Assembly (NCBI GenBank): GCA_002067795.1
Contig: MVQI01000018.1
Span: forward strand, 1-38,115
Length of the DNA stretch: 38,115 bases
From: Methanosaeta sp. PtaB.Bin039
Lineage (GTDB): Archaea > Halobacteriota > Methanosarcinia > Methanotrichales > Methanotrichaceae
Reading direction: 5' to 3'
Positions 1-38,115 of this stretch are shown in pieces. The notes under the pieces are model-generated. The model worked only from the letters and a program-made list of their open reading frames with translations. It did not search any database and was not told the origin of the DNA. Each line of letters opens with the position of its first letter. Positions within the stretch are counted from its first letter, which is position 1. A program made the translations under genes and the position numbers.

Positions 1-506
1 CAAGTCCAGCGTTCGATCCATTCGGGTTTTTTGGGACTTCGTTGGATAGAGCCTGAACTTGTATGCCTTAAGCATAGTTATAGTTAAGCTATTATTAAGA
101 TATATAGTTTTCTGCTTAACTTACGGCATTCATCCCCTCCCCTAATGGAGAGGGGTCTTCTGCCTGCTTTTCTATAATCGCCCTGTTGCGGCATGGCGTC
201 GGTGGCAAGACCGCAGATGCCTGCGACTTTCAGTCGCTGGAGCCGTCACTGTGCATTTGGCCCGCGTCTCAGCTCAGATGGATGCCCAGCTTGTTTTCCC
301 GCGTCTCCTTTTTGCCTATCATCCATGTGCCAGAGAATTGCGTATGTCCGGTCTTTGGGCCTGGGCAACCATAACATCTTCGCAAGCAGGCTTGATCCCA
401 TCCAATCAAATTTGATCAATTAAATTTTCCTATAATCGGAACTTTTTAAGCAAAATTTCTATATATTGAATTAAACGAAAGATGTATATTTCATTAGGTT
501 CCTACT
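1..506. other. Gene-free left edge
   Basis: No open reading frame here looks coding. The two short plus-strand frames in 186-423 lack a ribosome binding site and have no recognisable composition or motif. The stretch is AT-rich around 70-120 and 410-480. A possible terminator lies at 135-154, and AT-rich promoter-like sequence lies just before the gene at 507. Confidence 0.6.
135..154 (+). terminator. Hairpin plus T-rich tail
   Basis: The arms CCCCTC and GAGGGG flank a short loop and are followed by a T-rich run (TCTTCTGCCTGCTTTTCT). This is compatible with termination of a transcript entering from the left. No upstream gene is visible in the window, so the call rests on shape alone. Confidence 0.35.
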
Positions 507-710
507 ATGTCTGGTGGTTCTGAAATGCTGGACAAGTTCATCTCCGAGCACCTGTACAACAAGGATATCGAGGTCTATTTCGGTGGTGGGCCGCGGGAAC
601 GGCTGGCTGGCAAGGTTGTGGGCAGTGCAGACGGCGTTCTGGTTCTCGAGCACGACGGTCGCCACGATTTCGTGAGCGTGGACAAGATAATAGCTGCCTG
701 GGAGATATGA
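507..710 (+). CDS. Small Sm-like/SH3-like protein
   Basis: This 67-residue protein has a short N-terminal helix (MLDKFISEHL) followed by an alternating beta pattern. The run EVYFGGGPRERLAGKV, then GVLVLEHDG, then DFVSVDKIIAAWEI resembles the strand order of the Sm/Hfq-like fold, with the last strand carrying the VDKIIAAWE signature seen in small methanogen proteins. The ATG at 507 is the only good start; a weak AGGTT precedes it. The gene is monocistronic and converges on the trmJ-like gene, with five bases between the stops. RNA binding is a plausible role from the fold alone, and no substrate can be read from the sequence. Confidence 0.75.
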   Translation: MSGGSEMLDKFISEHLYNKDIEVYFGGGPRERLAGKVVGSADGVLVLEHDGRHDFVSVDKIIAAWEI

Positions 711-715
711 TCGGT

Positions 716-1501
716 TCAGGGCGCCCCGCCCTCCGAGCTTCCCGGGGAGTCATCATCCCCCTCCACCTCCTCTTTTTTTAGCTCTCCCAGGCGCCATAGT
801 GCCTTTTTCATAACGCCGAGCAGGCTGTGTGCCTCCCGCTCGGTCAGGACCGCCCGCCCAAGGATGCGCTTGACCATCAGGACCATGTAAGGGATCTTGT
901 GCTGGGGGTAGGTTGTGGCATATAAGAGCCGCTCGAAGTAGCGAGTCACAAGGTCTGAAGTCTCCCGGCTGGCCAGGTCCTGGCATCCGCCGCAAAGCCC
1001 GGACAGCTCGTAGAATATCACGGCCGCTGCATGGGATTGGTTCATCACCGGATATTGGTCTGAAGTGGGGATTGATACCAGGGCGTCGCAGAGCATCAGC
1101 TCCTCGCCCCTCAGACCCCAGTCCTCCCTGCCCAGGAGCAGAGCAACCTCTCCGTCCCTGCCCTCAATCTTTGCGGCCAGCTGTGCCGGGGTCAGGCAGG
1201 GGGCTCTCAGGTGCAGCCGCAGGTGATGGGGAGCCTCACCCGATCGCTTGCCGGTGGTGCCCACAACGAGCGACGCCCCATCTATTGCCTCCTCAAGCGT
1301 TGAGGTGATCCTTGCGCCCTGAAGGACGTCTTTGGCATGCACAGCCATGGCCAGGCCGAAATCTCCGATTGGGCCGGGCCTGACCATGACCAGCCGATCA
1401 AATCCGAAGTTCTTCATCGCCCGGGCTACCGAGCCCATGTTCCCGTCGTAGAGCGGCTCAACAAGGACCACTCGCAGCTGCATGTGCACTGCGAGATTCA
1501 T
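716..1501 (-). CDS. trmJ: TrmJ-like SPOUT RNA 2'-O-methyltransferase
   Basis: The N-terminal LRVVLVEPLYDGNMGSVARA is the signature of the TrmH/TrmJ (SpoU) branch of SPOUT methyltransferases. These use S-adenosylmethionine to methylate ribose 2'-OH; archaeal TrmJ acts on tRNA position 32. The knotted C-terminal half of the catalytic domain shows LLLGREDWGL and SIPTSDQYPVMNQSHA, which form the SAM-binding trefoil knot, and a helical tail follows (residues about 165-250). The 261-residue length fits the family. The ATG at 1501 is used here; a second ATG at 1483 (MQLRVVLVEP) would fit the family N-terminus equally well. The family call is firm, but the exact target nucleotide is inference. Confidence 0.88.
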   Translation of the reverse strand: MNLAVHMQLRVVLVEPLYDGNMGSVARAMKNFGFDRLVMVRPGPIGDFGLAMAVHAKDVLQGARITSTLEEAIDGASLVVGTTGKRSGEAPHHLRLHLRAPCLTPAQLAAKIEGRDGEVALLLGREDWGLRGEELMLCDALVSIPTSDQYPVMNQSHAAAVIFYELSGLCGGCQDLASRETSDLVTRYFERLLYATTYPQHKIPYMVLMVKRILGRAVLTEREAHSLLGVMKKALWRLGELKKEEVEGDDDSPGSSEGGAP

Positions 1502-1627
1502 GATTGCATCTATCTCTTTCGGTTTGGGAAATGAAAAAGTGGGATGTGCGGGGATTTGGTCATGTCTCGCACGGCGATCCCCGGACCGTCCAGCTAAAGG
1601 GAACTTTGGACGAAGCCTTTCTCTGCC

Positions 1628-3049
1628 CTATCCCTTGGATACGCCCAGCGGCACCAGCTGGGCCACCTTTCTGGCTATGCCCAGGTTGTGCACCACGTCC
1701 ACAACCTGCCGGCTGGGCTTGTAGACGCCCGGCGCCTCCTCTGCCAGGATGGCCGGCTCTGTAGCCACAACCTTGATGCCCTCATCTTGCAGAGCCTTCT
1801 TGATATCGGTTCCCCGGAATGTCTTCTTGGCCTGCGTGCGGCTCATGATCCGGCCGGAGCCGTGGCAGGCGCTGCCGAATGTGAGCTCCAGAGCCCTGTC
1901 CTGGCCGCAGAGAACATATGATGGGGTGCCCATGCTGCCAGGAATAAGAAGGGGCTGGCCAATCCCGCTGTAGGACGCAGGCACCTCGGGGCGTGATGGT
2001 CCGAAAGAGCGTGTAGCGCCCTTCCTGTGGACGTACAGCCTCTCCCTCTTTCCATCAACCTGGTGCTCCTCCACCTTGGCCACGTTGTGAGCCACATCGT
2101 AGACCAGCGGCATCTCCCCTTCTCCCAGAAGCTTTCCGAAAACCTCCCTGGTCCAGTGCGATATTATCTGGCGGTTTGCCCATGCGTAATTGGCAGCGCA
2201 GGCCATGGCTCCGAAGTAGTTCTTGGCCTCCGGAGTGCCGATGGGAGCGCAGGCCAGCTGCTTGTCCGGCAGCTCTATTCCGTACTTGCGAACGGCGCCT
2301 GACAGCACGCCCAGGTGGTCGGTGCAAATCTGGTGGCCTGCTCCCCTCGACCCGCAATGGATCATGACCGTCACCTGCCCTAAAAACAGCCCGAAGCGCT
2401 TTGCCGCCTCTGAATCGTAGATCTCGGAGACCCGCTGGATCTCAAGGAAATGGTTGCCGCTGCCAAGTGTGCCGAACTGGGGGCGACCCCTCTTGCGGGC
2501 TTTGAGGCTTACCTGGGCAGGGTCCGCCCCTTTCAAGCAGCCCTGCTCCTCGCAGTGCTCCACATCCTTCCTGGTGCCAAAGCCCTGCTCCACAGCCCAC
2601 CCCGATCCGCCTAAAAAGGCGTCGGTAAGCTCCCTGTCGGAGACGTGCAGGCGGCTGGTGGCTCCGACTCCTGAGGGGATCTCCCGGAAGAGTGTCTCGA
2701 TCAGGTCGGAGATCAGCGGCCTGACCGTCCCCACATCGAGCTCGCTTCTGAGCAGCCGCACGCCGCAGTTTATGTCGAATCCCACACCGCCTGGGCTTAT
2801 CACTCCTCCCTCTTCGCGGAAGGCTGCCACCCCGCCAATGGGAAATCCATAGCCCAGGTGCGCGTCAGGCATCGCCATGGAATACTTGACAATTCCAGGA
2901 AGCGTTGCCACGTTGGCCACCTGCTCAATTGTCCCTGGCTCCACCATGTCCAGCAGGTCATCGGAGATGAAGATCCTTCCAGGCACCCGCATCCCCTTCT
3001 GGTAGCCTTGCGGCACCTCGTAAACGTTGTCCTCTACCTTGTTTAGCAT
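1628..3049 (-). CDS. rtcB: tRNA-splicing ligase RtcB
   Basis: RtcB joins 2',3'-cyclic phosphate and 5'-OH RNA ends using GTP and Mn2+, chiefly sealing tRNA exon halves after intron removal. The protein (473 residues) has the N-terminal MPDAHLGYGFPIGG, the Mn-binding cysteine in GGVGFDINCGVR (about residue 95), the histidine motif IHCGSRGAGHQ and the guanylylated-histidine motif GSACHGSGR near the C-terminus. Length matches archaeal RtcB, and no intein is present. The ATG at 3049 gives the family-like N-terminus MLNKVEDNVYEV. A GTG at 3055 overlapping the archease stop is the alternative. It is co-transcribed with its activator archease, immediately upstream. Confidence 0.96.
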   Translation of the reverse strand: MLNKVEDNVYEVPQGYQKGMRVPGRIFISDDLLDMVEPGTIEQVANVATLPGIVKYSMAMPDAHLGYGFPIGGVAAFREEGGVISPGGVGFDINCGVRLLRSELDVGTVRPLISDLIETLFREIPSGVGATSRLHVSDRELTDAFLGGSGWAVEQGFGTRKDVEHCEEQGCLKGADPAQVSLKARKRGRPQFGTLGSGNHFLEIQRVSEIYDSEAAKRFGLFLGQVTVMIHCGSRGAGHQICTDHLGVLSGAVRKYGIELPDKQLACAPIGTPEAKNYFGAMACAANYAWANRQIISHWTREVFGKLLGEGEMPLVYDVAHNVAKVEEHQVDGKRERLYVHRKGATRSFGPSRPEVPASYSGIGQPLLIPGSMGTPSYVLCGQDRALELTFGSACHGSGRIMSRTQAKKTFRGTDIKKALQDEGIKVVATEPAILAEEAPGVYKPSRQVVDVVHNLGIARKVAQLVPLGVSKG

Positions 3050-3051
3050 GA

Positions 3052-3477
3052 TCACACATCCAAGATGGCCTGCATCATCCAGCCATCAGCTCCTCCCTCC
3101 ACCCGGAACTGGTGAAGGGTGACCGCTTTTACCTGGTTCTCGAAAGGATGCCTGGACCGGTCGATCCCCTCTCCCCTGGCCAGGCCCTCAAGCCGCCAAA
3201 TCTCCCCGTCTTGCTTCAGATCTACCTGGAACTCAGAGAAGACAACAACTTCGGAGTCCATGAGGAACAGCAGCTCGGAGAGCCAGTCGTAGGCCAGCTG
3301 TTCTAGACTCTCTGCTCTTAGCTCCACTTTCCATGTGCGCTGCGGCCTGACCGTGCCGGTATCTATCATGGCATTGAACATGGCCAGGGCAGCCGAGCCG
3401 AGCATCTCCCCGGGGCTATCCCCATAGGCCCGAAACATCACGTCTGCGGTATGCTCCAGGTACTCGTAGCCTTTCAC
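3052..3477 (-). CDS. Archease, RtcB activator
   Basis: Archease accelerates guanylylation and turnover of RtcB, and the next gene downstream is rtcB. The protein (141 residues) starts with MKGYEYLEHTADVMFRAYG, which carries the family EHTAD motif, and ends with the typical ILDV tail. The frame is open to a TTG at 3489, but the TATA box at 3503-3510 predicts transcription starting near 3482. That places the GTG at 3477 as a nearly leaderless start and also gives the normal N-terminus. Its stop overlaps the alternative GTG of rtcB, which implies translational coupling. Confidence 0.93.
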   Translation of the reverse strand: MKGYEYLEHTADVMFRAYGDSPGEMLGSAALAMFNAMIDTGTVRPQRTWKVELRAESLEQLAYDWLSELLFLMDSEVVVFSEFQVDLKQDGEIWRLEGLARGEGIDRSRHPFENQVKAVTLHQFRVEGGADGWMMQAILDV

Positions 3478-3502
3478 AGAGTTAACCAAGGCGATTCTTG
3501 GC

Positions 3503-3510
3503 TATTATAA
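3503..3510 (-). promoter_or_regulatory. TATA box for archease-rtcB
   Basis: Read on the minus strand the box is TTATAATA, in a spacer of about 100 bases. Its spacing puts the transcription start near 3482, five or so bases before the GTG at 3477. This decides the archease start. Confidence 0.5.
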
Positions 3511-3583
3511 GTTGTCGAAATGGGGGTGGACAGGTAATCGGGACGCATGACCCAGGCACGTATCCGACCGTGCTAAATTGCTC

Positions 3584-4474
3584 TCACGAGAATCCCCGGT
3601 GAAGGCCGGCAGCCCTTGCCATCTCAAGCGCGATCCGGTATTCTCTTGGGGTGATACTTCTGTCCAGCTCCGGGCACTGGCAGGCCCGGTACTCCGGTCG
3701 GTACTGGTCCATCACATTCACATATGTCTCGGGGGAGAGATCCGCCAAATGGCGCATCACCTCTGCGGTCCCGGCCAGGCCTCCTGGCAGCACCAGGTGA
3801 CGCACCAAAAGGCCCCTCACCGCCAGGCCCTCTACGATTTGGAGATCTCCCACCTGACGGTGCATCTCGGATATGGCCTGCATCATCCGCTCCGGGTAAT
3901 CAGGTGCAGCCGAGTACATAGCTGCCACCTTTCCGTTCGAGTACTTGGCGTCAGGCATGTAGATGTCCACGATCCCTTCAAGAAGGCGAAGCGTCCTGAC
4001 CCGGTCGTATCCCCCTGAATTATAGACCAGGGGGACCGACAGACCATCTTGGCTGGCTATGGCCAGGGCCTCCAGTATCTGTGGAACCACATGGCTTGGG
4101 CTTACCAGGTTTATGTTGTGGCAGCCAGCCTCCTGCAGCCGCACCATCACCCTGGCAAGGGCAGACGCCTGCAGATCGACTCCCTCGTCCTGCTGGCTTA
4201 TCTCGTAGTTCTGGCAGAAGATGCAGGACAGGTTGCATCCGGCGAAGAATATGGTGCCAGATCCGTGCTGGCCCACCAGGGGCGGCTCTTCCCCATAATG
4301 TGGCCCGGCGCTGCTCACCCTGGCCAGGCGGCCGATGCGACAAAATCCCCTATCCCCGGCCAGCCGGTCAACCTGGCAGCAGCGTGGACAGATCCGGCAC
4401 TCTCCGAGCTGCTTCACCGCTTCATCGGCAAGGGCCTGGAGGTCCTGCCGTGACAAGTGGTTGTAACTGGCCAT
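3584..4474 (-). CDS. Radical SAM protein, COG1313/PflX-like
   Basis: The radical SAM [4Fe-4S] motif CxxxCxxC is present as GCNLSCIFCQ (Cys80, Cys84, Cys87). It is preceded by a second cysteine-rich N-terminal region (Cys26, 29, 32, 33, 45) typical of COG1313, the uncharacterised relatives of pyruvate formate-lyase activase. The body shows the expected SAM-barrel elements (NLVSPSHVVPQ, VYNSGGYD, DIYMPDAKY). It is 296 residues, the normal length, with an ATG start at 4474. No glycyl radical partner lies next to it; the nearest glycyl radical enzyme is NrdD about 5 kb away, and there is no reason to couple them. It presumably starts a monocistronic transcript after the serS terminator. The family is certain and the substrate unknown. 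Confidence 0.87.
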   Translation of the reverse strand: MASYNHLSRQDLQALADEAVKQLGECRICPRCCQVDRLAGDRGFCRIGRLARVSSAGPHYGEEPPLVGQHGSGTIFFAGCNLSCIFCQNYEISQQDEGVDLQASALARVMVRLQEAGCHNINLVSPSHVVPQILEALAIASQDGLSVPLVYNSGGYDRVRTLRLLEGIVDIYMPDAKYSNGKVAAMYSAAPDYPERMMQAISEMHRQVGDLQIVEGLAVRGLLVRHLVLPGGLAGTAEVMRHLADLSPETYVNVMDQYRPEYRACQCPELDRSITPREYRIALEMARAAGLHRGFS

Positions 4475-4525
4475 ATACGCATCGTTGGCCTTCTGGGATG
4501 ATAAAGCCCTTCGATTGGGATGTCC

Positions 4526-4533
4526 AAAAAAAA
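4526..4533 (-). terminator. T8 terminator after serS
   Basis: Eight consecutive A on the plus strand give U8 on the minus-strand transcript, about 35 bases beyond the serS stop. Archaeal RNA polymerase commonly stops at such tracts. Confidence 0.6.
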
Positions 4534-4567
4534 GAGGGACGCCGGGCGGAAAAATCTACGTGCGCCC

Positions 4568-6067
4568 TCAAAGGACGCGTATTCCCTTCGGCATCTGGCC
4601 AACTCGCTTTCGGAAGGCCTCCGGCCAGTTCTCCGGGTCCATTCCCTTCTGCGACAGGAAGGCCGAGGCCCACCTCTCCAGGCCCACCCCGCTGCAGCCA
4701 GACCACAGGGGCTCGCCGCTCTGGGACTTGACCGTGAACCCCTTGGGATACTTCTCCCCATTGACCGAGAGGTTCTGAAACTCGATCCAGTTGCCGCTGT
4801 AGGGAAGGACAGCCTCGTAGTCAACCGTGCCGGCACCGCTCATCTCGGCAAGGCCTGTCTTTCCCTCCTGGGCCATGAACCAGGGCGTGACCCAGGCCAT
4901 GCGCCAGCGCAGCTCAAGGATATCCTCAAAGATCGTCTTGTAGCAACCCTTAAGCCTCTCCGCCTCGGCCACGACCTGTTCTCGGCTTCCGAGCCAGACT
5001 ATCTCTATACGGTGAAACTCGTCGACCCGCTCTATCCCGTGTATCCCGCCGGACTCATATCTGTGGCTTGTTCCAGACCGGTCGAACACCCTTATGGGCA
5101 GCTCGTCGGTCGGCAGGGTCGTTCCCTGCAGAAATCCCCAGAATGTGGGGCACTGGGCGTAGCACATTCCGCCTATGGGCAGGTCGATCTTCTCCTTCAG
5201 CATCTCCAGGGGGACCTCATGGGTGATCTTGTAGTGGTCCATGACCTCCTCCCAGAAGGCCGGGTCCCTGGTCTTTGGTGGGCAGACGAAGTATATCTCA
5301 GGATATACGCCCTGAGCATGGCCGCTTCGCTTCCATATCTCCCAGGTGTCCAGCTTGGGAAAGATCATCTCCCTGTACTCCAGAGGCCGCAGGATCTCCT
5401 CCTCCACTATCCTCTCGAAGGTACGGAAGATGTGGGTTGCCTGCGGGCCGAAGATCCACTGGCCGCGGCTGGACCCGTGCTTGATCCAGCCGGCCTTGAG
5501 CATCTCCTCGGTCGGGTCACGGTCAAAGAGCGGTGCACGTGGCTGAGACTCCCACAGCAGTTCCCAATGCTCGGCCTTTCCACCGTAGCTCTGGAACTTC
5601 TCCTCAAGCAGGCTTACTATCCGGTCTGGGATGCGGTTTTCAAGCATCCAGGTCCAGCCGTGCTCGGGTCCTTCCGTTCCCAGGACAAGCGTCAGCCAGC
5701 CGTCGTGATAGGATGTCTCCGAGACATAGGGAATCTTATGAGCTATGGGCCGGTCTGCCTGCACTGCGATCTCAAAGCGGGAGACGTCCACGCCCCGCAC
5801 CCCTATGCGGAAGCTCTTTCCAAGAATATCAGATAGCGGCCGGCGCAGGCGCAGAAGTGCATCGTGAGCCCTGACAAAGCGGTCGCTGTCTATCACCAGG
5901 TCTATTCGGTTTGCTTCCAGCTTCCAGGAGGTCAGGACAGCGCCATGCCCCTCCGCGGCCCCCTTGGTCATGAGCTCTCTCGTGCCCTCGAAGAACTGGG
6001 CCAGCGCCTCGCCGGCAGGTGCGCCGTCTGCGCTTAGCCGGAAGCTGGCCTCCAAATGGAACTTCAT
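4568..6067 (-). CDS. serS: Seryl-tRNA synthetase, methanogen type 2
   Basis: This 499-residue protein is the rare methanogen-type SerRS, a class II synthetase that charges tRNA-Ser and uses an active-site zinc to recognise serine. The three zinc ligands of that type fall at the expected places: Cys306 ([10 protein letters not shown]), Glu355 (HRIEIVW) and Cys458 ([12 protein letters not shown]). The class II motif 3 is within GVGLERW. The unusual N-terminal tRNA-binding domain (residues 1 to about 165) replaces the long coiled coil of ordinary SerRS. The ATG at 6067 overlaps the pcc1 stop (ATGA). It is the last gene of the rps15-recJ-pcc1-serS operon. Confidence 0.96.
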
Positions 6068-6285
6068 AAATCCTCCAGAGAGGCCAAGGCCTCTTCTGCT
6101 ACACGTACGTTCATAAGTATATCGTCGGCGGTGGATAGGATGGTCCCGGGCTTATGCGATGAGAACGTGATGGCGAATCGGCCATCCCCCATCTCAAGCG
6201 TCATATTCGGCAGGTTGTCGGGCCGGATGGCGCAAGCAACCTTGTCAGCCTCACTTCCAAAGAAGGTCAGGCTGCACTTGATCAT
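6064..6285 (-). CDS. pcc1: KEOPS complex subunit Pcc1
   Basis: Pcc1 is the small dimerising subunit of KEOPS, which together with Kae1, Bud32 and Cgi121 makes the t6A modification at position 37 of ANN-decoding tRNAs. The 73-residue length and the pattern [23 protein letters not shown], then [17 protein letters not shown], match the family. It overlaps recJ upstream and serS downstream by four bases each. The other KEOPS genes are not in the window. Confidence 0.85.
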
Positions 6286-7577
6286 GAGCTCACCCCAGAG
6301 CGGAGCTGCTCGCCCACGATTCTGTCCACATGGGCCAGGAACTCCTCCTCCCTGCCTGGTGGAAGCGTGGCGCCGCTGGCGATGGTGTGGCCGCCGCCCA
6401 CGCCGCCCACATTCTCAGCCGCCACTCGAAGCGCAACCGATAGGTCCAGGCCTGCTCTGACAAGGGGCTTATTTCCCCGACCTGAGACCCTCACCGTCCC
6501 TTCCTTGTGATTCAGCACCAGCAGGGGTCGGTCGGTGAAGAGGTAACGGATGCCAAGCCCAGCCACCACACCTCCGCCACGAATCTCAGTTGCCAGGAGG
6601 TACCTGATATTCTGCAGGTCCCGGTGCTGTCGCCTCAGCAGATCGATCCCTTCAAGGATGCTCTTTCTGTACTCAAGCGTCATCTTCCGGGCTTCGGGAA
6701 GGCCTGCAGTGTCACGCAGGCAGAGGCTGAGGCCAAGGCCTGGCAGATCCATCTTTCCGCAGGCGTTGAGGATCATCACAAGCTCAAAGGCGTTCTCCAG
6801 GACCTCTCGCTTCAGCCGGATGATCTCTCCCACAACCGAGTCGGCGGCGAAGCTGCCCTGCATCAGCAGCTTGAGCACTATCGCCGAGGATAGACGGGCG
6901 AGTTCAGTTCCGGCCAGCTCCTCGACCCTGCCCTGGCAACCCACCTCCGCCAGGAACTCCTGCGCCTCTTGCGGATCGCCGACGAAGTCCAGCAACGGCT
7001 CAAGGGTTCTGGCGAAGACCTCTTCAACTGGTCCGTCCTCGGCCATCTTCAGCCCGGCCCTTACCTCCACAGCTCCGGCTTTCACCGCCTCGTCGAGTAT
7101 ATCCCGGTTGGGGCCGATCAGTGCCTGACGGTCTCCCATGGCTCCTACAAGGGCGAGTCCGGCCAGGTCGGCGTTCTGGCCCATCTTCCGAACGACCGAG
7201 TATACAGTTCCGGCTGCAGATAGCTCAAAAGCCCCGTCGATTCCGAAATGGTGGGGATTCAAATTGGGACAGCTCAGCGTACCTACAGGCCTGTGATGGT
7301 CCAGCACGAAGACGTCTCCTTTCACGCGGGAGATCAGGTCTGGCTGGCCGCTGCCCATATCGCAGAATAGAACAGGCCCCTCCAGACCCTTTACCACATT
7401 TTCGTCCAGACGCGGGACCAAGGTGGCCTGGTACGGGATGCCGGCCCGAAAGAGAGCGCTGCAGATAAGACCGGCAGAGGTGATCCCGTCTGCGTCGTTA
7501 TGCGAGATCACTCTCATGCTGTGGCATCTCAAAATGGATTTTGCCACAGCGTCCGCCGATCTTTCCAGCCTTTTCAT
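6282..7577 (-). CDS. Archaeal RecJ-like DHH exonuclease
   Basis: The protein has DHH phosphoesterase motifs in order: HNDADG (residues 26-31), CDMGS (72-76) and LDHH (92-95), all metal ligands, and near the C-terminus the DHHA1-type motif GGGHTIASGA. Archaeal RecJ-like proteins (GAN, Cdc45-like) are single-strand-specific nucleases that bind the GINS/MCM replication complex or act in repair. Length (431) is usual. It sits directly after rps15, a gene order that recurs in archaea, and overlaps both neighbours by ATGA. Catalytic motifs are intact, so an active nuclease is expected. Confidence 0.88.
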   Translation of the reverse strand: MKRLERSADAVAKSILRCHSMRVISHNDADGITSAGLICSALFRAGIPYQATLVPRLDENVVKGLEGPVLFCDMGSGQPDLISRVKGDVFVLDHHRPVGTLSCPNLNPHHFGIDGAFELSAAGTVYSVVRKMGQNADLAGLALVGAMGDRQALIGPNRDILDEAVKAGAVEVRAGLKMAEDGPVEEVFARTLEPLLDFVGDPQEAQEFLAEVGCQGRVEELAGTELARLSSAIVLKLLMQGSFAADSVVGEIIRLKREVLENAFELVMILNACGKMDLPGLGLSLCLRDTAGLPEARKMTLEYRKSILEGIDLLRRQHRDLQNIRYLLATEIRGGGVVAGLGIRYLFTDRPLLVLNHKEGTVRVSGRGNKPLVRAGLDLSVALRVAAENVGGVGGGHTIASGATLPPGREEEFLAHVDRIVGEQLRSGVSS

Positions 7578-8032
7578 GTGGAGACTAGGATCTCAGCCGT
7601 CTCAGGCTTGTACTCCCATCCCTCGGGGAGCCGCCCGGACATCCGATAATACTTCACCAGGCGCCTGATCTTGGACTCGGTAAGCTGAAGCGCTCTGGCG
7701 TTGTGGACATCCTTCTCGTTGTTCTTGAGGTGCTTCCTGATCTCAAGGGCCTTGATCATCAGGTTGCCCAGATCCTCTGGAATCTCAGACGACCTGCCCA
7801 TCTCCGTCAGGAACTTGTTCAATTTCTTGCCCAGTATGGGCTTCACGCTGGGGATACCGTACTGGTCTCTTAAGGTCAGCCCCATCTGGGCTGGCCTGAT
7901 CCCTGCATCGTTCAGCTTGAGAATGGTCTTCTCCAGCTCCTCTTTGCTTGTATCACACCACTGGGGCAGCTTGCCGCCCAGGGGGGGGCGGGATCTGGAA
8001 GAGCCCTTCTTTCTGCTATGCATTCTTGCCAT
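7574..8032 (-). CDS. rps15: Small ribosomal subunit protein uS15
   Basis: The 152-residue protein begins MARMHSRKKGSSRSRPP and contains WCDTSKEELEKTILKLNDAG, the signature of archaeal/eukaryal S15 (S13e type). It binds the central domain of 16S rRNA. A GAGG precedes the ATG at 8032, and a TATA-like ATATTTATC near 8089-8097 probably drives the operon. Downstream genes recJ, pcc1 and serS are all coupled by 4-base overlaps. Confidence 0.95.
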   Translation of the reverse strand: MARMHSRKKGSSRSRPPLGGKLPQWCDTSKEELEKTILKLNDAGIRPAQMGLTLRDQYGIPSVKPILGKKLNKFLTEMGRSSEIPEDLGNLMIKALEIRKHLKNNEKDVHNARALQLTESKIRRLVKYYRMSGRLPEGWEYKPETAEILVST

Positions 8033-8264
8033 TTACAATCCTCATCAGATAAGTGCGAAGGCAGAGGGGATCAGACCCACTGGGGATAAATATCTTGCGC
8101 CGTCTCTTCGGGCATGATGATGGAGCCCTGATCGGCCAGTCCGCCCATTTGGCACAATAAAATCGTACGATCTGACAGGCAATATACGGCAGCCATTCTC
8201 GATGCAGCTTCGGATATTGAGCATGCAAAAGGGGCTTATACTCATCTGATCTTTGGATCGGTGG

Positions 8265-8957
8265 ATGATTCAATATCTGGACCACGTCTACTATCTGGTG
8301 GGAAAGGTTGCGGTCTGGATCGGGGCGTCTTTGCTCCTCCTCTCCCTGGTAGTGGCCCTGCTTATCCTTTACTCATTTCGCACGAAAAAATTCTATTTTG
8401 CCCGTGTGATGCTGATCGGACTCTCACTTGTTGAGAACCTGGTCAAAGCCCTCTTCTGGCTGGCCAGGGCCGACGATGCCATAGTTGACGAGGTTGGGGT
8501 ATCGCTGAGAAACTACATCAACCGGGGCAAGTTCTACCGCACTCCTGTGGGCTCCCGGTTCATCTTCATGCCCCAATGTGTCCGGTCGGTCGACTGCCCG
8601 GCCAAGCTCACTCCGGAGGGCATAATGTGCGTTGAGTGCGGGCGCTGCGACGTTGGGGCAGCAAAGCGGGTGGCTGAGGAGCAGGGTTACCGCTTCTTCG
8701 TCGTGCCAGGCTCCAGCTTCATCAAGAGGATAATTCGCAAGTATCGGCCCAAGGCCATAGTCGGGGTGGGCTGCCAGATGGAGATAAAGGAGGGCCTCAC
8801 GCTCTGCCATAGCCATGACATACCGGCACTGGGGGTGCCTCTATCAAAGGCCGGCTGCGTGGCCACGACCCTTGATTGGGACGAGTTCTATGACGTCTTA
8901 AGCGGTGCTGGAAACGGAAGTGGCAACGGGCGCGGCAGCAATGTGGCTGGGCCATGA
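8265..8957 (+). CDS. DUF116 membrane-anchored Cys-rich protein
   Basis: Residues about 13-38 form a hydrophobic membrane segment (VAVWIGASLLLLSLVVALL), followed by a cytoplasmic DUF116 domain. This holds a cysteine set Cys105, Cys111, Cys122, Cys125, Cys128 (CVRSVDC then CVECGRCDVG) plus GVGCQMEIKEGL, which suggests an iron-sulfur or zinc site. The TATA-like CTTATACTC near 8235-8243 puts transcription start at about 8262, so the ATG at 8265 is preferred over the upstream TTG at 8253 and the mRNA would be leaderless. The function of DUF116 is unknown. It is a single-gene unit divergent from rps15. Confidence 0.85.
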   Translation: MIQYLDHVYYLVGKVAVWIGASLLLLSLVVALLILYSFRTKKFYFARVMLIGLSLVENLVKALFWLARADDAIVDEVGVSLRNYINRGKFYRTPVGSRFIFMPQCVRSVDCPAKLTPEGIMCVECGRCDVGAAKRVAEEQGYRFFVVPGSSFIKRIIRKYRPKAIVGVGCQMEIKEGLTLCHSHDIPALGVPLSKAGCVATTLDWDEFYDVLSGAGNGSGNGRGSNVAGP

Positions 8958-9194
8958 CAGGGCCCGCGTCCGCATCTCTGGCTCGGTGGCAGCCTTTGTC
9001 AGGACGGCTGCAAGTTAAGCGACTCAATTGGCAATGCCGTCTCATAATAGCGTCCTGTCGCATTCCAGCGCTTTGAAATATGGCAGGGTTGGCCTGGCAC
9101 GATGGCAGGACGGGCTCTGCGATGGTCTAGCAACTTCTGGCCCAGATGCCCATACTGGCCGCCGCTGCCCAGCCTGGTCGCCCTGAGATAAAAG

Positions 9195-9201
9195 AAAAAA
9201 A
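9195..9201 (-). terminator. T7 terminator after ferredoxin
   Basis: On the minus strand the ferredoxin stop is followed within about ten bases by CCCTTTTTTTC and another TTTT. No stable hairpin is needed for archaeal termination. Confidence 0.6.
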
Positions 9202-9210
9202 GGGATGTCT

Positions 9211-9387
9211 TTACTCGATGCTGATAGCCTCGGAGGGGCAGGCCTCGACGCAGGTGCCACACTCGGTACACTTGGCGGCATCCACTTTTGCTATCTCTTC
9301 ATCGTCCATGGCGATAGCTTCCTCGGGGCACTCCTCGACGCAGGTTCCACAGCTTACGCATTCCTCTCTGTTGATTACTGCTGGCAT
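9211..9387 (-). CDS. 2[4Fe-4S] ferredoxin
   Basis: The 58-residue protein carries two classical CxxCxxCxxxCP motifs: [12 protein letters not shown] and [12 protein letters not shown]. It is a low-potential soluble electron carrier. The frame stays open upstream to 9498, but the ATG at 9387 is preceded by GGAGG at the right spacing, and the TATA box at 9440-9446 lies 50 bases away, so this is the start. It lies downstream of nrdD on the same strand with its own promoter. In methanogens ferredoxin-dependent reduction has been described for class III ribonucleotide reductase, so supply of electrons to NrdD is a reasonable but unproven role. Confidence 0.93.
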
Positions 9388-9439
9388 TATGAATTCCTCC
9401 AGTTGCCTTAAGCGGCCACTTATACCGATGCCAGATATG

Positions 9440-9446
9440 ATATATA
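9440..9446 (-). promoter_or_regulatory. TATA box for ferredoxin
   Basis: The minus strand reads GGTATATATC. The predicted start is near 9418, giving a 30-base leader that contains the GGAGG ribosome binding site. It indicates that ferredoxin can be transcribed separately from nrdD. Confidence 0.5.
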
Positions 9447-9516
9447 CCTTTCGTTGGCAGGGGCCAAATACCAATGGCCCCGGCTGTTCCTTCTCCATAC
9501 AGCGCGCATATACGCA

Positions 9517-11742
9517 TCAGCTTGTGATATCGTATCTGCTGCGATCCTTGAGCTCCTGTCGCTTGGCCCCGTTCCATCCGCTGACCGCCTGGAGATATCC
9601 GGTGATCCGGCTGATGTGATCCACCTCCGAGGACCCGCAGCGTGGGCACTCCTGCTCCAGCCCGGCCGCCACCTCGCAGCAGCTCAGACAGACCGTCATA
9701 TCCCGTGTGAATGTGAAGTACCCTATCTGGGTCTCCCTGGCCAGTTTCAGCCCGAAGTCCATCAGCCCCTCGGGATCGGGCGCAGCCTCACCCAGGAATA
9801 TGTGGAATATGTTTCCGCCGTCAACTATCGGGAAGAATACGTGCTCTAAGCGGGCCCTCTCCATGATGGAGACGCCAGCGCCCGGCGGCAGATGGGTTCC
9901 GTTGGTGTAGTAGACAGGAAGATCCCTGGTGCGGGACATCATGGACATGGCCTTCTGCAGGTCGCCCTTGACCACCTTTTGCGCGCACTCCCTATACTCC
10001 TCATGAAGCAGATCGGAGACTGCGAAGCGCTGAGCTGTGGTCTCGGCCGGGGTGCGGGCAAGCGCGATGGTCATGCCGTGAATCTGGCCCAGCTTCTTCG
10101 CGTATATCTCCATCTCGGTCATGGCACGCACCGCCAGCTTCCAGGCCTCCCGAGACTCGTGCATCTGCTTTCCGGTATGGAACTGGACCATCTCGTTCAC
10201 ACCCACCACGCCTATGGTGTAGACCAGGCTGTCCAGGTCAACGGCAGTCGATCCTTTCTCTCCGGTGGTTGGATCCCTGGGCGTCTGGGTGGCAAAGGGC
10301 ATGCGGTGGTTGGATATGATCCGGTTCATCCATTCCCTCTTGACCTTGAAGATCTCCACCGAGGTGTCCATTAGGCCCCGCAGGTACTCGAACAGCAGCT
10401 CGTCGTCGCCCCGGGCGAGGTAGGCGGCCCTCGGACAGTTCAGTGAGACCACCTGCCAGGACCCCATGCTGAAGTGCATGCCGTCCTTGAACATCAGCTT
10501 CTCCTCAAACCGGTTGTCGCTCTCAAAGGTTGCAGCGAACTGGTATGCGCAGCATTGATAGCAGGATATGCCCTTGCCGGCACCGCGGTAGGCCGGAAGC
10601 TGGTTATCGAAGTAAGGGGTGCCGAACTCCGCAGCCAGCTTGAACGTCAGCAGATACAGGTCCCTGTAGGTTGGGAGGTCTGGGTGAGCCGCGTTGAACG
10701 GCTCGTCCTCCTGCATGAAGTCAGGCTCGATGCTGATCTCCGGCTTTGGGAAGTTGAACGGTTTACCCCAGTGATCCCCTCCCAGCATGACCTCCATGAG
10801 CGCCTTGAACGCAAGCCTCACCTCCCTCTCGAACTCCCCGTACGTGCGAAGCGGGGCTTCTTCCAGCGAGCCGTCCCATACCCGGCCGGCATAGACCGCC
10901 GGCCTGTCCCTCCACAGCCTGGGAACGCCGGGGGTGAGCTGAACTGATGAGAAGACCAGCTGGCCGCCCCGGGCCACCATCATCTGGGTCATCTCATAGA
11001 CGAACATCTGCATCAGCTGCTTGATCTCAGGGTAATCCAGGCCCTCGAAGTAGGGGGCGATGAAGGTCAGGAAATTGTAGAATCCCTGGCCGCCTGCGAA
11101 GTTGGTCTGGGCACTGCCCAGGGCCTTGACCGCGTGCAGGATGGCCACCTCGGGCTTCTTGGCCGGCCCAGCAACGCTCGCCTTGGTGCCAAGCCCGTCA
11201 GGCATGAGGCCGTAGTAGAAGAAGTAACGCAGGTCCCAATCCTGGCAGAATGGGCGGGTTCCGAAGTACTCCAGGTCGTGGATGTGCAGGTCACCGGTGA
11301 GGTGGTGGTCTGCCATGTAGGGCGGGATCAGGAGGAGGTACTGCTCCTTGCTTATCTTGTCCGCCTTCTTCTTGTGGCTGGTCTCGGCGTTCTCCTGTAG
11401 ATTGGCGTTCTCCTTTGCCTCAAAGCCGGTACCGATATCTATCAGGTGGGCATCGAATACCGGAGTCCCTACACGCGTACATATATTTCTCCATTCGGGA
11501 TGGTGCTTCTCCAGCAGGATAACGTTCACTATCTCCCGGACCAGAGGACCACTCAAATACTCCACGTTCATCCATCTGACCCTTCGCTCCACCTCACGGG
11601 CGATCTCTGCGGCCTCTTCCTCGGTGATGGCCGAGACCCTGTAGAACTGCGATGAGAGCTTTGTCTCCTTTACAAGCTGCTTGGCCACAGCTTCACGGTC
11701 CCATTCCAGCAGATGCCCATCCGTGGTCCTCACCCTGGGCAT
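9517..11742 (-). CDS. nrdD: Anaerobic (class III) ribonucleotide reductase
   Basis: NrdD makes deoxyribonucleotides with a glycyl radical under strict anoxia. An N-terminal ATP-cone (MPRVRTTDGHLLEWDREAV) gives allosteric control. The catalytic core shows the cysteine-rich SCYQCCAYQF. The C-terminus has the zinc site CLSC and CPRCG, then the glycyl radical loop RITGYLQAVSGWN. The start is uncertain: ATG 11742 gives the usual family N-terminus, while the frame is open to a TTG at 11793 that lies only one base behind a GGAGG, too close to be normal. No activase gene (nrdG) is in the window. A ferredoxin gene follows on the same strand. Confidence 0.93.
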   Translation of the reverse strand: MPRVRTTDGHLLEWDREAVAKQLVKETKLSSQFYRVSAITEEEAAEIAREVERRVRWMNVEYLSGPLVREIVNVILLEKHHPEWRNICTRVGTPVFDAHLIDIGTGFEAKENANLQENAETSHKKKADKISKEQYLLLIPPYMADHHLTGDLHIHDLEYFGTRPFCQDWDLRYFFYYGLMPDGLGTKASVAGPAKKPEVAILHAVKALGSAQTNFAGGQGFYNFLTFIAPYFEGLDYPEIKQLMQMFVYEMTQMMVARGGQLVFSSVQLTPGVPRLWRDRPAVYAGRVWDGSLEEAPLRTYGEFEREVRLAFKALMEVMLGGDHWGKPFNFPKPEISIEPDFMQEDEPFNAAHPDLPTYRDLYLLTFKLAAEFGTPYFDNQLPAYRGAGKGISCYQCCAYQFAATFESDNRFEEKLMFKDGMHFSMGSWQVVSLNCPRAAYLARGDDELLFEYLRGLMDTSVEIFKVKREWMNRIISNHRMPFATQTPRDPTTGEKGSTAVDLDSLVYTIGVVGVNEMVQFHTGKQMHESREAWKLAVRAMTEMEIYAKKLGQIHGMTIALARTPAETTAQRFAVSDLLHEEYRECAQKVVKGDLQKAMSMMSRTRDLPVYYTNGTHLPPGAGVSIMERARLEHVFFPIVDGGNIFHIFLGEAAPDPEGLMDFGLKLARETQIGYFTFTRDMTVCLSCCEVAAGLEQECPRCGSSEVDHISRITGYLQAVSGWNGAKRQELKDRSRYDITS

Positions 11743-11826
11743 TGAAGAGACCAGAACTCCCGTTAAAGTGAGTTGCTTATTTCTGTTGTTCAAACCTCCC
11801 CACCCCGAATCTACGTAATCTGGATC

Positions 11827-11834
11827 TATTTATT
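11827..11834 (-). promoter_or_regulatory. TATA box for nrdD
   Basis: The minus strand reads AATAAATA within GAATAAATAG. The predicted start is near 11806, just upstream of the GGGGAGG at 11795-11801. Confidence 0.45.
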
Positions 11835-11952
11835 CATCTATTTTCATGCATTGGGCGAAGTGCCCGCCTCTACATAACTTACGTAAAATTCTTGTTGGCT
11901 AGTCTCTTACCTCCACTATAATAATAATTTCCCTCCGCTTAAATATGCCATC

Positions 11953-11968
11953 CTGGCCTCCAGGCCAG
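11953..11968. repeat. 7-bp perfect hairpin
   Basis: CTGGCCT and AGGCCAG are separated by two bases. It lies just upstream of a TATA-like element in the gene-free region; its role is unknown. Confidence 0.5.
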
Positions 11969-12253
11969 AGACCGGCCTGCCTATTAAAAGGGGCGTGTCA
12001 ATATCATCGTATTGTGCGCGGTGCGAAAGTGCCCCTGTATCCAATCCAATGCGCGATATCCATATCTGTAGCGCTCTTCCCTGCGGTGAATTCCCGCGGG
12101 TGATCTCGTCATATGCCGGTTTTATTCCGGGCTGCCAATCTTTTCGTCTTTTGCCGTTCTATATCCCACTCGCCAGGCAGTGCCGAAACGGCCCGGATCT
12201 TCGACTGGAATACATATCTCTGGGCTATTCCGCTCCTCAATTCAGCCCTGCTC

Positions 12254-12268
12254 GGCCGCGGAGCGGCC
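12254..12268. repeat. GC-rich 6-bp hairpin
   Basis: GGCCGC and GCGGCC flank a 3-base loop. It is the first of two adjacent GC-rich hairpins in the gene-free region. Confidence 0.45.
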
Positions 12269-12271
12269 CGG

Positions 12272-12300
12272 GATCGAGGCGGCGTTGTCCGCCCTTGATC
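12272..12300. repeat. 11-bp stem with one bulge
   Basis: GATCGAGGCGG pairs with CCGCCCTTGATC with one bulged C and one G-T pair, around a 6-base loop. This is unlikely by chance so close to the preceding hairpin and suggests a structured transcript. Confidence 0.5.
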
Positions 12301-12362
12301 AGGGCCTGCTTATCAACGATCACCGAAACACTTATATTCGTCTAATGCCGTAGGGGGTATTG

Positions 12363-12409
12363 GCAAAAGTCGGGCTGTTCTCATCCCTCCTACATCCTGC
12401 GACTTTTGC
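12363..12409. repeat. 10-bp inverted repeat, 27-base loop
   Basis: GCAAAAGTCG and CGACTTTTGC are perfect complements. The TATA-like CACTTATATTCG near 12327-12338 would start a plus transcript close to 12358, so the hairpin would be at its 5' end. The loop contains CCCTCC, and a second CCCTCC follows the stem. Confidence 0.5.
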
Positions 12410-12462
12410 TTCCCTCCTTTTCGTCTCCCATCCAGCAGCTCATCCATGCCAATTTCGGCTGA

Positions 12463-12470
12463 TTTAAATA
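12463..12470 (+). promoter_or_regulatory. TATA box for the AAA/vWA cassette
   Basis: TTTAAATA lies 23 bases before the ATG at 12493, so transcription would start at or beside the start codon. The cassette mRNA is predicted to be leaderless, which fits the lack of a good ribosome binding site for the first gene. Confidence 0.5.
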
Positions 12471-12492
12471 TCGGGCGGCAGGTCTCCTTACC

Positions 12493-13815
12493 ATGGACTT
12501 CTCGGTGAGCTCTCGATTCATCGCTCCGGCCCGAGATGGGGCAGACTCGCTTTCGGCCAAGATATCCTCGCTGGCCCGCTCGCTGGAGGAGCTGCGGCTG
12601 CACGTCGGGCCGGCGGACCTGGTTCTGGGCGACCTGCGCATGAACGCCCAGCTGGCTTTCTGTCTGGCCAACTCATGTCTGCGCAACCGGGCGGTTCTGC
12701 TCTACGGCGGGATAGGGGCAAACAAGACCACCCTGATCAACCTTCTGGGCTCGTCATTCCTGGGCTCAAGCTTCTCGGCCATGGAGAACCTAATGGTGAC
12801 CGGCCACCCGGAGCAGACCGAGGAGAAGGTCGTGGGCTTCATCGATCCCCGCCAGTGGACCTCGCCTTCTCGCGGCCCGCTGGAGGTCATATGGAGCCCC
12901 TGGGCCAGCTCCCGATGGAAGCTGATAAACGAGATAAACCGATTTCCCACCGGCAAACAAAACCTATTCCTCGAGATCCTGCAAAAAAGGAAGCTGACAT
13001 ATGCCGGGCAGGTCATTGAGCCGGGAGATACCTGCTACTTCGCTACAATGAATCCGGAGTTCTCGTCTACATATCCCATGGACGAGGCCCTGATGGATCG
13101 CATTTCCGCATGCGTGCCTGCTGTTCAGCCCGACTTTCTCTCCGGCCTCACGCTCTCAAAGCGCGAGGAGGAGGTGGGCGAGCTGGCCGAGCATCTGCCC
13201 CGCTTCAGCCAGGAGGAATTCGAGGCGCTGCCACTGGCGGTGGCAGAGGTTGCCCTGGACAGCGCAACCGAGCTTGCGATAGTCTCTTTGGTGCGGGAGA
13301 TGACGGTCTGCGAAAGGGCTCCCAATCGTGACAAGACCCAGCTCTCCGATAGCCGCCCCAGCCGCGGCCTGTGCGCAGGCTGTCACTACTTCAACAATCC
13401 CGAGGTATGCTGCTGGCAGGTTGACCAGGGTCTCTCCGACAGGGTACGGCAGGATCTCCGCTCATTTACCAGGGCCATGTCCTTCCTGGCCAAGGGAAAG
13501 GACGGGTCGAAGATGGAGGTGCTGCGTGCGGTGGCGCCTTATGTATTGTGGCATCGCTTGACACCTAATCGCTCCGTTCTTGAGAGGCCTCCTTACTACG
13601 GAGCCGACCGCCTGGCCTTCGTCTCCGACCTTGTGGCCCGCAGCATCGACCGGACGGTTCACGAGCGCGGGGAGGCCAACCTGATCTTCTCACGGGCGGT
13701 GGATAAGGAGATCTCCCCGGCCCAGGCCAGAGAGGAGCTCTCCCAGTTCGACGATCCACTGGTCCAGCTGGACTATCTGCCGGCTCTTGAGCGACTCTTA
13801 AGGCCGGATCTCTGA
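12493..13815 (+). CDS. MoxR-like AAA ATPase, variant Walker motifs
   Basis: The 440-residue protein has the core layout of MoxR/CobS-type AAA+ ATPases: P-loop region (residues 72-79), Walker B region (143-150), sensor 1 FATMNPEF (Asn187) and the segment MDEALMDRIS with a candidate arginine finger (Arg203). Two key positions deviate. The P-loop reads GGIGANKT, with Asn77 where a glycine is usual, and the Walker B reads LINEINR, with Asn146 instead of aspartate before Glu147. A cysteine cluster Cys294, Cys297, Cys306, Cys307 may bind metal. It is first in a cassette with a GXGXG protein and a vWA protein. MoxR-vWA pairs generally act as chaperones that insert metals or assemble complexes. Its own substrate is unknown. 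Confidence 0.85.
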   Translation: MDFSVSSRFIAPARDGADSLSAKISSLARSLEELRLHVGPADLVLGDLRMNAQLAFCLANSCLRNRAVLLYGGIGANKTTLINLLGSSFLGSSFSAMENLMVTGHPEQTEEKVVGFIDPRQWTSPSRGPLEVIWSPWASSRWKLINEINRFPTGKQNLFLEILQKRKLTYAGQVIEPGDTCYFATMNPEFSSTYPMDEALMDRISACVPAVQPDFLSGLTLSKREEEVGELAEHLPRFSQEEFEALPLAVAEVALDSATELAIVSLVREMTVCERAPNRDKTQLSDSRPSRGLCAGCHYFNNPEVCCWQVDQGLSDRVRQDLRSFTRAMSFLAKGKDGSKMEVLRAVAPYVLWHRLTPNRSVLERPPYYGADRLAFVSDLVARSIDRTVHERGEANLIFSRAVDKEISPAQAREELSQFDDPLVQLDYLPALERLLRPDL

Positions 13816-13825
13816 GGTATTCGGT

Positions 13826-14593
13826 ATGGGGCTCAAGGGCTTCATGGAAGAGGCTTACGGTGGGCAGGGCAGGGTGCGAAAGCTTGCGACTCGCCGGGGC
13901 AGCCAGGTCGTATCGGTGGAGGATCTGGCAGATCGTCTGGGGCCGCGGCCTTCCAGGGCAGAGGTGGCAGAGCTGGCCCCTGCCGAAGGACTCTTGCGCC
14001 TGATCGAGAGCCCACCAGCCCAAAAGAGGGGGGCGGTAATATGGGGATACCTCACCAGCCTGGCTGCAGAGCAGTCGGCTTCGCCGATCTGTGTGCCGGC
14101 CGGCGACTGGGCTGGCCTGGAGATGGCAGGCGGCAGACTGATATTGCAGCCCGGGCTGCGCCCGCCCTCTCATGTAGGGGAGAGGATGAAAGGCGGGAGG
14201 ATATCGATGCTGGTGGCAGGGGAGTACCTGGGTCAGGAGATGCATGGGGGTGGGATAGTATGCTCGGCCTGTTCGGGATTCGCCTTCCGCAACATGAGGG
14301 GCGGCTTTGGCGTCGTGAAGGGGAATGCCGCGGATCATCTGGGAGTGGGCAACGCCGGAGGGCGCATCCTGGTTAGAGGATCGGCCGGAGCGCGCGCAGG
14401 CTGGCTGATGCGTCTTGGCCGCCTGGTAATTCTCGGGGACTGTGCCGATTACCTGGGGCTGCGGCAGTCCGGAGGCGAGATCCTGGTACGGGGTGCGGCA
14501 GGCTGCCGTGCCGGTCTGCAGAGGCGAGGCGGCCGCCTGGTTGCCGGGGCGGTTGGTGCGGAGGCTGGCGATGTCTCGATCCGCTGCATCTGA
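13826..14593 (+). CDS. GXGXG beta-helix protein
   Basis: Residues about 95-250 consist of repeated units of the form GG-x-I-x-V-x-G-x-x-G-x-x-x-G (MAGGRLILQPG, MKGGRISMLVAG, MHGGGIVCSAC, NAGGRILVRGSAG, QSGGEILVRGAAG). This is the GXGXG right-handed beta-helix shared by the glutamate synthase C-terminal domain and the FwdC/FmdC subunit of formylmethanofuran dehydrogenase. Residues 1 to about 90 are not recognised. At 255 residues it is close to FwdC size, but the unknown N-terminus and the company of a MoxR ATPase and a vWA protein argue against it being a simple FwdC paralogue. A GAGGT seven bases before the ATG supports the start. Ten bases separate it from the ATPase gene. Confidence 0.82.
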   Translation: MGLKGFMEEAYGGQGRVRKLATRRGSQVVSVEDLADRLGPRPSRAEVAELAPAEGLLRLIESPPAQKRGAVIWGYLTSLAAEQSASPICVPAGDWAGLEMAGGRLILQPGLRPPSHVGERMKGGRISMLVAGEYLGQEMHGGGIVCSACSGFAFRNMRGGFGVVKGNAADHLGVGNAGGRILVRGSAGARAGWLMRLGRLVILGDCADYLGLRQSGGEILVRGAAGCRAGLQRRGGRLVAGAVGAEAGDVSIRCI

Positions 14594-16181
14594 TCTGGCC
14601 TGCCCGGACCTGGCAGATGCGTTGAGCTCGACTTGGAGGCTGTGCCGCAGCCGCTGGCACTGGCCGCAGCTACCCCTTCCAAGCCTGGGGCCGGCAGGGT
14701 CCGGGGAGTTTCCCTTCCAGAACTACAATATAAGCATAAGCGATATGCAGGCCCAGGATCCGCAGATATTGCAGAGCCTGCTTGAGCACCTGATAGCGCA
14801 CTATGTATTCTGCCCCCGCTCGCTCGAGACAGCTGCAATTCTGGCACTGGCAGCTCTGCGTGGGATGAACGCAAAGGACGCTTCTGCCGCAGCCCGCATG
14901 GTGAATATATTCTCGGATATAGTGGTCGACTCGTTTAGGCTGGAGAGAAGCCAGACAGATCAGGAGCTGGTAGTCTTGTACTGGAGGTCCATCTGCCAGC
15001 AGGGGCTGCTTGGGGCGGACCGTGTGGTGGCTGCCTTTCTGGAGCGGTTCTGGCAGGAAGATCTGGGCGTTGGCGAAGGCTCTTTCAGCACTGAGGTGGA
15101 TCTGCTGTACCTCGTCTTCTCCCCGGGCGTGCGTGATCGCTCCCTGTGGCAAATGCAATGTCATCAGATGTCCCGGATCCTGTCGCGGCTTGAGGAAGGC
15201 CGGCTTGGAAAGGGGCCGGTGGCGGCATCTGAGCTTCTTCGGGGTGCTGTCGATCACCCTCTATCCGGGCTTGCAGCCCAGCTGGACCCCGAGGAGTACA
15301 GCAGAACTCTTGAGGCCCTGGGGCTTCACGGCGACCTCAAGCGCTGGTACCGCGATCAGGGGTACACCATCCGCATCCGCTCCTCCCAGGCATTCCGGGA
15401 GAGCGAGCATCCGTCGGCTCCTGCACGCTGGCGAATATCCGATCCTCCCGGCGAGATGGACGTGAACTACTCCCTCAGCATGAGCCCCTGGCTGATCCCG
15501 GGCGTCACGACTTATAAGCGGGAGAGGGAGCGGAGCCGCCTGGTTGCCGGGGCCGAGAGGGTGCCGGACCTCCTGGTTGTCCTGGACAGCAGCAGATCCA
15601 TGGGCGGCCACAGCCGCGGCACCCGCACTTTCAATGCCACTCTAGCTGCCTTCAAGGCCTGCCAGCTCGCCCACGGCCAGGGGGCGCAGCTTGCAGCCGT
15701 CAACTTCAGCGATCGGTATCTCGTACAGACCTGGACGAGGGATCTTGGTGCGATTGAAGATTTGCTTGTGGAGGATCTGTGTGGCCGGACCAGCCTTCCT
15801 GGTCTGGCCATCTTAGATCTCGTCCGGGCCAGGCCCGGCTGCCTGGTGCTTTGCATAACCGATACCCAGATCCAGAACATGTACCTCGAGTGGGAACGAA
15901 TGGTCGCTGTGGCCTCTCTCTGCCGCTTCGTGCTGCTCTGCATAGACGATTCGGCCAGGGATCGTGAGGTAGCGGAGTCGCTGGGCGCTTTGGGCCGCGT
16001 ATATCATGTGAACCGCCCTGAGGACCTTTTGACCCTGGTGGTGGAGACGGCTGAGGAGGTATACGGCCATGTCAGCCGCCAGCCAAGCTACTTCGACCTC
16101 CTTAAAAAAAAGAAGCTCCTGATCCGGGCGATCGGGGAAAGTTTTATCTGCCTGAACAGTCTCGAAGGACCACGCTTCTAG
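14571..16181 (+). CDS. vWA (MIDAS) domain protein
   Basis: The C-terminal domain (from about residue 325 of 536) is a von Willebrand A domain with a complete metal-ion-dependent adhesion site: DSSRS (Asp339, Ser341, Ser343), the threonine in GRTSLP and the aspartate in ITDTQ. The N-terminal 300 residues are helical and unrecognised, as in many MoxR-partner vWA proteins. The frame is open to 14442, but GGAGG six bases before the ATG at 14571 marks the start. This overlaps the GXGXG gene by 23 bases and implies coupled translation. No signal peptide is seen, so it should act in the cytoplasm with the AAA ATPase. Its TAG stop shares the G with the first base of tRNA-His. Confidence 0.86.
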   Translation: MSRSAASDLACPDLADALSSTWRLCRSRWHWPQLPLPSLGPAGSGEFPFQNYNISISDMQAQDPQILQSLLEHLIAHYVFCPRSLETAAILALAALRGMNAKDASAAARMVNIFSDIVVDSFRLERSQTDQELVVLYWRSICQQGLLGADRVVAAFLERFWQEDLGVGEGSFSTEVDLLYLVFSPGVRDRSLWQMQCHQMSRILSRLEEGRLGKGPVAASELLRGAVDHPLSGLAAQLDPEEYSRTLEALGLHGDLKRWYRDQGYTIRIRSSQAFRESEHPSAPARWRISDPPGEMDVNYSLSMSPWLIPGVTTYKRERERSRLVAGAERVPDLLVVLDSSRSMGGHSRGTRTFNATLAAFKACQLAHGQGAQLAAVNFSDRYLVQTWTRDLGAIEDLLVEDLCGRTSLPGLAILDLVRARPGCLVLCITDTQIQNMYLEWERMVAVASLCRFVLLCIDDSARDREVAESLGALGRVYHVNRPEDLLTLVVETAEEVYGHVSRQPSYFDLLKKKKLLIRAIGESFICLNSLEGPRF

Positions 16182-16252
16182 CCGGGATAGGGTAGTGGTT
16201 ATCCTGCGGGACTGTGGATCCCTCGAGCCGGGTTCGAATCCCGGTCCCGGCC
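16181..16252 (+). tRNA. tRNA-His (GTG)
   Basis: Cloverleaf: acceptor GCCGGGA/TCCCGGC, D arm GGGT...TCCT, anticodon loop CTGTGGA with anticodon GTG, T arm CCGGG TTCGAAT CCCGG, discriminator C. CCA is not encoded, and a T-rich CTATTTTC follows. The top pair of the anticodon stem appears as a C-T mismatch. Position -1 is A rather than the G that identifies tRNA-His, so G-1 would have to be added after transcription (Thg1-type enzyme). The first base is also the last base of the upstream vWA stop codon. Confidence 0.93.
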
Positions 16253-16334
16253 CTATTTTCGATAAACCATGCTGCTCCGGACAGGCCAGCCTGGCGGCCC
16301 AATCGCAATGTTCGTGCCGGCCGCAGCCGTCTCT

Positions 16335-16742
16335 TCATATATCGGCCCGCCATGACGGCCCTTCCATCGGGCAGGCAATCCTCTCCAAGATGAACTCCTG
16401 AGCCCTCTCCAGGAGGACGGTATCGTAACGCTGGCCCAGATAGTTCTTGAGGTGCGGGATCAGCTTTTCGAAATAAGCAGGAAGATCGCTGTCGTTTAGC
16501 ATCAGTCCGGCCGCAGGAGCCAGTCTTGAGGCGATCTCCTTGACCTCCTGCCTTGACAGGTACATCTGGACAACCAGGTTTCTCTCGTAACAGTCGGCAT
16601 CCACGGAGATCTCCCGGCAGTCAATCTCCAGAGCTTCTCCCGGCATCATCCTTTGGGTGCGAGCCCTCAATGCAGCCTTGCCGAGTACCTGAAACGCCTC
16701 TTCCTCTGCAACAAGCCGAGCCCAGTGGGATAGCTTATCCAT
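16335..16742 (-). CDS. Hypothetical protein
   Basis: This 135-residue soluble, largely helical protein is not recognised. The ATG at 16742 follows GAGG, and the frame extends only three codons further to a TTG. The middle segment (ALEIDCREISVDADCYERNLVVQMYLSRQEV) has alternating beta strands and two cysteines, and the C-terminal half is helical and charged. No membrane segment or known motif is present. It is a single-gene unit between tRNA-His and the RuBisCO remnant. Codon composition and the start context make it a likely real gene. Confidence 0.6.
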   Translation of the reverse strand: MDKLSHWARLVAEEEAFQVLGKAALRARTQRMMPGEALEIDCREISVDADCYERNLVVQMYLSRQEVKEIASRLAPAAGLMLNDSDLPAYFEKLIPHLKNYLGQRYDTVLLERAQEFILERIACPMEGPSWRADI

Positions 16743-17041
16743 GGTCCTCAAGCACCCAGTGCATCTGACCGTCGGGCGAAAAGGTCGGCCCGGATCGGCA
16801 AAACCACATCTTGCGGATAGATATAAAAAGGTTCAGATCCTTTTCGGATATCAGATAGCCATGACCTGTTGGGACGACCTGATGGCGCTTAGGCGAGATG
16901 TTGCAGAGGCCGAGAAGATTATAGAGCTTAGGCACAGCAGTTGTTCTTCCTCCTCGATCGTGACAGATGCGGCCACAAAACGCAGCTTTCGCCCGGTTCA
17001 GCCATCGTCAGGCAGCTTTTGATCCAGGCTCTCGAGGGGAT

Positions 17042-18216
17042 TTTCGACTTTGGGATCTTATAGCCAAATATCATGTGGAGACCGATCTGCCGATTGGAAA
17101 GGCAGCGGAAGCCCATTGCTGCTGAGCAGTCCACCGGCACCTGGACCGAGGTGAGGAGCTCGGAGAGCAGGCTGGCTGCCAGGATTTTGCGTGCGGAGGG
17201 CACCGAGGTGGATATGGGATTTCCAGAAGACCTATTCGAGCCTGGCAACATCCCTCAGTACCTCTCGGTGGTGGCAGGAAACCTCTTCGGCCTTGGAGCA
17301 CTTCACAGCGTCCGACTTCAGGATGTCGCATTCCCAAAGTCCCTGGTCAGGCTCACAGGGGACCCAGGTGGGGCATTGAGGATGCCCGCAGGTGGTTGGG
17401 AGTTGAGGACCGGTCTTTGGTGGGCACAATCGTCAAGCCCAAGGTGGCCTGGGTCCAAAGCAGACCACTGAGGTCGCAGAGGCGGCGGTTCGTGGCGGAT
17501 TGGACCTCGTGAAGGACGACGAGATCCTGACCGATCAGGCCTTCTGTCCTCTGATCGAGAGGCTTGAGGCAGTCATGGCCAGCCTGGATGGGGTGGAGAA
17601 GGAGACCGGCAAGATGGCGTTTTATGCTCTCAACGTCACCGCTTGAACCGATACGATACTGCAGCGTGGTGAGGAGGCAGCGGACCACGTGGCAGATATG
17701 CTGATGGTCGATGTGCTTACAGCCGGCTTCTCCGCTCTTGAGGCTCATCTCCCAAAACGTAGACCTTCCCATCCACGTCCGCAGAACCATGCACGGGGCC
17801 TTCACAAGGGATCCTCGCCACGCATCTCGATGCTGACGATCTCCCGGCTGGTCAGGCTAGCCGGAGGGACCAATCTGCATACCGGCAGTTACGTCGGCAA
17901 GATGTCTCGCGATGTTTCAGAGAACGATCAGTCTCGGGAGGCTTTGCGATGGGATTGTTACGGGCTGAAGAGGGTATTTTCGGCGGCCTCCGGAGGAGTT
18001 CATCAGGGAAAGGTGGCCGGAAACCTTGACGGATATGGGATCGACTGCATAGTCCAGGCTGGGGGCGGTGTTCACGGCCATCCAGACGGCACCACGGCCG
18101 GCGCCAGGGCAATGATCCAGGCTGTAAGGTCCTGGACCAGTGGGGTATCCATACAGGAATATGCTCAGACTCACGGGGAACTCAAGCGAGCTTTGGGCAG
18201 GTGGGGCCTGGATTAA
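17042..18216 (+). pseudogene. rbcL: Degraded form III RuBisCO large subunit
   Basis: Pieces of archaeal form III ribulose-bisphosphate carboxylase occur in the right order but in changing frames: HVETDLPIGKAAEA, AAEQSTGTWTEV, EPGNIPQYLSVVAGN, GTIVKPK, GGLDLVKDDEILTD (with the carbamylated-lysine motif KDDE), [32 protein letters not shown] and GGGVHGHPDGTTAGARA. Frameshifts lie near 17113 (extra C), 17357-17361, 17443-17446, 17738-17752 and 17822 (missing G), and there is an in-frame TGA at 17644-17646. The N-terminal end is not clearly defined. A TATA-like ATATAAAA at 16821-16828 may be its old promoter. Neighbouring genes are intact, so sequencing error is an unlikely explanation for all the lesions. 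Confidence 0.88.
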
Positions 18217-18393
18217 TTCGGTACACCCCTTTTCTTCCAAATATTTATTTTTCCGAGAGAAAATTATCCTGGCCGGAAAATTCCGGTATATGTCGATAGC
18301 GGCAACGTCTATTTTATACCTATGAAAAACCGAAGAGTTTATATTCGTAGATGGGGATGGTCAGACAGTTTATCACAAGCCAAGTGATCTAGC

Positions 18394-18409
18394 GCTGTTC
18401 GAAAACAGC
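18394..18409 (+). promoter_or_regulatory. Leader hairpin before ahaH
   Basis: GCTGTT and AACAGC close a CGAA tetraloop. It sits in the probable 5' leader of the ATP synthase operon, 35 bases before ahaH. Transcription may start near 18365 from GTTTATATTC at 18337-18346. A role in mRNA stability or translation is inference. Confidence 0.4.
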
Positions 18410-18443
18410 ATGGATGTAGTGAGGGACCATGTAGAGGGATCAG

Positions 18444-18770
18444 ATGGCGAGAGACGAGATCTTATCGAGAATCAAGCAGGCGGAGGCCGATGCCAAGGGC
18501 AGTGTCCAGCAAGCCCTTGAGGCTAAGCAAAAGCGCATCGCCGACGCCACTACCGAATCAGCGAACATTGCGACGTCCGCTGAAGCCGAGGCCAATGACT
18601 TCTATGCCAAGGAGCTGGCCAAAGCCGAGAGCGAGGTGAAAGCAAAGAAGCAGTCGATCATTCAGGGCGGCATGAAAAATGTCGATTCCCTGAGGAGCGG
18701 CGCCAGTTCCAAGCTGGACAAAGCGGTCGAACATTTGATAAAGGAGTTCTTGAGGTTGTTGCATGCTTAG
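18444..18770 (+). CDS. ahaH: A-type ATP synthase subunit H
   Basis: AhaH is a long, charged, helical protein (108 residues, rich in A, E, K, Q and almost uninterrupted coiled coil). It pairs with AhaE to form the peripheral stalks that hold the catalytic head against the membrane motor. A GAGGG before the ATG supports the start. It is first in the operon, as in Methanosarcina, and overlaps ahaI by eight bases. Confidence 0.92.
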   Translation: MARDEILSRIKQAEADAKGSVQQALEAKQKRIADATTESANIATSAEAEANDFYAKELAKAESEVKAKKQSIIQGGMKNVDSLRSGASSKLDKAVEHLIKEFLRLLHA

Positions 18771-20784
18771 ACCCGTTCAGATGAGTCGTGTTGTCGTCGC
18801 CGGGTCAAAGGACGTAATGGAGCCTGTAATCGAGAAGCTCCACGAGCTCAACCTCATGCACCTTGTCAACTACTCCGGCGGTCAGCAGAGCTTCGAGCCG
18901 GGCAAGACAGTGGGCAGGGGTAAAGAGTTCTCAGAAAACCTCATAAAACTCAGGTCAGTTTCCAGGTATCTGGACATCAAATCCAAGGCTCCCGATGTCA
19001 AATTTGGGGAGTCCGAGATAGTATCCCAGATGGATGATCTCCTCGGCAGGCTGGGGGACGATGTCACCCAGACCTATGAGAGGATCGCAGCTATCGACGC
19101 TGAGGTAAAAACCAAGCAGGACCAGATAAACGCTTTGCGCCCCCTATCTGTCTTGCCGGTTCCCTTGGAGTTGTACCAAGGCTATGATTCCCTGGCAGTC
19201 TTCGTCGGCACAGTGGCGTCAGCCGTGGATGCGGAGGTAGCCAAGATCTCGTCCAACAGCGAGGTCTTCTCTGGTAGCTACAAGAACGGATTGGTGGCAG
19301 CGGTCTTTGCACCGATAGGCCAGGCAGCCGATGTGCAGGCTGTGCTTGCCGGTCATGGATACTCCGAGATATCCGTTCCCAAGCTGTCCGGTACCCCAGA
19401 TGCTGCAATAGCTTCGCTGGAGGCCGAGAGCAAAAATCTGCTCTCCGAGAAGGAGCCTTTGGTAAAGAAGCTGAAGGACCTGAGAAAGCAGAATGAGGAT
19501 AAGATTCTGGCGGCGGATGAGTACCTCTCCATGCAGACCCAGAAGACAGATGCACCTCTGCGGTTTGCCACCAGCAACAACGCCTTCGTGATAGACGGAT
19601 ACGTGCCCACTGCGGAATTCGAGAGATTCAAGAGTTCGATTGAGGGCGCGGCCGGCGGAAAGGTCCATGTTGAGAAGCTCTCAGATGCGGAGATGGAGAA
19701 GTGCGTCGAGTCAGGCGAGGACGTCCCGTCCAAGATGGACAATCCGGGAATCGTCAAGCCGTTCGAGCTTATTACCAGGCTGTTCTCTATACCGGAGTAT
19801 AAGGAGTTCGATCCGACCCTATTGATCTTTATATTCTTCCCCATAATGTTCGGCATGATCCTAGGCGACGTGGGGTACGGCCTCATGATCCTGGTGGTCG
19901 TTGCGCTTCTGAAGAAGAAGTTCCGGACTGAAGGGTGGAATCAGCTGATCAACATCGTGATAATCTCCAGCGTTTGGGCCATAATATTCGGCGTGGTATT
20001 TGGCGAGCTCTTCGGGCCAATGGGGCTCTGGGGCAAGGTCTTCGGGCAGATGGCCCATGAGGAGATCCTGGCCCTTGAGGAATCAGGACTGTTCTGGGGC
20101 GAAGGTTTCTTCGGCCCGCTGGGCAGGATCGGCCCGGCTGAGATGTTCCCCATGTATCGCCTGGCCACCAACGCGGTTTTGATGTTGATCGGTGTCAGCA
20201 TCTTCATAGGCGTTCTGCACTGCAGCGTCGGTTCTATTCTGGGCATCAAGACTGAGCTCAACTATGGCGAGAAGAAGCACGCGTACTTCGAGAGGCTTCC
20301 GGTTCTCATCTTCCAGGTCGCCTTTGCGCTGCTGCTCCTCGGCCTGATAATGGGCGTCATGCCTATCGTCTATATCATGGCCCTTCTTATCGTGGTCTCC
20401 ATAGTGATGCTGGTCATGGGTCCGGAAGGGGTCATGGGAGCTACTCACCTGCCGTTCTACGTCAGCAACCTGATATCCTACCTGAGGCTGTTGGCCATCG
20501 GTCTGGCCTCGGTGGGTGTGGCCTTTGCGGCCAATAAGCTGGCTTTCCAGGTTCTGATGCCAATGCTGAGCGGAGGAGAGCACCTGACCATGGTTGCCTA
20601 CGTCCTGGGCGTAGTAGTGCTGCTGATGGTGCACTTCATCAATGTCCTGCTGGGCATTCTATCTCCATTCATGCACCCCCTGAGGTTGCACTATGTGGAG
20701 ATGTTCACCAAGTTCTATGCACAGCGCGGCGGTGGAGTGGAGTACAGTCCCTTCGGACATGTCCGGAGGTATCTGAAAGCTTGA
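18763..20784 (+). CDS. ahaI: A-type ATP synthase subunit I (a)
   Basis: Residues 1 to about 345 form the cytoplasmic stalk-binding domain. The rest holds about seven membrane helices, the stator half-channel that works against the c ring. The essential arginine lies in SYLRLLAIGLAS (Arg575). The length of 673 is normal for archaeal subunit I. The ATG at 18763 lies inside the ahaH stop region; a second ATG at 18781 (MSRVVVAG) is a possible alternative. A hairpin immediately follows its stop and separates it from ahaK. Confidence 0.95.
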   Translation: MLRPVQMSRVVVAGSKDVMEPVIEKLHELNLMHLVNYSGGQQSFEPGKTVGRGKEFSENLIKLRSVSRYLDIKSKAPDVKFGESEIVSQMDDLLGRLGDDVTQTYERIAAIDAEVKTKQDQINALRPLSVLPVPLELYQGYDSLAVFVGTVASAVDAEVAKISSNSEVFSGSYKNGLVAAVFAPIGQAADVQAVLAGHGYSEISVPKLSGTPDAAIASLEAESKNLLSEKEPLVKKLKDLRKQNEDKILAADEYLSMQTQKTDAPLRFATSNNAFVIDGYVPTAEFERFKSSIEGAAGGKVHVEKLSDAEMEKCVESGEDVPSKMDNPGIVKPFELITRLFSIPEYKEFDPTLLIFIFFPIMFGMILGDVGYGLMILVVVALLKKKFRTEGWNQLINIVIISSVWAIIFGVVFGELFGPMGLWGKVFGQMAHEEILALEESGLFWGEGFFGPLGRIGPAEMFPMYRLATNAVLMLIGVSIFIGVLHCSVGSILGIKTELNYGEKKHAYFERLPVLIFQVAFALLLLGLIMGVMPIVYIMALLIVVSIVMLVMGPEGVMGATHLPFYVSNLISYLRLLAIGLASVGVAFAANKLAFQVLMPMLSGGEHLTMVAYVLGVVVLLMVHFINVLLGILSPFMHPLRLHYVEMFTKFYAQRGGGVEYSPFGHVRRYLKA

Positions 20785-20789
20785 ATATC

Positions 20790-20808
20790 CCCAAGGTCGC
20801 TCCTTGGG
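20790..20808 (+). promoter_or_regulatory. Hairpin between ahaI and ahaK
   Basis: CCCAAGG and CCTTGGG are perfect 7-bp arms around TCGCT, beginning five bases after the ahaI stop. An AT-rich AAATATAC follows at about 20820-20827. It may attenuate or process the transcript and, with the possible internal promoter, raise c-subunit output. Confidence 0.45.
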
Positions 20809-20867
20809 CGAATGATCTGAAATATACACAATAAGTTGATGGTAATCTAAATGGAGGTTTGAGGAAT

Positions 20868-21128
20868 ATGGCTATAACGGATGCAGGAGTAATGTACGGC
20901 CTTCTGGCTGTTGGTGCGGGTCTGGCTACCGGTCTTGCCGGTATCGGTGCAGGCGTTGGTGAGCAGGGTATCGGCGCTGCTGTGGTGGGCGTCGTGGCTG
21001 AGGAGCCGGGATTCCTGGGCAAGGGTCTGTTTCTTATGCTGCTGCCCGAGACCCTGATCATCTTCGGTCTCGCCGTGTCTCTGATCCTGATGTTCGCCTG
21101 GACACCCTTCGCTGCCTTCATGCAGTAA
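20868..21128 (+). CDS. ahaK: A-type ATP synthase proteolipid K (c)
   Basis: The c subunit (86 residues) is a hairpin of two membrane helices joined by a polar loop (GVVAEEPGFLGKG). Helix 1 is glycine-rich (GAGLATGLAGIGAGVGEQGIG) and contains Gln33. Helix 2 has the ion-binding Glu61 in LLPETLIIFGL, followed by Thr62. The ATG at 20868 sits nine bases after GGAGGT; an in-frame TTG at 20859 touches that site and is rejected. It is preceded by an 83-base spacer, the largest gap in the operon. Confidence 0.95.
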   Translation: MAITDAGVMYGLLAVGAGLATGLAGIGAGVGEQGIGAAVVGVVAEEPGFLGKGLFLMLLPETLIIFGLAVSLILMFAWTPFAAFMQ

Positions 21129-21153
21129 GCGCTCACTCGGAGGGTGAGAGGCA

Positions 21154-21702
21154 ATGGCACTTGATGCAGTGGTAGAAGACATTCTGGCGACCAGTAAGGG
21201 TAAGGTTGCTCAGATCAACACTGAGGCCGAGCAAGAGGCTGCCAGAATCCTTAGCGAAGCCAGAGAACGTGCCGCCGGGATTAAGTCCAGGAAAGAAGTT
21301 GAGGCCAAGCATGATGTTGAGGCTCTGACCCGCAGAGAGATCTCCAGCGCTAACCTGGAGCTCAAGAGATCGGAGCTCAACGTCCACAAGGAGCTGCTTG
21401 AATCGGTGAGGACCAAGATGATGGAGGCCCTCGCCAAGCTCCCCAAGGATCAGAACGAGGCTCTGATCAAGAAGCTGGTGGAGCCTTACAACCTCAAGGA
21501 CATGAAGGCCTTCTCCAACAAGAGGGATGAGGCCTTTGTGTCCTCTCTCGCCCCCAACTACGGCGGGAATCTGGACATTCTTGGTGGCGTGGTAATAGAG
21601 AGCAAAGATGGATCCCTGCGGTATGATCTCACCTACGAAACTCTAGCCAGAGATGTCTTCAACAATAATGTGAAAGAGGTCTCTAAGCTGTTGTTCGGGT
21701 GA
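21154..21702 (+). CDS. ahaE: A-type ATP synthase subunit E
   Basis: Residues 1 to about 95 are a charged coiled coil that pairs with AhaH in the peripheral stalk. Residues about 100-182 form the globular head-binding domain ([20 protein letters not shown], then [13 protein letters not shown]). 182 residues is usual. A GGAGGGTGAGAGG run before the ATG gives a strong ribosome binding site. The stop overlaps the possible GTG start of ahaC. Confidence 0.94.
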
Positions 21703-21707
21703 GAACG

Positions 21708-22760
21708 ATGCCTGTACTACGTTTGCCGAAATTCGGAAAACCGGTGAAGTACGCATACATCACCGGACGGGTACGAGCTATGAAGACCAAGCTCATACCC
21801 AACGAGATGTATGGCAGAATGTTGGGCATGGACATATCGGATATCGCTAGGTATCTGGAAGAGACTCAGTACAAGGAAGAGATCGACCTTCTGGCGAAGG
21901 ACTACTCGGGCGCCGAGCTGATCGAGCACGCCACCTTCGCCAATTTGGCCAAGACCTACCGCAAACTCCTCGATGTCTCCATCGATGAGCCTCAGTTCCT
22001 CATGCTTGAGTACCTGAGGCGCTGGGACGTCTGGAATATCAAGACGGTCCTGCGTGGCAAGTTCTACGGAGCCAGCGACGCGGAGATAATGAAGTACGTG
22101 GTCCCGGCTGGAGAGCTGGGCACGGAATTCCTGGAGGGAGTGGCCAAGAAGGACTCCGTCAATGAGGTCATCTCTGCCTTTGACGGCACCGACTTCGCAG
22201 AAGCTCTGGCCAAGTACGACGGAAAGAGCCTGGCGTCGGTCGAGAATGCACTGGACAAGCTCTACTATTTCCGTATGGAGCGGGCTGTAGGCGGCACACT
22301 CTCGGTGGGTGGCGGCCTGCTGCTTAAGTATGTCAAGAGGGAGATCGACGTCAAGAACCTGGTCACATTGTTCCGGATGAACAAGGCCGGGATCGAGGCT
22401 GCCCTTATACAGGAGAACCTGATAGAAGGCGGAAAGCTCAGCGAAGATCTCAACCGAATGGCTGGTCAGCCTTATGCCGATTTCGTGAGAAGCTTGGAGG
22501 GGTATCCCTTCTGGAGCGCGATTTCCGACATAGCGACGTCCAGTGACGAAGACGGAGTCAGCAGAATAGAGTCCAGGCTTAAGGCTTACCTGGTGCGGTA
22601 TGCTTGGGCGCTGTCCAACTATCATCCCCTGTCCATCCTGCCCGTGCTCGGGTATATAGTCTCCAAGGAGACAGAGGTGAGCAACATCAGAAAGGTGGTA
22701 AGAGGCAAGGAAGCCGGACTTTCGAATGAGCTCATCGAGGAGCAGATGGTGGTGGCTTAA
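21708..22760 (+). CDS. ahaC: A-type ATP synthase subunit C
   Basis: Subunit C couples the central shaft to the c ring (V-type subunit d homologue). It is a helical, funnel-shaped protein of about 350 residues; conserved features include [15 protein letters not shown] near the start and [18 protein letters not shown] in the middle. The ATG at 21708 is chosen because a GTG at 21699, three codons upstream, overlaps the ahaE stop; either is possible. The stop overlaps the ahaF start by one base. Confidence 0.94.
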
Positions 22761-23059
22761 TGGAGATATCATTTATCGGCAGCGGAGATGCTGTGCTGGG
22801 GTTCTCCCTGGCCGGGGTCAAGAAGGCCTATACGGCCGGCTCCGAGGAGGAGCTGGTCAACAAAATCAACGAGGTCATGGCCGACCCCAATGTAGGCATC
22901 CTGGTGCTGCAACAGAAGGATTACAACAGGATTCCCAAGAGGCTGCAGGGAACCCTGTCGAACTCCGTTAAGCCGACTGTTATTGCTATTGGTACCGAGC
23001 AGAGCACAGAGATGAGAGAGAAGATTAAAAGAGCTATAGGTGTCGACTTATGGAAGTAG
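22760..23059 (+). CDS. ahaF: A-type ATP synthase subunit F
   Basis: The 99-residue Rossmann-like protein ([19 protein letters not shown], then [15 protein letters not shown]-like middle and a charged helix) is the central-stalk subunit F that contacts the catalytic head and regulates rotation. Its start shares the A of the ahaC TAA. Its end overlaps ahaA by ten bases. Confidence 0.94.
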
Positions 23060-24780
23060 GAAAAGTAAAGAGAGTCGCCGGACCAGTCGTTCAGGCCGTG
23101 GGCCTGAAGGCTTCCATGTATGACCTGGTCCTGGTCGGCGAGGAAGGCCTGATGAGTGAGGTCATCGGCATTTCCGGAAACAAACACGTTATCCAGGTTT
23201 ACGAGGATACCTCTGGTGTCAAGCCTGGCGAGCCGGTCAAGGAGACCGGTGCTCCGCTGGTTGCCCAGCTCGGTCCCGGAATCCTCACGTCCATCTACGA
23301 TGGGATCCAGAGGCCTCTGACCATCCTGGCTGAGAAGTCCGGTGACTTCATCAGCAGAGGCCTGTTCGTTGACGGCATTGACCACAAGAAGAAGTGGGAG
23401 TTCAAACCCATTGTCAAGAAGGGCGACGTGGTCAAGCCAGGGCAGGCTATCGGAGAGGTTCAGGAGCAGCTGCTCATCAAGCACAAGATAATGGTGCCCC
23501 CCAGGATGAAGGGCGGGGCAATCAAGGAGATCTACTCCGGCAACTTCAACGTGGATGAGACGGTGGCCGTCCTCGAAGACGGAACCAAGATCACCATGGT
23601 GCAGAAGTGGCCTGTTCGGCAGGCCCGCCCGGTCACCCGGAAGATGCCCCCAACCATCCCACTGAGGACAGGTCAGAGGGTCATCGATGGCTTCTTCTCC
23701 CTGGCCAAGGGCGGAACGGCAGCCATCCCCGGCGGATTCGGCACCGGCAAGACGGTCATGCAGCAGACCCTGTCCAAGTGGGCAGACGTCGACGCTGTCA
23801 TTTACGTGGGCTGCGGCGAGCGCGGCAATGAGATGGCCGACCTGCTGCACGAGTTCCCCGAGCTGGTGGACCCCAGGACCAACCGGCCCCTGATGGAGAG
23901 GTCTATCGTTTACGCCAACACCTCCAACATGCCGGTAGCTGCCCGTGAGGCTTCCATCTACACCGGAATGACCACGGCCGAGTACTACCGTGACATGGGC
24001 TACGACTGCATGATGACCGCAGACTCCACATCCAGGTGGGCAGAGGCCATGAGAGAGCTGGCTTCCCGTCTAGAAGAGATGCCTGGTGAGGAAGGCTACC
24101 CCGCTTATCTGGGAGCCAGGCTTGCCGACTTCTACGAGAGGGCCGGGCGTGCCGAGGTTCTCAACGGCGGCTTTGGATCGGTCAGCGTGGTCGGCGCAGT
24201 ATCCCCGCCCGGCGGCGACTTCACCGAGCCTGTCACGCAGAACACGCTGCGTATGGTCAAGGTGTTCTGGGCGCTGGACTCCCGACTTACCCAGAGGCGG
24301 CACTTCCCGTCCATCAACTGGCTGGACTCCTACTCCCTGTACGACAAGGACCTTGAGCCCTGGTTCACCGAGAACGTAAACGCAGACTGGAACAAGAACA
24401 AGAAGCGTGCCATGGCCATCTTGCAGGAGAACGCCGAGCTGGAAGAGATCGTGATGCTGGTAGGTTCCGACGCTCTGCCTGAGGACCAGCAGATGACCCT
24501 GGAGGTTGCCAGGATGATCATCAACTTCTGGCTGGCTCAGAGCGCCTTCCACCCGGTGGACGCATCCTGCCCGTACAAGAAGCAGTTCGATCTTCTGCAG
24601 TCCATTCTGGCCTACCGCGACTACAGCTTCGAGGCTCTGAAGAAGGGTATTCCGGTGGACATTATCAAGAACACTCCGTCCAAAGACGCTCTGGCCAAGA
24701 TCAGACTGGTCGAGGACTACGAGCCCGATCTCAAGAGGGTCATGGCTCAGATGGACTCCGAGTTCAAGGCTATGAAGTGA
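23050..24780 (+). CDS. ahaA: A-type ATP synthase catalytic subunit A
   Basis: The catalytic subunit makes or hydrolyses ATP in the A1 head. The P-loop GGFGTGKT is at residues 228-235, GERGNE at 256-261, and the archaeal/V-type extra domain (the non-homologous region) lies between about 110 and 190. Length (576) is normal and no intein is present. It overlaps ahaF by ten bases, so the two are translationally coupled. Confidence 0.98.
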
Positions 24781-24792
24781 GGAGGGTTCACA

Positions 24793-26181
24793 ATGACCAA
24801 GGAATACAAGACTATAGTGGAGATCTCGGGACCACTCATCTTCGTCGAGAAGACTGAGCCCGTCGGCTTCAACGAGCTGGTGGAGATCAGGACCGGCGAC
24901 GAGATCAAGAGAGGACAGGTTCTGGACACCTCGGACGAAATAGTGGTGGTCCAGGTCTTCGAGGGAACCGGCGGTCTGTCAAAGGCCAGCGCCGTCAAGT
25001 TCACCGGAGACGTCATCAAGATGCCACTTTCTCCCGGCATCATCGGGAGGGTCCTATCCGGGTCCGGACGGCCCAGAGACGGCGGTCCGCCAATCGTGCC
25101 CGAGGTAGAAAGAGACATCATCGGAGCTGCCATCAACCCCGCCTCACGTGAGAAGCCGCGCGCTTTCATCCAGACCGGCATCTCCACAATCGACGGGACA
25201 AACACCCTGGTGCGTGGCCAGAAGCTGCCCATCTTCTCCGGATCGGGTCTGCCTCACAACGATGTCGCCCTGCAGATCGCCAGGCAGGCAAAGACACTGG
25301 AAGGGGCCGAGTCATTCGCCGTGGTATTCTGCGCCATGGGCATAACCAACGAAGAGGCTCAGCACTTCATGGCCGACTTCGAGAGGACCGGCGCTCTGGA
25401 AAGAGCCGTCATCTTCCTGAACCTGGCCGACGACCCGGCTGTGGAGAGGATTCTCACCCCGCGTCTGGGACTGACCACCGCAGAGTACCTGGCATTCGAC
25501 CTGGACATGCACGTGTTGATCATCTACACCGACATGACCAACTACTGCGAGTCTCTGCGTCAGATGGGAGCGGCTCGTGAAGAGGTGCCCGGGCGTCGTG
25601 GCTACCCCGGTTACATGTATACCGATCTGGCCATCCAGTATGAGCGGGCCGGTATCATCAGGGGCAAGAAGGGGTCCATCACACAGTTCCCCATCCTGAC
25701 CATGCCCGGTGACGACATCACCCACCCGATCCCCGACCTTTCCGGATATATCACTGAGGGACAGCTCATCGTTTCTCGTGAGCTGCACCGCAAGGGTATC
25801 TATCCGCCAATCGACATCAGGCCATCTCTGAGCCGGCTGATGAACTCCGGCATAGGAGCAGGCCACACCCGGGAGGACCACAGGGCTGTCTCGGATCAGC
25901 TGTATGCCTACTATGCAGAGGGATGCGACCTGCGCGGCCTCGCGGCCATCGTGGGCAAGGAAGCTCTCTCTGAGCGTGACAAGCTGATCCTCGAGTTCGC
26001 CGACCTCTTCGAGAGGAGGTTCGTGAACCAGGGCAGGGACGAGGACAGGACCATATTCGAGACCCTCCAGATCGGATGGGATCTCCTGGCCAACCTGCCT
26101 GAGGCTATGCTTACCAGGGTGGACGACAAATACATCCAGAAATACCACCCGAAGCACGCTGGCAGCGCCAAGAAAGAGTGA
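24793..26181 (+). CDS. ahaB: A-type ATP synthase regulatory subunit B
   Basis: The non-catalytic nucleotide-binding subunit (462 residues) alternates with subunit A in the hexameric head. It lacks a true P-loop (SGSGLPHND replaces it), as expected for the family, and has [16 protein letters not shown] and the C-terminal helical domain. A GGAGG overlapping the ahaA stop precedes the ATG. ahaD follows four bases after the stop. Confidence 0.98.
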
Positions 26182-26185
26182 AATC

Positions 26186-26872
26186 ATGGCCGTAATTCGA
26201 GGAACAAAGCCGACCAGGGCGGTGCTGATCGCCCTCCGCAGGAGGATCAAGGTAGCTCAGTCCGGTCACTCGCTCCTCAAGATGAAACGCGACGGCCTCA
26301 TGATTGAATTTTTTGAGGTGCTGAACAGGGCGAGGACCATCCGGCAGGAGCTGGTGCAGGACTTCCTGAAGTCCGAGCAGAGGCTCAACATGGCGATGGC
26401 TGTCGAGGGCAGCGTCGCCATAAAGAGCGTCGCCTTCGCCCTGCAGAAGGAGCCGTCCGTGGATCTCTCGTCCAGGAACATCATGGGCGTGGTGGTTCCG
26501 AAGATATCCGCCGAGGCCGTGCACAAGAAGATGTACGAGCGCGGTTACGGTATCATCGGGACCAGTGCCGCAGTCGATGAGGCAGCGGATGCCTATGAGA
26601 GCCTTGTGGACAAGATAATCACAGCTGCAGAGGTGGAGACATCTCTGATCAAGCTGGTCGATGATATCGAGAAGACCAAGAGGCGGGTAAACGGCCTGGA
26701 GTTCAAGGTCATCCCCGATATCAAGGACACCATCAGGTTCATCGGGTTCGCCCTGGAAGAGATGGATAGGGACAACGTGGTCCGTCTGAAGAAGCTCAAG
26801 TCCAAGGCCGTCAAGAGGGCCAAGGCCGAGGAAGCCGCCAAGGCGGCAGAGGCGGCTGCGGCTCAGGCCTGA
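26186..26872 (+). CDS. ahaD: A-type ATP synthase subunit D
   Basis: Subunit D is the central shaft that rotates inside the A3B3 head. It is 228 residues of mainly coiled coil; the N-terminal helix starts with TRAVLIALRRRIKVAQSGHSLLKMKRD, the hallmark of the family (KxGxxLLKxKRD type), and the C-terminus ends in an alanine/glutamate-rich tail. It is the ninth gene of the operon. Confidence 0.95.
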   Translation: MAVIRGTKPTRAVLIALRRRIKVAQSGHSLLKMKRDGLMIEFFEVLNRARTIRQELVQDFLKSEQRLNMAMAVEGSVAIKSVAFALQKEPSVDLSSRNIMGVVVPKISAEAVHKKMYERGYGIIGTSAAVDEAADAYESLVDKIITAAEVETSLIKLVDDIEKTKRRVNGLEFKVIPDIKDTIRFIGFALEEMDRDNVVRLKKLKSKAVKRAKAEEAAKAAEAAAAQA

Positions 26873-26888
26873 GGGCCCAATAACGCGC

Positions 26889-27074
26889 ATGTCCGGCTGG
26901 GCAGAGAGGAAGGCCAAGGATTGGTTCGGGACCCCCGAGAAGAAGATGAGGTTGCTGCAGTGGCTGGTCTACATCAGCAACCTCTACGTCATCTTGGGGA
27001 TCTTCGTGCTGATCTACGTGCTCTACGGCGAGCATTTGCAGGAGCTCTGGGAGTACATACGCCAGGGCGCCTGA
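26889..27074 (+). CDS. ahaG: A-type ATP synthase small subunit G
   Basis: This 61-residue protein has a charged N-terminus (WAERKAKDWFGTPEKKMR) and one membrane helix at about residues 22-46 (LLQWLVYISNLYVILGIFVL). It has the place and shape of AhaG, the last gene of the methanosarcinal ATP synthase operon. The role of AhaG in the complex is not established. It starts 16 bases after ahaD. Confidence 0.82.
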   Translation: MSGWAERKAKDWFGTPEKKMRLLQWLVYISNLYVILGIFVLIYVLYGEHLQELWEYIRQGA

Positions 27075-27144
27075 GGCCTGCCTCCGCGCCAACCGGGTAT
27101 GGTTATTTTATCTATCATATTATATTGCTGAATGTTTCAAAATG

Positions 27145-27176
27145 ATATTACTTCAGTAATATTACCGAAGTAATAT
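27145..27176. repeat. 32-bp near-perfect palindrome
   Basis: ATATTACTTC and GAAGTAATAT flank a core that contains GTAATATTAC, itself a palindrome. The whole 32 bp is symmetric except for one A/C position pair. It lies 70 bases after ahaG and 12 bases before a TATA box, which is an operator-like position. Confidence 0.7.
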
Positions 27177-27187
27177 GTTTTCGGCGG

Positions 27188-27195
27188 TATAAATA
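27188..27195 (+). promoter_or_regulatory. Orphan TATA box
   Basis: TATAAATA, followed by AT-rich sequence, predicts transcription from about 27215 on the plus strand. No gene lies downstream on that strand for more than 2.9 kb. A short RNA ending at CCGTCTGCAAACGG plus the T-rich run near 27300 is one possibility. Confidence 0.4.
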
Positions 27196-27325
27196 GACTA
27201 ATTTAATGTCAATCGTGATTATATTAACATAATAATTTACATTTGTTATCCAAAAATAAGTCTAACATGCTGCTCAATTCCGTCTGCAAACGGCGTCCTT
27301 TTTCATGGACTTTTGTCCAACCTGC

Positions 27326-28561
27326 TTATCCTGATCCCGTGTCCAGATTGCAGATATCCGATGCCGATCGGACCATCTTATTTTGCGCCAGCCTGTAGCC
27401 CACCACCACCTGCCGAACTCCGGACAGCTGGGCGTCCAGATCTTGATCTCCGCTGTCCACAAGCAGATAAGGTAGCTGACGAAGCTTGTGAGGCGTGGCC
27501 ACGATTATAATCCCGTCAGGTCCCACCTTGCGCACCACCGATGGGCTGATCTGCTGGCTGCCCCGTCCCAGCAGGAATCCCTGGGCCCCTATGGGGCTCA
27601 CTATGATCCTGGGCGCCGGCTCGCCGCCGCTCTCGTCTCGTGCGATTCCTTTTTCATCGCCTGGCTTTGGCAGCGGAGGCTCGAGCTTGTCCAGCAGATC
27701 CAGCAGGTCTTTTTCCGAGGCATCTTGCAGGATCAGCTTTCCGTTCATGACCACATCGACTCCAAGCAGGGTCTTCTCCAGGCCCATCAGAGCTGCGATT
27801 CTGGCGGTGGTGGTCCCCGCTCCCATAATGTAGGCAGCGCCGTCCGCCATGAACTCGGCGGCGAAGGCGGCGATCTCCTGCTGCGCCCAGTCCTCGTCCA
27901 CACTGCTGTATATCTGCTTGCGCTGCTGAAGGAGGGCAGGGGCGTATGGGGTCTTTGCCACCCCGTACAGACGGGTCTGCAGCTCTCCATGACGGTAGAG
28001 CTCCTCGTCCACATCCGCGATCTCAGTATCCCGGAGGCAGATCTCTTCTCTCAAGAAGCTGAACGCCAGGTCGGCTGCGGCTGCGGGGCTTACTGCAAAT
28101 ACCCCGGAGTGCATCTTGACCCCCGCCGGTATTCCAAGTACGGGCACAAGGCCGTCCACAGCCGAGGAGACGTCTCTCGCGGTGCCGTCGCCGCCGCAAA
28201 ACAGGATTATGTCAGCTCCATCTTCGAGGAATCGCTTGCACGCGGCCCTGGTGTGAGCTGCGCTCGTAGGGGTTGCGGCACGAAGCACGACACGATGCGC
28301 AAGTCCCATGGCTGAGAGCACATCCTCACCCATCTCCCCGGATGCCGTCAGAAAAAGCGCCTGAATGGAGCAGTCTGCTTTCAGGTAGCCTTCCAGGGCA
28401 TGCAGCGCAGCCTCTGCCCTTGGCGTGGCCACCGGCCGAGCTCCTCTGGCTCTGGCCTCTTCTGCCTGATTGTCAGTCCCCTTCAGTCCCACCGCTCCAC
28501 CAAGGCCGGCGGTGGGATTGATCAGGAAGCCTACCCGCTTAACGCTTGGGCAGCTTGGCAA
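27326..28561 (-). CDS. ATP-NAD kinase-like protein (COG3199)
   Basis: The 411-residue protein has the NAD kinase/diacylglycerol kinase fold signatures NPTAG (residues 15-19) and [10 protein letters not shown] (GGDGT at 123-127), then [17 protein letters not shown] and [13 protein letters not shown]3199/AcoX-like proteins are longer than NAD kinase proper and their true substrate is not settled. The start is a TTG at 28561, inside the last codons of trpB2, giving a 23-base overlap. No better start leaves the NPTAG motif intact. It is the second gene of a trpB2 unit. Confidence 0.85.
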
Positions 28562-29900
28562 GGGACTGCTTCACCAGTTCTTCGGGGTACTCGTAGTCTT
28601 CCAGCCGACCCTCGAAGTAGGCATCGTAGGAGGATAGGTCGAAGTGTCCGTGGCCGCTGAGGTTGATGAGCAGCGCCTTGGACTGGCCGCTCTTCCTGCA
28701 AGCGATGGCCTCGTCAATCGCCGGCTTAATTGCGTGGGAAGACTCCGGAGCCGGGATAATGCCCTCCGCCCTGGCGAAGGTAACCGCCGCGTCGAAGACC
28801 TCGGTCTGGTGGAAGGCGGCGGCCTCGATTACTCCATTATTCACGAGGTTGCAGAGCAGCGGGGCATCACCGTGGTAACGCAGACCTCCGGCATGGATGC
28901 CTGGCGGTATGAAGTCGTGGCCCAGCGTGTACATCTTGAGTAGCGGTGTGAGCCTGGCAGTGTCGCCGAAGTCGTAGGTGTACATCCCCTTGGTTAGGGT
29001 TGGGCAGGCGGTCGGCTCGCAGGCCACCATGCGCAGGTCCTTCTTATCGCCAAGCTTGTCGGGGACGAATGGGAATACCACTCCCGGGAAGTTGCTGCCG
29101 CCACCGCAGCAGCCGTATATCACATCAGGATAGTCGTCGGCCATCTCAAACTGCTTCTTGACCTCAAGCCCCTCCACGGTCTGGTGCAGCAGGACGTGGT
29201 TTAAGACCGAGCCCAGGGCGTAATTGGTGTCGTCGTGAGTGGCGGCGTCCTCAACGGCCTCGGAAATAGCTATTCCAAGGGATCCGGGTGTGTTTGGGAG
29301 ACGCTCCCGGATCTGGCGGCCGGAGTTGGTGCGGTCGCTGGGGCTTGGAATGCATTCGGCGCCCCATACCCTCATCATGCTCCGCCGGTACGGCTTCTGG
29401 TCGTAGCTGGCGCGTACCATGTAGACAGTGCACTTCATGTTGAAGATGCATGTCGCAAGCGAGAGCGCCGATCCCCACTGACCGGCACCGGTCTCGGTGG
29501 CGATTCTGGCGATGCCCTCCTTCATATTATAGTATGCCTGAGGAATCGCTGTATTGGGCTTGTGGCTCCCCGCCGGGCTGACGCCCTCGTACTTGTAATA
29601 GATGCGGGCCGGGGTCTTTAGGGCCCGCTCAAGCCTGACCGCCCTGTAGAGTGGGGTCGGCCTCCACAGCCGGTAGATTTCCCTGACCTCTTCTGGGATA
29701 TCGATCCAGCGTTCCGTGCTTGCCTCCTGCTTGATCAGTTCCTTTGAGAAAATCGGCTCCAAGTCCGCTGGCTTGAGCGGCTCTCCAGTGGCCGGATGGA
29801 GCGGCGGGTCCAGCGGTGTGGGCAGGTCAGCAGCGACGTTATACCATCTCTTTGGTATCTCCTCTTCATCCAGTAGGAATTTGGTTATCAAATATATCAT
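28539..29900 (-). CDS. trpB: Tryptophan synthase beta, TrpB2 type
   Basis: TrpB2 is the longer, often alpha-independent form of the PLP enzyme that joins indole and serine. The PLP lysine lies in GSHKPNTA (Lys114), the phosphate-binding loop is [10 protein letters not shown], and the N-terminus shows [14 protein letters not shown], the TrpB2 mark. The frame is open to a start at 29945, but an ATG at 29900 ([10 protein letters not shown]) fits family length (453) and a TATA-like CATTTAATCG about 25 bases upstream. No trpA or other trp gene is nearby, as is common for TrpB2. Confidence 0.92.
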
Positions 29901-30107
29901 CCACCATTGCCAGCAATTGCCGATTAAATGTATTACTGTGCGCATCAGGGTATTTGAAACGGCATTATTTACCTTTTTCGATGGGACTGCGCCAAACCGC
30001 AGGCGTGCGCCCTTATGTCACGCAGAGAGGGTCCGCCGGCAGTTCACGATGCCGCATATTGGCGGGCCATCTTTTCGGAAGCGATCGTAGTGAAAAGAAT
30101 GTGAAGG

Positions 30108-30115
30108 TTTATTTA
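30108..30115 (+). promoter_or_regulatory. TATA box for the aconitase-family gene
   Basis: TTTATTTA predicts a start near 30136, two bases before the ATG at 30138, so the mRNA would be leaderless. The divergent trpB2 promoter lies about 180 bases to the left. Confidence 0.5.
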
Positions 30116-30137
30116 TCTTGGCCGAGATGAGACGGGC

Positions 30138-31388
30138 ATGACCGGTCAAACCCTCTCAGAGAAGATCTTCTCCCGGGCCTCCGGAAAGCTGGTTCACGCC
30201 GGAGAGTTCGTCATGGCCAGGATAGATCGAGCGATGATCCACGACATCACCGGTCCTCTGGCGGTAAAAGGATTTTACCAGATTGCCGGTGAGAATGCCC
30301 GGGTGTGGGACCCTTCCCGTATCGTCGTGCTCTTCGACCATCAGGTCCCGGCTGACAGCCTGAAGGCAGCGGAGAACCACCAGATGCTGCGGGCTTTTGC
30401 CAAGGAGCAGAAGATCCTCAATCACGACATAAACTGCGGCATATGCCACCAGGTTATGCCAGAGATGGGCCATGTGCTGCCCGGCAATCTGATAATCGGC
30501 ACCGACTCACACACCTGCGCTTACGGGGCGCTGGGGGCCTTTGCGACAGGTGTAGGCTCCACCGATATGGCCTCAGCCTTTGCCACCGGAAAGCTGTGGT
30601 TTATGGTCCCACAGACCCTGCGGCTGATGATCGAGGGAATTCTCCCCTGCCGCGTGACCTCCAAGGACGTGGTCCTGCGCATTATCGGGGATGTGGGGGC
30701 TGACGGTGCCACCTACATGGCCTGCGAGTTTCGCGGATCGACGGTTTCGAGGATGAGCGTTGCCGAGAGGATGACGATGACAAACATGGCCATAGAGATG
30801 GGAGGCAAGGCCGGGCTTGTGGAACCCGACCGGACCACAATGACCTACCTCAAGGATTTCGCGGTCGAAGAGCCCTTTACCGGGGACGAGGACGCGCCAT
30901 CCCAGGTGCGCCACTACCAGGTGGACGATCTGGAGCCCCAGATCGCCATGCCGCATAGCGTGGACAACGTGCGGCCAATCAGCCAGGTTCCGAAGACAAG
31001 GATAGATCAGGTCTTCCTCGGCTCGTGCACGAACGGGCGTTTCGAGGATCTGCAGCTGGCTGCCGAGGTCATGGGCGGAGAGCCTGTGGCCAGGGGCGTG
31101 CGGATGATAGTGATTCCGGCCAGCCGCAAGGAGTATATGAAGGCGCTGCGCTCCGGCCTGGTCGAGCAGTTCATGGAGGCCGGAGCGCTTGTGGAGGCTC
31201 CTTGCTGCGGCCCCTGTATGGGCGGCAGCTTCGGTCTGATCGGGGCTGGGGAGGTCAGCCTCTCGACATCCAACCGCAACTTCGTTGGCCGTCAGGGCAG
31301 CCCGAAGGGATTCGTATACCTCTGCTCGCCTGCCGTCGCTGGCGCCAGCGCACTGACCGGGGAGATCACCGATCCGAGAGAGATCTGA
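30138..31388 (+). CDS. Homoaconitase / isopropylmalate dehydratase large subunit
   Basis: The protein (416 residues) is the large subunit of the aconitase-superfamily enzymes that isomerise 3-isopropylmalate (leucine synthesis) or homocitrate homologues (coenzyme B synthesis in methanogens). The three [4Fe-4S] ligands are Cys297 (FLGSCTNGR), Cys357 and Cys360 (CCGPCMGG). [15 protein letters not shown] is the catalytic-site signature. Substrate choice depends largely on the small subunit, which is not in the window, so LeuC and HacA cannot be told apart. truA follows after 57 bases. Confidence 0.9.
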
Positions 31389-31445
31389 AAAACGACCCGG
31401 CCCACTCCTTTTCTTCCGCTCTGTTGCGGCCGGAGGGATATTTGG

Positions 31446-32261
31446 GTGAAAGTCGCGCTGAAGCTGGCATATCTCGGCGGTGCCTACTATGGCTTTCAGA
31501 GACAGCCGAGTCTGCCCACGGTGGAGAGTGCTGTGCGTGAGGCTCTCTCCAGGATCGGGGTGATAAACGGCGATTTCTGCTATGCCGGGCGCACCGACCG
31601 GGGAGTCTCTGCCATAGGCCAGGTCGTTGATTTCTGGATAGATCCGGAGCATGCGGCCCTGGCCACTCCTCGGGTAGTCAACAGCCATCTGCCCCGGGAT
31701 ATCTGGGCCTGGGCCAGGGCTGATGCCCCGCTCGGATTTTCGGCCCGCTGGAATGCACAGTGGCGCAGGTATCGGTACCTGCTCTACCGCCCAGGCCTTG
31801 ATCTGGCAAGGATGGAGAGGGCGGCAGAGGTCCTTCTGGGAGAGCACGACTTTCGCAACTTCTCGTCTGCCAAGGAGGATACGGTAAGGAGGGTGCAGAG
31901 CCTGGATCTGGGCATGAGGGACGGCCTTTTCGTGATGGACGTCCAAGCGGACGGCTTCTTATGGAACATGGTCCGCAAGATCGCCGGCGCCCTCGCCCTG
32001 ATCGGATCGGGGGATAAGGACGTCAGATGGATGGACGATCTGCTCGACTTGTCAATCCCGCATGGCGCGCCGTCAGCGCCGCCGGAAGGCCTGATACTTA
32101 TGGACGTGGGTTATGAGGGTCTCTCCTGGGAGGAGGACCCATATGCCAGAAAGAGGGCTGTGCGCCAGATGGGGGAGATGGCGTCCAGGCACGTGGCACT
32201 GGCCGGAGTCGGCCTTGAGATGGGCCGGGCCATGGATACGCAAGAGTCTCCCCAAAAATAG
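31446..32261 (+). CDS. truA: tRNA pseudouridine synthase A
   Basis: TruA makes pseudouridine at tRNA positions 38-40. The catalytic aspartate is in YAGRTDRGVSA (Asp51), and the N-terminal LAYLGGAYYGFQRQ and C-terminal GFLWNMVRKIAGAL motifs are present. The length of 271 is normal. The start is GTG at 31446, supported by GGAGG about ten bases upstream. It probably shares the transcript of the preceding gene and converges on tfb. Confidence 0.94.
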   Translation: MKVALKLAYLGGAYYGFQRQPSLPTVESAVREALSRIGVINGDFCYAGRTDRGVSAIGQVVDFWIDPEHAALATPRVVNSHLPRDIWAWARADAPLGFSARWNAQWRRYRYLLYRPGLDLARMERAAEVLLGEHDFRNFSSAKEDTVRRVQSLDLGMRDGLFVMDVQADGFLWNMVRKIAGALALIGSGDKDVRWMDDLLDLSIPHGAPSAPPEGLILMDVGYEGLSWEEDPYARKRAVRQMGEMASRHVALAGVGLEMGRAMDTQESPQK

Positions 32262-32375
32262 CATCAGGCCGGTTTGCATGAAGCGGGAGAGCGACGCCCG
32301 CAATTGCGGCTCGCCGCCCGGGGCACGGCGGCAGGAGGATCTGCTGCTGTGTGCCAAACCGCCTCAAGCGCAAGT

Positions 32376-33389
32376 TCACAGTATGATCTCTATGTCCAGC
32401 TCTTCGGCAAGTTCCTTGTATCGGTTCCTGATTGTGACCTCGGTAACCCCCGCAACATCGGCGACCTCCCGCTGGGTCCGGCGGTCCCCACACAGGATGG
32501 ATGCGATGTATATTGCGGCAGCTGCAACTCCGGTGGGACCGCGCCCGGACGTCAGCTCCTTTTCGGCAGCCTGGCGCAAAATCTCTATTCCCTTGGCCTG
32601 GACCTCGCCTTTCAGGTTGAGGCCTGAGCAGAACCGCGGGATGTAGTCGATGGGGCTGGTGGGCATCAGCTTCAACGCAAGTTCCCTTGAGACGAATCGA
32701 TATGTGCGGCCGATCTCTTTTCGGCTCACCCTCGATACCTCGGCTATCTCGTCGAGAGTTCTTGGCACGTTGCACTGCCGGCAGGCAGCATAAAGAGCCG
32801 CGGCAGCCACGCCTTCTATAGACCTTCCGCGGATGAGGTTCTTGTCCACAGCTTTTCGGTAGACAACAGCAGCGGTCTCACGCACATTCCTGGAGAGGCC
32901 AAGGGCCGATGCCATGCGGTCAAGCTCTGATAGGGCGAATGCCAGGTTCCTCTCCGTCGCGTTGCTGACCCGGATCCGCCTCTGCCACTTTCTCAGGCGG
33001 TAGAGCTGGGCCCTGTTCTTTGAGGAGATTGTCTTGCCGTAGGAGTCCCTGTTCCTCCAATCGATCATCGTGGATAGGCCCTTGTCATGGATCGTATAGG
33101 TCATCGGAGCGCCGACCCTCGATCGCTTCATCCTCTGATCGTGGTCGAAAGCCCGCCACTCAGGACCTTGGTCTATGAAGTTCTCGTCAATGACAAGCCC
33201 GCACTCGGCGCAGACAAGCTCGGCTCTTTCATAGTCGCGCACCAGGGTATGACTTTTGCATTCCGGGCACTCCACGGTGAACTTCTCAAGCTCGTTTATC
33301 TTCTCCTTCTCACGCCGGAGCTGGATCCTCTCCTTGGACTTCTCTTGCTCTGTCCTCTCAATCTCTCTGATCTTCTCTATCTCTTCCAC
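32376..33389 (-). CDS. tfb: Transcription initiation factor TFB
   Basis: TFB recruits RNA polymerase to TATA-bound TBP. The order is a charged N-terminal extension (residues 1-37), the zinc ribbon Cys41/Cys44/Cys60/Cys63, the B-finger region ([19 protein letters not shown]), then two cyclin-like repeats. The first repeat has [20 protein letters not shown], and the second [17 protein letters not shown]. It starts with GTG at 33389 after GGAGAG and overlaps gar1 by 13 bases. This is the usual gar1-tfb pairing. Confidence 0.97.
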
Positions 33390-33640
33390 TTACCATCTCT
33401 CCTCGGCGCGTCCTCGACGTAGAGCATCTTTCCGACGTGAACGTTTACGTCCAGTCCCCTGTTCGGCCTGACCACAATATAGGGGCTGGCTACCGGCCCC
33501 AGAGCATCGGATACCCGCCCGATCCTGGCCCGGTTTCTGTCTACGACTATTGTGTTGGGGCGTGGTATCTCATCCCCGGCTTCGGCTTTGACCATCAAAC
33601 GGTTAGCAACCACATGGAGCGCAGTGCCCAGCCTCTTCAA
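33377..33640 (-). CDS. gar1: H/ACA RNP protein Gar1
   Basis: Gar1 is the small beta-barrel subunit of the H/ACA guide-RNA pseudouridylation complex with Cbf5, Nop10 and L7Ae. The core [21 protein letters not shown] is the family signature. The start is TTG at 33640, supported by GAGGTGA about six bases upstream; no ATG would keep the N-terminal strand. It is first in a two-gene unit with tfb. Confidence 0.88.
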
Positions 33641-33679
33641 AGGGTCACCTCTGGCGACCCATGTACTTTGTCCGGTCTC

Positions 33680-33687
33680 TATTTATA
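33680..33687 (-). promoter_or_regulatory. TATA box for gar1-tfb
   Basis: The minus strand reads TATAAATA. The predicted start is near 33660, leaving a 20-base leader with the GAGGTGA ribosome binding site. Confidence 0.55.
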
Positions 33688-33733
33688 CCTTCCGCAAACC
33701 ATTTATCTTATTATCCAAATTGTGGCCCCAAAG

Positions 33734-33740
33734 TTTATAC
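33734..33740 (+). promoter_or_regulatory. TATA box for the NOG1-type GTPase
   Basis: TTTATAC predicts a start near 33762, about five bases before the ATG at 33767, so the mRNA would be leaderless. It is arranged back to back with the gar1-tfb promoter. Confidence 0.5.
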
Positions 33741-33766
33741 GCCTTTGCCGGCGTTGGATCCAGTCA

Positions 33767-34663
33767 ATGTTCGAACGGCTGCCACCCATCCCCTCCTCCC
33801 AGGATCTTATCGACCGGGCCTTTCGGCGAGGCGCAAGAGCCGGCCAGGCCGACCGCGACCTCAACTCGACAGTCAGGACAGCTGGCTCCATACTCTCCGA
33901 CAACCTGGCCCAGACTGTCCGCAAATTCCCATCATTCGAGGGTCTCCCCCCATTTTATCGCGACCTTGCCGAGGCCGTTGTGGGTGTGGACCAGATGCGC
34001 ATACACCTGTCCCGGGTCTCCTGGGCAGCCAAGCAGATCAGAAAGGTCGCCAAAGAGTCGTCAAGAAGCCGGGCAGGTCCTCGTGGGGCGCTAGGAAGGA
34101 TGGCCTCGGTGATGCGGTCGATCGACAAGGACCTGGAGTTCTTGGACGATGCGTCAAGAAAGCTGCGCCATCTTCCCGGCATCGATCCCACCAAGCCAAC
34201 CCTGATCGTTGCAGGCTACCCGAATGTGGGCAAGTCAAGCTTTCTGGTACGGGTCACAGGCGCCCGCCCCGAGATCGCCTCCTACCCTTTCACCACCCAG
34301 GGGCTTGTCGTGGGTCATCTTGAGCATAAAGGGACCAGGGTGCAGGTGGTCGATACGCCTGGGCTGCTGGACCGCCCCATGGCCCAGCGCAACCGGATAG
34401 AGCTGCAGGCTGTGACTGCGCTTTCTCACCTTCCGGGGGCGATAATATTCATACTGGACCCAAGCGAGCACTCCGGCTTTCCGGTGGCAGATCAGCTCCG
34501 ACTGCTGGAGGAGATCAGGTCCAGCTTCCCTCAGCCGGTCGTACTTGCCGCCAACAAAGCCGATCTGGTTTCTTACGACGCGGCTTTGCAGATGTCCACC
34601 CTGTCCGGCAAAGGGGTGAAGGAGGCGCTTGATGCGGCTCTTGGGCTCTTAGATCTGCCCTGA
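33767..34663 (+). CDS. NOG1-family GTPase
   Basis: The 298-residue protein has a helical N-terminal domain (residues 1 to about 140) typical of NOG1, then an Obg-type G domain: G1 AGYPNVGKSSFL, G2 region ASYPFTTQG, G3 VVDTPGLLD, G4 ANKADL. NOG1 GTPases act in large ribosomal subunit assembly. The frame continues upstream to 33437, but the ATG at 33767 fits both the promoter and the family N-terminus (MFERLPPIPSSQDLIDRAF). It ends 15 bases inside the opposing methyltransferase gene. Confidence 0.9.
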   Translation: MFERLPPIPSSQDLIDRAFRRGARAGQADRDLNSTVRTAGSILSDNLAQTVRKFPSFEGLPPFYRDLAEAVVGVDQMRIHLSRVSWAAKQIRKVAKESSRSRAGPRGALGRMASVMRSIDKDLEFLDDASRKLRHLPGIDPTKPTLIVAGYPNVGKSSFLVRVTGARPEIASYPFTTQGLVVGHLEHKGTRVQVVDTPGLLDRPMAQRNRIELQAVTALSHLPGAIIFILDPSEHSGFPVADQLRLLEEIRSSFPQPVVLAANKADLVSYDAALQMSTLSGKGVKEALDAALGLLDLP

Positions 34664-35275
34664 GCTGCCCCCTGTCAGCCCTGTCAGATCTTCATCCGCC
34701 TTGCCGGCGCTGGTTATCCGCAGCACAAGCAGACGCTCAAAGAACACCCTCTGCTCTCTGATTGCCTTTGCTTTCAGCCCCCTTTCTGCGGCTGCCGACG
34801 CCACCTGCTCTGCGCCTGTGAGGCTTGAGATCAGGAGGAGCGCACGCCCCTGTTCCGTCAGGTGGTCGGCCAGCCCGTCAAGGAATCGCTCGACAGTTTC
34901 CCTGCCGCTTATTCCTCCATCCAGGGCCAGGTTGATCCACCCTTCCACTCTCTCCTCAGGAGCTGTAGGCAGGTAGGGGGCATTGAAGAGTATTAGATCG
35001 AAGCGGGACTTAAGGCCGCGGAACAGATCTGCCCGAACCGTACCGAGTCCCTTGTTCCGGGCGCATAACACGGCCTCCGGGTTCAGATCGGTGGCGACAA
35101 TCCTCCTCACCCGGCCGGCAAGCTCCTCTGATATTATAGCTCGGCCGCACCCCATCTCAAGGACCAGGTCGTCCGGCCCCGCCTCTTCTTTGGCCGCCTC
35201 AAGAAGCAGGAATGTGTCCTCGGCCGGAGGGTAGACCTGGGCCAGGTCTGGGCGGCGGCAGGACGGATCGCTCAT
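34649..35275 (-). CDS. HemK/Mtq2-like methyltransferase
   Basis: This class I SAM methyltransferase (208 residues) has VYPPAEDTFLLLEA, the SAM-binding LEMGCGRAIIS, VATDLNPEAV and the substrate motif FNAPYLPT. Archaeal relatives methylate the glutamine of the GGQ motif of release factor aRF1 together with Trm112. The substrate motif is normally NPPY; here it is NAPY (residues 98-101). A TATA-like CTTTATG at 35301-35307 predicts a start near 35279 and so favours the ATG at 35275 over the one at 35287. The 3' end overlaps the NOG1 gene by 15 bases. Confidence 0.85.
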   Translation of the reverse strand: MSDPSCRRPDLAQVYPPAEDTFLLLEAAKEEAGPDDLVLEMGCGRAIISEELAGRVRRIVATDLNPEAVLCARNKGLGTVRADLFRGLKSRFDLILFNAPYLPTAPEERVEGWINLALDGGISGRETVERFLDGLADHLTEQGRALLLISSLTGAEQVASAAAERGLKAKAIREQRVFFERLLVLRITSAGKADEDLTGLTGGSSGQI

Positions 35276-35374
35276 GGACCCGGCCATGGGGCAGATGGGC
35301 CATAAAGTTTCCCCGGGAAAATGGGGCGAGACAGTACTGGTAAAGAGTGAGGAATATATGATAATTAGGAGAGG

Positions 35375-35406
35375 CTGGCGCCTGGAATGACCCCGTCAGG
35401 CGCCAG
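35375..35406. repeat. 10-bp perfect hairpin, 12-base loop
   Basis: CTGGCGCCTG and CAGGCGCCAG are perfect complements. It is not followed by a T tract on either strand, so it does not look like an ordinary terminator. Confidence 0.6.
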
Positions 35407-35649
35407 TTGGCATCGATTGAACCCTTTTGCATATCCGGCACTGGGAAGCGCATCTCCGTATTGTGCCAACGGCAGGTAAAGGAGGTCCAACGGTCCGCCG
35501 ATCACAAGGTGCTCTTATTTGGTAATAAACTTTTCGATTGAAGTAATACTGAAGCGCGGTACCTTTCATCCATCCTGGGGATGGCAGAAATCCGTTATTC
35601 CCGTGTGCATAAGCCGATCTGGCGCGGTATGAGGATGTCTGGTTTCTTG

Positions 35650-35657
35650 AAAAAAAA
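35650..35657 (-). terminator. T8 terminator after thermosome
   Basis: Eight A on the plus strand give U8 on the minus transcript, 57 bases after the thermosome stop. Confidence 0.6.
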
Positions 35658-35713
35658 GAGCGGATAAAATAGGGGGGTGAGGTTTGGAGGCAGGCCCGAT
35701 CTGGGCTCCAACC

Positions 35714-35830
35714 TCACATCATCCCGGGCGGCATTCCGCCCATCATGCCGGGCATACCGCCCATTCCAGGCATTCCACCCATTCCCGGCATGCCTCCCAT
35801 ACCTGGCATACCGCCCATCCCTGGTGGCAT
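35714..35830 (-). repeat. GMGGMP-coding tandem repeat
   Basis: The 3' end of the thermosome gene is built from imperfect 18-base units coding for GMGGMP, about five copies, flanked by MPPGM. Such tails line the chaperonin cavity, and repeat number can vary between strains. Confidence 0.8.
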
Positions 35831-37429
35831 CCCGCCCTCCTGGCCCTCCTTCTTCTTGGCCGATACCACATCGTCGATTCGCAGGATGAGGGTAGCGGCG
35901 TCGGTGGCGCAGCGGATCGCCTGTGTCTTGACCCGCAGCGGCTCAAGGACGCCCATCTCCCACATGTCCACCACCTTTCCGGCGTTGACGTCGAGGCCGA
36001 ATGTCTTGCCCTGGTTCTCGTGGCTGCTCTTCAGGGCAGCCATCATGTCGATGGGGCTGAGCCCGGAGTTCTCGGCAAGCGTCTTCGGGATGATCTCCAT
36101 TGCCTCGGCGAACTTCTCGACTGCCAGCTGCTCCCGCCCCTTCAGCGAGGCGGCAAAGGCCTTGAGCCGCAGGAAAAGCTCGGTCTCAGGCGCGCCTCCT
36201 CCGGCGACAAGCTTCTGGCTCTCAACAGCGGTTGCCACTGCGTGCATCGCGTCGTCCAGGGCCCTCTCCAGGCCGTCGACGACCTGCTGAGTGCCCCCGC
36301 GCAGGAGCAGGGATACGAATCCGGGATTCTTGCAGCCGGTGACGAAGGTGAGCTTGCCGCTGCCGACCTCTTTCTCCTCTACCAGGTCGGCTGATCCCAG
36401 GTCCTCAGGCGTGAGCACGTCGAGGCTTGTGACCACGTTTCCGCCTGTTGCGGAGGCCAGCTTCTCAAGGTCTGACTTCCTGATGCGGCGAAATGCCATT
36501 ATCCCGGCCTTGGCGAGGAGGTGCTGGGCCAGGTCGTCGATGCCCTTTTGGCTGAAGACGACGTTTGCGCCGCTCCTGACGACCTTGTCTACAACCTCAG
36601 CGATCTCCTTTTTCTCGTGCTCCATGAAGAGGCGGAACTGATCGCCCGACGTTATGGAGATCTCGGCCTTGTTCTCGGGGTCCTTCCTCTCGATGGCCAC
36701 GCCAAGAAGGGCGATCTTCGCTTTTTCGATCCTGGTGGGCATGTTCTGGTGCACGCGGTCCTTGTCGATGATCACGCCCTTTATCAGCTCGGACTCGTCG
36801 GTGCTCTCGCCCACACGCTTCTCGACGACTGCCTTGTCCAGGTCAACAGTTACCTTGCCGTTCTGCCTCTCCAGGCAGGAGAGGATCAGGTCCACAGTGT
36901 AGGCTGGTATCTTGCTGCCCGGCGCCTCTGCCAGCTTGCCGGTCATGGCTGTCACAGCAACCTTCTCGAGCAGGTCGCGGTCATTTTCGGTGACCTCCTG
37001 CGCCATGTCCTCGAGGATCTTGACCGCCCGGTCGGCTGCCTCTGAGTAGCCGGCGGCGATGACGGTTTGGTGCACGCCGCGGCTCATCAGGTCTTCGGCC
37101 TTCTTGAGCAGTTCGCCTGTCAGAACGGCGGCGGTGGTGGTTCCGTCCCCCACCTCGTCGTCCTGGGTCTTGGCAGCCTCAACCACCATCTTGGCGGCGG
37201 GGTGCTGCACGTCCATCTCCTTTAGGATGGTAACCCCGTCGTTGGTGATTGTGATGTCGCCAAGGCTGTCTACCATCAGCTTGTCCATGCCCCTCGGACC
37301 AAGCGTTGTCCGCACGGCATTGGCCACCGCCCTGGCAGCCATTATGTTGTTCTCGATCGCCTCTCGGCCTCGCTCTCTGCGAGTGCCCTCCCTAAGAATC
37401 AGAATCGGCACCCCGCCTAAACCAGCCAT
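35714..37429 (-). CDS. thsA: Thermosome subunit (group II chaperonin)
   Basis: The 571-residue protein is an archaeal chaperonin subunit of the double-ring ATP-driven folding machine. The ATP-binding motifs are [22 protein letters not shown] and [10 protein letters not shown], and [11 protein letters not shown] is near the C-terminus. The tail is a run of GMGGMP repeats, the inward-facing GGM tail common to chaperonins. The ATG at 37429 follows GGAGG by eight bases; the frame extends five codons further to a GTG. A clear TATA box precedes it and a T8 terminator follows. Confidence 0.97.
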
Positions 37430-37477
37430 GAATAACGCCTCCACTATCTTCTTCGCGGGATCACAGTATTTGATCTT

Positions 37478-37485
37478 CTATAAAA
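37478..37485 (-). promoter_or_regulatory. TATA box for thermosome
   Basis: The minus strand reads CCTTTTATAGA. The predicted start is near 37457, giving a leader of about 28 bases with a GGAGG. Confidence 0.5.
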
Positions 37486-37670
37486 GGGTTTCTTAATGGG
37501 GTACTTGGGAGGGGTTCGGCCGGATTTCATAGAGGCCATCGTTGTATCATCGAGAACGATGCAATTGAATTGATTATAAACCGGAAAATAGTTATCGAGC
37601 ATATAGAAGAAACCACTCATGATTCCCTGAAAATCGCGCCGGAAATATGAAAGCCTAGATCGACGCTAAG

Positions 37671-37822
37671 CTGTTCTGGTATGGGCAGTGTAGGCCGTGT
37701 TTGTTTTTTTGGGACCTTCGATCCCGAGAAAAAACTGGCCTACTCTTCGTGAGCGCCTGAATGCGTCTTTGGAACGCGTATGGTAATTTGCCTCACATGC
37801 TAATCTGCCCATACCAGGACAG
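37671..37822 (+). ncRNA. Candidate IS110 bridge RNA
   Basis: The arms 37671-37688 and 37805-37822 pair over 18 bp (17 Watson-Crick, one G-U; the core CTGGTATGGGCAG is perfect). Inside lie a first hairpin closed by GTAGGCC/GGCCTAC (37690-37696 with 37737-37743) with an upper stem GGGA/TCCC, and a second closed by GTGAG/CTCAC (37749-37753 with 37792-37796) with an upper stem GCGT/ACGC. Both have large internal loops. It ends six bases before the recombinase start. IS110 elements encode, in the non-coding end next to the recombinase, a bridge RNA whose internal loops pair with target and donor DNA; size and place fit. Proof needs the whole element. Confidence 0.5.
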
Positions 37823-37827
37823 AGACT

Positions 37828-38115
37828 ATGATATCGATGGAAAGGGAAGTAGTTTGCGGAGCGGATATCCACAAGCGGTTCTTGGTAGCGACGATCCTTT
37901 CCCGAGATGGCCAGAAGATCCAGTCCCGATTCGAGACGGATCTAGAAGGACTTCTGGACTTCAGGGACTGGTTGTTAGCTCATGGTTGCCAGAGGTTGGC
38001 AGTTGAATCGACTGCCAACTTCTGGCAACCGATTTTCCATGTTGTGGCGAATGATATCGACTTTGTTTTGGCAAATGCCTATCAGATCAAGCACATCCCT
38101 GGGAGGAAGACGGAT
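37828..38115 (+). CDS. IS110-family recombinase, 5' part
   Basis: The frame runs off the window edge, so only about 95 residues are present. The N-terminus has GADIHKRFLVATIL, with the first acidic residue of the DEDD RuvC-like site, then LAVESTANFW with the conserved glutamate, and ends in YQIKHIPGRKTD, which is characteristic of IS110 transposases. Two in-frame ATGs (37828 and 37837) are possible starts; neither has a clear ribosome binding site. IS110 enzymes use a bridge RNA to choose target and donor and leave no classical terminal inverted repeats. Confidence 0.88.
   Translation, partial: MISMEREVVCGADIHKRFLVATILSRDGQKIQSRFETDLEGLLDFRDWLLAHGCQRLAVESTANFWQPIFHVVANDIDFVLANAYQIKHIPGRKTD
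37828..38115 (+). mobile_element. IS110-family element, left part
   Basis: The element includes the recombinase and, very probably, the structured non-coding region before it. The left boundary is somewhere between the thermosome promoter (37500) and 37671 and cannot be fixed without the right end. Confidence 0.7.

Follow-up and report, generated by a model that had tools for sequence, protein, structure and literature searches.

Described MoxR and vWA systems

Pairs of a MoxR-type ATPase and a vWA protein finish metalloenzymes, and the rules by which such pairs choose their clients are poorly understood. Cryo-EM of NorQ/NorD has revealed that a finger of the vWA protein enters the AAA pore and that ATP hydrolysis twists and stretches NorD, leading to the insertion of iron into NO reductase (PMC13036017). 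NorD consists of an N-terminal helical domain followed by a vWA domain (PMC9976466, PMC13036017), and NorD MIDAS mutants keep NorQ binding while NO reductase is inactive (PMC9976466).

The 38,115-nucleotide stretch of DNA analyzed here, referred to as the window, originates from a 2.45-Mb archaeal draft genome (G000). On its plus strand, positions 12493 to 16181 carry three tightly packed genes, whose products are a MoxR-type AAA+ ATPase, a GXGXG beta-helix protein resembling FwdC, and a vWA protein in which the MIDAS is intact (Table 1). The trio is a conserved, apparently undescribed three-component set of the MoxR/vWA kind; our literature searches found no paper joining MoxR with GXGXG and none describing the trio. 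In our judgment the three proteins probably, though far from certainly, form one ATP-driven remodeling machine of the MoxR/vWA kind that resembles NorQ/NorD and includes the beta-helix protein as its third, dedicated part.

Organization of the locus

The Pfam scores of the window proteins fall below the curated cut-offs. Despite these scores, all three folds are confirmed by family profiles, AlphaFold2 (AF2) models, and invariant motifs. The AAA and GXGXG genes are separated by 10 bp, and the GXGXG and vWA genes overlap by 23 bp when the latter is taken to begin at the ATG at 14571; the vWA frame is open from a GTG at 14442 (ORF call), and homologues favor a start near the ATG. In relatives, the AAA and GXGXG genes have a median overlap of 4 bp, and the GXGXG and vWA genes overlap by about 42 bp. 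These small gaps and overlaps, found in the window and in its relatives alike, suggest that the trio is one translated unit. The TATA-like sequence upstream of the AAA gene may be its promoter, in which case the mRNA would possibly be leaderless. A tRNA-His gene lies directly 3' of the vWA gene, with the first tRNA base shared with the vWA stop codon.

Table 1. Features of the three-gene locus, in window coordinates
Feature	Coordinates	Strand	Basis
Putative TATA-like TTTAAATA, about 26 nt upstream of the AAA ATG	12463..12470	+	From sequence
MoxR-type AAA+ ATPase, 440 aa	12493..13815	+	AAA_3/AAA_5; profile matches to 2r44 and midasin; family alignment A2
Walker A GGIGANKTT, residues 72-80; Asn in place of the third Gly in every Methanotrichaceae copy	12706..12732	+	Alignment
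Walker B LINE, residues 144-147; Asn in place of Asp, Glu147 retained; IIDE/IVDE in second family	12922..12933	+	Alignment
Four-cysteine motif C273, C294-x2-C297-H298-Y299, C307; probable binding site for Fe-S or Zn	13309..13413	+	Invariant in alignment A2
FwdC-like GXGXG beta-helix protein, 255 aa	13826..14593	+	Domain matches, profile comparison, AF2 model, Foldseek
Helical N-terminal domain of its own (about residues 1-83), different from the FwdC one	13826..14074	+	AF2 model; FwdC alignment begins at about residue 105
Right-handed beta-helix, residues 88-242, matching FwdC	14087..14551	+	Foldseek to 5t5i_C, probability 1.00, TM 0.50
vWA protein, about 536 aa; all-helical N-terminal domain and C-terminal vWA domain	14571..16181	+	ORF, family alignment, AF2 model, fold comparison
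Segment just N-terminal of the vWA core with two long strands (residues 259-330); candidate finger for the AAA pore	15345..15560	+	AF2, alignment
Complete MIDAS D339-x-S341-x-S343, T407, D431	15585..15863	+	Invariant in both families

Conservation in two archaeal families

In each of the 30 other Methanotrichaceae loci for which flanking DNA is available (L005 and L018 to L046), the AAA, GXGXG, and vWA genes share one strand and follow each other in this order; some of these loci end at a contig edge. The GXGXG gene is present in 41 of the 50 genomes listed for this family; counting only genomes with a completeness of 90% or more, the figure is 31 of 33. Among 200 class members searched, only Methanotrichaceae had the full-length GXGXG protein; outside the family only the beta-helix half was matched, as FwdC and other GXGXG proteins would be, and the trio was not found in the samples searched from the sister families. 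Neither the AAA nor the GXGXG gene occurs in two genomes (G035 and G067); this co-absence does not count as independent evidence, since the genes are linked and the genomes are drafts. The wider neighborhood of the trio varies among Methanotrichaceae genera, and therefore the trio itself is the unit.

When 393 genomes of the phylum were searched with the vWA profile, full-length matches were obtained only in Methanotrichaceae and in three genera (g66, g73, and g75) of a second, distant family (f10), presumably the Archaeoglobaceae. Fourteen genomes of this family contain a diverged trio set, with 20 to 29% identity to the Methanotrichaceae set, in the order AAA-vWA-GXGXG and often with a second GXGXG gene. 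In g73, a vWA-GXGXG pair without an AAA neighbor adjoins phosphate-transport genes, and the full-length AAA ortholog (E about 1e-100) is encoded elsewhere in the genome. Among 55 genomes of the second family, 13 of the 14 that carry the vWA gene also have the AAA gene, against none of the other 41 (Fisher p = 1e-11), and full-length GXGXG proteins occur in 12 of the 14 and again in none of the 41 (p = 2e-10); the relatedness of the genomes is ignored in both tests, so the p-values overstate the strength of the association. The changed gene order, together with an AAA gene that is unlinked but retained, is a better argument for coupling than the p-values. The single vWA-bearing genome without an AAA gene is 68% complete.

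The first-pass annotation of this DNA had proposed that a MoxR/vWA pair and an FwdC-like beta-helix protein form one functional unit, a proposal that a chance neighborhood, or a GXGXG gene that always travels with unrelated genes, would have contradicted. Gene coupling and co-occurrence in two families bear out the proposal, and neither of these two situations was found. A chance neighborhood, to which we give practically no credence, is ruled out by the trio's conservation across two families that differ in gene order: the trio is kept in the Methanotrichaceae loci, and in the second family it is rearranged, with its members agreeing in presence and absence. A viral or plasmid origin was likewise rejected, as relatives of the trio were found neither in viral contigs nor in plasmids.

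The distribution also bears on whether the trio is a ternary system of biological conflict, that is, of defense, comparable to the MoxR-vWA-VMAP systems described by Kaur et al. (2020). Those systems follow the same logic of a MoxR protein, a vWA protein, and a third protein (PMC7159879), and a patchy distribution such as that in the second family would suit such a role. However, the trio is near-universal in Methanotrichaceae, judging by the GXGXG gene in the most complete genomes, it is single copy with an invariant architecture, no effector or VMAP domain was found in it, and PADLOC gave no match above noise. We regard a defense function as highly improbable.

The AAA+ protein

The AAA protein of the window matches the Pfam families AAA_3 (E = 1.5e-5; 25.3 bits versus a curated threshold of 27) and AAA_5 (E = 2.6e-3). 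At E values of 0.1 or lower, AAA_3 is matched by 17 and AAA_5 by 18 of 19 family members, and the profile of the family matches 2r44 (1.7e-13) and midasin. The Walker A residues K78 and T79, the Walker B residue E147, the sensor-1 residue N187, and the arginine finger R203 are invariant, and a GHPEQTEEK motif is almost so. The Walker motifs differ by family: all 35 Methanotrichaceae copies combine GGxGANKT with a Walker B motif ending in NE, and all 12 copies from the second family combine GxYGSGKT with one ending in DE. Given these substitutions, ATP hydrolysis by the Methanotrichaceae proteins may be weak or altered.

The C-terminal part of the AAA protein contains the pattern C-x10-21-C-x2-C-H-Y-x4-8-C in 46 of 47 copies, and no CxxC was found in three ordinary MoxR paralogues from the second family. 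The four-cysteine motif is probably an Fe-S or Zn site. It includes a CxxCH string, yet the proteins look cytoplasmic, and binding of heme c is therefore unlikely. The cysteine motif and the altered Walker motifs were absent from the first-pass annotation.

A further possibility is a motor of the metal chelatase type, like CobS/CobT or BchI/BchD, that serves a tetrapyrrole or other cofactor and has its catalytic subunit encoded elsewhere. Two of the 19 AAA sequences do weakly match models for BchD/ChlD (6.7e-6), BchI, and cobaltochelatase, but the other 17 and the vWA protein match no chelatase model, a large chelatase subunit was noticed in no trio neighborhood, and chelatases have no place for an FwdC-like partner. 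This makes a chelatase motor very unlikely.

The vWA protein

The vWA protein of the window matches Pfam VWA_2 at E = 0.008, and in a comparison with PDB sequences midasin was the sole match (E = 0.08). Its AF2 model consists of an all-helical N-domain, strands in a low-confidence stretch, and a vWA fold, with both domains modeled well; this predicted layout fits the NorQ/NorD scheme. The strands of the putative finger region, at residues 275 to 283 and 316 to 325, have pLDDT values mostly below 50, and W259, Y260, P281, and P310 within the region are invariant in the family alignment.

The GXGXG protein and its relationship to FwdC

The third protein matches Pfam GXGXG at E = 7.5e-5 and the FwdC model TIGR03122 at E = 9e-23, with 80.8 bits against a curated cut-off of 130.65. 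In profile comparison, its match to FwdC (E about 1e-25) was stronger than the one to glutamate synthase (E about 1e-9). The AF2 model (pLDDT 91) contains a helical N-terminal domain and a beta-helix, and its best structural matches are FwdC structures. An identity with FwdC itself was rejected on account of the score below the cut-off, the different N-terminal domain, the separate branch in the tree, and the true FwdC encoded elsewhere in the same genomes.

In that tree, a branch of moderate support (82/58) has FwdC on one side and the GXGXG proteins outside, and the GXGXG proteins of the two families are not placed as one resolved clade; the tree is weak at depth because the beta-helix domain is short and repetitive. 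Profile comparison detected no homology between the N-terminal domains of the two families' GXGXG proteins. From these two results, the beta-helix component may have been recruited independently in the two families. The last helix of the N-terminal domains looks similar by eye (GYLTS..AAE and GYFVSGLYHD).

The affinity to FwdC raises the question of whether the trio is a specific maturation factor for Mo/W-bisPGD enzymes and for formylmethanofuran dehydrogenase in particular, its third protein imitating FwdC where FwdC meets FwdB. The closer relationship to FwdC than to glutamate synthase would favor this, as would CoxD/CoxE, which mature a Mo enzyme (PMC4240915). However, FwdC above the cut-off also occurs in Methanosarcinia and second-family genomes that lack the trio, the trio is unlinked to fwd genes, none of which adjoins it in some 40 loci, and the numbers of PF00384 and AFOR genes are unrelated to trio presence in the 55 second-family genomes. 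For instance, the trio-positive genomes G282 and G387 have one PF00384 match each, and the trio-negative genome G220 has six. A link to tungsten or molybdenum formylmethanofuran dehydrogenase, at which the first-pass annotation had hinted, thus gains nothing from these data. As neither FwdC co-occurrence nor the PF00384 and AFOR counts track the trio, a role in Mo/W maturation has no positive support, and we consider it distinctly unlikely.

A proposed remodeling machine

Under the preferred reading of the trio as a NorQ/NorD-like remodeling machine, the AAA+ protein would form a ring on which the vWA protein docks, possibly through its finger in the pore. By analogy with NorQ/NorD, the metal site of the vWA MIDAS would hold the client. 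The FwdC-derived beta-helix would be the third component and would most likely act as an adaptor or scaffold, presenting or mimicking a part of the client. Hydrolysis of ATP would then twist or stretch the bound client and so lead to assembly or cofactor insertion, and a metal or redox input may come from the AAA protein through its four-cysteine site.

The first-pass annotation had offered substrate, adaptor, and scaffold as roles of the beta-helix protein. Sequence does not separate the three, and we favor adaptor or scaffold because the gene keeps company with the motor genes and with no enzyme gene. As a client, the beta-helix protein would instead be folded by the AAA/vWA pair or installed by it in a larger enzyme encoded elsewhere. 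FwdC, after all, has a structural role as one subunit of an enzyme complex, and the genes of MoxR/vWA pairs are often neighbors of their clients' genes, as NorQD are of those of cNOR (PMC9976466). In about 40 loci, however, the beta-helix gene adjoins no enzyme gene, and no type of oxidoreductase gene is found repeatedly next to the trio; the beta-helix gene has stayed with the motor genes through rearrangement and has been duplicated beside them. A client role is thus unlikely.

A bolder version of the remodeling machine, which we offer tentatively and hold to be doubtful, is a new archaeal class of ATP-driven cofactor-maturation machine. In such a class, the enzyme-derived FwdC beta-helix would serve as client adaptor, and the AAA+ protein would use a metal site bound by cysteines to sense or carry a metal or an Fe-S cluster. 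If true, an adaptor derived from an enzyme subunit and a cysteine site in the motor would provide a clear, testable case of client choice. The Methanotrichaceae, relatives of Methanothrix in which the trio is near-universal, are major acetate-using methanogens.

Comparison with known systems

The trio shares the AAA+ and vWA design of the motor subunits of Mg and Co chelatases, from which it differs in its weak matches and in that no chelatase large subunit is seen nearby. With CoxD/CoxE it has in common the AAA+/vWA pair, which in CoxD/CoxE serves cofactor maturation; in contrast, only 1 of 20 trio sequences gives a CoxE-like match (E = 0.06), and no xanthine-oxidase-type enzyme is seen nearby. 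Like the MoxR-vWA ternary systems of Kaur et al. (2020), the trio has a MoxR and vWA core and one dedicated third protein, but it lacks VMAP, STAND, FtsH, beta-propeller, and effector domains and falls outside their four kinds. The third protein has the right-handed GXGXG beta-helix of FwdC/FhcC, to which Foldseek relates it with full probability, and differs in scoring below the TIGR03122 cut-off, in its other N-terminal domain, and in its place outside the fwd operon and the FwdC clade.

The likeness to NorQ/NorD, and to CbbQ/CbbO, lies in the MoxR-type AAA+ protein and in a vWA protein with a helical N-domain and a C-terminal vWA domain that bears a DxSxS-T-D MIDAS. In contrast to NorQD and CbbQO, no NCBIfam model matches the trio vWA protein, and no NOR or Rubisco gene was seen in the trio loci. 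The modeled strands before the vWA core, of low model confidence, would occupy the position of the NorD finger. Beyond the NorQ/NorD plan, the trio adds an FwdC-like beta-helix gene and the four-cysteine motif of the AAA protein and, in one of the two families, has altered Walker motifs.

AAA protein motifs

Two unusual Walker motifs, GANKT in Walker A and NE in Walker B, are common to the AAA proteins of all Methanotrichaceae loci and are not found in the second family, probably Archaeoglobaceae. Judged from the sequences, these two changes may alter the use of ATP by the Methanotrichaceae proteins. A four-cysteine motif with CxxCHY is invariant in the AAA proteins of both families and was not found in three ordinary MoxR paralogues.

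Gene neighborhood and related genes

In the window, the vWA stop codon overlaps a tRNA-His gene by one base, and just 3' of the latter lies a 138-amino-acid open reading frame that had no Pfam matches. In the second family, the gene just upstream of AAA at loci of genera g75 and g73 encodes a radical SAM protein (VKYVYGPVPSRRLG...), and in five g73 genomes the unlinked AAA gene is followed by a gene for a small lipoprotein-like protein of 175 to 220 amino acids.

The beta-helix gene of one Methanotrichaceae genome (G031) contains stops and is split across frames, reflecting either an assembly error or decay. In the second family, the closed genome G328 is without the trio, although its genus, g66, is trio positive.

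Behind the trio, several genomes of the second family carry a diverged second paralogue of the beta-helix gene (GX2); in G282 this paralogue is unlinked from the trio. A second FwdC-like gene, which in G264 adjoins a molybdopterin oxidoreductase match, branches at the base of FwdC, subunit C of formylmethanofuran dehydrogenase.

Coordinates of motifs and genes (L, locus; G, genome; C, contig of a genome)
Feature	Position
Walker A GANKT	window 12706-12732
Walker B NE	window 12922-12933
Four-cysteine motif	window 13309-13413; L059, L087, L142-L146
vWA stop codon and tRNA-His gene	window 16179-16253
138-amino-acid frame	window 16335-16751 (-)
Radical SAM gene	L087:11298-12209, L142:10219-11100, L143:7982-8872, L144:7518-8459
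Lipoprotein-like protein	L142:8356-8883, L143:10209-10742, L144:9785-10342, L145:1953-2612, L146:7879-8466
Split beta-helix gene	G031:C144:15950-16742
GX2	L087:7031-7774, L121:10048-10725, L123:9761-10471, L170
Second FwdC-like gene	L166, L167 (G259:C25, G264:C1:965313-966041)
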